Shown here piece after piece: positions 1 through 64,000 of a stretch of DNA of 64,000 nt (the stretch's first letter is position 1; each line of letters begins with the position of its first letter). This stretch comes from Ectocarpus siliculosus. Its lineage: Eukaryota; Sar; Phaeophyceae; Ectocarpales; Ectocarpaceae. The position numbers and the translations under genes are program-made. The stretch is from contig FN649728.1 of NCBI GenBank assembly GCA_000310025.1, positions 4,759,129 through 4,823,128 of the forward strand, read 5' to 3'. Below the pieces are notes generated by a model. That model saw only the letters and a program-made list of their open reading frames with translations. It was not told where the DNA came from and made no database searches.

Positions 1-250
1 CGAAAAAATTTTTTTCCAAAAAAATTTTTTTTTTTTGAAAAACTCTTGTTTCCCTTTTTTTTCCCCTTAAAGCTTTTTTGGAAGAAAACCGGGGATTTTC
101 CCCCACGACATATTTAGTTTTTTTTTTTTCCTAAAGAAAAAAACAATTTTTTCCCCCCTTTTGGGGGGGGGGGGGTAAATGGTTTAAACGTAAAGGGGGC
201 CAAAACTCCCTTGCCCCCCCCCCCCCCCCCCCCCCCCCCGACATTGAGCC
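1..250. other. Low-quality contig-end sequence
   Basis: The first ~250 bases are dominated by A, T, G and C homopolymers, including a C run of more than 25 at about 213-239. Nothing coding is credible. The pattern is what an unpolished read end or scaffold terminus looks like, and short reading frames rich in Gly or Pro here are artefacts of the runs. Confidence 0.7.
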
Positions 251-2858
251 AGCGGTTGTTTTGGTGTGGGCCGCTACTGTACCTACTGTATCCGAGGACC
301 TTTCGCGTGGCCGGTGTCGCCACCCGACTCCCAAGAACGCCTCCAGTTAGCCCACCCACCCCGGGTTGTTTTCTTTTTGATGCGTTCGGTGTAAAAGAAA
401 AAAATTTAGGTCAAATTGCATCAGTGGCGATCTGATAACCGCTGCTGCTTGTGTCTCCTGTGTCTTGTGATTCTTGTCTGCATGTAGCTGGTAGAATCGC
501 CGATCGGTTGTTTTTCGTCTTCGCTCGGAGGAAAAGCAAAGCTCCGGCACAAGTAATCGAGGAAGCAAGCGGCAAACACGCAGAATGACCCCCCTCTGAG
601 CGCACACGGGGATTGCCACCAGGTTTCAGCGTCTCCCGTCTTGCGTTTTCGCGACCGATCCTCTTTGCAGGTTTATCCATATCTCATAGCTAAACAAGTA
701 GTCTATTCCCTCCAGCCCACGCCGCAGTACGTGAGCGTACAGTAGAGGTGACAAGCGGTGTAAGTGATTCTCCGTCTTTTGAGGGCCAAAATTTAAAAAT
801 TGCCTTTCCTCCCCTTGTCTTCCCCTTTCCCTGATGACGCGTTCGCCGTACAGATCTCCATGATGGATTCTCCCAGCCTCGTATGTTTGCTCCTGTGCAC
901 GCTGCTCGACCTGATTCGATGATGGCATGTGCTCTGCTGATGGCACAAAAAAACAAGCCTTCCAAGCGTTGGGTTGGAGACCGCCGGGTCGGCGTGTATT
1001 GCGCGCCACCCACAAGGCAGCAGTCGCAGTGATTGTTTGGCGATTGATGGGTGTTGTTGGGGGTTTGTAGTGTAATTATTTTTTTGTTTTTCGACGCTTT
1101 CTTTGTGGTTCACCTTGCATGGGTGTGTCGTAGTATCGTCCCCTTTTCCGACAAGCTGCATCAATCCGCAGAGTAAGTTGACGGGGGGGGGGGCGGGGGG
1201 GGGGGGGTGCCTTTGCCCCATACTTTTCGGATGGATCATTTTGAACACAAAAAGGAAGTGGAATGCCGCTTGTTCCTCATGACGCAAAAAAGTAGTTATT
1301 TATTCCTTGCATGTGAGTGGTATGATAGGTTGGATTTTGTTCAAGCCAACAATTTTTGACAGTCTAGAACAACAGCTTGCGCCTCACGAAGGAACTCCTC
1401 TGTGTGTGTGTTTTTTTTTTTTTTCGTTACTCGTTACTAGTTTTCGTCTTGCCACTGCTGAGTAAAAAGTGGAGAACCCATCCCTACTCTCCAAGCATTG
1501 TTGCGGGAGATGCCCCGGATAGATAAGTCTGTCTCAGCATCGGATGGACGGATGGACAGTGCGAGAATGAACCAATCAGTGCACGACGTTTGTCGGCAAG
1601 CTTATGTTACTGTTTCAGGGCAAGGCAAGAAAGAGTGCTGCTCGGGGATATGCGGGCGTTAAGCGTTGTTGTTAACGATGGTGCCCCTTGTGGGCGGTTG
1701 GTTGCTCTTCTTGATGGTGCCCCTTGTGGGCGGTTGGTTGCTCTTCTTGTTGTAGGATGGTAGCTCTCAGCTCTCAACCGGGAAGACATGCGTAGATAGA
1801 TAGGGAGGAGGGACCATACGGGCGTCCCCATGCCCAAGGCGGCGGCGATGATAGTGATCATTGCTTCCGATGGAGGAAGTGGAGATAGATTTGTCGTGTA
1901 GCGTTTCTGTCACACCCGCTCTTCCTGGAATGCAGAGAGAGGGAAAGCTTACAAGCGGGAGCTTTGGGAAACTGTCGTAGATGTTGGCTGAAACATAATG
2001 GCCTGTCTGTGTGGTGACCCGTGTGCTTCGTGTGAAATATACTTCTATACAATAGCCTGGATGAAAAGGCCGCTCATGTCATTGGTTGGAGTTGAGAGTT
2101 GAGAGGAAGTACGGCGGCACGGGAGAGACAGAGAGAGAAAGGTGCATGGGGCACCTCAACCCCCACCCGTGAAGTTTCTTGTGGTGCTTCTTTCACCCAT
2201 CCATCCATGCGGTGATGATGTACGTGTGTGTGCTTTTTATTTTCATTCCAACATTTGACTCTGCGCATGTATGTTCCTTCCAAGACGTATTGTAGGACGT
2301 GTGTGTGCGAACCTTGTGACGCTCGCTCGAGGACCTTTTCAAGTCAGAGGGAAGCTTTGCCTCCTAGCCTGCGGGTTGGACGATCGATGGCTGGCTGTGA
2401 TCATTATTTGGTGCTCTTGTGAGTTTGTTCGTTTGTGTCGCCTTTTCTCGTTTTTTGCGTTGATTGCTTCAGAGCTTATTCCCTTCCATTTTTCTTTGCT
2501 CCCTTCCACTTTTTAGTAGTGTGCAGTGCGTCATGCTTAATTTGCTGATCTGGCGCTCAAAATTGAACGCGATTTTTTCTGTGATGATTCCGAAATATAT
2601 GTGCTGAAAAAAGTTAACGGGAGTTCACGGGCATGCTCGGCACTTCAACTTCCCCCGAGGCGTCTTGTCCGCGTTTCTTTGCCGTTTGCAGCATGCACAC
2701 ACAGTAGTGCGTGTTGTGCGTATTTATGCCGTGCGTGTTTAACCAGAGTTTTCTCCATGTCCATGGAAGATCTCATGTTCGTGAAGACATCATGTTCGTG
2801 AAGACATCAGCTCGCAAGAAAACCTTGCGAGAGCCACAACATGCTGCACGTTGCTGCG
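251..2858. other. Gene-poor stretch, G/T-rich on the + strand
   Basis: No reading frame with recognisable protein similarity on either strand. The + strand is visibly G/T-rich, a feature that elsewhere in this window marks the sense strand of introns and UTRs, so an unrecognised + strand transcript is possible. It holds an exact 36-bp tandem duplication (1678-1749), a 17-bp duplication near 2773-2806 and a G run near 1183-1207. Confidence 0.5.
1678..1749. repeat. Exact tandem duplication, 2 x 36 bp
   Basis: A 36-base unit beginning ATGGTGCCCC and ending TTCTTCTTG-like sequence occurs twice head to tail without a mismatch, which indicates a recent slippage or duplication event. It lies in a non-coding stretch. 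Confidence 0.85.
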
Positions 2859-2866
2859 CTTATTTT

Positions 2867-3629
2867 CAAGGGTTTACTCGGTAATATTACCGCCGTGGTG
2901 GTGGGCGGTCCCGGTAATCCACCGTTCCGCCGTTTTTGGTTTTACCGCCTCCGCCAAAATCATTACCGCCTTCCGCCAAAACAATTACCGCCGTACATGT
3001 ACGGCGTTACCGCCGAAAAAATACCGCCATACGGCATTTCCGCCCAAAAATTACCGCCATAAAGGTACGTTACCGCCCGTCGACCGTCGTCTGGCCTCGG
3101 TCGCTATGCTACACCACTGAGCGTCAGGAGTTCGAATCCGCACGTACGTGGACTTTCTTGTTTTTTTTACCGACTGTAATTTTCATTTTTCAAAGATTCG
3201 ATTTCATCTGTTCTTTGGTTGGAGTTTGGTTCGGGTTCGTTTTTACGTTTTTCTTTTTCATGTTTTATTTTTTACGTCGTGCTGACTCTAAAATGTGAAA
3301 GCCACTGGTGAATACGACAAAACAATCCATGAAAGTACATGGTCAATCGTCGGAATTGAGGTTTGCCATCTGTTCGGACGCCGTAACTCGGCACCGCACT
3401 TACGGCCTTGTTGGGTGCCGCTTGAAGTTTGTTGTGGCCACATGCACATGGCAATAGCACTCATTACCGCCGTGAAATTACCGCCGTTTTTTGTTTCTTT
3501 ACCGCCTCCGCCGAAGTCGTTACCGCCGAAAAACGCATTACCGCCTACCGCCAAAACAATTACCACCCGCCAAATGGAATTACCGCCGAAAACCTGTCCG
3601 CCTAAAAACCGTTACCGAGTAAACCCTTG
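2867..3629. mobile_element. Non-autonomous hAT-like transposon (MITE)
   Basis: The element is bounded by perfect 18-bp terminal inverted repeats, CAAGGGTTTACTCGGTAA at 2867-2884 and its reverse complement at 3612-3629. An 8-bp direct repeat CTTATTTT flanks it on both sides (2859-2866 and 3630-3637). Eight-base target duplications and ends starting CA(A)GGG are known hAT features. Inside each end is a cluster of the octamer TTACCGCC: about eight copies in 2886-3080 and about seven in 3463-3597. These resemble the subterminal transposase-binding repeats of hAT elements. The 763-bp body has no transposase, so it would depend on an autonomous partner elsewhere. Boundaries are seen directly; family assignment is inference. 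Confidence 0.8.
3088..3150 (+). other. tRNA-like segment inside the hAT element
   Basis: The sequence AGTTCGAATCC near 3129 fits a pol III B-box, and TGGCCTCGGTCG about 38 bp upstream is a weak A-box. I cannot fold a full cloverleaf, so this is at best a decayed tRNA or SINE-like fragment carried in the element. Confidence 0.2.
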
Positions 3630-3637
3630 CTTATTTT

Positions 3638-5043
3638 GACTACTACAAGCAGGAGAACACACACACACCCAACTAACTCGCTCAAACGACGCCTACACCA
3701 CCAACGAACCACTTCTTGTGGGGCCTTTACGTCTGTCGTCGTGGTGTCGTCCAAAAATCCAACAAGTAAATACTTGGGAACACATTTTTTGTTGGACCAC
3801 CCTCCACGAAGAACAACTGAACTCCCACTTCACACGACTACAAACAACATGGAGGAACGAACGTGAGTAAGTACCATAAAACAGCCAGCCCACCACAGCG
3901 ATCATCAATACCGACAAAACGTGAGCGGACCACCAGAGGGGGGCATCGACAGCTCAGCTGTGGCTTTACGATATGAAACAACATCACCGATACCATTTTA
4001 GCGAAATACTGACACCCCACCTATGAGCAGGCCCGTGATTCGACCCGTGGGGAACTCGAAACTGTTTTAATTTTCAAAAACTACCGAAAGAGCACCACCA
4101 CCACCAACAACAACACCACCACCTGGCCATCCACGAGCAGTCCGTGCCTTAGAAGGCAGATGCTCAGCAACTTTTTTTCCACCTCACACGCAACGCAACA
4201 AGGAACGAAACACGTCTGTCTGTCTGTGCACCCACCCGCAACCACCTCTCTCTCTCTTCCCACACACACACACGCGCAACAATCCAACACTAGCTATAAA
4301 CACGGCACAACACGTACATCTTGACCCCATCCTCCTCAACCGAAAAGACCACCAATATCGACAGCCGGTAAACGCATTACGACATTGGCGATGAAACGCC
4401 TTTTCAACGTACAACTTCTAGACATTGATGCAAGACTCTACACAAACTACGAACGCTACTGCCTGTGCTGCTGTACAGCAGTCTACGGTCCGCGAATCAA
4501 AGAAAGAGCCTTGTAGGCCGTGAAATTACACTGTAAAACTGGGAGCGAATGAATGCATAAAGCTCCCACACGGATTTGTTCCAACAATGCAAACGCAGCT
4601 ACCTGGCTGGTAGGAAACACGGATTATTTTCTTGCGCGATGATAGCGCGGCCAGGCCACAAGAGCAATCAATGCAACAATACACAAGAACCCAATTGATC
4701 CTGGTTTTGAACAACAACATGGTCAGGGTCATCATATCAACAACAACGTAACCTACCCATCAATTTCAACAAGGCGACCCCCTACGTACATGTAACGTCA
4801 TGGAACTATGGTATTTACTTCTTTCTACTGTGAACTAACCGACGTATTGTAGGACACGCATAATAAACACGCCACCGACACGATCGATCCACGCACACCC
4901 CGTCAACGACAAAAAAATACCAACTTCAACGCCCGCCCCACCCGCTCTCCAGCTCACACGAAAACTATTAAATAAATTACCAGGTGACTTGTCGTCAGTT
5001 GATGTTGATAGCTCATCGTCAGTTGAATGGCTCATCCATCAGA
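3638..5043. other. A/C-rich stretch, probable 3' UTR of the LPMO gene
   Basis: No coding sequence recognised. Immediately after the hAT element the + strand turns A/C-rich (so the - strand is G/T-rich), matching introns of the - strand gene that ends at 5044. The simplest reading is a long 3' UTR and downstream flank of that gene. The exact end of the transcript cannot be seen. Confidence 0.4.
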
Positions 5044-8000
5044 TCAGTTGACGGCTCCCTCGGGAACGCACTGGTGGTACCACTCGTTGCGCTCGACGCA
5101 CTCGGCGCCGGGCCAGCAGCACTCGGGGCCCTCCCAGTGGAGCCCTCCGCACTGCCCCCAGCCCTCGGAGCACCGGTCGTCCTTGGGCCGGCACTGGAAA
5201 ACCAAAGCAGCAACGCGGGGGGGGCAGAACACAAGAAATGGTCGGGAGTCAAGAAAAGAGAGAGAGGAGCGGGGTGGTTGTTCGGCGGAGGAGGCACAAG
5301 GAAAAACAAGGCTGCAGCGTAACTACTGACGGATACATCAAAACTTCGCTCGGTCGGTGAACGGCAACAAGAACGACAGCAGCAGTCGAGAAATCGAAAT
5401 TAATTGTCATCTCACCTCGGAGTAGCACTCCGCCATCTCCTCGCACTCGTAGCCGGCCCTGCAGCAGGTGGACCCGTCGTAGCCCTCCCCCCCGCACTGG
5501 TTGAACGCACCGACGGGGTCCTCGCAGTCGGAGTGGTCCGAGATGGGCGGGGGTACGGACGGCGCGAAGGTCGCCACGATCGGCTCGGTGGGAGAGTCCA
5601 TGGGCGTGGCCGGCTCGAGCTCGGCGGTGGGCGCCGGCGTGGGCTCGTCGTAGTCTTCTCCGTCCATGGAGGACGAGTCGTCGTCGTCGTCGTCGTCGTC
5701 GTCGCCTTCGACCGGTGCGGGGGTCGTCGGCTCGTCGTACTTCATGGTGGGCGACGGCGTGGGCTCATCGTCCTCCTCTTCGTACTTCATGGACGGGGCG
5801 GGCGTGGACTCGTCGTCGAACTCCTCTTGCTCCGGGGTGGGGGCGTACGTGGGGGGCGCTACGGGCGCTTCCATGGGAGCTTCGGTTCCCTCCTCTTCCT
5901 CGGGAGTGGGGGAGGGAGTGGGGGAGGGAGCGGGGCGAGGGGCGGGGGCGGTGCCAGGTCCTCCGTCTGATCGTTTTCGAAACAACAGGAGGCGGCGGGA
6001 ACGGGAGGGGGGGGAAATCAACATCAGAGTTTGCGTAAAAAATGAGGCAAGGACCGCGGTTGGTTCTATTCTCGGGGATAAGATCAAACCACACTTTGGC
6101 TGTTCTAAACAACGTACCTACTTTCCTCCAACAACCAGCATCTTCCTTGTGGGTGGCTACATGGTAACGGCAGCTTACCGGAGGTGATGGAGATGTCCGC
6201 GCAGTTCCAGAACTCCTCGGGGTAGGCGTCACCGTCGCCGCACTGGCCGACGACCTCGTTGATCCAGTCGGCCTTGCTAGGCGCGCACGAGCTGGGCCAC
6301 GACTCGGGGTTGAACTCGGCGTAGCCTTCGTGCTTGCACGAATTGCCGGTGTCTGCGTTGCGTGGAAGAGGACGCAGCAGGGAGGGGGGGGGGGGGTTGA
6401 GGACAAGCGTACATGCACTGCGTGCCGTTCTGCTTTGGTGGTGCCTTTCTAAGACGTCTGAGATCGACTGGCTCGGCCTACACAAACCAACACGTGTACA
6501 AGAATGTACTGTAATACGACAAGCAACAAGTGTGGGGTGTCTGGGCTCGATGAATAGATGCATGCATAATCACTCACAGTAAACCATCTGCACAACGCAG
6601 CGGTCGCAGACCACGCCCTCCGGCAGCTGGTACCGAGCGGTGGCCACGTCGCCCGGGTAGGCGCCCTCCACCAGGTCCTGGTCGGTCTCGCTGGCGCGGC
6701 AGGGGGGGTCCAGGATGAACCGTCCCTTGTATTCGGGGTCGATGGGGCCGTTGAACTCGTCGTCTATCGCGCGGTCGAGGGGGTAGTCGTTGAAGCAGGA
6801 CTGGGTGACGATGCTGTCTTCGCCTTCGGGGAGGTCGGCGGTGTCGCAGAGGAAAGCCTCCACATGGCCCTGTCAAAAGGATGGGAAAGGACGGCATGTG
6901 GGGAAGCGGGACGAACAGGTAGGGTTCGGCGTTGTAGGAAGATCGGGTTGGTAAGCTGCGTTTGTTAGGCATGTGGATTAACGGTGAAGGTGACCAGGAC
7001 TTACGTACACCACTGACGTACCTTCATAATCTTAACCTGCAAGTATAATTGGGGGGTTCAGCGCCAGCACAGTCCGTGGTAAATGAGCCTACTGAGCACC
7101 TCGACAACGTCACCGCGGAAAATGCTCTCTGCACTGACGTGGTATGTTTTATCGTCAACGCACCCAGTGGTAGGTAGACACGAGGATCTTGACCTCTAGG
7201 ACCCCGCCTTCGGCGTACGTGCCGAGGACGGGGTAGTTGTAGTTCTCGCGACCGTACTTGTTGTCACCCTCAGCCGCAGTCTGGAATGAGAGCACACGCA
7301 AGGGTGGGTGGGGGGCTGGCGTGAGAGGCGGGTGGTCGGAGAATATGTAGCGATACAGAGTCGTACGATATGTACAGAGCAGTGTTAGTCTATCTATGCC
7401 AAGCTCATTCTTTGATGTCGACAGTCGTTCAACCAAATACTGCTGTACGCCACCGGCGTCCGCTCTCCGCACACCCACCCGAACTCAAGTCTACAGCACT
7501 ACATCGGTAGTACAGATTGTGAGAACTGTAAATGCCACACAGACACAAACCACCCTATTTTTGTACCTGCTCGGGGTCGCCGCAGATGCCGTGCCTCTGT
7601 GCCACCTCGTCACTCTCGAGGTAGTTCCCGTTGGCTGCTCGTGCACCCTGGTAGTGAGGCCAGGGCTTGTCGCCTGAACGCTCGCGAATCGCGGCGGGCC
7701 CACGGGACTGGTAGCAGTGCGGGCAGAAGTTAACCGGAACCTCTCCTTCCCTGCAACGGGCGAAAGGGAGCCACAGGACAAAATCACGAGATCCGTGAGA
7801 GGAGGAGGACCAACCACCCACAAGCAACCAATCCGTTAGATTTCGGTTTCCAGCTTTTTAGTGAAAACAGCAGCAGCAGCTATTATAGAGAAAAGTGCGG
7901 GAGGTTCTACATGTAGTCTGGAAATTGTATTCGTGAGAGATCTTGAGAGGGCGAGATACGTTTCCCGCTTCAAGGCACAGATGCTTAGCCTCGCAGACAA

Positions 8001-8762
8001 GAGGCGTCGTCCTATCTGGATAGAAATAGATATTATACCGTCTGTAAGTCCCCCCGCGCACAGCACGTCTGCGGTTGTGGGGCAATACCTACCCTGTACA
8101 GAGAGAGGCTTTGGTGGATGTGGCAACTTCCCAGCAACGGCGGGCGAAAGAGAACGACAGGAAGGAAAAAGATCACAAGATCCGGGAGAGGAGGGGCGGG
8201 CGAGGAGAGGAGGAGACCAACCACCCACAAGCAATCAATCCGTTAGACTTCGGTATCCAGTTTAGTGACGGAAGTGCGATGTCTGCAGAAAGTTGTATCC
8301 GTGAGAGTAGATCTTGATCTTGACAAAAGTCGCGATACGTTTCCCTGTTCAACGCACGCATGCAGACACGAGGCGTCGCTGCTGGTGTAGGTCCTATCTG
8401 TTTTACAGAATGCCTTCATGGATGCAGTCCAAGCCCGCGGCGCACGACACGCCTGCGGTTTGGGTTTTAGATATCTACCCTGTACAGAGGGCTTGCTGGA
8501 TGAAGCATCTCCACTAATTCCAAGATCCTGCCGTCGTCGCATGTTTTGAGATACTCGCGCGAGATAAAAAAGGCTAGCCGTGTACAACCGAATACCGACC
8601 AACTCACGGATTGAAGGGCGTGGTGCCTCCCAGCTGACGCGAGATCGGGGTCATCATGTAGACGTGGCCATCGCTGACAGGCAATTGAGCCAAGAATCCG
8701 CCGACGCTCAGCAGCGCCGCTGCCACTGCCGCCGCCCTTGACGCTGATGATGATGAAGACAT
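5044..8762 (-). CDS. Secreted AA15-like lytic polysaccharide monooxygenase with two CBM1 modules
   Basis: Seven exons: 8762-8608, 7750-7567, 7280-7164, 6869-6578, 6352-6179, 5966-5416, 5193-5044; 540 residues, all GT-AG and in frame. Residues 1-32 are a signal peptide (Ser/Ala-rich, then a hydrophobic core). Cleavage before His33 (GHVYMMTP) would expose the N-terminal histidine of a copper histidine brace; STYHWGH (His151/His154) offers the second. Further family marks are CPHC, HGICGD, CDRCVVQMVYYTGNSC and EEFWNCADISI, as in PF03067/AA15-type enzymes. Residues ~310-454 form a Pro/Thr/Glu/Asp linker with nine consecutive Asp. Two fungal-type cellulose-binding CBM1 modules follow (~455-491 and 492-540, WGQCGG...ECCWPGAEC). 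The enzyme probably acts oxidatively on cellulose or another wall glucan outside the cell; the substrate is inferred. The start ATG has context AACAAAATG. Confidence 0.85.
7741..8510. repeat. Diverged tandem duplication in LPMO intron 1, ~2 x 385 bp
   Basis: Units at about 7741-8124 and 8125-8510 align along their length. Shared landmarks in order are GGGCGAAAG, GAGGACCAACCACCCACAAGCAA, the CGATACGTTTCCC segment, GAGGCGTC..CCTATCTG, and CCCTGTACAGAG. The proximal unit begins almost exactly at the 3' splice site of exon 2, so the duplication may once have copied the acceptor; no copy of the exon 2 protein motif (CPHC) survives in the distal unit. Confidence 0.7.
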
Positions 8763-10136
8763 TTTGTTCGCTGCGTATGTCGTGTGTGTACACTGTCGGT
8801 GTGCTGCTGTCAGTTTGCGGCCTGTTGAGTGTGGGTCGAGGCACGCCGGGTTGGTGTGGGTGGCAGGGAGAGGAGAAGGAGGGAGAAAGTGAGGGTGTGT
8901 GGCTGGGTGGGTGGGTGTGGCAGTAGCCCTACCGTATGCATCTATCTCCAATGCATATCGAAACAACCGTTGGGGGTCAACCGCTATAATACAGCCGAAA
9001 AACGCTTCTCATTGGCTCACCGGCTATAATCGAACCAACGCCACTGCGCAAGAGAGTATGATGGGTCGTGCGTTTGTCGGAGAAACTCGTGTAAAAATCC
9101 GTTTGGGTACAAGCAGGGCACAACTTTCGACTTGCTCATGGGCTGACCCACTTGCTGCGCTGTGCTGTGATGGGATGACTCCGTGTTTCCGTGCGGAGGA
9201 GTGAACAGCAAGACAAGGTGCTACTGTACTATGGGGACCACCGCACACAGAAGAATCACAGAGGGTTATAGTCAACAGAGAACAGAGGTTCAAAATTTCA
9301 AATTCAAATTTCAAAGAGTCGAATAGTTTCGTCTCGGGGTAACGATAGAATAGCCGTTCGTGCCATTCGTAAACATCGAGAAGTACGTTTGGATACATAC
9401 ACGTGTGTGTGCGTTAGGTGCGTGAGAGTACTGGTGAGAGTACTGGTGAGAGGACGTGAGATGAGCGTTAAGTGCAGCCCTGCTGATGTGTGAATGAGCG
9501 AACATTTCAGAATGGTTTCATTTCGCAATAATTAATAGAAGGACAAATGGACACTTGCTCTGCCTCCGTTGGGTATTTTGTGCGTTTGTTCGTGTCATCC
9601 GGCTCGCACCTCGTACAAGGGTAGTTCCAACCTAGACTACGCATATATAATCTACATGTATGTGTAGGTGCGAGGATTTTGTGGATATGCGAAGGAAGGC
9701 TGATCAAGCTATTCTTCTGACTGCCGCATCTACAAGTAGTAGTAGTGTACAATAGCAATCGTCTCGTTGTGCTGAAACACTGGTTTATATTGTGTGGTCA
9801 TCACCAAGTACCGACGGACGGACGTATGACGACGTCGTGGGCTAAAAGGGCAGGCAGCATCATCACATGCATATCGTAGTTGGGCTTTTGGTTTTTGCCT
9901 CCTGCAAAGCGAGCGTTGGCCGTTCGCTTGCTGTTGTTGTTGTTGGTTATTGGATTTTACTGCTGTAGCACGAACAAACAAACACAGAAAGAAAGACGTG
10001 CACACCCCTCGTCAGAAAAGCAAAGTCACGCGAAAGAAAGTAGTGCAGTAAATAAATCAAGAATCATTTACTTGGTAATTCGTACTACAGCAGCAGCAGT
10101 GCTGTAGTTAGTAGTACTGTTGGACCAGCAGTTAGA
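8763..10136. other. Upstream region of the LPMO gene, no gene seen
   Basis: No protein-coding similarity. A CCAAT box on the - strand lies at 9011-9015, about 250 bp before the LPMO start. Simple repeats include AATTTCAAA repeats near 9293-9315 and a GAGAGTACTGGT duplication near 9423-9450. Confidence 0.4.
9011..9015 (-). promoter_or_regulatory. CCAAT box upstream of LPMO gene
   Basis: The - strand reads GAGCCAATGAGA, a good CCAAT context, some 250 bp upstream of the start codon at 8762. It could recruit NF-Y in a eukaryotic promoter. A chance match is quite possible. Confidence 0.25.
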
Positions 10137-10627
10137 CCATGTTTATGGTTTAAAAATCTTTATCTTCCATATTCTTTGGACAAATGCTGACTTTTTCGAC
10201 CTTTGGGCAGTCTGCCTCCCGAACGAATGCGAATCAGCCGTTCGACCGTTGAGAATAGTCACAGCTTTGCCTGAGATGTATACAGGCCGCCTATTTATTT
10301 CGCCAGGGTCCACGTTTGATTTTTCCCAGCAGAGCAAAATGTGCAAGATTCGGCCGAAAGACCACCTCGGAGCTTGGGCCAAGATCTGTCCAAAAGCTGG
10401 TGTTGGAAAAATCTTGCGTGAAAATTGCGCATCTTGCAAAAATCAAACGTGGGCCCTGGCGAAACATGTTGTTGGCGATCTGTAGACATCTCAGGCAAAG
10501 CTGTGACTATTCTCAAAGGGCGAACGGCTGATTCGCATTCGTTCGGGAGGCAGACTGCCCAAAAGGTCGAAAAAGTCAGCATTTGTCCAAAGAAAGGAAG
10601 ATAAAGATTTTTAAACCATAAACATGG
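10137..10627. mobile_element. Long inverted repeat (foldback/MITE-like), 491 bp
   Basis: Left arm 10137 to about 10330 and right arm about 10435-10627 are nearly perfect reverse complements for ~190 bases, starting CCATGTTTATGGTTTAAAAA, with about 100 bases between. The interior keeps weaker complementarity. Such a structure fits a foldback transposon or MITE and would form a long hairpin if transcribed. I could not define a convincing target-site duplication, and there is no transposase. Confidence 0.8.
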
Positions 10628-11593
10628 GTCCTATTAATAGTGGCATTTATAAATGCCGTTGTGTTCGTACCATCGGTCGCCCTGTATGCGTCCCATCTAT
10701 AGTCTAAACGACGGCAAATTATTTGCCTACAATTCTGCACTGCAGAGTCAGTTGTAGGAGCATGTTTTGGGGTGGGTTGGATACGTTGCAGAACTGGGTG
10801 TTGTGGCGACGCGAAACTCCCTTAATACGTGACAAAAAAACAGCCAGCCAGACGCGTACTCCAGCGTCTTGATCTTTGTTGTCCACTCGTCCACTCACAC
10901 CTACAACATATATGGAAATAAACTAGCAAAGATGGTGTCCCACACCACGCGTCGCACACGGGGTTGACCAGAAATAAATCGTCTAAACCAGACCCCAACG
11001 AAAACAACCAATCTGAGTCTTTGTTGGACCCCCCCTCGAGTACATCCTGTGGTTGCAACGGTTGGTTGTCGATTTTTGCCAGTCGTCTCTTTTCGGTAGA
11101 GACAGGTTTGCGGGGGGGGGCGTGGCCAGGATGCCAAAAAGCGATTGGTCAGAAGCACGGATGGATCACGGTACTTCCTTCGATTCTGTGCCACTGAACG
11201 GTAGGGCCACCCGAGCGACACGCCATCACTTCCGTCCACCACGGTTAGTTGCTCAGGTCACCCCCCACCCATACCATTCCAGCTAATTTGCTATTTTTAT
11301 CACAGCCGCCAGCATGAAAGGTACACTATGCATACGGCTGTGCTTAACACACACGAAAGGCTGGATCTGCTGCGGCCAACAGCGCGTGATCACAACAGCA
11401 AGTAGCATACACCGGGAACTATGCAAGTACACTTCCAACCATGCCCTGCCCGCCTTCCGCACAACTTACCAAACACTGATCTCAGCACCCTACCCTCGTG
11501 GACACGTCCGAATATGCCTACAGCAATACCCAACACTCCTTCCTGCCCCACACTACCGCTGTCTCAAGTACCTCTCTAGCACGCAGCACCTCC
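10628..11593. other. Probable 3' flank/UTR of the SSB gene
   Basis: No coding sequence recognised. From about 10.8 kb the + strand is A/C-rich, i.e. G/T-rich on the - strand, as expected for the 3' UTR of the - strand gene ending at 11594. Confidence 0.35.
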
Positions 11594-14500
11594 TCAACTA
11601 TCGAAAAACGACGGCAGCGAGTCGGAATCGATCCCTTTCGTACCCCCTACACCTCCTCCCGTGCCCTCCTCCTCCCACCAGGACGACTCCCCGCCCTTCC
11701 CCGCCGACCCGGCGCTGCTATCCCAAGTCCCCCCCCCGCCGCCCCCCCCCGCTGCGGCCGATCGAGGCTCGGGATCTGCGGACCACCACTTGTCCTCTGC
11801 CGCCCTTTTTCTGGCCTTCGCCTCGACATCTTCCGCGGTCTGCTGCTGGTACGCCTCGCCCCCCAACCCGCCCCCGCCCCCGCCGCCCGCCGCGGAGGCT
11901 GCAGCGTCCATCTTCTCCAGCCGCTCCGACTCCCAAAGGTTGGAGTCGCTCCGGTCTGACCTCATGGCTTGTTCCGCACGCGAGTCCAAGACTTCCAGGT
12001 TTTGCACCTGAGGGAGGGCGGGAGAACGTAGGGAACAAACACGACCGTTGGAGGCTGGACCACGTACAGCAACCAATGTCCATGGGAGTCTCCATCTGAC
12101 TGCTGTACTTTTATTCCACACGGCGGGATTCCTCCACGGGCATGCGACAGCAAGCTGTTTACTGCAGTATTAGCACGCTACAACTCGTAATCGTGCACAG
12201 GCAATGTTACTCTAATCTATCGCTGGTACTGGTTAAGTATCCGACTTGAAAGAGAAGTGACAGAAGGTCACACCAAAATAGTGCTAGATATTGACGGTGC
12301 GGTGGGAGCTGCTACTCCCATAGACGTATCATGGAGCGAGTCTTAAACGGTCCCTCTCCGCTGGAGGATCCGCCCCCTTTGTGCAGCCCACCAAAAGAGA
12401 GCAAGGAAACAGCACGCAAGCACTGCTGTCCAAAGAGATTGGCAGCCAATAAGAGCAATGATTGCCGAGCGTGAAACCTCTCCACTCAGGCGACGGGGTG
12501 GATGGGTGGGTGGGTGGGTGCGCATGTGGAGTTGATGCACTTACCAATATTTTGACGGTAGTCCGATCGTTCCCTTCCCGGTCGATCCAAGACTGCAGGC
12601 TAAGACCACCCTGCGCACGAGCATTTTTTTCGCGTTGTCGCCATGACACAAGGGAAGGAAGCATGAACAACGCGCCCAAGAGCAAAAGAGGCGGTCAAGT
12701 CAAGAGGCTGGACCAAAGAGGACCAAAGAGGACTACAAGGGGGTGATGAAAAATGTCTGCTATGAACACTCGTCGCTCTTATTCCAACAAAAACAGCAAC
12801 ATATTGCAGGAAAAATCACATGTTCGCGGAACACCGGATACGTTGCGCTTGGCAGCCTTCGCCAACAACCAAGGATCGGTCATGCAGTGCATATCGTAGG
12901 CAATGAACGGGGAGACTCGTGCTTGGAGATAGGCGGTGTCGATTTTTCGGCGCAACATGTTGCAGAGAAAAATCCCCGGGCGAGGGAGGTCACCCGCGCA
13001 GTCTCTCCGCTTTGGACTGCAGCACAACGAATACCTCCACGTCTCCGTCACGCACAAGAGGAGAGGACCCACCCCTCTCAACCACGACGTCTTTTGGGGG
13101 CGGGAGGTGAAGCGAACCACTTTGCCGAGGGTTGACGTATCTCGGCGACCGGGACATCGAAAAGGCCGAGCGACGGGGGAACGTGCGATTTAGCTCAACG
13201 ACGCGCTGCAGCTGCTGCAGCTGCTGCAGCTGCTGCTGCTGCTAGACCACTCCCGAGGCCATCAACTTCACATTGTCGCGCATGTATGCAGTGCAGTGCA
13301 GTGAGAGGCGACCGCGTCTGGATGGATGGGAAAGAGGAGCGTGGAGCTAACTGCAGCAGCTGTTCGTCTTCAACTAAATAACTCACCGTCACTCCAACCC
13401 GGCCGCCCTTCTTGCAGACCTTGGCTGCGTACTCCGCGTCGCGGTTCCACATCTCCAGCTGGAACCAGTCCGTCTCCTCTTCCCCTTGCACGATGCCCAG
13501 CGCTTTCCTCTGCATATTTTCAAGGCGCGATCAAGTTCTCTCATCCGGGCGTACCCAACGGGAGCGGGTTGGCACGACTCAGAACGCTGTCGACCGGTTG
13601 GTTTTTACCCTTGGGTTTACTCAATCTACGCTGCGACTGCTGTACTGATGCCGCGTTCTTGGTCCAGCCGCCTCGAGGGCAGTTGGGTCGGGGTTGCCAT
13701 TGCAGATTCGGTCGCTATCGTACGTGCCAGCCTTGTGTTGGATCCGTTGCTATGCGTTTCACACGAAAGAACGGGGAACAGTTCTGAAAACCAAAATAGC
13801 GGACTATCGCATTTCCTTCGACAATTGGGGGCATTGATTCTTGCTCACACGCATGGGGACACTCTTGCTGCAGCCATTGTTTCGATACACGCTGTTACAT
13901 TCAACAAACAGCAGTTTCCCTTCCGTGCAAGCATAGCCGAACTACTGTACATACCTCGCCGTGGGAGCGAAAATTTTGGGGCGCATCCTTGCTCGGCAAT
14001 AAAAAAAAAAAGGTGCGTGTGTCATCGACGAACACAGAGAGGCAATCCAAACGCTTACGGAGGTGTTTTTTTAGGGTAAAATATCCTGTTGCGTGTGTAC
14101 CTCGAGGGGGTGGTACTCGCGCTTCACCGCCAGGCTGAGGTTGAGCACGACCCTCCCGCTATCGAAATACTTGGGCTTTGGGTCTTGTCCCAGGTAACCC
14201 GTCAAGAAGACCATGTTCAACCGCGGCACTCCCTTCAGAAGCCAAGCACGACCAACGCAACCACCAAAAACGGAGGGCGAGGTATGTATAAGTGCTGGTG
14301 AGATAGACAGAGAGGACATCATGTGGAGTATGTGTTAGCGTGCGCGTGCAAATTTGCCTGCGGCAACACAAAGATGGAAGCGCGGCAAACATTGATTCCG
14401 AAAGGGAGAGAGCACTTCAAAAACAACAAAAACAATCGCCAAATGCATGAAACCAACAACATCATGTCGGCCCGTCAAGGCATGATTGCTATCACATGAC

Positions 14501-16970
14501 TGCCATCACCCTTCTGTGACACAGATATGTATGCATACCATAACAAACAAGCCGGGTGAAGCGCAACAAAGGGGAATCAAGCGACAAAAGAGGATCGAGC
14601 CTCGGAGGCAACCGACAGTGAGAGCAGACACTGCCCAACAGACAGACTGACCTCATCGAACCCGTCCGAAAAAGATCTTTGATACCCGCCAGGACTAGCT
14701 CCACCGGAACTTGACGAGTAGCCGTAGCCGCCAGGCATTTCTCGGCCTGGAAAGTGTGTTCGATTTGGTCGTGTTTGTTTGTTCAACAGCAGTTGTCACT
14801 TGTGTTGCCTCATGGGGGGGCCACCACGAAGAAGTGATCAGAGTACAACGACATCGAGTTGCGGGGAGTGCGATAGTGAGAGCAATCGGACCGACCAAAG
14901 GGTCCAATTGAAGTGGTCTACGGCAACCTTCCACCCAGATCAACCAACTCGTCCGACAGCCCGGGTCATGCGTCTGGTTAAAGTCTGGTGAAAAATGGGT
15001 GCTCTATGTACCACAGGGGTGAAGACACAAGCTTGGAGTACGCTTTTGCGACGAAACTACGTAGACATGACAAGTAATATCATCGCCCGGTCCCATTTCT
15101 TCAGTCCGTTCTTCTTGAGAGACCCTCATCCATCCCGGTGTCTCACGCACATGTGGATCGTCAACTGGTGATACGACGATCTTACACGTAGAATATCATT
15201 CCGTAGTAGGTGTCTTTGCAGAGCGGGAGTGTACCACGAAATTGTGTACCACAAGAAGGTCGCCTAGAAACCAGGGGATATATGTTTCATTCAGCACAAC
15301 CACTGGCATCGTACGTCTGGGACAACCGGCCCCAACCCCCCTGACGCCCAAACTCTTGTCTCTGCCATGTCATTGGTTGGGCCTCATTATTGTTGTCGTG
15401 GGTGTACGTAGACGTAGAGCAGAACATGGCATGGATAATTGCGAGCGAAGGAATGCGTGGGATTTCACAACAGTATCTACCCACCGGCAGCACGATCTTG
15501 CCCTCTCTACTGACGAGCTGCAATCCGCGGTCGAACAGATCAAGTTAATCAAGTTAAGGATATCCAAGTATATTTGTAGGAATGTCAGCGCGGACACACA
15601 TGTAGAAAATAGTGAATGCTTTTTTCTACACATTTCTTTAAATGATATTTTTCAAAATTTGAATATAGACTACTGCTGTTACGTGTACAACGAGAGTTCT
15701 GCGTTGATACTATTCCTATGCTTCCCTCCGCTGTGAAGCAGACGAGCATTGCGACCCCTCATTTGTTTGTCATTGCAGGTGATGGTGACGCTCCGACGTG
15801 CACAGCAACCAAGTATGTATGTGCCCTGCTGCTACTGTCCAAGAACATTCATCTTCATCCATAACAGAAAACAATCTACGACATAATAGCAATGAATCCA
15901 TCAACGAAGGCATAACGATGTTGGTCGATCGGCGAAATGCACCCCATTTCTTGTTCTGCACGGCGGCTATGAAGGTGTTGTCTACGAGGAACCCGGCGTA
16001 GAATTTTTGGTCGGACTCGCTCATGTTAGGTGAACCCCTCGCCGTCACATAGGAAGAGTTCCTCGAGCGCCTGGAAACAATCTTCCGTCTTTTCACTGGG
16101 TGATTTTGGCCCCTGCTCATATAGTCAAAATACGTCTTTCGTAGACTGCACTCTTTACCGCATCGACCTGCCACTCAAATGTAACTAATTAACTATTTCG
16201 GGTTGCGGTTGCGATTCGGGCCCCGGCGCCCACTTGGGGCGGCGGGGCCCTTCAATGCCCTAGTCTAGATATTATAGCATAAATTCGTCCGCGGTCACCA
16301 CGAACCAGAGCTAAAACACAGCGGCTGTTACTTTGTTTGCCAGTTAGAGAGAGGCAAACGACCAGCCTCTGTCCTTCCCATTCGCAATGCGTACAGCTCC
16401 GGGTCATGAACTCAGCAAGAGGCACTCGACCCGTAGTATCATTGTCTGCTTCTCTGCACTGCTGTACCGCCGCTGGAGGGATAGTCTCAACGCTAGAAGA
16501 CATCAAGCAGCACTATCTACCCAGATTCCAGACGATACGAGGACAGCGTCGAATGCTGCGCGTGGATTTCAGCAACGCCTCGTTTTGGATGTGATTCATC
16601 ACACTTGAGGGAGAGAAAGAGGAGAGATCAAGTTGCACTTGTCAACAGGCAGTGTTCCGTGTGTCGGGAGGGCAAAACGGATGACATCATGACATTTATT
16701 ACATTTTTCGTCCTCGAGAAGCTTACCTTCCCCACCCCCTCCATACGCAGCCCCACCCTGCATCCTCAAAGACGTCCCTCGCGGGGGAGCGAGCGAAGTT
16801 GGCGTCCGCCTTTGGTCCCTCTTGCTCCCACTGCCAAGGGATGAAGTCCATGCCGGCACAGCCGCAGATACTCTCGTGCGGCGATAGATATACGGTGGGG
16901 AACAGAAAGAGTCTACGGCTGGCAGCGCGACCAACGCGACAGCAACAGCACATTGACACCGCCAGTGCAT
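11594..16970 (-). CDS. SSB: Plastid-targeted single-stranded DNA-binding protein
   Basis: Six exons: 16970-16727, 14746-14652, 14232-14101, 13509-13387, 12610-12545, 12007-11594; 357 residues. Exon 1 encodes a signal peptide (MHWRCQCAVAVALVALPAV) followed by DSF and a basic, Ser/Thr-rich stretch, the layout of bipartite presequences for secondary plastids. The bacterial-type OB fold spans residues ~114-220: NMVFLTGYLGQDPKPKYFDSG, TDWFQLEMWNRDAEYAAKV, LQSWIDREGNDRTTVKIL, then VQNLEVLDS. It would coat single-stranded plastid DNA in replication and repair. The C-terminal tail is Gly-rich and ends DSDSLPSFFDS, a loose echo of the acidic, hydrophobic SSB tip that recruits partner proteins. Introns 2-5 are all phase 0. 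A mitochondrial destination is the alternative. Confidence 0.88.
15770..16174 (-). other. Unassigned open frame nested in SSB intron 1
   Basis: A 134-codon open frame (GTG at the 5' edge; internal ATG before SRGQNHPVKRRK) lies wholly inside intron 1 on the same strand. Composition is not low-complexity, but I recognise no domain and see no codon or splice evidence. It may be chance or a decayed insertion. Confidence 0.15.
16218..16250. repeat. GC-rich hairpin
   Basis: GGGCCCCGGCGCCC (16218-16231) and GGGCGGCGGGGCCC (16237-16250) pair with one mismatch across a 5-base loop. It sits in SSB intron 1. Function unknown. Confidence 0.6.
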
Positions 16971-19900
16971 GGTCTGGTGACGCCGGATGGCCTATTTGTG
17001 CTGTACTCTCTCGCTGCCGTAAGTGTACCACTAGCGAACACGTAGACACGTGGACTCCGGCGACCGGAGACCGCAGACCGTACCGGGAGACGGCATATGG
17101 CGGCGAGACTGTGAGGCTGAAAAGAGGGGACGGCAGGAGACCAACCCTGGGGTTTTATCTAAAGAATTACGGTTCTGAGGAACAGCTTGCAAGCTCGGTT
17201 TTCGACTTGTCGACTTGTCGACTCTATCAAGAAAGTCCAGCTCGGTGCCGGCCGCAGGTCACGGTTACTGACAGCAGTGTATTTGCCCTCCCTTATCCAA
17301 GACTCTTTATCCCACAGCATCTCTCGTCGCTCAATAGCCAGGAGTATGTCCAGATCGAACACAATCTGCGACTAAAGTTGGACATCACTGCTGTGTACTC
17401 AAGTGGTGAGTTGCCAACCTGCAACCTATTGTAATGATTCAAGGAAAAATAAATACACACACAGAAGACTACCCATTCGAGATATACCCACGGTCGAACG
17501 GGATGTGGTGGAGTCTTTTCAGTGAGTGGAGGAAAACCGGCTGGGTACTGGACTTTTTTCGAGTATTTTTAAGTCTATACACTGATGATTTATATCATTG
17601 ATGATGCCAGCTGGTGCTGTTGAAGATTCATTATTTTTGTGTTTGATGTGTGTATGCAGTCCATAAACAAACGTGCACGCTCTTTGACTACCTCGGAGAG
17701 AAACAACGCGTTGCTAACAGAACGGACGACAGATAGCGGATTGGCCCATGCGGTAGCAAGCGCCGTGCACAGCAGCGCTGTAGATTAATTATTCTGGCTG
17801 TGAGAGGGCCAGTTGTTGTGTCCATCGCGTTGCACCGGTACAATTCTTATTCTTACACCCGCCAGAGGAGGCAACCTCACGCCAAAGATCATTTCTTGTG
17901 CCACCTGTAAGTTAATCAAGTGCTCGCGTACCATCTTTTGGTGTAAATGGGGTGACCTTATTATGCACTCTTGTGTACAAGAAGACACGCGACGTGGGCG
18001 TTTCCTGCTGAAGGAACGGTGCATCCCCTGGACCGATTTTTCCCCCTGCCTTACAAAAGCTCTTCTTTATCTAGGCAATAACCTGGTACTTTGTACTGCG
18101 CTCACGCATGACAAGCTCCCTACGCCTGCTGTTGGGCTCTTTCAATCAGATAGAGCTTTAGAAGAAGTGTCAAATTAACCACCTGCCTCCAGCTTAACTG
18201 CATAACTCATTCTGCCGTCGGGATGCTCATGGATGTGTAACTACCCCAAGCACCAGCAGTTGGAAACGGCTCAAATTAACATGGTTCAACTTGCATCCCA
18301 GAAGCATATCAAGACCTTCATGAGGGTGGAAATTGTTGAATTTGACAAAAAAAAAAAAACTAGGGCTGCACACGCATTTTCCTTCTCACACCTTCCCCTT
18401 GCCCCACTCACTCACCAAGTACCAACAATAACAAAGCCGACGGCCACCTTTCCCCCGACAAGCGAATGCTACGAACACATGGAGGGAAAATATCTAAATA
18501 GATAATTAGCTCTCGCACATAAAAAACGGAAGTGTGCCCGACAAAATCGTTGGAAACCATGACCTGCAGTATACATTGTCTCCTGTCTCCTCGCAATGTA
18601 CGGCACGCGATCGACTCCCTCAGCAAGGACAAAAACAAGCTTTGCTGCAGAAATTCACTGTTCAATACCTTCGATTATAGTCTAGTATAGGCAATCACAG
18701 CAGACGCTTATCGGCGAAGGTGGCTGATGAAAAAGGGAGGCAACACCTTTTCAGTCCACCACCAATAAAAAAAAAATAAACGAAATCCGAACGCCGAACA
18801 ACACTCGAGGTGTTGGCGATCTCTCTCTCCGTCTCCACATGGGCAACACAAAGATCGCTCGATCTCGCCGAATACTGTGGCCAATACCCCCGTCCCCTTC
18901 GCCAACAGCCGTCACGCTTCAAACGGTAGGAACTCACACCCTCGTTCAAGAAAAAATCGTCGTGGATGTAAACTTGGGTTCAGTCCAACGGCCAATACAA
19001 AATCAATACACGCAAACCTCATCACCATCCGGACGGTCATGATGCATACAACCAGCAGCACGTTCCTGACGGCTTTCGGTAAAACTGCGAGAAGCGAGCA
19101 CAAGAAGAGGGAAGTCATCACACTGGGGAGTGCAGAAACAGAAGGAGAAAGAGCAGGATGAAAGAAACAGCCAGAGGTGGGGGGGATGGGATACATTGCC
19201 ACGAGAAAGAGAGAAAGGTCGACCGGTCGGGGGCCCCGCCAACAACGGAAACCTATCGGTACTTAAGCCTCTCGCAGGAGGCTTACCCCAGGCTGGTGCA
19301 GCCACGCACACACCGAGCAAAAAACACCGCGCGAATCAACCCCTGCAACGACATGTTCCGGGGGCGTTGCCCACACGTACGAACAGCTCAGCCGTACCAC
19401 CGCTCCACTGCCTGCAGCAGCAGAGGACAACAGAAACCCAGCAAATAACCAGCCCTGCCACCAATCGCCAGGCTCCTGCAGGACAGCTACTGTAGTCTCC
19501 ACCTGCTTCTGGGCTATGCGACATGGAGGCATTAGTCGTTGGGATACACCAGGGAGGGACTCAAAACCCGAGCACCTCACAGCAATCGACTCCGATCGAT
19601 CACACCAGAGCCTGGGTGCTCTCCCTTTTACCACCCATCGAAACGATTGTCGCAACAACCACACACAGCAGTTCTCCGCAGGGCCGCCGTCGATCGCAAA
19701 CCAGCCATAACCCAAAAAGAAACCTCCTGAATCGAGCAAGACAAAGAAGGATTCTCATTTTGCTTGTCCTTTGCCTTCTCTTTCACGAAGGGAAAAAAAA
19801 GGTCAAAACAAGCAGCAAGCCGACCCGTCGCCTTCATAAACAAGGTCCACGGCTTCGCTACCGAGGGGACTCGTGTGACAAACACGCCGTGCCAGTCCTC

Positions 19901-20119
19901 CCGCAGGCGGGGTACAAACACCCGCACCACAAACTCAGCCAACTTTCGGCGTATTTGTCTGGGGGAAACACACACCACCCCCCCCGCCCCCGTCGCTCCC
20001 CCTAAACAAAAAATGGCATGTATCAGTCGGCCAATAACTACTACTGCTGTAGATGTGGGTGTTTCTAAAGATACGAGGCTACACTAGGTTACACCAAGGC
20101 TCAGACGATGGAACTCATA
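16971..20119. other. Intergenic: SSB upstream region and 3' flank of the PP2C-kinase gene
   Basis: No gene recognised. About 18.7-20.1 kb is A/C-rich on the + strand and probably holds the 3' UTR of the - strand gene ending at 20120; 17.0-18.7 kb lacks that skew and should contain the SSB promoter. Poly-A tracts near 18347 and 18768 are the only simple repeats. Confidence 0.4.
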
Positions 20120-23100
20120 TCAAAACCGCTGCCAAATGGATTGGTCGTCGGAGTAGCCCTTGCCCCCGTCGGGCAGCTCCCCCTCCTGCCCAGCCAACTT
20201 CTGTGCCTTGGCGTGCGCCAGCTGCTGCAGCTCCTGTCGAGACAAGAACGGCCGAGAGGGGGCACGATGCCGTGCGTGGTCATAACGCGATGAGAAAGTG
20301 ACTTCCGACAAAAGCACATTTGTATGTCGAAGCATAGCATGTTTGTTGTTTCGGAACGAGCCAAGGAGCAAAAAAAAACACGGTGTTTCATTGAGTTTTT
20401 TTCAACGGCGCCAAATACAGTAGTAGCTATGTCTTGGACCAGGCGTGTTGCTGAGGGCTGTAAAACAGAGGGGGAGAGTGAAACAGACGTGTGTATAATG
20501 TAGAGAGATCCTGCGTATCGTCTGCAAGTTGTGACCTGAGTGCGTCTTGATTCACCGCCGTCAACGAACCTTTGACATACTCTAATTAATCAACCAGCGC
20601 ACGAACGAAGGCAAGTCCCTACGCGTCAGACGTCAATCAATCTGTATGTGAGGGAAAAAAGAGAAAGAAACATGGCGCCAAAGAGGGTCCTCACAACTCG
20701 CAACCGAAATTCTCCATGCTTCAGAACTGTTTCGACACTAATGCATCCTTTGAGTTTTTTGGCTCATGACGTGCTGGCAGAGGATCACAACCACGAAACT
20801 GACTGGCATTCCCAAACAGCGCGACAACAGTACGTCGTAAAACCTCATCATGGAGACCCACTCTACGTCTACAAGCGATAGCCATGCCATCGTACAAGCG
20901 ACCGCGCAGATTGCGGGTACTTTTTCCGGAACTCAACTCCAGTGAAGATGCTCCTGCTCGCTAGGCTCCCTTTTTCCCATCCAGCTACCTACCGGTGGTG
21001 TCCATCTCCCTCTTCCTCTCTTTCTCTCTAGATACAAGCAAATCCCATCCGGGGCCGGGGTCATAAAACCAATGCACAAACGATCCATCACACCCACGAC
21101 GCGTCCCCTCACCCCGCAAACCGCTTTCGTTGGTGTCGTGTGGGACAGTGAGCGAGAACGATGGTCAGGGGGGCACCGCACCTGGTTGTAGTACTCCCCC
21201 GCCTGTACCCCCCCCCAGTCGAAGCCCGCGAACCACTGGTGTGTCTTTATTGCGGTAATGTCGTCCGCTTTCGATCCCAGTCGCTCCCTGTACAGATACA
21301 GACACACGGGGACAGACACAACGGGCGTACACAGACACAATTTCCCGTATATCAACGGTGCCGTTCTTCTTTTCTGCTCTTCCTTGTCTCCTTGTCCTCT
21401 TCGAACATTCAGTACCGGCAGGATGAGTAGGATTTTTCAAGGGTTTCGCGCCAATTCTCGATGACGCTGACAACTTTCCGTACACCAACGGTACCGTTCT
21501 TCTTCTTGTTCTTTTTGTCCTTCTGCCTCTTCCTTGTGCCCTTGTCCTCTTCGAATCCTCAGTACCGGAATATAGCATGTGTAGGATTTTCCGAGTGTTT
21601 CGCGTCAATTCTCGATAACGCTGACCATCTTTACATGGTCGTTTTCGTGTGTCATGTTCCAAACGTTTGACGAGTTGGAAGGCGGAATGTTAAGGCTCGC
21701 GCGTTGTTCATGGTGCGTGCGTCTCATCCCCTTGTGCTCTCTGGACATCACAGTTTCGACATTTCGCTGTACCATTGGAACATCCAGCTGGGTTTTTCAT
21801 GGGAGGAAAGGCCACACTTCACACTTCATCCGAGAACGCGTTGTCTACCAACAACAACAACAACAACAACACGGACGGTGTTTTATCTACCCAGCACACA
21901 CAAAAACACATGCTCACTGTGGGTCGTGGTGAAGTAGGCGGTCTATGAAGTCTCCCATCGCTGGTGCGAAGGAGGTGGGGATCTCCAGCATACCGGCACG
22001 GTGCGAGCTGATCTTGTTGTAGATCGTCATCTCAGAATCAGCTGCAAGCACGACGGGGCGGTACAGGTGGAGTGAGAGAAGGGGGTACACAGACAAGACA
22101 AGAAAAGAAAAGACGGGTTGCATCGAAGCGATAAATAACATATAGACGCGTCAAACACGGGATGCCTGATGGGTGCGCACTTACCTCTGTCTCGACGCTC
22201 GTCGCACACAAACAGCGGAGGCGGGAATTCGTGGAGGGGAACATGCAAACCCAGACAACAACCCACTTAAGCACGAGCGGAGCAGCCAGCAAGCAGGCAC
22301 ACTGGCGATGCAAAACTTCACCTACAGTAGATGGTGAAAAAAAACTGCGCTTGGTGGCACAACAAAACAAAGTTAACGACACGAACTCGTCGCAAGGAGT
22401 GGGCAGTACTGCTGTAAGCACATCAGAATGGACGCGGGTCTTGCAGCACGTACAGTAAGCACACACCTTGGAATGGAGACGTCCCGTAGGAGAGCTCGTA
22501 GATGAGCACCCCCAACCCCCAGAAGTCGACGGCTTTAGAGTGCTCCTGGTGTCGAACCTGCATCGTGGACGGGTTTATCCATGCCAACAGCACAAAAACA
22601 ACAAGACACGACCCGAGCCGATCCGCGCCGAGGACGAGAAAAAGAGGGACGTGCCTTTAGACTGGGGGTGAAACGAATCCTGTCAACGTTGTGAAATGGG
22701 GGTCGTTCACACCAAAAGCTGCAAGTGCCACCTACTTGTAAATCCGTAATGCTGTGGAGCGACCGGCTTGTTTGATGAAGAAATGGGTTTGCCAGAGGTC
22801 GAAACAGCTTGGAGTAAAGAAAAGCACTTTGCACAGCAGTAGCGCCATCTCCGCCGTTTTTCGCCAAAGAAAACAGTACATCACGAGACGCCGCAATCTT
22901 CATGTTGAGTTGGCCAAACACAATGAACACCATGACACCAGTGCCATGGGCTGGCTGCTGGAGGTGACGACAAGCTGCCAGATTGTGAACATTTAACGGC
23001 ACCACCAGCCCAGTTCATGGCTCTTCATACGAGCCGAGAAACATTCCATGAAAACTGAAAGCAGCATCCACCGCTACCGCATGCCGCATACCGTATAGAT

Positions 23101-26100
23101 ACCGTGTCCCATATTATTCACCTGCTCGGGGGCCAAGTACTCTGGAGTTCCACAGATGGTGAAGGCGTTCGTTGTGCCGAGCCTGGACATGCGGTACTCC
23201 ATCAGCACGGCATAGCCCCTGGTACGGAATCATCAGTGGCACCGTGTAGCGCCCGGGGCACCCCACAAGACAAAAGGTGTTGTTCAAAATGTAGTGGAGC
23301 ACCGATACGAGAGACCCACACCAAGCGGATGGACAAAGGCGGTGCAGGGTTAACTGCTCTCTCATCAGCTCTGTACTGTATGGGATCTGATTGTCACACA
23401 AGCTACACAAGCACTCCTTATCCGTATCGAGGAAGCCGGAGGAAGATCTACTGCTACAAGGGGGTAGCTCTACTGTTAACACCGGTAGATCGCACACCAT
23501 CGACCTTGCATGTTCTTAAGTCTGTGGTAGACACCGTGCCTATTCGCACACATGCACACCTATCAAACCCTGGGAACGCCCGCAAAAATGTGTGTGTGTG
23601 CAGACCTGAATATGCGCTGTCACGGAAAATGAGAGCTGAAAAAAAAAAAAATCACGATGGTAAACGAAAAAAAAAAAAGGTCCACCCGACTCGCAATCAG
23701 CTTGAAACAAATCTAAACACGCACCAGATCGCACCAGGTGATGGGGTATACCGTACCTGCTGTCGAGAAAAACGAGCTCTGGGCTGAGCGCGCGATAGAG
23801 GACATCGCAACTGTGCAACGCCTCCAGCCCCAAGACTAGGCACGCCGTCAGGTGGCGCACCATGTCCTGCGGCACGACCGTCTTCATCTCCATCAACGAG
23901 CTGCAAGCCAGAAAAAAAAACGATCAACAATCCCCCCCCCCAAAAAAAAAACACCGGGAGGGTGTAAAAATGCGTTCGTGTGAGGCCGACGGTTCAGGCA
24001 AAACAGTTTTGTGAGTTCGCCACGGATGTGTGTGTGTGTGCAGCGGCGGCATCCGAAAGGGTAAGGGTAGCTGGCGCCTGCAGTCAAGACACAAAAAAGA
24101 GCGGTACCAGGTACGCCGTGTAGTTGGAGGAGGACCGTGGATCATATTCCTTCCACCTCCATCTCCAATTCCCATTCTCTCGCCGCGACCGTAACTAGAA
24201 AACTTGAGAGAAAAAAACAAGGTCAAGGTCAAGGTTTCCGCAGTACCCTTTTTGGGTACTAGTAGTTGGCCTATGACCGCACAAGGCGTCCGCGTCAGTT
24301 GGACCGGTACGGATGTTGGAAGGATACGGTACACTACTATGCGGAGACCGGAAAGGGTTTATAACGTGTACCAACAACAACAAACGAGGGCGGCACCAGC
24401 ACCAGCACCATCGCCCTCACCAGCGGCCCCAACAACAATCGATCTCCACGGTTACGAGAGTTGATTCAGGTCAAATCGCAGTCAAAGGCACATGACTTGT
24501 TGCACCCGTGACAAACATCAGCCTTATTTCCACGCGTGACTGACTCTACAACAGACCGGATCCCATGCTTGAATACGCTCGGAATTTGAATCCGGGGGTC
24601 CAGACGTCCGGGGGCAGGCAGGTATTATGGTGTATCTACAGTACTGCGCAAGGATAATAGGGAATGGGGAAGAAGGAGCACGGGTGATGCGATATAACAT
24701 CTTTCCCGTGCGATATGGGGTTGGACAAACGTCGTCCATGCATCGCCAGATGGAGCCCAGGCTTGAGTTGAGGTTCAACATTCCAAGGATAGATAATGTG
24801 AAAAAAAAAACGAAGGCAAGGCCGAGGTCTGAGGGGTATGGTACGTATGCATATGCGTAGGTGACCATGACCATGCCTGCTTACTGTACCTTAGGGTGCA
24901 CACGGCCGAGACTTGATGCAGGACGTGAAGGCTAGCCTCCATGTTGTACGTGCTGACCAACGGAGGCACTGCAACGCACCTGTTGGACGGCAGGCCGGCC
25001 GTACGCACAAAACGGAAAGACGAACGGAAGCCGCGTCGTGTCATGTCATGTCATGCCATCGGAAGGCGAATAGGGGACGTGGCAACAGTCTTGAGTCACG
25101 TTCTTGACATCGATACAAAAAGCACCAACATGCGATCGGCAAAAAGTGGCATGGAGCTTCTTTGTGACTCAACGCGCGCACTGGCGGCGAGCACGATGTA
25201 CAAGTACGGAATGTTTACGTCCTTCCCCGTGAACACTATTCACAGCCGACGGAAAATGTTCGTAGGGTCCAACCATCCCATCCCAGGATATCTGCCCAAG
25301 GCAAGCAAAGGAACTCCACAACAGCCGAAGCCGACACGCCATGCCATGCCATGCCATGCCATGCCCTTGTGCTAACGGTTGTCTTCTTTCACCCCACAGG
25401 CTGCTAAATAGATGCTAGACAAACCAAGCCCAACGAGGAGAGCGCCAGCCGGAGGCAGCATCGCACAAAAAATCAGTGGCAACAGATTCCAACACGGTTG
25501 TGCGCACAGCAGGCACTGCTGCTACTGCAGGAGCCGACGACAAACGTCCACAGCATGTAGGCCCGTCTATTGTACCGTCAGTCCGCCAACCACGTCCAGT
25601 GACTTCACTATAATAGGCCTCAAAGGCAACACGCATCAGCGTGGAGGCTACGATAGAGGTACAGTATCCGCCTATTAATAGTGGTATAGACGCACGTATG
25701 TGCAACCAGCTGAGATACGAAGACTTACCAACCCAGCCCTTGAAAAAAGACATCTACAGGAGCCACTTTCGATTCACGACCAGTCCTCTCATCCTTTCCA
25801 GAGCAGCGCACAGGAGGTGCCGCACATTCTGAACACGGCCTTTAATTCGAAGACAGAAACAGTCACAAGTGCAGAGAACCAACAACGACCGCGTGCTTTT
25901 CCATGCTCAATACCATGGAGCACGCAAACATCGAGAACGAAAACGATGGACTAGATTGGAAGCGAATCTGCTCAGGGGTTGGGGAGGAGATGAAGGTAAA
26001 ACCCGCGTGCTATCCTTACCCCAGTCGCATTGTCGGAGCCTCGGCAATGTGCTTGAGCATCTCCGACGATTTGAGAACCAAGGTCCGCTGTTGCTCCACC

Positions 26101-29100
26101 ACCACGTCGGATTTCCACATCGTCCTGCCAGCCAGGCGGTAAACAAGCACGCAAGCACGCGGAAACACAGCAGTTTCACGTGCAATACTAGCATACTACC
26201 GACACACCGACAGGCCAACATCTGAATTGCGCGAATGCTGTAGGGAGATACAGCACCAGTGCCGCGGACTGGCAACTGCTGTCGGGAAATACTGCTGTAG
26301 GCACAAAGAAAAAGCATACCCCCAAATATTGCAGCAAGACACGAACATCACCTCTTCAACGTAAACAACGGCGACGCACGCACCTTAGCGTAAAGGGAGT
26401 GGACCTTTGTGGCAATCGGCACGCGTTGATCTGCCCGAGATCGTCCTTCGCGATCTCCCCTAGGAGTTGAAGATCCTGTCATCAAGTCATCAAGTCATCA
26501 AGTCATCAAATCACCCACGGACGAGGTTACAGTGGTGGATGTGTTTAGTGCACGGCGTCAGAGCACGAGAACATACAAGAGGACGGCAGCAGCACAAGCA
26601 GCAGCAGCAGCAACAGCACAACAGAAGCAGCAGCCCCACGTCAGGCAGCCCGTTTAAAGCTGAGATTTCTTCGACGCCACACAGACAGGAAAGTGAATCG
26701 TCTCCTGTGCGGCCTTCGTCATGCGTTGCCCCCGGCTGGTGAGCCAAAAAACAAAAAACATTGTACCGGAGGGTGAAAAACGCGCGTGCAGAATAGATGG
26801 GATGACAGCACACACAGCACAGCCTGCTTTCCGAGAGCTTGAGTGTACCTGAAGCATCGGGACTCCCCCCCGATCTTCCCGTTTTATCCGTTCCTTGTCG
26901 ATCAGCGCTGAAAGCGGCCCCAGCTGCTTTTCAAACGCCTGCTGAGACAGCACCAAGCATCTCACCTTCGGGATGAAATCGGGCAGAAAGTGATCGACGC
27001 AAATTAGGTGCATGGCATGCGGATCATCCGAAACAAACGAGACGTCAAAGGGGTGGCCTGCACTCTCGGCATTTAGCTAGGCTAGCCGGGTAGGGGTTGA
27101 TCAAGCCGGCGCTACCAGATCACTGCTATGCGGCATTTCGACAGAGCAAGACTACCTCGTTTTTGTCAGATAGATAGCCTTCACCGCGGGACAAAAACCG
27201 TTCCGTAGAACGTACCCACTCAGTATCTCGGTGCTGCTGCTGCTGCTGCCTCACTTATGGTACCAATTCCCCGACAGCCACGAGGACCCTCGACACTAAG
27301 ATAACCTACTGCACCGTCGCCAATAATCAATCGTATTTAATGGTATTCATCCTGTCGTGGAACTATCAAACTTGAGATAGGACAATCAATCTACAGCCCC
27401 AACAAGCTTGGTTCTCAACCGACCAAAGACGTCATACCAAAGCACCAGTCGCACCAGAAGGATCGTCATGCTCCACACCTCATCGAAGATATCACCGGTA
27501 TGTACATGTACCCACGAGCAGACACATACACAGTGCATTTGCGCATTTTCCAGGTTTTGGCCCCCATTTAGCTACGGGCCTTGTGATTTTACCCGTTGGC
27601 CAGCCGATTAGCGCAGTCAACGCTCATGAATACCATTAAAAACACGCACACGGAATGCTGGTGGCGGCGGTGGTGGTGGTGTCTAAATACAGTGGGGGCC
27701 CCATAGTGCGGGTTATATAGTGCGGGTGCCCGCTATAGTGTGGGTGAAATCGCTTGGCACAGATGCAATATTCAAGACGGTTAATACATTGAAAAGCGCG
27801 GGTGCCCGCAATAGTGCGGGTGAAATCGCTTGGCACACACCCGCACTATAGAGGGCCCCCCACTCCATCTCACTTTTGTCTCGGCGATGACGTTGGCGCT
27901 TCTCGGCTCCCTCGTGAGCAACGCCCTCTCCCCGAAAAACGAGTACTCCTCCATGTGCCGCAAACGCTTCTCCTCCCGGCCGGGCTTGCCCCCGTTCTGC
28001 GTCACCAAGGCGCGCCCCTCCTTCAAAATGAAAAACGTATCGCCCACTTCCCCCTGCGGAAGAACGGAAGTAGATAGGTTTGTGGACGGCGCCCAGCGAC
28101 GTCGCGTCATTTGACTCGAAACGCACGCTCGGTTGGCTGTACTTACGAAGGGTTATCCCTTCCTTCTGGCGCTTGTGTCATCGTCCTTTGTCATAGTTTC
28201 CGACTACTTCAACTTTTACGGCGATTCTGAACCAGAGTTGTCTTGTATCGATGGAGGACCCTTCACACCAGAACCACCGACAGCTGCTGTAGAACAATGA
28301 CCTGCGCACAAAGCAAGAGACTCACCGCAACGCACCCCCCGCTTCAAGCAAAATACTGTAGCAGCAACATGACCCACACAAAAACCCAAGCTTCTCGGGG
28401 GATGGCTTGGAAGCAAGACAGAGCATGTCCCTCCGACGAAGGTTTTCGGTTGACCGTTGTCGGGTGTCTTCCAGAACAATCTCCATGCGAAGGGCAACTC
28501 TTACTGTCATGCTGAATCCTACTAACACTAATACAACAAACACAGACACACACACACACCTGGGTGATGATTGTTTGGCCCGCCTCATAGACCACCTCCG
28601 ACAACACGTCGCAGAGCTGGTGCACCTGCAGTAGCGTCAACGTTTGCAACACGCCCACCTGCCGCAGCGTGTGTGCCACCTGGCAACAGCAGCAGCAGCA
28701 CCACCACCACCACCGGCGCCGGCAAGAGCAAAAACATGAGAACATGACAACACCAGAAACGACCCCGCATACAGTAAAGGCTAAGATAAGAGAGGGCAAC
28801 AACATCAAAAAGAAAATAAAGCATCCAACACGAAGCCATGGCTTTTGGACCGAAACGATTTTGGATCAAACACGACAACTCCATACGGCAACGCCGAGTG
28901 TATGTCTGCACCGCAAAGCGAAAGCACAGCAGCACCAACCGCAGCAACACAAAAAGTTCAAACATGATACAAGTACGAGTCACAAAACAAACGGACCCGG
29001 GGATGGATGATTCTACCGACCGCCTTCGCGGTAATGTAAGTTCATGAGGAAATAGAACAGGGAGGGGGTACGCAGACCTTACCAAACGCTAACCCTATTC

Positions 29101-32100
29101 CGTACCCCAACTTCCCCGATTGCATGCTTTGTCCAACACAGAAACACTGCCAAGGCTACCGGATTCTACTCACATCCCGCCTCGACTTCTTGAGCAAAAC
29201 GTGCTGGAAAACCGGCCTGTCCAGCTCCCACAACGAGCCGTTTGTCTTCGCAAACACGCTCGCAGACCTTGGCTTGCTGTACATGAGCGCCAGGTGTCCG
29301 AAGCACGGTTTGCTTGTGTCCGTCGGCTCGTACACGTGTACCGTTTGGCCTGGCGAGTACACATACACGTGTAGACGATCACATGAACAATACGCAAGCA
29401 CGAATTCGCACGGGAAATGGAGGAAGGGGAAACCATGAACACGACAATCGTTGAGACGATGGGAGGGAGCCAGCCGCCTGCTGTGTTTGTTTCCACAGAA
29501 ACAGCGCAATGAACGAAACGCCACGCACTTCAAACATGACACTCGAGAATAAGTACAGCAGTATGGGAGCAAAAAAAAAACCCAAGGCATCGCAAGAGTA
29601 CTGTACGGGGCCACCACCAACTAGACTCACCCGCATCCTTCTCGTCCGTAATGACCCCGGTAGTGCCGGGGTAAGGGTTAACCCTGACCTCGAACGTCCC
29701 CTTGTCGATGATGAAAAAGCAGTCGCCCTTGTCACCCTGCCGGATGACCCACTCCCCCGCCTTTACCTTCCGCTTCCGCATCGCGTCCACCAGCACCTGT
29801 TGGCATCCGGACAGAACGAAAAGGACAGAGGGGATGGATGATGGATGATTCGCTCGATGCGCATGCTACAGGAATGGCGGTACAAAAATGCCACCAGATG
29901 AAACTCCTAAAACTGCCCCCTCTCTAGCTAGCATATCGTGACTTGTTGGTGTGGGTGATGGTGATGTCGAGAACGCTCGCTAGCTAGTCTTATCTCACTC
30001 CGTACTTAGTGTACCCATCTAGCTTTCGTCGCTTTACCAATCGCTGCACCGGCGTGCTTCTCGGGGAAAAAAAGAAGAGAAATCCACTAAATTCCTGAAT
30101 ATTTGCAAGGGTTACGGTTAAGCTAGAAACGCAGCGATATGCCGTTCAGACCGTGAACGAGGCATGGATCGTGTCGCGCTTGCGTCAGTGGCGGTACCCA
30201 AGCCCGTCTCGTTGCCGAGAGACCGACCACAACCAGTAAAACAACAACCAACGCACAATCTATTGCTAGAAATCAGGTCCGAATCTCAACGACAAAAAAA
30301 TCGCAAAAAAACTACCAATACAACACAAAAAAGCCACCGAGCAGCTTATCCTCGGCATTTAAACTCGGCGACAGACCAAATCCCGTGACCAACACACACA
30401 TGGCACAAAAAAGAGGCACTAGGGGCCCTGCGGTCCGGGTGGCTTGCTTCATCACAACACAAGAGATTAATTACCTGGGGACGGATAATGATATGGAGAC
30501 CGAAAAGCTACTATGTAGCAACGGCAGGATTGGGTGGATGGACTGTGAGACTCCACCGTGCTCCCGGCGAAAACTGGTGCTACAAAACTGTCTTGATGCT
30601 CACCAACTCCACCAGCGCACGCGGCACGCGCGCACGCAAGCGCGCACGACACACACAAAAAAAAAAACTCACCTTGTTCTGCTCGTCCGTGGTGTGCTCG
30701 AACAAGAAGTTGGTCTTGATGGCCTGCAGGATGCACGCCCGCTCCTCCGCCGACTTGGGCACGACGTGGTCCTCCAAGGTGTACGACTCCTCCTTTGTGC
30801 CTTCCAGGCGGAGGGGTTTCCGCCAGCCGACGGGCTCGTTCGACATGATCAGCTGGCGCTTGCGGTGCCAAGACGTTTCCTTGCGCACGGGCCTCAGCCC
30901 CTGCAGGGCGATGTTGTCCAGGTCCGCCTCCTTCGCCTTCGGCGACCCCGTCTTCTCCGCTTCCATCCCCTCTGACACCCACAAATGCAAAAAAAAAGTG
31001 CGTGCATGTGTGCGTGAGGTGGCTGAACTAACTTTTCCGTGGAGGAATAATATAATGACACACAACTCATCTCAATTGTTGCTTGCCTTCACCAGTGACC
31101 ATTCGCATGTTATCTTTCTTGGGAAGGGGCACCGTCAGCTACTTATCTCCTCTTGACTCAATGAGAGTCACGTTCATCAGCCTTTACAAACCTTTCCGCG
31201 TTTTCCGTACTATACTGTATGTATATCATACGAGTACAAGTATTAGGGTATATGAGGGAGGGGAGTCGAAACTAGTTGCATACCTCGGCGTTAAGCACAA
31301 ACACAACGCTGTGTGTACACTGTTTTCCGATTTGTCATCCGACCTGACGTGTTCAGATCAGAAGCACCACTTTCACGACATTGGCGAATGCGGCGGTCAC
31401 ACCAAACCACGTTGTCACCGCTGTTTCGGAGGATGAACGGCTCCCTCTCTCGACCAACACCGCATAACCGCACTGTATTTGGCATGGAGAGGTGACAAGA
31501 CCTGCACGCGTAGGAGCCTACACGATAGTTGTTGCAACTACATACTGTAGATACAACAGGTGAACTTCCTTGACGCCCATGTACCAAACGGGTCGGCCGC
31601 AGGGAGAAAAGTGTAAACATTGATGCGCACGAGTCAATGCGACACCCACCGATGTACACGCAGATGATGGTGATGTCGTCCGTCCGAACCTCGTACTGCA
31701 GCCACAGATCGTACGATTCCTGGACCACCTTCTTGCACGCATCCAGCGGGTCCGGGTACATGGACACCATGTCTGCCACGCTCTGGTTGGTAAGAAACTC
31801 GAACACCCCATCACTCGCGATCACGAGAAACCTGAGTCGAGAGGAGAGGACAAGAGGACAGAGGAGAACGAGGATGGTGAGTGCAGTTGTTGGCTCGAGG
31901 ACAAGATGACAGCACCAGCAGCAAAGGCCAGTCGTAATAAAGGAAGCGCCCACCTGCTACGGAACCGGCCCCCGCGGCTAATGCCGTCACCAACCGCTGA
32001 GGGTTGGACGAGCAGGAAACTGTAGATATCGGACGCAGAACCTACGTGTCTCGATGGTGATCTGTATCATTGTTGCTTCGTATCGGTTTGACACAGAGCG

Positions 32101-35100
32101 GTTGCCCTTCAAAAGGGATCAATCCCGTCAACCCCGTCGCCTGCGTGCAACCACGCGAAAGCTTTTGAAATGTGTGCCTTTTCATCAAACGCACATGCAT
32201 CCATTCCTTGTGTGCACCGAGAGCAAAAAAAACAACTGACACTCTTCGAAGCGAACCTTGTTCGGTGGACAATTCTCTCGTCTGCTGACGGCAGTGTCAT
32301 GTCTGACCAGCACCAGCCGTCTGACCCTCGAAATGGCGCACAACCTGCGGCAAAACATCTATGTATGATCTCTCTCTCTCTTCTCTCTCGGCTTCTCTCT
32401 GAGCCAAGCCAGGAGTCACAACTCAAGATGCTTTCACGTAGACATCTCCCACGCTGAAAAACAATACCCCAGACGCCATATTTGTATTGTACATATCGAT
32501 CGTTCACCGATTTATGGCATTCGCAGTTAATAATACTAGAATACTTGAAGCACGAGCGGGGCACTTCTTCTCACTTGTCATCTGGGTGTATTCTTCGTCG
32601 AATGATCTCCGGATCCGCCGTGACCCCGAGCTCCTCCGCGATCACGTCCCCCATGCTGCGCGTGAAGGCCGTACCCGGATACTCGCCGAAGGGACTCCAG
32701 ATCCTCGGTGGGTCACCCCCCTCATCGAGCTCCACCCCTGACCAACACCGACGGCAGCACATCAGCACCATATATAATCGATATCGGTATATTTGTTGGG
32801 GCCACGGCGGTGATGATTGTTGTGATATGGTGCAGTACAGCAGTACGTGACTCACCGAGGTCAACGTCCCCCCAGTTTTCGTGTATCGGCTCCAGCCCCT
32901 CGATCTGGTCCATCGACATCACACGAGCCCCGGCCGCCTTGACTCTTTCTCTTTCGTCCTGCCGGAACATTCACAGCGACGCACATGCAAAACCGTCAAG
33001 TCTTCCACGACACGGGAGAATGCTCTACTCTACTCTAGTAGACGGCCACGTGGTCGTAGAGACGTCTATCTGCTTGTGATCAACGGCCTCTTGACGGAGG
33101 AGAGCAATAATCCGTTTCTTTTGTGTCTACTACACCATAACCTCGCAGCTCGGTCACAAGGCACTCTCCAGAATACAAGTGCAACACTAACGAAGGGCAT
33201 CGGGCTATGATCTCTAGACCAAGCAAATCAACATGGTACTGTATCACGGCTACATCTAGCACCCTTATGGAGTATTTTCAACACGACATATAGCAGCATG
33301 TATCACGGTTGCTCGAAGGCGCGGTCTCGAGACCACCTGCTGTGTGCCAAGCTCTCGATACTCTCGACACACCAAGGCACCGTACCGGGACCCCACCCAA
33401 TACTATGGTATCAACGTCGCTCGAATTCCATCTGACCAAACGAACGGCATATCTAGCATATCTGGCCAGTCGACAATCAACGCAACAAGCCCCGTCCGGC
33501 CCGCTACTGCACCTTTCGATACGGCGTCTGGTCGCTCGACAGCGGCCTCGCCACCAGATTTCCCTCGTGCTCCTGCACCACGATGGCACGGCTGTCCCCC
33601 ACGTTCGCCACCCACATGTCCCTCCCCTCCAGGTACAAGGCCACTGCTGTGGTGCCCGACAAAGCATCGTCCACGTTCCGGTTGCGGTGTAACTGCAAAG
33701 CAGCACGTACGCGTCGGCCCATCAACACCAAAGATGGCATTGTTATCTCACGGACTATGCATACGGTTCTGTACCACCGCGTCGCGTGTCCTTTGCAAGG
33801 GTGGCATGAAGCACAAGCCCACCGGCCGTGGTTGCGCGACAGAGGGTGTACAATGTTAATGTTGCGATGCCGGTGAAAATGTCAATACACAAAATGATAG
33901 CACCAGCTACGGGAGAGTATCCCGGAAAGGGTGAGAGACTCTCAGACGGAATGAGGGCGTGCCTAAAACACATCTCGATAGGTTTCAGCTGGTCCACTTG
34001 TGCACTGCCATACGGGAGAGGCTCGACTTCAAGGCCGTCTTCGGCAGATTCCTCTTCCCGACCTCCGAAAAAAGACAACAAACTTACAGCGCGGCCATCA
34101 CCTGCAACTGCGGTCATCCCACACCAAAACGCTCTCGTGGAGCGCTCATCACTACCATCAAGATCGAGAGAGGACATTTTTTCGTTCCCACAACACTAAC
34201 CTGGTCGTTGGTGCGATTGAAGGCCCTTTTCAAGCCATCCTCGACTGTCCTGCTTTCCCTCAACTCCTGGCTCAGCACCCCCGGCAGGGTGTCCTTGCAG
34301 AACGCCGCGCAGAGGTCGCCCTCCTTCCCGTGCCCATCGTACACCGTGAATAACGCCTGCCCAATCAAAATCAATTCAACGGCAACCCCGGGGCGGGGGG
34401 GGAAACATGTCGAAGTAATGCCCGCACATCCGGGCTTCTCATACGAAAACCTTAATGCACCTTGATGCACACGCAGGAGGCACCGGCACAAGCGTCAAGA
34501 GCGAAGTCGCGTCCGTCGCCAATCCCACTACCAACGCTAAATACACCACCACGTACACGACTAACAGTACTGATACTACCACAGACATTAACAGACAATA
34601 GACAGAGCAGAGTTCACGACTATGTATGCAAACGTGAAGTATGTACCTTGTTAGCATCTCCACCGTAGTGTGTGGCAACTCCGTACGCGTCCTGATTGGC
34701 CTTCTCGCGATCATCGGGATAGAAACCTCTTTGAGATACGTATGCGTATCTGCAGGGCAAGCAACACGAGGCCGGGCGCGTGCGCGCGCGCAACATCGGG
34801 GGAATGGCGCAAGAAGCCAACTTTTATCGAGGTAATCAGGCAGGTACACTAGGTGCCTTTACCTGAGGGATGCTGAGGGATGGATGCCCCGGCATGTCTA
34901 GCCATAAGGAAACGCCTAGCGTAAGCATGCCACGGACGCAAGAGGGCTGCTGGCCACAACATTTCCGTAGCCCCTCGGTTGTACAACCGACGTCAACTGT
35001 CGCACGGCAGCAGAATCGTACCGTACCATATTTCCCTCTTTTCATGAAGTTTTTACCATTCCAAGACCAACACCCTTGGGACATATTTGTCTACCCGTAC

Positions 35101-35705
35101 GTACACACAAATGAGTTTCAATTCAAAGGCGTTTCGAGTCTCTGGGGTGAAACACACCTGAGCGAGCAACCTGCGATTTGCACCGTTTCGCTCTGTGGTG
35201 GAGCATCGACACGCTCTTCGATCTCCCTCGTCGTGAGTGGCTGAAAATTTACGTTTGAACGCCACACGTTTCAACACCGAAAAATGGGGAGATTACGACA
35301 AAACGGGGGTGCAGGGGTGTGAATAGCCAATACAGCAGAACCCTGCAGGATCGGGTCGTTCGAGCGGTACAAGTAGATCCAACGCTTGCCATCGGTAGGC
35401 CAACTCGGGGGAAAGTTTCGTTTTCTGTCACAAAAGCGTTCCAACCCCAGGCAAAACCAACGCCAACGCCATCACCACAACAATATCGGGTCTCGACCAG
35501 ACTACAACCGATTGACAATGTAATGCGCGTGAAATAAACAATTGAGCTCAGGTTGGCTTTGGGGCCGTTCCTGGACCGTTCCAGGACCGTTGCTCACCTG
35601 ACCGCTGCCCGATCCGTCGCCGTTCGCCAAGGGATCATCTACCTGCTTCTTCGAGCGCGCACATCCCACTAGTGTGCGGCCAAGTTGCGGCCGTCCGAAG
35701 AACAC
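20120..35705 (-). CDS. PP2C phosphatase - dual cyclic-nucleotide-binding - AGC pseudokinase fusion
   Basis: Twenty-three exons (35705-35598, 35240-35158, 34749-34647, 34356-34201, 33692-33513, 32958-32856, 32737-32575, 31831-31650, 30971-30673, 29796-29631, 29349-29174, 28679-28560, 28053-27874, 26965-26849, 26475-26384, 26124-26020, 24979-24890, 23900-23757, 23218-23122, 22557-22467, 22041-21918, 21287-21182, 20233-20120), ~1032 residues. PP2C, ~64-359, keeps its metal and active-site marks: [14 protein letters not shown] (Asp105), NVGDSRA, RSMGD, ASDGV (Asp306), TDDIT. Two cyclic-nucleotide folds follow (~445-600, ~600-700). The C-terminal AGC-like kinase (~713-970) keeps [10 protein letters not shown] and [11 protein letters not shown] but lacks the catalytic Lys, HRD and DFG residues; it ends WQRF. 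Same order as plant proteins annotated PP2C plus cyclic-nucleotide-binding/kinase (e.g. At2g20050). Likely cGMP/cAMP-responsive signalling. The first exon start is uncertain. Confidence 0.9.
21340..21630. repeat. Diverged tandem duplication, ~2 x 140 bp
   Basis: Two units (about 21340-21470 and 21477-21625) share CAACGGT(G/A)CCGTTCTTCTT, CTTGTCCTCTTCGAA, CAGTACCGG and AATTCTCGAT landmarks. They lie in the intron between exons 22 and 21 of the PP2C-kinase fusion gene. Confidence 0.65.
26476..26510. repeat. Short tandem repeat abutting a splice acceptor
   Basis: ATCAAGTC is repeated about four times on the + strand; on the sense (-) strand this reads as repeated TGATGACT just before the AG that opens exon 15 (26475) of the PP2C-kinase fusion. 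Each unit resembles a branch-point (TGAC/TRAY-like), and the usual pyrimidine tract is missing. Confidence 0.6.
27690..27865. mobile_element. Palindromic MITE-like element next to a splice donor
   Basis: Ends CAGTGGGGGCCCCATAGTG (left) and the near reverse complement CACTATAGAGGGCCCCCCACT (right) pair, and the interior repeats TAGTGCGGGTG and GAAATCGCTTGGCAC in inverted order, so almost the whole ~176 bp folds on itself. It begins only about nine bases inside the intron after the exon 13 donor (27874) of the PP2C-kinase fusion. No coding capacity. Confidence 0.7.
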
Positions 35706-37213
35706 CGAGAAGGAATCAACATGCCGACAAGGCCAGCAAAAACACGAGGGATTGGAAAAGGGGGGGGACGAAAATTAAAATTGCAACGGGACTTGCATTA
35801 GCAACTTTAGTACATGTGGCGCGCAACTGCAAGCCAAACCCCCTCGACAATACCCTTGGCAAACCCTTTCAAAACGAGGAACCAGAATATGATGATCGAA
35901 ATACGCAAACGGTCTAAACAGACGAAGAATGAATTAGAGGCAACCGGGGCAATGCATGGCTCTCCAGATGTAGTTAACGCCAAGACTATGGAAGGCTGAC
36001 GAGATATGGTACGGGGGAGGTGAAGTGCTAAATAATTGCTTCGGTCGACGCCGACAACACAAGTATTCCGCACGTATGCATAGCCTGGCGTATGTCTTCG
36101 GTTTGGGCTGCAGCGGTAGTCGTGCTCGCTGGTAGGACAACATTTTTCATATTCATGGTGCCCCGCAGAATGTAAAAACACCCAGTGGGAGATAATATTA
36201 AGGAAACTTCCCCGCTTGAAGGAAACTTGTTTCGAAGCGAATCCATCCGCGGCTTTAAAGCGGAGACGAATGCCGTGTAGAGCATGTAGCAGACGCACGG
36301 ACTCGGGCCGAATGAGGTTTATCCATAAGAAAGACGACGCAGCCCACATGCGAGGAGGGCAAGACAATAGTGGGCGAGGGACACGAAACCTCGTACGAAG
36401 AATGCTGTCTGTCTCCAAGGTTGGATTTTACGGCGTTTTCAATGGTTTGTACAGAGCACGGCCAGGGCCGTTGGCGCCAGCGTTTTCTTAGTACGACAGC
36501 ATTTAACTTTTCGCATGAACAAAATTGCTGTACGGCCGACACCTGACCCGACGGTGGCACATTATTATCTAATTATTACATTAGACAACCGCACACGAAT
36601 AAAGCAGAGAAAAAGAACAGGAGACTCCAGCTATGAACGGGGTGCCCCTGGCTGCCGCATCACTTCTCGCTCGTATCACACGCCGTTGGAACCATTGCAT
36701 TCGTGCATCACAAATGCAATTTCCACAAGTTATCCCTCCGCAGTGGGCCCATGAAGGCATAGTGCCATTGAGGGGTGATGCAAGATGAAAACAAGAGCAG
36801 GCAGCAGGACCAGCCCGCAGCTGGCAGCTGGCAGTTGGTCACGACGTTTCCGAAGCTCGACAGCTGGTACAGCTGACGGGGTTTTGACTCGAAGAGCCTA
36901 GCGAACCTCAACGAGCCAAAAAAGAAAAAAATACACACAAATTCATTGCTTATCTATGTACTATACTACGACGGGCACTTAACTGTGGAAGAGATGGATT
37001 TATCGTGTTCTTTGTAAGAAAAAAAGATATCTGTTTAACAACCTCGCGGCGGTAGTTTTCATTATTAATCTACACATCAAAATCAGCGCACCAGCGAAGT
37101 CTGTGGCAAACAAGCACGCTCACCCACTTGCGTACATGCAATATGATCACCAAACGCCGTTAAGCGACAAAGCTGGGGACTTTCAGCAGATCGCTTCTGG
37201 GTGACACTTGGTA
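35706..37213. other. Upstream region of the PP2C-kinase gene, no gene seen
   Basis: No protein similarity in either strand. An untranslated first exon and the promoter of the - strand gene are expected here. In-frame stop at about 35785 upstream of the first recognised exon shows that the coding frame does not simply continue upstream. Confidence 0.4.
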
Positions 37214-37831
37214 CAGTAGAGGTCCCTGTTCATTGCCGGGGCGTGCGCTGAGATTTCACCGGCACTAAAACGGACACTGGCGCTCTTGCGAAGAGCGCCT
37301 GATCGTGCCAAACCTGCACTCCTCAATAGTGCCAGACCCGCCCTATTTCCGAACTGTTTGGTTGTAGAGTGCAGCGCTTACGCTTTGCGGGGCCACCATA
37401 TGAACCGTAAATCGTGAGAGTATGGCGTGGGCGGCGTGGGGAGAATACACTACCCTGTGGAACACACAGATTTGGCTGTAGAAAGGTAACTGGACGGAAC
37501 AGACACGTGGGGCCGTTTTGCTCTACCCGCCTAAGCGCACCTACCGCAAACCGTTCGTTTCGGGATTGTTTTCATCGCCCTACCTTTGTTTTGTGTGTGT
37601 GTTTCTTATTAGCTTCGACCGCGCTAACCGGCTGACCAACGAAAATACGTCAGTCTCAGTGCGGGTGAAAACTGTGTCCGTGTGTGCGTGAGAAAACCGG
37701 TACTATTGTGGGGTTCCGTGGTGCCCGAACCGGCACTATAGTGGGGAGCCCTCAATAGTGCCGGTCTGGCACTAATCAGGTCTCTGCCTTTGCGCCGAGA
37801 TTTGACCGGCACTAAACAGGGACCTCTACTG
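37214..37831. mobile_element. Terminal-inverted-repeat element, 618 bp
   Basis: Left end CAGTAGAGGTCCCTGTTCAT and the reverse complement of the right end CAGTAGAGGTCCCTGTTTAG agree at 24 of the first 26 positions. Inner copies of CTCAATAGTGCC and CCGGCACTA recur in both halves. There is no transposase and no clear target duplication. The ends resemble the palindromic element at 27690-27865 (CAGT...CCC, ACTATAG), suggesting a related MITE family, possibly Tc1/mariner-pogo-like. Confidence 0.65.
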
Positions 37832-40800
37832 CTGTTAGGAAAAATAATTACACACATACACCACCAAGCAATCCCAACAAAATTAAAATTGGTAATGCTG
37901 TACATACGCATACCTGGTACCTGGTACAACACATGTGTACAACACGCGAAAGGAGATGCACGGAGGCCGCGAGAGCTACTGCACAGCAAGCTGCATCCGC
38001 AGCTTGGAACTTTTGCGTTGCTGACAGAACAATGGTCGGAGAAATATGCTCTTGCTCCCGGTCTACCCTACACTTGTGGTCTAATAGAGCACGGTGCCCT
38101 CCGATGTCGTTCTCGCCTACATGTACATGAATCATGCTGTTTACAAAGCATGAGTTGACAAACATGAGATAATCGACGCTCTACAATAGTTTGCTTGCGC
38201 TCATTGCGTATTCACCTCGGGTTCTATGCATATGGTGCTCAATACGATTACGTTAGGTTAGATGAGGGCCGAAGCAGCAAGCGGTCTACAATACAAACTA
38301 CAAACCTCCCCGAACAAGATGAAGACTTGAGTGAGGCTATCAATACAGAAGTGAGGGGTGGCACGTGATTGGATATCACTCCGAGCGATCTGTTTGGCAC
38401 TACGAGCGTGTTGCACAGGTTGAAAAAATCGAAAACCGCACACTCAACACCAGCTGCCCAACACGCAACATGCAGCTCTCCACTTCCAAGCTACCGCATC
38501 GGACGAGGAGCGTGAGGCTATCAATGGTACACGTTAAGGGGTGGCACATGGTTGGATATCACTCCGAGCGATCTGTTTGGCACTACGAGCGTGTTGCACA
38601 GGTTGAAAAAATCGAAAACCGCACACTCAACACCAGCTGGCTGCCCAACACCCAACATGCAGCTCTCCAACTCCAAGCTACCGCATCGGACGAGGAGCGA
38701 CTGCGCGCTCCGTCAATCGCTATTCGGATAGCGTAAGACGCCCCTTGCTAGACTACAAAAGCCTTTTTTTCGGAAGAACGTGTTCGGCAGAGGAGCAGAG
38801 AACAAAAATGGACATGTGTTCCAGCTGGAAACAAGGCTCGATACACTTGCCAAGGAGTGAGTGCCCGAGGAACAACTAACTGCATCAGGAGGCTCGGGAT
38901 ACTGGCACAGAGTACTGACATTCTTACGTCTCGGTGCTATGCACGAGTATGTTGACATCGAACAGCTGGACGCCGTTTGTGTATTGCGTTTCGGCAACGT
39001 GAGTAAATTTCTGTCGGTGTGGAGTGTGCGCTGGGGCGCGTTCTTGGTGCGGGGAAGTGCTGTCTGTCGTGCTTGTTGTTTACTGCTGCTGTGCCACACT
39101 GCTGGATGTATTCCGCACCCCGTACAAAATGTTTTATGTTCACACTACAAACGCAACGCGTTCGGAACAAGAGCACCCTGACGACAGCACCTCAATCCTC
39201 GAATGCCTGTACTCACTTGCACACGCCGCCCGGCGGGAAGCAACACTTGCCGCGCGGAAGCCCGATCGATCCTCTTCGTTGCTGCTGCACGCCTCCGGAC
39301 CCCCTTGCCCCTTTTGACTCCAGACGGACCAAAAGCGTGCGCAACAAACGAGCTCAGGGTTCAAACACAGGACGGGATAGTTCTCCAGTGGTTTTCTCCT
39401 GCGCGACCACGCCCGCCGCCCGTCCCTCAACTCCCGAGCTCCTCCTAACGATTCTGCTTGGTCTCAAGCCCTTGATAGCTTGATAGAGCTGCAGATGACA
39501 AGTCACAGCACGACGGTCCAGGGGGGCCTCTAACTGGGAACGGGTCTGCCTGGTTCCTGGGGTGCCACAGCCAGCATCGATGTAATATTTTTGAAAATCA
39601 CACATCGCTCGCGACTCGCGACAATTGTTCCTGGGGTGGCGAGGAGCATGCACCATCAACAATGACTGGACAACACCGCGAGAACACTACATCTGTGATT
39701 GCAAAGCCAGACGCGGAGCCTGTGATAACCGGCAAAGTGAAAATTGATGGGCAGGCTTCCCAGGGAAATGTAAGTTCGTCGTTTTCGTCGAACCCCCCTT
39801 TGTAAGCAAGTGGTACGCTTCGTGGTACCGACGGACAACCTCAGTTCGAGTGGAGCACCAGCAACAACGTGCCATCGCACAGGTGTAGCTACATGTAGCG
39901 TTGCAGATTTCCACACCTCCCGCCACGTCCCAAGTGCTGTATGTTTTGTCGTCCCATCTAGGCACAGCCAAGTGTACGCGTTTACATCCTGGCACATGAC
40001 ATGTACATACATACCTAAATTATGTGTGTAACGCCCCAAACGCAGCGCGGACCACCCACAGGGTGACAAGTGATAAACACGAACTTGATTTTCTCTTTTT
40101 TGCCCCTCCGTTGCGGTTCCCCCTGCCGAGCTTACCTTCAGCTTTTAAAGCGAGGACTTGAGCAGTCACTAACCTGTTCGCGAGACCGCAAGTTTGACCC
40201 TCAAATTTCCGTTGGTTCCGCAGTGCAGAAATGACGTCATTCCTCCGTCCGAGGAACCAATTTACTTCTAAATTACTTTACTCCCCGTACCCCGTACTGC
40301 CAGGATACTGCTGTAGTCGATAGATTTTGCTATGCGTATGCATACGACCTACAGCAAATATTGGTAGCTACTTGAACCGTAGGAAACCAAATAAGGACCA
40401 GGCACTCATCGCGATGGAGAGAAAATAGGGAGGTCACCCCGCAAGAAGAGGAACACCAACGAAAGCATGCGTTAGGTATCGTCAGCTTCGTAATCGCCCA
40501 TCTCGACCAGCCGCGCATGTCTCGTCGACACTGCTGTCCATATTTTTTCTTCGTCTTTCGTCGATGCCGCATGTTCAAACAAGGCTCACTTTTGATCAAG
40601 CACAACAAGGTCTTGTCCAGACCTCTGCGGCTTTCAACTACTTCCTTGTCTTTCGCAGCCTTTGATATTGTTGTGTTGCATTGATGCGGAATACAATAGG
40701 GAGCCTGGTCGTCTTCGTCTCGAGCACCATTGAACACAAAACCTACACTCCACACCTTCGACTCCACACTCACGAACAACAATGCTGTAGTATTTTTATT

Positions 40801-40846
40801 CACGACGTTGTGCGACCGCATTCACCTGGTGCGACGGTGCTGTCAG
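37832..40846. other. Gene-poor stretch between divergent genes
   Basis: Apart from the tandem duplication at 38331-38700 I see no supported gene. Several open frames of 100-150 codons on both strands overlap each other, lack family motifs and look random. The region should contain promoters for the divergent flanking genes. Confidence 0.4.
38331..38700. repeat. Tandem duplication, period ~181 bp
   Basis: Copies at 38331-38511 and 38512-38700 start GTGAGGCTATCAAT and end CGCATCGGACGAGGAGC. They are about 90% identical; the second carries a few small insertions. Recent local duplication in non-coding DNA. Confidence 0.85.
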
Positions 40847-40879
40847 GCTAAGTATGAGATACATGAGCACGAGGAGCGG

Positions 40880-41062
40880 ATGTTGCCCCTTAAGGCTGAA
40901 AAAGGTGGCGCGGTAGGGACCGGGAGGGAGAGGGGCGTGAGAAGACGAGCGTGCAAGGATTCGTACGCGGAGAGGAGTCGAAGGAAGGAAACGCGGGAGG
41001 AGGAGGACGAGAAGGAGGACGAGAAGGAGGACGAGGACGAGGACGAGGACGAGGATGATGAC

Positions 41063-41097
<35 letters not shown>

Positions 41098-44000
41098 ATA
41101 TGCGGAGAGCGATAGTGAAAGTGACTGGGAGGAAGATGGCGAGGGGATCTCCAAGGACAAACGGAAGCACCCGATTCGGAGCAATTTTCACCTCTGTATC
41201 GATTGGGATCCTCCCGGGGTTGAGGTGGCCCGCAGGTGAAGCGGTGGACTGCTGTACACGTCGAGAGTAATGCCTGATTTGAGTGGTGTGCGACATTTCT
41301 CACCAAGACACTTATCCAACCTTTGCGGCCTTGTGCATCACGCATGGTATCCGGTCTAGGCGTCCAGACAGAGACGCTCTTGTGAAATCGTTGCCCTTTC
41401 AAACCGGAAGATGCGCTAACATGTCACACAAGTCTCACTTCTCTCTTCCTTCCTATCTCTCGACTAACTTTCTGTCACACGTGGTAGGGAGAACGAGGAA
41501 GTCAAGCTAGGCTGGACGGAATTCGAAGGCGGTTGGTACGCGTTGTCCGGCTTCTCGAAGACCAAGCATGGGCACCTTGAGCTCAAGGGGTTCATCAAGC
41601 CAGACGGCCACCTTTTCGTCTTCAAGGTGTGTCTTATTTCCCCAGAGACGACCTGGCCTTGTCCAATGGAGCGATATGCTTCCAGAGTGCGGGTTGCGCC
41701 TGGTACAGCAGTGTGCCTTTGGATGAATTGAGTTGAGTTTCCCGTGCGTTCGTTTCGTGCAGATGAAGCGCTCGTTGTGACAGCATCGGTTGTTGTTGAC
41801 CTGGATCCACCGAAAGCCTTGATCCATCCTCGCGCAGCGGTAGTTTCGCCCACGTTCGCTTTATGCCACGAATGCATGCTGACCACCATCTCTTTACTTC
41901 GCATATTAGTGTGATATTCCGAGTGAACAACCTCCGTGGCCAGCGCTTGCTGCTGTACTCCTTGTCTTCGTGGTCTCGCTACTTATCACAATCAATCAAC
42001 GTATTCATTCCCACGTTCGTGCTCGTCTCTTCTTGTTTTCATATGGTCGTTTCGCAGGCCGAAGATGTCATCGATGCCAGCGAGGAGTCTTCGCGCGCTT
42101 CAGCGGGCACGGAGAAAGGGGTACGGTGTATGCTCGCGTTGGTCCCTACCAGAAGATTTATTTTGCCGCATGTTCAGCTACAATTCATAGGACCAGCCGC
42201 ACAGCAGTTGGAAGAATCTCACTCAGCATGTCAACGAAGGCCAACAGCGGTTGTTTTCGTCGCCACGGACTCGAAACTGTTCCACGTATTGTTCTTGCAG
42301 GTGAACAAACCAGCGGCAAGGCGGAGGAGATTGAAGTTGACGAAGCCGACTAGGAGCCCTTTGAAACCCATCAAGGTGCCGAAAAAATCCGCCATGCACC
42401 CCCAGCACATCAGCGGGCCGAACTCGATGCAAAACTGGGACGCCATGAAAGGTTGTAGCGAGCTTATGACCAACCTCATCGACCAAGTGAGAACCACGTT
42501 GAAAGAAGAGTTTCCTCACGACACACCGCCGCTGGAGCCCCCGCAGACCACTCGGAATGAAGCCGGCGAATTACACACCGTGTTCTTCGCAGGAAGCACC
42601 AAGCTGGCTGAAATTATTTTCAAGAAGACCCGAACAAAGTATGTCCGGTCGTACGCGCTCAAGCCCAATAAGTATGAGCCAGAAGAAGTCGACCGCAACT
42701 GCTTAACGTGGGTTCTCAAGTTCATCAACCACGGGTCGGGCATTGAGCCTCATTGCTTCCTCAGAGGTGTGTCTGGTGCAGAGAAGGCGAACAATCTCGA
42801 ATGCATCGGAAAATTCGGCGATGGACTGAAGTCTGCGATGGACCTCTTGGTTCGCTTGCTCGTCAACGTGGTGGTCACAACCGCCGGCTTCACGACCACG
42901 GCCGTCCTGGAAAGAGACGGGAACTCCTACATGCAGCACAGCATGAACAAGCAGACCGAGCGCCGGGTAGATGTCACCCTGACGTTTTCGCCGGAACTTC
43001 CCCCTGACGGCATCAACCCCGACCTGCTGGACCCCATGTCCGTCTTCTTATCCCCGAGCGAGGACGGCGTGAGCACCGTGCACGGCACCGTTCTTTTGGG
43101 CGAGGAGATGAGGGGCATGCTGCACAATCGCGATTTTCGGGTGGCAGAGATGGGTTCGGCGTACCTGTTCGGGTTCAACCTCAAAGACCCTCGGCGAGAC
43201 TTGATCCAAGGCCGAGACAGAGGCGCGATGAACCCGAAGCTGACACGAAAGGTGATCATCATGCTCGTTCGCGAAGCCATACTAAAAAGCTCAAGAATAC
43301 GACGTCGGATCGTGCTGGCGCTCACACGGGGAGGCCAGTGGACACCCTACGGGGACATTCAAGCGGGAGCGTGGGGCGAGGAAGCGATCACTCTCATTCA
43401 GAACGAGAACCTCGTCATGTTCCCCGGCACAGTGCTAGCAAACCACCACCCGCCGATCTGCGCGATGATCGCCGAAGTCAAGGATCTAACGATTAAGCGT
43501 TGTCACCAGTCCCTAGACCAGGGAAGCGCTCTCGTGAGGGACTTTGTCAATGAAGTCCGCAGCTTACCGCGGGAGGACATCGGGCAGGACGCTGCGGCGT
43601 CAGGGTGGGCCACGACAGTCAGGGAGGAGCTGCTCCGTTTGACGGGGGCGACGGAGTTCGCGGCCGTCGACTTCCCTGGGAAGCTAGGGACGAGACACGT
43701 CGTGTGGGTGGAAGCAGACGTAGTGCTTGTTTCCCGCAGGAGCCTGGCGGTAAACCTAAGGCAAGAGGACGTCAAGACCGCCAAGTATCTGCTCGACACC
43801 ATTTCGTGCTCAATGGAGCGGGAACTCTCCTTCGAAAAGCTGTCCGAGCGGGCCTTTGAGGTCTACCATTTGATCATTTCCGCGTCAGCAGCAGCGCCTT
43901 CAAGCGAGGCGCCTAGCCCCTCGAACGGAGAACTGCTTGCCGACGGAGCCCAGGAGAATGGAGCAAACCCTCAGCCGGGTGGACTGGGTGTGACGGGAGC

Positions 44001-45075
44001 AGCACCTGCGCCAGCGGACGCAACGGCCCCGGAGTCTGTTGGCAAGGGTGAGCAGGATGGGGAAGGGGCATCGGCGGCGGCGGCGGCGGCGGCGAACGAA
44101 GAAAGCGGGGAAGAATCCGATGGGGTTAGTGGGCGTGAGGTGAATGAGGCCGATGGGGATGCTGGTGCAGCTGCCGACGACTCGTCGGAAGACTCTGGCC
44201 AAGGAGCACAAGCAAGGAAGAGATCTTGCGACATGGTTCGCGAGCAAGACTCGGCGGGAGTGGACACCGTCACAAAGCGCCAGAAACAAGGGGGTTCGGC
44301 GGAGGAAAACGGCAGCGGTACAACCCCTCCGATTTTGGAGCAGTCCGCCCGCCTCGGAGAACAAGCTGCAAGGGCAGCTATTTCTACCGTGTCCGTCAAG
44401 TTCGAGCCGAACGCATCCGAGATTGGAGCGTCTTCCCTACCGCAACAGCTCAACGGTATCGAGCCAGCGCCAGCCTTGGGGCAACCTGGGTCTTCTCAAC
44501 CCGAGGGGCTCGTCGACGGAACCGGCATGAGCCAAGAAGCTGAGGAAGTGAAGAATGGGGACCCCTTACCCTCGGCGCTTGGAGAGGGGGCTGCACCGAT
44601 CGTGCCGCTGGCAAGAAAAGGCGAAGAGCTAGGAGCGTTCCTGTCTGGAGCACTGATTGTGCCCGCCCTCTCCCATGTCTTGCAGGCCGATATCGGCGAC
44701 GCGGGCAAGGCTGTCGACCTGTACAGGATAGTTGGCTGCAAGGAGAATGGGGAGAACGCGTCGGAGAGGTTTCGGGCGGTGTTAGCAAGCGAGCCCGCGA
44801 GAAGGGTGCTCGAGTCGGCAGTGAAGCAGCAGGGAGTGGACATAAGTTTTTTTTGCTGGGACAAACCCGACGCTCTGCGCGGTTTTGTTGGACACGGTGG
44901 CCGGATTTTTGTTAACTTGTCTTCGTCGAAAACCGTCCATAAGTGGGCGGAGGAGGATCTGCCTACCATGCTGGCGCACGAGATGGCCCACCTGAGGTCG
45001 TCCACGAGTGGCGACGTGCACTCCCACGCCTGGTCGGTTGAGTTCCGAAAGTGCGTGCGCTCGGAGGACTTTTAG
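40880..45075 (+). CDS. Predicted GHKL-type ATPase fused to a C-terminal HExxH zincin
   Basis: Exons 40880-41235, 41488-41626, 42058-42120 and 42301-45075, all in frame; ~1110 residues from the ATG at 40880. The frame is open upstream to a plausible acceptor at 40847, so the N-terminus may be longer. Residues ~40-87 are almost all Asp/Glu. A small Trp/Gly-rich beta domain follows (GWYALSGFSKTKHGHLELKG). The last exon carries a GHKL-like core: INHGSGI (G1-like, ~328-334), LRGVSGAEK, then IGKFGDGLKSAM (G2-like, ~355-366). After ~700 comes a long Ala/Glu/Asp/Ser linker with a bipartite basic signal (RKRS...KRQK), so a nuclear site is likely. The C-terminus has MLAHEMAHLRS (His1079, Glu1080, His1083) and HSHAWSVEF (His1093/1095), zinc-peptidase marks like SprT or ImmA/IrrE. 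Function unknown; a clear N-box is not visible. Confidence 0.7.
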
Positions 45076-46701
45076 ACTTGGGCGGGGAACAGATCGTGCC
45101 TCATCCAGGTAACTGTGAGGTTAGCGGCGTTACAAGGCACGGTCACGTTGAGCATCGATGGGGTCTGCTGGTTGTGCGTACCGTACGTCGGTGGCGTGAA
45201 TGGGCTATGTAGATAGAGCTGTTGGGACCGGAAGGAGAATATATTTTATTGTTTTACGTATTCCACGCAGTTGCGCGTGTCGATGATATTTAGATTTATG
45301 TATTGTTATTTGATTCTTCCATGATTTCACCATGGAAGAGATCTAGATACATGGTAGAGCAAGGATCCAGGAGGAAAGGGAGGAGGGTAGCACATGGGGA
45401 TGCTCATCCAGTTCCGGTGCTGACTCTCCAAGAAATAGAGAAAATACCCGTCTTCAACGAAGTACTCGCAACCACTCACTGCTCTTCATGCTGCGACGGA
45501 TGAGTGGAATCGCTGGGCGTAACCTGACCCAAGAAGAAATGGCTCCCACCAAAAACGTAAACAACTTCCACGAGGGCGTTCCGTGATGCCGGATGTGACG
45601 TGACGCAAACGTTAACGATTCATTCCGAGACAACAAAAACAAAAATCAACACCCGCAAGACGAACTCAAAACACGTCCACTGGCGCCGGCACTCTTGCCT
45701 TTCACACACCACACACCATAACGCACTCGTGGTGCCGAACGCAGAAAACCTGCACCATATCCCAAGGTGCATGTTTTTGTGCGTCGTGATGCTTAAACGA
45801 TCGTGGACTTTTTAGAGCTGGGAATATACCATCCCGGGGGTAAACAAAGATTTGAGGTCCGTTGCGGTCGCGGAATAAACAAAAACAACCAAGGGCAAAT
45901 CAAAGTTTGTCGAGCTCTTTGGCCGGTTTGTGGGCGGATGTACTCATAAACGCATGCCGAAGTCGTTAGACCATTGACCGCTCATCCCTTCATTGCCGGG
46001 ACGGAGCGATATGCCGGGTTTTCGCCGGCCCACGCCACGTTTCACAAGGATGAACCGGAAGCTGGCCATCATCCTTGCGTTTGCTGTGCCAAACCAGACA
46101 ATACGCCATGGGTTGGTTGGGTATCCCGGCCAGCCAAACGTTTCACATTCGGCCGGCATGACGATACTTCAAGTACCGCAAGGGACTTCCATCTTTGCGC
46201 GCTTGTACACAACAGGCGCTAGGGGGGAGTAAACGAGGAGCTTGGATAGAATGACAAGGTGTTCATCATGTCTGCCTGATTGCCGCAATAGAGAGGATAC
46301 CTCCGCCTTTGTATTTACTTTCTGTTGCACCCTGTGGAGCATGTTTCCATGAAATCTTTCAAAAACTTTTCAGTATTGTCTGCTTCCCATATAAAAAAAA
46401 CGTGGACATGCACGCAACTCTGTACGAGAAACACTCGAGAACGCCTACGCGGTGGACGAAGCTAAGCTCTCAAACTACCAAGACTTAAAGTACGTGCGAG
46501 TGTGCTGGCTTGCGCGGGAGCATAGGCACGCTCACGTAGCTGTCCTACCCCGGCACATTTCAAGGTCTACTGGCAGCGGTACCGCAAGCTGCCACATTCG
46601 TAGTACGGCTCAGTCCAGATCACCGAGACGAGAGGATGAAAAATCAAGGTCCACAGCCCACGGAGAGCAAGGAGCGCAAACACGTAATGCCCGCAACCTA
46701 G
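45076..46701. other. Convergent intergenic region
   Basis: No supported gene. The first ~500 bp are G/T-rich on the + strand (probable 3' UTR of the ATPase-zincin gene), then from about 45.6 kb the + strand becomes A/C-rich. It contains a dispersed repeat at 45951-46020. A short frame near 46440-46490 (ENAYAVDEAKLSNYQDLK before a GTACGT donor) looks exon-like but has no partner I can find. Confidence 0.4.
45951..46020 (-). repeat. Dispersed repeat with coding signature, copy 1
   Basis: The - strand encodes LRPGNEGMSGQWSNDFGM. The + strand of 62520-62592 encodes a matching peptide, RPGFVGMRGQWSNDYGM. Similarity at both DNA and protein level suggests fragments of one mobile or multicopy gene; I cannot name the family. 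Confidence 0.5.
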
Positions 46702-47006
46702 CTACTTGTTACGAGACGCCGATTGGCGCTGGAGCTTCCGCCTTTTCCTCCACTTGTGCTTCCTCATCTTCGTAACGCGCTTCCGCTTCACGCTAGTGGC
46801 CCAAACGCCCCCTTCGAATAACCCCCCCATCAAATCTACCCCTTCTTCCTCCTCGTCCTCGTCCTCCTCGCACCCCTGGTCATGCTCTGGCGACTGTGGC
46901 AACAATGCCGGTCGTCCAACTCCCGGCAAGACGAACGGGAATGCTCCGGAAAGGGCTAGTGGGGATGCCCAATGCTGCAACAGACCTGCGGTCGCTTGCT
47001 TTAGTC
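46702..47006 (-). CDS. Mitochondrial ribosomal protein mS38 / COX24-type C-terminal exon
   Basis: The C-terminus GGVWATSVKRKRVTKMRKHK continued by WRKRRKLQRQ is the hallmark of the mS38/COX24/AURKAIP1 family (COX24_C), whose very basic helix sits in the mitochondrial small ribosomal subunit and contacts rRNA. Upstream are an acidic stretch (EEDEDEEEEG) and an Ala/Leu/Pro-rich region. The frame has no ATG before the upstream stop, so at least one further 5' exon is needed. A good acceptor (TTGCTCTTCGCAG) opens this exon at 47006 in phase 1. The exon at 49149-49431 ends in the matching phase and would give a 195-residue protein. Family assignment is firm from the C-terminal motif; the 5' part is uncertain. 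Confidence 0.7.
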
Positions 47007-49148
47007 CTGCGAAGAGCAATCCAAGGCGTGGAAACAGTACGGTAAACACGACTCGGTTGGCGAAAATACGTGAAAATGTGTTGAGCAAGGACGCAGTCGA
47101 AGAAAGCGAGAAACAACATGTACAGGCGGAGGCTCAGGCACATCACAGCACAAACCTCCGTTGTAGTTGTATAGGTTCAATGATGTAGATATCAGGGAAA
47201 TCCTCCGCAGCACCACGACTGCAAGTGATGCTCCGATAGTGGGTGATTGTGATTCATTTTTTCGTCGCACGCGTTTGTCTAGCTGGTGACCCCTGTGCCC
47301 AAACATGGACTGGACAATTTCGTTCTCCAATTTGGAGCGCACCACTGCCATGGGGTACTGGTAACACATAATGAGTACAACAAACCGGGCGGAAACGTGA
47401 TAATGACACGTACTCAGCATGTACATATTACAATAGTATCTGCAAGATAAAAACAGAGTCACTCAGGGGTGTGTGAAACATGTTGTGTTTTCTCGCAACC
47501 GGAGTCCAACATGTTTTCCAGCACCGTACCATCTGAAGTAACATAACAAACTCTTGGCAATCGCACCCTTGTTTGATGGCCAATTCTACGTAGACTCGTG
47601 ACCACTGCTGTAGATACAAACGTCAAGGTTGACGCCCACCGAACCAAGAAACACACTCCATGACGAACTACACAGGAGGTGGCCCACCAAATCTTCAGGC
47701 TCCATAGACGCGTAAACTAGCACCGCATAGGTTCAGGGCAATAGGTTGCAACTGCTTGCGCATGATCATCGAAGAGGTAAAGGTTGGCGCCTCTGATTCA
47801 TCCGACATCGTCCAGGATGTGAATGAGGCTCACCTCCCATACATAGGGGTCCAACAAAAAAATTAAATTATTTCGCGCGAAGCGCGAAAAGAAGGGTCGG
47901 AGACAGACATCACAGCAAGCGTAGATAGATATGGATGGAGCCTACGCCACCACGTAGGTCAACAGTGCGCACGCTCACACCTCACCCGATACCACCAGTC
48001 AGCCAGGGGATGAATGGGAGAGCTGTTTAGCTCTCATCATCATCAGCTCAGCGGCAGCAGTGCTGCTGCTGCTGCTGTGCATGGGTGCGCACTTGCTTTC
48101 TTCGCTTTCGCTACTAGCAGAGGGCAACAGGCTCGAAAAATTGGGCCCGACCCCTCCCACGACGTGCGTATTTGGCCGCCCATGGCTTACAGCGCTATGT
48201 ACGTCTCACTTGTTTCTGTTTCTGGGGTGCATCTGTTGTGGAAGCAAAGATCGGCCGGCAGACGAGAGACAGCAGACAAAGATCTCACTTGTGTGCACTC
48301 GCATGTTCCCTCGCTTACGCTGCTAGCAGGCCTCGGGGTCTAAAAATAGCTTCCGACGCCAGCCATGATGTGTGCCTTTGGCCGGCCTTGGCCTACAGCA
48401 GTGTCTAGGCCTCGTTTTCTCTGTTGTGGGGATACGTCTGTGCGGGAAGCTCCAAAGATCGGTAGGGTGAGGGTGATGCAGACGGACCGCGGGTTGACTT
48501 GCGTCGTCACTCGCTTGTGCTGCCGACAGCAGGCAACGGGCCGCAAGAGTCCCACCCAACGCCTCCCATGATGTATGCCTTTGGCTGCCCTTGGCCTACA
48601 GCAGTCTGTATACTGTTGTGCTGGTTGTATCGTATGTTGTCTACGTGATGTGTATGGTGCTGCTGTGCGAGAGGATTTCAGTGATTCTGCCGAGAGCGTC
48701 GTGCCCATCGCCCAATCATCTGTCTCTGTCTTACAAAATGTCTTACAAACTCGACGGGTGATTGGTGGGAGTCAGGCATCTACCCGGCTCTACCCCTCTA
48801 AAACATAGATAATTGTTGGAAGTTCTTCCGTGTCTTACAAAATGGGTGCTCTGCCGTGAATGAATGCCACACACCTTGTGGCTAACGACTCGTTGTGTGA
48901 TAGATCATGTCCTGTACTTCTAGCAGGGCAGGACTTTTGAGCAAACCAGTTTAGGAAGAGAGCAACATCAACACCTCGTTGCTAACAGGCCAAAATACAA
49001 CGAACGACATCGCACTTTTGTTCCTACAGCGGTACAAGTGGTGCACTTGGGAGCGCTGGGGGGGCGCAGGGCTTTGAACGCCTGTAACAGCCACCGTCGC
49101 CGCCAACACTAGAATAGGCAACACCCCCCAGAGTTGCAGAACACCCAC
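47007..49148. other. Possible intron of the mS38 gene, containing tandem repeats
   Basis: No coding exon recognised. Holds a hairpin TTTCGCGCGAAGCGCGAAA near 47872-47890 and the ~207-bp tandem repeats at 48100-48640. If exon 49149-49431 belongs to mS38 this is one 2.1-kb intron, longer than the window average. Confidence 0.35.
48100..48640. repeat. Diverged tandem array, ~207-bp period, about 2.5 copies
   Basis: Landmarks recur at ~207-bp spacing: GCTAGCAG/GACAGCAG followed by an A/G-rich joint, then CCATGATGTGTGCCTTTGG-like sequence, then TTGGCCTACAGCAGT. Copies begin near 48108, 48318 and 48523. Non-coding and diverged by point changes and small gaps. Confidence 0.65.
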
Positions 49149-49431
49149 CTTGCACAGCCTCACAAACTTTAATTGATAAGGCAGACCCCTCCCATGTTCC
49201 CGTTGGGCTTGTCCATCTCCACATCTGACCTGCTGCCGCCAGCTTCTGCGCAGTACCCTTGTCTACCTCTCCTCCTTCGACCCAAGTTCGACGACTGTCG
49301 TCAAACGCGCACAGGTCTGACGTGCCGAACAGTCTGGAATAGCCTAACATTTGGTAGCATTCGACAGTACGATATACTGAGGCGCCCATGCCGGGTAAAC
49401 GGCGAGCTTGTCGCCCCGGTAAAGAGAACAT
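49149..49431 (-). CDS. Candidate first exon, possibly mS38 mitochondrial presequence
   Basis: An ATG at 49431 opens 94 codons starting MFSLPGRQARRLPGMGASVY, Arg-rich and poor in acidic residues like a mitochondrial targeting peptide. The exon ends in phase 1 at a GTGGGT donor. It joins in frame with the mS38 C-terminal exon (46702-47006) to give 195 residues. A phase match alone has a one-in-three chance, so the link is tentative; it could be an independent gene or a random frame. Confidence 0.35.
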
Positions 49432-52147
49432 GGCACCGGTCTCGGTGTTGAGTATGTCGACACACGGAGAGAGAGAGCGGCGAAGCAACGCCCGCCCAAG
49501 AGGCACTACAGATTGTGAGAATGGAGGAAAGGGGGGGGTGGTCATTCTTTCGGCCCACAACCGCGAGCCCCACCGGCAGCACTCTTGCACAGACCACAGC
49601 AGCAGGGGCAACAAAAAGGCAGGGGAAGGTCAAGTCAACAGCAACCAGCGCAGAAAAGCAAGAGCATCACAAGGAACAAGAGAGCGCGGCACTAGGACAA
49701 GGAGAGGTCCAACACAGTGTAACCCGGTCCACTATGCCGTCAACACCGTACGCAGGTGTGTGTGCCTTCGTGTCGGGGGCGGAGAGAGGCGCGCGCGTAC
49801 GGCGTATCGTGTCCGTGAGGTGTTTATTATGCAGTCTTACAAATTTACCAATTCGCACACATCACGAGGAGGATTAGAGTGACAAGCGTTTTTTTTTGTT
49901 CTGTGCCCACCCCTGCTACCAAAGAAGAGGAAGCAGAGGTCCAGGTGGTTGGGGGTGGTGTTGGTCGCGGGAATCTTGTTGCGCGTGTTGCTGCTGACTT
50001 CAGAAAATGATGACAGCAGCAGTGGTGGGTCGTGGGGTTGGTTGTACATGCAGCTCGCTCCCGCCAAAAAGTATGGCGAAGTTTATCTCTACCTCGCCCA
50101 ACGAAGAGAAAGCCTCTGCAGCCTAGAGGGGTCTCCACGACGGCCTATTTCGTAGTCGTGGGCAAAGCCTGTCGTAGTCCCTGGTCTTGGTGTCATTCTC
50201 CCAAGTTGGTGCCATCATCGTTGCAGCGGCGGCCTTGGAGCTTTGGCGAAAATCTCCGCTCTCGCAAAAAATTGTTTGCCCGTTGGGAAACCGACCGTTT
50301 GTTGTGGGTACCTGGGTATCATACGTGCGTGCGGCGTGAGAGAGAGCGAGCGCATGTCTGACGAAGGCCGCGTGTCGCCAAGACCCTCTTCAACACTTTC
50401 TGCTGTGCACTCGACGTTTCTTTGAGATCCTGTAGTCTGTGACGTTCGCCCTTTGTGGTAGGAAGAACACAGGGGGTGTTTTGTCAAGGCAGCAGACAAG
50501 TATTATAAACACAAATTCTCCCATTTTCTTGTTGGCAGGTTGACGTATTGTTGCCCTATGGCGCCAAATTATTGTTGAATTGTTCAATACCTGAGACCGA
50601 AGCCGCACACATTCTTTGTTTGGTATTGTATGGATCTCTGATCTCTCTGAACAAGATACGCCTGTATCCAGGCACATCCCTCGTTTGAGATTGTCTATTA
50701 GTACGTGGGTGGTCGCTCCCTACTGCCGATGCTCGGTCCATTCTGCTCCTGTCTTTTTCGATAAGATTAGTAGTCTTGGTGCATGTACGATAGTAAGGTG
50801 AAGGATGATTGGACAGATGAGCAGTATCATCTCTGCCGCAGTTTGTCACGAAGTATTAGAAAGGAACTTCTAATTTCGGTTTCCGTTTATTGACTGCAGT
50901 GACGGTAACACGGACGTTGAAGCTGGATGCAATTACTGCTGTTGTAGGAGTGGCACCTTGTGAAATTCAACGCTAGCTTTCGCTAGTCGCTCGAACATGG
51001 ATACGATTTTGGCTTTGGCATCCGACAATGGTTGCTGGCGCCAACCTACATACCTATATCCATTTATCCCATCGTGAACCTGAACCAGCTTCTCCTACTG
51101 CGGTGGTACCACACAAGAATGGCGTGTCGGTGTGTCAGTACACGAGCCCGCCGGATTGAAAAAACAGCAGTGCAAACGGTGTTTGTTTCCGTTCGGTCTG
51201 GAATCCGCGAAGCGTGTTGAGCTTAGGTCCTGCCAGGGCTATTGGCGACAGCGTAGTGCAGCACAGCGACAGTTCCAGCGATGTGCGTACGGTAAACGGC
51301 ACTGCATGCGTTCCTACATAACGTAGCGAACGCACAGAGCTGCTTGCAGCCGTCATGGCCCACACCCATCACAGCCACGAGGGGCGTGGTGCTGTGCGAG
51401 GAACTTGCCGTGTACTTCTAGTAATATGAACCGGCCCATGTATCCCCACACTGCGTGAAGTTGTACCCCTGTGGACTCTAATACCGTCGAGCGGCTGCGG
51501 GAATTTTGGCAGCAACAGATGTTTTCAGGGTTAGCTGAAAGAAGCAGTGTTTGGAAATGACGGTGACCACCTTTCGGAGGGCATCATAAAATTTGGACTG
51601 CTGCCTGCGGTTGTTGTTCCCCCGTTGTGGCCTACAGCTTTTCAGCCGTACTCGATCTGCGATTCAAATGGTGCCGTTTTTTGCCCGTAGCGTATGCTAG
51701 CGTGGGCAGGCTCTCTCTGGGTGCTGTATTGCTGACGAACCCCGTCCCTCCATCTGCTGCGCTTCTGTTCCCCCCAGCTTCTGCGGCTGCCACGCCTATC
51801 GCTTCCGCTAAACGTCCAAAGAGAAGGGCAAACCACGCCATCAATAACTCCTGTGAGTGGCAATTGCAAGCCTTGTTCGACTTGCTTAAAGGTGGAAAGT
51901 GCGTAGAGCAAGTATTTGTTGCACGAAGCATGTGGTAGAAAATGCTGGATGTTCGTCCAGTGTCGCAGCCGCACTACACATGTTAACGATGGTGGGGGGC
52001 TTGCAGGGTTTCTCCTTGTGAGCGTATTCCTAGCGGTACAGCATGTCGTGAGGCTGGGCGATAGCCTGGTAGCAACATCATGGTCTCCACGGCTTGGCGC
52101 AGCCAGCAGTCTTGTTACCCAAATCCCTCGAGTCGCTGATTGACCGA
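49432..52147. other. Gene-poor stretch between divergent genes
   Basis: No supported gene. One fragment near 51627-51938 (+) reads like protein, with KRPKRR and a CEWQLQALFDLLKGGK helix-like segment, but I recognise no family and see no clean exon ends. The promoter of the CTDSPL2-like gene should lie towards 52 kb. Confidence 0.35.
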
Positions 52148-55100
52148 ATGCTCTGTTCCACCCGCAAATTCCTACATCCTCCAATGGCAGCAGCAGTACG
52201 ACGAGCGGCTTTGGGCGGAGACGTCATTTCCGCCACCGCCAAGGGCAGCGATGATGGGAACGCAGCGGGGACAGCAACGGGCGAAGGGGGGAGCTCGTCC
52301 TCCTGTGAGGACGGGGGCGGTGCAAGCACGAGCGACACCAAGACCAACACTACGCCATTGGGAAAGCGGGCTGAGGAGGGGCAGGGGGCGGAAGCAGCGG
52401 ACGGAGGACCTGAGGCACCGAGCCCGACCAAAGCTCGCAAGGGAAGCACGTAAGTCCGCTGCTGTATGCATGCGTTATGTTGGAGTGCGTACCGACCCTG
52501 TGCAACAGACCCTGTGCATCAGGGTTGGCTCGAGACCACCCCTGCTTTGTCGGCAAGAGGTAGGCACATGGCGTGTGCTGCTGCTGCAAGCATCATTTCT
52601 GCAAGACGCTTCTTCCGAAATGGGTATACTACGATTTCTCCAAGAAAAGCGATTTCCCCGACTCTCTTTTGTTCACCCACGCACGAACCCCCCCCTCCCC
52701 CCCCCCCCTGTGATGGTGTTTCCGGGAAACCAGATCGGCAACTCCTCGCAGTAGCGGCTTGTGTGACAGCAGACGATCGCAGCAACAGGGCGAGGGAAAG
52801 GGGAGGAGTTCTAGTGTGGGCGGGGCTGCAGAGATAGAGGGAAAGGGGTTGGAAGGAGACGGAGACCACCAAGACCAAAATAGGCACAAGCCCAAGGAGA
52901 GCTCCATCTTTTCGCCAGCGCTGAACCAAAGCCAAGAGGTATGCCTGCCTGTGTGTGTTCAGTTGGAGATGACCTGGTGGTAGATTTCTGATACTCTACC
53001 CCGGCAAAACGTTTGTTGAAGGATTCGTTATGCAGTAGTAGCAGGTCGGCAAGCTGACGGGTGCTTGTTCGCCGCGAATATCCTCCAACTTGCTTGATTT
53101 TGACGTCCAGGAGTACTTCGATCGAAGGGAGGGCTAGAAACTAGAATACTAGCTAGGCCCACTTTGGTTGCGTTCTTACGCTTACATAATGAGTTGCAAC
53201 GGGAGATGCAGGCTGTGTGTGTGTATGTGTTTCTACGCTGTTGGCGGCGGTTGTTTGTGGTTGAAACAGACACGCAAAATTGATTGGGAACTGGAGGCCA
53301 AGCGTGCGTCTCTGTTGTTGCTGTTGACAAGACTAAAACTAAACGTGGTACACGCAAAACTTCGAAAATGAAACAGGAGGCACGAGACCAAGCTCCCGCC
53401 TCAACCGTGGGTGCAGAAGCGACGGCGGCGGTGGTTGCGACCGAGAAGCACGATAGACGTGATGATGATGGCGATCATGTCGGTGCTGCCCATGCTGGGA
53501 CGACCGCCTCTTCCTCATCCGCTGTTGCTGAGCCTCTGTCCAAGAAGGGAAGAACAGCGTCACCATCACCACCCACCCGAAAGGGAGAAGGAGGGGAGGC
53601 GGCGGCTGCGGCAGCGCCATCAACAGGGGAGCAGGGGACCGACGGGGCCGGTGAAAAGCCGAAGCACGGGGGGGGCAATGAACACGACGGAGCCCCGGGG
53701 TTGGTGAATCGCGAGGATGATGACGAGGGGGTGGATGGAGTTGTGGAGGAGGAGGAGGTGGAGGTGGAGGAGGAGGAAGACGAGGAAGAGTTCAATCCGT
53801 ACTGCTTCATTGCGCATCTGCCGCCTTACAACACTGTGAAGCACCACACGCCAGAGGTAAGTGGGCTTGTTGTTTCCTCCCACACTTATCATACTCACGA
53901 GGTGCTCCGTTGCCCTTATGCACGTTGCCCTCTCCTCACATGAGCACACGAGACCCACCACCGTATCCCCAGCGCGGGACCATGTCTGATGGCTGCCAGG
54001 CAAAGTTACTTGTTGTTTTGCCGTGTAATATATGTATATTTTTTTTGCGAGACGCTTCGGTGTTGATTTAGAAAGCACGGGGAGACTATGTAGTTGGCAT
54101 TGACCAGCAGCGTGGCAAAAACACAAGGAATAGTGCAAACTGTTTGTTTCACTTGACCAAGATGTATGGTAGATTCGGCTGTGCAACGTTCGGTTCTTCG
54201 CCCCCCTCGACAGAAAGTTCTTTCGAAGCACGTCTGTCCTATTGCAATTTTCGCTTCTTGCAGGCACCTGCCCTGCCGGAAAAGCGCAAGACTCGGCACG
54301 GCAAGGAACTGACCCTGGTCTTGGATCTCGACGAGACCTTGGTGCACTGCACGGTCGATCCCATCGTAAACCCGGATCACAGGTTCGAGGTTCACTTCAA
54401 TGGGGAGGAGTTTCAGGTGAGAGAAGAGATGACAGCATATTATGTGGAGTATGCATGGTGTGCGTGGATAGGCAGGAAGCTAGCTGGAGTGCTGCGAGTT
54501 CAATGCAAGAGCGAGAAGCTTTGTAGAGGTGGCAAGTTTTCTTTCATTCTGGAACTGGTTGACGAGTTCTCTGTTGCCGACGCAACAATGCTTGGTCCAA
54601 ATAAGTCAATTTCTCTCTTGCGGATTTGCGCCGTTTTCTATTCCGTGCAACGTGTTGTGCGTATTGTGGAAAATTGAGAACTGACGCAATATGCAAAATG
54701 AAGATCAGTCCCGTTTTCGCCAACAAATGAGTCTTTGATTCTCGTAAAATGAAAGACATGATGCAAACATTTCGCACCCAAACACTTCCCGTTCATGCTT
54801 CTACTGTAGCGGTGTTAACGTGCTCAACCCTTGTGTGCTGGTCCCACGGTGATATGTTCTGTGCGTGCAGCCCCCTTGAGCGACCGGTTCCAGCTCGATG
54901 CCGTTTGTGGCGCGTTCCCTCGGCTTGCACCTCTTACTGAGGCTTGTAGTCGCTTCGTATTATGTACCATAACGTATGCCCCTCGCGCCGTTGACGCCTG
55001 TTGTATCGACGGTAACATGATTCACATAAATGCCTCGGCCCTCGAAGGTGTACGTACGTAAGCGACCGCACCTGGACGCGTTCTTGGAGGCCGTCTCGGA

Positions 55101-56837
55101 ACTGTTCGAGGTGGTGGTCTTCACGGCGAGTCAGCAGGTCTACGCCGAGAGGTTGCTCAACATGATCGACCCGCAGAAGAAGTTCGTCAAGTGAGCCAGA
55201 CTCTATGTTAATGCTGCTACGAGTTGTTTTTTTTTGCGGTACAGCAATAGTAGTGCTTGCTCTGCTGTAGGTGGTGGCGGTACCATCTCTACCTGTGACT
55301 CCGTGCACGACGCTGGGGGTATTTGCATTTTCATGCTTCACGAGCCTACCAGCCTGCGCAAAACACCGATGCTTGCTTACGTTAATGTTGTTCTTGTGCT
55401 GCTGGTCACTCTGTCGATTCAGGTACCGCCTGTACCGTGATGCATGCATGGCGCTGGAGGGCAACTACCTCAAGGACCTGAACGTGCTGGGGAGGGACTT
55501 GTCCAAGGTGGCCATCGTGGACAACTCCCCTTACGCGTACGGGTTCCAGGTGAACACAAGTTTGTTCCAAGCCTTGAGATCCTGATTTTTGCCGTTGTGC
55601 TCAAAGGGTATTTGTCCGCCTCATTCCAGGAGCGTTGCGAGTAACGAGTACCTGGGGGGGCTCAAGGTTGTCATGTGACGTTCGGGTGTTGGCCTGAATC
55701 TTTGTCAGAATGCCTGTGTTGGGCTTCGGAAGCACGTCTTTTCAAATTTGTGCCAGTATTCTTTGGAGTTGTTGTTGATTACCATATGCTTCAAGGCAGC
55801 GGCGATGATGGCGCCACAGAACAATTATCTTTCTTTCACAGGTGGATAAGGCGCATCTTATACATGATCTTTGAGTGCCCGCCCTGACGTTTGCTTCGCA
55901 ATTTTTGCGAGCGCACTGGGGCATGCGTGGAAAAAGCACAAGAACGCTGAGCCGCTGCCTTTTGAACAACACCAGTAGCTGTTGGGGAGGTGGGACTTAC
56001 ACGTGGAACCATGACATCTATCACTCATGAAACCATAGTTTGTACTATTTAGTCCCTGTACTCAGTACAACAGTGCTGTTGCTTTTGGGTTTGTCATTGG
56101 ACACATGGGCACGACACTTTTTTGTAACAAAGGCGAGTTTTCTCTCCACTCAACACACCGAAAGCTGGTCCAACCCACCTGGTGCTGCTGTTCTCCCCGC
56201 AGATTGACAACGGCATCCCTATCGAGAGTTGGTTCGACGACAAGTCGGACGAGGAGCTTCTGCACCTGCTGCCCCTGCTCAAGCAGCTCATCAGCGAGAG
56301 CGAGACCGCTGGAGGTAAAGTACTGTCGGGTCACGTTTTCCTTGTTTGTATCACTCGCGTTTGGTCGACTCTCCCAGACGCAGCCGATGCAATCTCGAGG
56401 CGGGTTCCTTGGTGTTCTTTTCCGAGATACTAAGTAGATACCAGTCCAGGTGTTGAAGCATGTCTCATATCGCTCTGGCTCAACGTAGAGTGATGGGCAG
56501 CACATTCATCTTCCTGGCTCAAGTTACATAGCCACTCTGTACTGCTGTCACAGGGGCACAGATACTGAACCTCTGTCGTGTGTTGCTATTTTTTTGTTTT
56601 GCAGGCGACGTTCGACCCTTCATCCGCAACATCTTCAAGACGCACGAGCTGGTTGACAAGGCTAGGAACGGAGATCGAGACGTCGGGTCCCCTTCTTTGG
56701 CACCAGCTGCAAGCAGCAACGTGGAGGCGGCGGATAGGAAGCGAGAAGCAGCGGCGCCGGCAGCGGCAGCCGCGGCTACAGGAGGAGAGAGCAAGGGAGA
56801 AGATGATGCACTCACCCACGCCGTGGCTGCCGAGTGA
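52148..56837 (+). CDS. CTDSPL2-like FCP1/SCP-family protein phosphatase
   Basis: Eight exons: 52148-52449, 52773-52938, 53377-53856, 54264-54416, 55048-55190, 55423-55549, 56203-56314, 56605-56837; 571 residues. The N-terminal ~290 residues are disordered and rich in Ala, Gly, Ser and then Glu/Asp. [14 protein letters not shown] leads into the HAD/FCP1 catalytic domain (~317-520): [12 protein letters not shown], with nucleophile Asp337 and Asp339; [51 protein letters not shown] closes the domain, and a variable tail follows. The combination of FNPYCFI..LPP before the domain and the GDVRPFIR element after it matches CTDSPL2 more than SCP1 or Dullard. Expected role: Mg-dependent Ser/Thr dephosphorylation, often of RNA polymerase II CTD or SMAD-like substrates; the algal substrate is unknown. 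A second in-frame ATG lies at 52183. Confidence 0.88.
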
Positions 56838-58626
56838 TGGTGCGAGGATGATTTGGCGTCTTGCGTCACGGCAGGTCGAGTGGCGGGGGGGGGGCGAGAA
56901 TTACTTGTAAATCTTCACAACGAGCAAGAGTGCAAGAACGTGTGGTGATGCTGCTGCTGTCAAGGGTAGGAAATTACTTGGCTGCATGATTCGGCTGCTG
57001 AAGGGGCACAACACAGCAGTCAACTGCAGCTAATGGCGGATTTGTGAAGGACTGAACAGCATGAGGAGGTTGATTGAGGACTGCGTGTCTTCTGTGGCTG
57101 ATGCGGCCAAACGGGAGAGAAGAGAGAGGGAGAGATATGTCACGACCGGTTTATTTCTGCTTGTATTTTGGTGATTTTTCCGCACAGATGCACACAGACG
57201 GGTGTATAGAGAGGCGCGGGGGTGGGTACGGGAGTGAAAGTAGAGCCAGTCTTGACGCGCACCTTTTCGGGACCACCGCTTGTGTTTTCCCTAGCATATG
57301 CGCATGGCATTGTATGGTAATTAATTCGTTTCGGATTGTCGCGCAAAGCAAAATGGATGGTGTTGATACAGTAGGTGTCCATTGATTTGGTGTGGCCGAT
57401 AAGCGAGGAGTAGTGTGCACGTCATCGATAAGCGTTGCTAAAACAATTTTTTTTTGTTTATTTTGTGTCGGTAGATGGAAGAGCTCGATATGTTCACTGA
57501 CTTCGATGGCCGTGCGATAAACGATAATTAGTGTGCGTATTATCGGTAAGCTTGACTGTAGCATATCGTTTGTTATACTTTGGCGAGTAAAGCCTTTCGT
57601 GCGTGGATGCAGGGCATGGAAGATTGTGAACATTTTGGTTTTAGTTCGATTCGGCGGCTCGTTGCACCCTTCTTTTTTTGTGTTTCAACAGCGCACACAG
57701 CTCTGCTGACACCTCGCGTTTACTGTTTTTGTTGCGTGGCGACCTAGAGTGTACCGTGCCCGAATTTGTGCTCATCTCAAAACCCTTGACTTTGCTTCGT
57801 TTCACTGAGGTCGTAGCTCATTTTTGCCGCTAGGTCGCCTTCCCTGTACTTCGTCTCTGTGGGCATTGTTTACTCTGATGGAATACTGTGCAGTAAGCAT
57901 TCTACACTAAATCGATCACGCTACTTATCCACTAAATAACAACTACGGCGGATGGTGATAGAACACAAGACAGGTGTGCTTCATCCCGACGATCTGTTTC
58001 TACCTCACTTACTATGAGGAGGAAATCATGACGACGAGTGGGTCGCGTGGTTTGATGTGTACTTGCAAGTGTGAGTTACAAAGTTCGAACACTGAAGCCC
58101 GACTCTGGCCTCTTTTCTCTCGATGGCATCCAACACCACTATGCCAATGGCACCATTTTGCAAAAGATGCAATCACACACGCCACCAATAAAGCCACCAC
58201 ACCAAAGAGGTGCACCGCGAATGAGACACGACACAAGACATGCCATGTGCTGGCTTGGTACAACGAATACAGGAAACATCAAGGGTACATGCTTGCAGTC
58301 AGTCCCTTTGTGTGGCTGTCTTACCACCCTGGCAACGGCCACAAGGTCGCTCGCTTCACGGCCCCTTCCCATGTGTCTTACGCAAGCTCTGGTCCTCGGG
58401 ACTCGCAACACGGCCAACCAAGTCCGTTCGCCTTCTCTCCTCTCCAATCTCACTTGATAAATGGGACCGCTGTTCTTCAGATACCGTTCGAGTATCTTGT
58501 CGGCTGAACATCTTCACGTACAGATACAGACACAGGACGTTCGTGGTGATTCTCTGCTTGATCGAGTAGAACCACACGCGGAGGATAGGATTCCACCACC
58601 ACCATTCGTTGCAGTCGCTTTACTCA
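56838..58626. other. Convergent 3' flanks of the CTDSPL2-like and UNC50 genes
   Basis: No gene recognised. 56838 to about 57.9 kb is G/T-rich on the + strand (3' UTR of the + strand gene), then the + strand turns A/C-rich to 58626 (3' UTR of the - strand gene). The switch near 57.9-58.0 kb is a likely boundary between the two transcription units. Confidence 0.4.
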
Positions 58627-61600
58627 TCAATCTAGGAAATACAATTTTGCCATGGCGAGGGTTGCGTTGATGCGGATGCCGAAGGGCAAGAGTATGATGG
58701 AAAGCAGCAGGAGCATGATGATCCCCACCACCGGGTACAGGAACACCTCCGTCGTGTGCAAGAACGGAAGAGCTGTGTCCACAGGCATACCCACCGTTCA
58801 CCGTTCATGCCGACCCGTGGTTGCCAGTTCGTGTTTGTCCGTGATTTCATTGAGGCATGACAAGGCACGGCCGGTGGGGGGGGGGGGGGGGGTGCCGAGG
58901 ATCAGACTTGAGCAACAGGCTCTCACGAGGTTGTTCCTCTACCTTGAAGGGCACGATGCAAACACAGCGCGGTGACGACTACAGTAACACGGATCAGACC
59001 AAGGAGCACGGTGTAAACACACGGCACATTTAAACCACCCTGTGAAGAAAATGTAAGTCATACGGAATACGTAAGTACCAAGTTGGAAAGGACCCAAGTA
59101 GGTTCCAAACCACCAGATGGGTGCCTCAGGTGTGGGGTGGTAAATAGGAGAGAACACCATCAACAAAACCAAGATGGTTGCAGAGCAACAAGATACCGGA
59201 CGCTTCAACGCAAGCGGCCACCTTTTCATATGATACGCACGGCCAGCCAACACGTCCACGAATAGTGTAGCGTTCTCACATCTATATCCCAGGTGAGTAA
59301 CATAGAAATACACCGAGAAAGCCACGGCGTAGAGCGTGTTGGCCAGGATGAGAGACCATACCGACTGACCCACCAGTAGAGGCAGCAGCAGCAGCTGCGA
59401 ACCGAACAAGTGCACGTTTTCATGCGATATCGCAAAGAAAGAAGAAGGGCAAAAGGAAGAATACGTAGCACGTGAGTCTCGATGCCGAGTTTTTAGTTCA
59501 GCAAGTGATGGCGGCAATGCGTAAGTACATTTAGAACTAGTACAAATTAATAATGATGTGATCTTGCTGTACACACACGACAATAGCTAAGTCGTCATGG
59601 GCTCACGTGGCAATTCCTATTCTTGTCGTCATCTCAATTCCGGCATGTTCACATGAACGCCAATGGCGGGCCGCTATAAACCAACGCTTATCACTCGAGT
59701 ATCCTAAGTGTCGTCCTTCTTGAGCCCAAGCAGTCACGCGAGACAGACGTCAGAGTGAGGGAGGCGTCATGGGTATCTTCGTCGACTGATCGATAGGTGC
59801 ACAGCAGTGTTCATGTCAACCCCAACCCAACAAACACGACGAAAAACAAACCTGGACGACGTAGAGACATACGAAGAGCGGGAAGAAGGAGTTGCTGTGG
59901 ATGTCCAAGGCGTACATCCACTCCACCTCTTGCTCCACGGAATGAGACCGGTGCTGCAGCAGGCGACTATTCGCTATCCATCTGCAACAACAATCCGAAA
60001 GTGGTGACAAAAGCAAGGGTCGTTTTGCCGTGAGCCCGTCACTGTTTCCTGCACACTCGTAGGTTCCAACTCTCGCAATAATGGCTAGCCTTGCTGCGGT
60101 TCGTGCGTTAGCCCGACAAAAGGACAATCCTGCCAAATGCTTTGTACAACCATCGACCTCCACCCACCACAACAACAGCACATAAAAAATCTTCCAGGCC
60201 ACAGCAGTAAGACCACGCATGAAAACAGCACTCACCGGCACAAGGACGACATCACCACCCCGCACAATAACCAGTGTACCCCCACCGAGTGCAGTAACAA
60301 TCCCACATACGTCCACACGCCCCTAGCGCCAAACGCCACGCCGAAGGCGAACGTCGCCACCTGTTACAAACACCGCGCAATACGATGACCTTCAGCACAG
60401 AGTGGATGCGGGGGGGGGGCAACGAGGAGCAGACCACCAACAGAACAAGCCAGTCGCAGTCCGGATACATCGATTGTATTGCTTGGTGCAGCGGTATGCA
60501 TTACGTACGGCAACATGCGGAGAAATGTCCGTAGGCCATGCAAATTAGTGGGCCGCAAACTCCTTCCTTCAATTGCTTTTCACCCCTGGTCTTGATGCTC
60601 AGGACGTTCCTGCACGAGTTGACAAATATTAATGGTTTTTGTCATGGTGGGGGTGCACGCACGGCCTGGGGCGGGTTGTAACTCGACGTGAATGCAACGT
60701 TTACGCGAGGTCCACGACAAGTTGTAGGCGCTCACCACAAGAAAAAACGTCTGCAGAACTGCAAATCCAGGGTCATCTCTTGCCCAGTGGTTTTTTGTTT
60801 CTGTCGAAGTCAGCATGCATTCGGGGCGGGGTACGGTGGGGCGTGGGCGGGAAGAGGGGAAAAGGTAAAGCCAGACGGTGGCCGAGAGGATCAATGTGCT
60901 TGACAGCAGCCAAGATGCATCCTTACAAAACACATGAGTCGGAAGAGCACAAAAACAGCAAAACAATTATTTGCTTGTTGCCTCATACCATCTCACGGAA
61001 AATCTACTATACTACTGCTGCAAGGACTTCGTGGGACAACTTGTAGGACCAACGAGGAAGCCAAGGATTAGTACCCGGCAAAATGAGGCGCAGCAGAGGG
61101 CATTGCAATTCTCCAAGCATACAAGCCCAGGACTCACGTTTTCGGTAGTACGCCGTTTTGTAGCTGTTGCAAAGGACCGATGCCGACCCGTTCCGCGTCA
61201 CCACCGCAGTAGCAGCAGCAGCAGTAGCAGCAGCAGCAAGAACAGTAACACCAACGTTTTCATCATGAGAAAAACCAAGACATGATTCGTGTGAACGAGA
61301 AACGAACAGAAGGACGCGCATGAGTGGATGGCGACGATAGTGCAACTGAGTACAGGCGGTTGGTCCTGCATGCGGCCTTTCACAAGAGTAATACTGCTTT
61401 CTGAGGAATAGCGTACGAGGCAGACACCAAGAACCATACCATGTACAAAGGTAACGGTAAACAGGATATCCTTCACTCACCTTCTACCAAAATCACCTTA
61501 GCGCACTCTGTCTCCTTCTGTCGCTAGCTTTCGGCGCCAGAAACGACCATCAAGCTTTTGTTGCTTAAGTTCCAACAGTACAAAACCTCACGTACATTGC

Positions 61601-61803
61601 CAACAATTTCTGGAACTGAGACAAGAAGGGGCAACCAAAGACACAGTAGTATTTACTCACACCCTTTGAGGATTGACGCTGAGAAGGGTAACCATTTGAT
61701 CCGCCGTCGCCTCCATGTCCATCTTACGGGTAAAGGCAGCAGCAGCATCACCGCACCAGTCAGGAGCGGAAGCCGCAGCAGCAGCAACAGCAGCAACAAC
61801 AGC

Positions 61804-61838
<35 letters not shown>

Positions 61839-62898
61839 AGAGCGAAACATGTACAGGTGGTGCGAAGGTCGGACACAACAGGCCTGTTAGCAGTGGGTAG
61901 TTGGCGACAGCAGTCCTCACGACTGTTGTAACCACATCCAACCGTTCCGGCGTGATCAATGAATGTAGCATACGGGCGAGACAACCATCACTCACGACTA
62001 TACCTAGCTCTCGTTCCCACAAGCCCTTTGTCCTCTTTTCTCATCGTCCACCAGGCTGTAGGCATCATCTGTCCCCCTCTCTGCTCCTACCCCCCCCCCC
62101 CCCCCTAATCCCGGGTTTTCCTCCCTTGGCCCCCACGTTGTGAAACGCGCCCATCGCTTCCTGACCCCCACTACCAGGGTAACGCTTATTTTTTGCCGTT
62201 GTTTTTGTTTGGGAACCATGATCGGGGTCGAGTAAATCATGCTGTGCGGGGTCCAAAACCGTCCCTCCCCGCAAAGGGGAAGATCCCACCCCGTTGTGTT
62301 ACATTGGTCAGGCACCCCCCAGGCAGTTACCCCGTGCTAATAACTGTCTCTGGAAATGAAAGCCCCCGAAAATAAATTAAGTCCTACGTAGCTGTCATCC
62401 GTACGCAAGGAAGTAAGCACAAGATGCCGAACACCCTTAGCAGGATGCAGCTCACCCTTCATGCGACTCGCCAAATACCTCACGGCGCTTCGCGCTTGGT
62501 GATGTGAGAGCCTGGTCCGGTGAGAACCCGGCGTGCTCCGTCCCGGCTTTGTAGGGATGCGAGGTCAATGGTCAAACGACTACGGCATGCACGACAATGA
62601 GTACACCCCCCCCCCCTCCCCCCCCCCCTCCCCCCGGTGTTTGCCATCGGGGTTGGGTTTTCGTCGCTCGTTCCTCTATCCTGCACCCAGCACCCCGTCC
62701 GTGCTATGCATTGTACATGAGCAAAGGTGGACGAATGCACGTGCTGAATAGCTGAGTCTAGTATTGTTGGCCTACCTGGTGGTAGTCAAACATCCGCCTC
62801 AAGTAATCCGGAAGGCTCCACGACGCCGACATGGACTGTGCATACGATGACCCATGTCGGTGAGGAGCGTATCTGCCCCCCACGCTGCTGGGAAGCAT
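58627..62898 (-). CDS. UNC50: UNC50/GMH1 family Golgi membrane protein
   Basis: Eight exons: 62898-62776, 61722-61661, 61163-61138, 60800-60736, 60360-60236, 59966-59852, 59394-59280, 58772-58627; 258 residues, the usual family length. Family signatures read across the joins: LPDYLRRMFDYHQMDMEATA, NPQRVYKTAYYRKQTKNHWA, RDDPGFAVL, EVEWMYALDIHSNSFFPLF, YVTHLGYRSLPFLHTTEVFL. About five hydrophobic segments follow the RDDP motif, consistent with an integral membrane protein of the Golgi; relatives act in vesicle traffic and receptor delivery. Exon 3 is only 26 nt. Intron 1 ends in a GTT/GCT microsatellite just before the exon 2 acceptor. The start ATG at 62898 comes one base after a good acceptor (TCTCTTTGCAG), so a 5' UTR intron, or a further upstream coding exon, is likely. 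Confidence 0.9.
61736..61846. repeat. CAG/CAA microsatellite at a splice acceptor
   Basis: Imperfect CAGCAG then pure CAA repeats on the + strand, i.e. GTT/GCT on the UNC50 sense strand, ending ~14 bp before the exon 2 acceptor at 61722. Length variation here could influence splicing. Confidence 0.8.
62520..62592 (+). repeat. Dispersed repeat with coding signature, copy 2
   Basis: Encodes RPGFVGMRGQWSNDYGM on the + strand and matches the copy at 45951-46020 in the opposite orientation. It is followed by a C/T-rich run (62606-62636). Likely fragment of a multicopy or mobile gene. Confidence 0.5.
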
Positions 62899-63937
62899 CC
62901 TGCAAAGAGAAGGTAGCCTGTGAGTGTACCCGATAAAGGACTGACTGCTCACGGGAGGACAAATCCGTTGACTTGAGAATGTTTGATCCTGACCCCACTG
63001 TTTTGCACGCCTTGGCTAAACGGACTACAGCTTCCCTCCCACCTTGCTTTCCTTTCCGCTAGGTGATCAGCACAAAGGTTTCTGGGTCGCTCACAGCGTA
63101 CAGCACCAGTTTTCCATGCGCTCTGACTCGAATTACCACCGACACGTGCAGACTGTTATGTACAAGACCACAGCAGCGCTACCTTAGACTACACGTACAT
63201 GTGCACACCGAGCCACTTCATCTTAGAACATGCACGCAACAGCAACGAAGGATGTTTCTATTGCTACGCGCGGCGGTGTTCCTCTTCTCGGCACGAAAAG
63301 ATGTGAGGAGTACCTCATTCGGTGTAAACACCCAGATCAACCATTAAGCACCAAGAGTGTGCTGCTGCTCTCTACAAGTACTTTGTAGTGCGCCGTAGGT
63401 GACAAAGATACCACACCCCCTGCACCGATCATCAAAGCTTGACTGCTTCACGACGAAGAGGACACGTAAATGACACAATGCGTTTTCGGAAAGCTCGCGA
63501 TGAGACGGGTGCAACGCCGCCATCTGCGGAACCACAACATGTACTTCAGCTGTAGAGAAAATCGAGCTTTGAGTCAATCCAGAGGGTGTGATGTCTTGTG
63601 TCACGCACGGCGGTAGTACATACGGAGTAGATGGATGTCCTTTTCAGCGGTAGCGACATGACGCCGAACGACGATATTGAGATAGCCATGCACAGAGATA
63701 ATCGAGACAATTATAACTGACGTTGGGGGCCAGATACTAAGTGTTGGTGCAACACTTGCAGTTGGGCAAAGGTGCGCGTGTTTGGACACCGTGTGTGTGT
63801 TCTTCGTGCTCCGGCTCTAGACACCCGTTTTTCTCGTTACAGAATGCGCTGACAAATTAAACTGGCAGCAACAATGTGGGACAAAAGAATACAACGTACG
63901 CCGTACCCAACGGCATATCCGAAAGGACGACACTCAC
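62899..63937. other. Upstream of UNC50, no firm gene
   Basis: No family recognised. A - strand frame at 63560-63344 opens after a good acceptor (TTTTCTCTACAG) with EVHVVVPQMAALHPSHREL. It is in phase with the possible exon at 63938-64000 but has no recognisable domain. Confidence 0.3.
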
Positions 63938-64000
63938 GTGCAAAGAACTGGGCCTCCTCAACAGCTTCCAGCAGAAGCACACGCGACTATCGCAGAGAGG
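63938..64000 (-). CDS. Possible partial exon running off the window
   Basis: The - strand reads VLLLEAVEEAQFFA up to a strong GTGAGT donor at 63938. The LLxEAxxxAxFF pattern recalls the end of BTB/T1 domains in KCTD-type proteins. The same frame has a TAG only ~20 bases upstream, so a very close acceptor would be required. Weak evidence. Confidence 0.2.

What the first reader, a model, noticed from the sequence alone, without database searches (positions are those of the whole stretch)
40880..45075. Unusual fusion: GHKL-like ATPase, acidic linker and HExxH zincin with a nuclear signal
The NHGSGI and IGKFGDGLKSAM motifs suggest a divergent GHKL ATP-binding fold; MLAHEMAH plus HSHAWSVEF suggests a zinc metallopeptidase at the extreme C-terminus. 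ATP-dependent conformational change coupled to a protease in the nucleus would suit clearance of DNA- or chromatin-bound proteins, or defence against mobile DNA. I do not know a described eukaryotic system with this order.
Basis: partly seen in the sequence, partly recalled or inferred. Interest (0 to 1): 0.8.

Follow-up and report, generated by a model that had tools for sequence, protein, structure and literature searches.

The report
Brown-algal nuclear GHKL–zinc-protease fusion
A brown-alga gene joins an Hsp90/MutL-type ATP-binding domain to a zinc-protease-like domain and adds nuclear-type signals; phages, plasmids, bacteria and archaea carry proteins of similar build, so it looks like a domesticated relative of a microbial family that may strip proteins from DNA.

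The parts
39662..39769 (+). exon 1 (MTGQHRENTTSVI...)
   Evidence: tblastn of P0002/P0003; GT donor
40847..41235 (+). exon 2: strongly acidic low-complexity N-terminal region (acceptor could also be 40853 or 40859)
   Evidence: tblastn, splice sites, composition of orthologue
41488..41626 (+). exon 3: small predicted beta region, pLDDT about 60
42058..42120 (+). exon 4
   Evidence: P0001 sequence and splice sites
42301..45075 (+). exon 5: basic region, GHKL, second domain, linker, zincin-like domain, stop
   Evidence: 100% identity to P0001 79-1002
42319..42384 (+). basic region RRRRLKLTKP...KKS before the GHKL domain (less basic in several relatives)
42376..43053 (+). GHKL (Bergerat) fold, P0001 104-329; the phrog_6077 match is at 216-374
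42460..42474 (+). N-box ELMTN
   Evidence: E in 13 of 13, N in 12 of 13 algal rows with the region
42724..42741 (+). G1 motif INHGSG: canonical Asp replaced by Asn
42805..42828 (+). G2 motif IGKFGDGL (this loop has low pLDDT in the model)
   Evidence: 12 of 13 algal rows
43210..43221 (+). GRDR, aligned with RDR of prokaryotic relatives
43354..43893 (+). second alpha/beta domain (contains MFPGTVL), P0001 430-609; only its first part (to 477) is aligned with prokaryotic relatives
   Evidence: hhalign; model
43900..44664 (+). disordered linker, P0001 612-866
   Evidence: pLDDT < 50
44218..44286 (+). bipartite NLS-like pair KR...KRQK
   Evidence: meaning of the pattern recalled
44395..44406 (+). 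SUMO-consensus VKFE (Lys778 of P0001)
   Evidence: VKx[E/D] in 14 of 15 algal proteins; meaning recalled
44665..45072 (+). C-terminal zincin-like domain, P0001 867-1002
   Evidence: AlphaFold pLDDT 74.2, pTM 0.71
44977..44991 (+). HEMAH (His971-Glu972 of P0001)
   Evidence: intact in 7 of 14 algal rows with the region
45019..45033 (+). HSHAW: His985 candidate third ligand, His987 alternative
   Evidence: His985 kept in 7 of 7 HExxH rows, 2 of 7 rows without

Best explanation
A brown-algal gene (no second copy found in its assembly) encodes a nuclear-targeted member of a GHKL-zincin family that otherwise was found in phages, plasmids, bacteria and archaea. Shown by computation: gene structure; GHKL fold; homology of the GHKL part and the start of the next domain to phrog_6077-type proteins; GHKL followed by an HExxH domain as the usual form in the cellular relatives sampled; conserved NLS-like and SUMO-consensus motifs in an otherwise variable linker; loss of HExxH in one algal subgroup. 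Inferred: that the algae acquired it from a virus-type lineage; that the GHKL module opens and closes on DNA or a DNA-bound protein complex and presents the protein to the zincin-like domain on its flexible linker; that SUMO marks or recruits it to such complexes, as in Wss1/SPRTN-type removal of DNA-bound proteins; and that in algae without HExxH the protein remains as a non-proteolytic clamp or adaptor.
Confidence: 0.5

Rival explanations
1. Domesticated scaffold: an adaptor or chromatin clamp in which neither ATP hydrolysis nor proteolysis is the selected function; catalytic motifs are relics decaying at different rates in different algae.
For: HExxH lost in 7 of 14; P0024 loses G2 and the N-box Asn; G1 Asp absent in all 9 algal rows compared; the SUMO consensus in the linker is better kept (14 of 15) than HExxH.
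Against: His985 is kept in 7 of 7 rows with HExxH, including the two most divergent proteins (P0013, P0024), and the five HExxH-losing rows of the tree form one group (91/79, below the strict mark of 95/80), so the motif was held over long branches; G2 GxxGDG is kept in 12 of 13.
Confidence: 0.33
2. The C-terminal HExxH is not a zincin; the resemblance of the end domain to peptidases is fortuitous and only the GHKL half is shared with prokaryotes.
For: No Pfam match above cut-off; no significant profile link to the prokaryotic zincin; weak fold matches, possibly one helical turn out of register.
Against: HExxH sits on a well-predicted helix (pLDDT block mean 87) beside strands, the top 44 Foldseek rows are chains of M1-type zinc aminopeptidases, and prokaryotic relatives carry HExxH after the same GHKL module.
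Confidence: 0.12
3. Contamination or annotation artefact (a bacterial or phage gene in the assembly, or two genes merged).
For: Relatives outside the algae are prokaryotic and viral.
Against: Four GT-AG introns; homologues with both parts in Ectocarpus, Scytosiphon and unnamed sources; both domains and the linker in one 2.8-kb exon.
Confidence: 0.01

Closest known systems
phrog_6077 (phage proteins, unknown function) and plasmid/chromosomal 'ATP-binding protein' relatives
   Same: GHKL module, RDR motif, start of the following domain; the cellular ones sampled and 3 of 15 sampled phage proteins also carry HExxH
   Different: Most are 365-480 aa per unit, without the algal linker; NLS or SUMO motifs were not looked for there; cellular rows keep the G1 Asp; conserved D...F after HExxH instead of His
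MORC / paraMORC and MutL GHKL ATPases
   Same: GHKL fold; the prokaryotic profile hits MutL and MORC chains; one relative in an R-M operon, as the title of Iyer et al. 2008 states for MutL homologues (PMC2292703, title and start of abstract seen)
   Different: The algal profile gave no MORC or MutL chain in the PDB sequence search; G1 Asp missing; carries a zincin-like domain
Wss1 / SPRTN / GCNA DNA-protein crosslink proteases
   Same: HExxH; nuclear and SUMO motifs by sequence only; prokaryotic zincin profile hits Wss1p E 9.3e-4
   Different: No SprT or WLM match above cut-off in the algal proteins; those proteases have no GHKL part (recalled)
T4 rIIA-type proteins
   Same: N-terminal GHKL with a variable C-terminus in phages (PMC7824862, passages)
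   Different: No sequence comparison made here; no C-terminal zincin mentioned in the passages seen

Membership tests
GHKL ATPase superfamily | Bergerat fold | tested here: met
GHKL ATPase superfamily | N-box ExxxN | tested here: met
   E 13 of 13, N 12 of 13 algal rows with the region
GHKL ATPase superfamily | G1 motif DxGxG | tested here: not met
   Asn in 12 and Thr in 1 of 13 algal rows: described as a divergent homologue of the fold, not filed as a working GHKL ATPase
GHKL ATPase superfamily | ATP binding and hydrolysis | not testable with these tools
   -
phrog_6077-type GHKL family | significant profile match | tested here: met
   P0001 E 4.6e-7, P0013 1.9e-11; 5 of the 8 E-values seen are <= 1e-3, three are 0.0022-0.041; 12 of 14 listed at E <= 10
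MORC | MORC-like sequence match | tested here: inconclusive
   Only the prokaryotic profile hits MORC3/MORC2, E 0.014 and worse; the algal profile does not
Wss1/WLM or SprT proteases | Pfam SprT-like or WLM match above cut-off | tested here: not met
   SprT-like best E 0.069, 2 of 14 members; no WLM listed
zincin metallopeptidases | HExxH on a helix next to a beta-sheet | tested here: met
   model of the Ectocarpus domain; not in the 7 algal rows that lack HExxH
zincin metallopeptidases | third zinc ligand and fold match | tested here: inconclusive
zincin metallopeptidases | proteolytic activity | not testable with these tools
   -
nuclear SUMO-linked protein | nuclear import and SUMO attachment in cells | not testable with these tools
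   sequence patterns only

The most novel reading that the evidence does not exclude
An undescribed family of GHKL-zincin machines, spread over phages, bacteria, archaea and one eukaryotic lineage, that strip proteins off DNA: carried by phages and by plasmid and archaeal conflict islands (R-M, Piwi), with a virus-type branch (G1 Asp replaced) captured by brown algae, moved to the nucleus and put under SUMO control, where it acts against DNA-bound or invading proteins.
Probability: 0.28. Interest if true: 0.85.

Novelty: new variant of a known kind. Interest (0 to 1): 0.62.

Why it matters
It links a phage family of unknown function (phrog_6077) to a two-part architecture, GHKL plus HExxH, seen in phages, bacteria, archaea and now a eukaryote, and gives a concrete test: does a GHKL module gate a protease? 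If the mechanism holds, it is a further route, beside Wss1, SPRTN and GCNA, to proteolysis of DNA-bound proteins, and a case of a viral or mobile-element protein domesticated in brown algae. The natural losses of HExxH in one algal group and of ATP-site motifs in another are ready-made separation-of-function comparisons.

Tried and rejected
Direct library hits for the algal protein: Pfam and NCBIfam gave nothing above cut-off, PDB by sequence nothing convincing. PADLOC: for P0002 only a weak methyltransferase match in the low-complexity region (E 0.026), for P0013 none; one phage relative, P0021, matched the JetD model over 71 residues (E 6.5e-4), not pursued. The weak RhoGAP-like match of the C-terminal domain (best E 0.13) was dropped: short, and the model has strands there, whereas RhoGAP is helical (recalled). 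tblastn of P0002 against phages: 31 records, all E >= 3. tblastn of P0013 against phages: 10 records, best E 0.1; against plasmids: 5 records, one at 2e-4; most of my prokaryotic set grew from these weak first links and was then confirmed by profiles. A viral-contig scan with two algal patterns found no relative, so no giant-virus or phaeovirus member was found; that limits but does not exclude one. Two further protein searches returned algal-type proteins only; the search needs shared 5-residue words and scored a capped candidate list, so other eukaryotes are not excluded. DNA search against phages: no match. Algal vs prokaryotic zincin by hhalign: 0.9% and 6.8%, 5.5% with all 14 algal rows and 39.9% with six HExxH-keeping rows against 32 prokaryotic pieces: suggestive, not used as proof. 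By my arithmetic from the range ends, HEMAH may lie one helical turn off the HExxH of the M1 rows; the residue alignment is not shown, so this stays open. Viral structure library: no match at E <= 0.001. Rooting the algal clade among phage or cellular sequences: not resolved. Literature: no description of a GHKL-zincin fusion among the listings (open-access library only; one search found no paper at all).

Full report
What is there. The window matches Ectocarpus: the best protein in a 5.8-billion-sequence search is 'expressed unknown protein [Ectocarpus siliculosus]' at 100%, and the window lies in a 189-Mb assembly. Mapping the full-length orthologues P0002 and P0003 gives exons at 39662-39769, 40847-41235, 41488-41626, 42058-42120 and 42301-45075, all introns GT-AG, 1157 aa. 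For exon 2 two acceptors two and four codons downstream score one point better in my 4-mer count (212 against 211) and would give 1155 or 1153 aa; I kept 40847 because it reads NA-YEIHEHE as the orthologues do. The ORF start at 41863 is intronic. In the window's own assembly P0002 matches only this gene, exon by exon, and phrog_6077 only this place; the tool calls such counts lower bounds.

Homologues. The first search gave the window's own protein and 13 others, the later ones five more, four of them short pieces. I used 15 longer ones (14 plus P0024) for the motif table and left out the short pieces P0015-P0018. P0012 and P0014 lack the GHKL motifs and P0006 the zincin, so 13 rows bear on the first and 14 on the second; 12 hold both.

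The ATP site. N-box Glu is in 13 of 13 and Asn in 12 of 13 algal rows; G2 GxxGDG in 12 of 13; P0024 lacks the N-box Asn, G2 and GRDR. The G1 Asp, which by recalled knowledge contacts adenine, is Asn in 12 and Thr in 1 of 13. In an alignment of 36 chosen sequences it is Asp in 13 of 13 cellular, 1 of 14 phage and 0 of 9 algal rows; six phage rows have Asn, the others Ser or Thr. At this site the algal protein is of the phage type. Shared descent and convergence both remain possible: the tree has the algae as one clade (100/100) on a stem of 2.18 and does not place it.

The same build in prokaryotes and phages. A genome scan returned 23 relatives, of which 22 have HExxH after the GHKL part; L032 has a degenerate motif. 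In the 15 actinobacterial loci (L011-L025) some 200 or more residues follow HExxH; in most others it lies near the end. One of the two scan patterns contained HExxH, so I looked for relatives by the GHKL family alone: in 398 and 296 genomes of two phyla there were 3 and 2 with a match at E <= 1e-8, G001 and G002 being the known centres. The other 3 of 3 (L058-L060) carry HExxH near their end. In these samples the family is rare. Of 15 phage proteins read, L034, L039 and L040 have HExxH; P0020, P0021, L008, L035-L037, L041-L044, L047 and L048 do not. tblastn with L034 found 106 phage records and 12 plasmids at E <= 1e-3, of which I opened 8 and 5 or so for reading. The prokaryotic profile hits Mlh1, MutL and MORC chains with its N-terminus and Wss1p with its C-terminus. 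Pfam lists DUF6782 for 4 of 14 zincin pieces (best 1.6e-4), SprT-like for 3 (0.0093) and WLM for 2 (0.063).

Neighbourhoods. Salinibacter pSR56: DNA methyltransferase, specificity subunit, this gene, restriction subunit R. Natrinema: Piwi and phospholipase D-family genes two and three genes on. Halophilic archaeon DL31, with a similar upstream stretch: HNH endonuclease and IS4 transposase. Halorussus: a DEAD/DEAH helicase and, further off on the other strand, a DNA methyltransferase. Streptomyces and Euzebya: DprA next door. Croceicoccus: CoiA next door, SbcCD and SMC genes beyond. Others are uninformative: Aneurinibacillus (a group II intron gene), Alkaliphilus (a nucleoside monophosphate kinase). 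In phages the neighbours are mixed: helicases and dUTPase, sigma factor and kinase, DNA methyltransferases, DNA ligase, and once tail genes. These were read by hand without statistics.

Linker motifs. Between the domains the sequence is disordered and variable, yet VKx[E/D] is at the same aligned place in 14 of 15 (P0006 has VKVG), and a KR...KR pair in 13 of 15 (P0010 and P0011 have KRKR...RLK). That these mean SUMO attachment and nuclear import is recalled knowledge.

Mechanism. The most economical reading is a clamp or chaperone-like GHKL module that holds or remodels a DNA-bound complex and a tethered zincin that cuts the protein part, in the nucleus under SUMO control. Every step after the architecture is inference. 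The losses in half of the algal proteins show that proteolysis is dispensable in some lineages; the scaffold rival therefore gets 0.33.

Literature. PMC7824862 (passages) notes rIIA as GHKL with a variable C-terminus and separate SprT-like proteins in jumbo phages. PMC2292703 (title and abstract start; no occurrence of peptidase or protease in its text) and PMC8011034 (passages) link MORC-type GHKL proteins to R-M systems. SPRTN/SUMO papers were seen in listings only. No paper on a GHKL-HExxH fusion came up in the listings.

Noticed in passing
window 5407-6087 (-): ORF with a fungal-type cellulose-binding domain (CBM_1, E 1.9e-8) near its end.
   Followed up: no
window 58939-59583 (-): Exon-like ORF matching UNC-50 (E 2.7e-8).
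   Followed up: no
L005 (Aneurinibacillus plasmid) and L010 (Alkaliphilus plasmid): Repeated GHKL modules before a single C-terminal HExxH domain: P0023 has three, P0019 two full ones and the end of another.
   Followed up: partly
L046 2426-3868: A GHKL-zincin gene sits inside a type I restriction-modification operon of Salinibacter ruber plasmid pSR56.
   Followed up: partly
L054 3010-3357: A short Citrobacter plasmid protein matches only the zincin part of the Salinibacter protein (E 3e-6): the zincin may also occur alone.
   Followed up: no
P0024: The most divergent algal member keeps HEMAH but lacks the N-box Asn, G2 and GRDR: the reverse of P0007-P0011, which keep the ATP-site motifs and lack HExxH.
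   Followed up: partly
window 44608-44800: The start of the C-terminal domain (DLYRIVG) weakly resembles RhoGAP chains (E 0.13-0.96).
   Followed up: no
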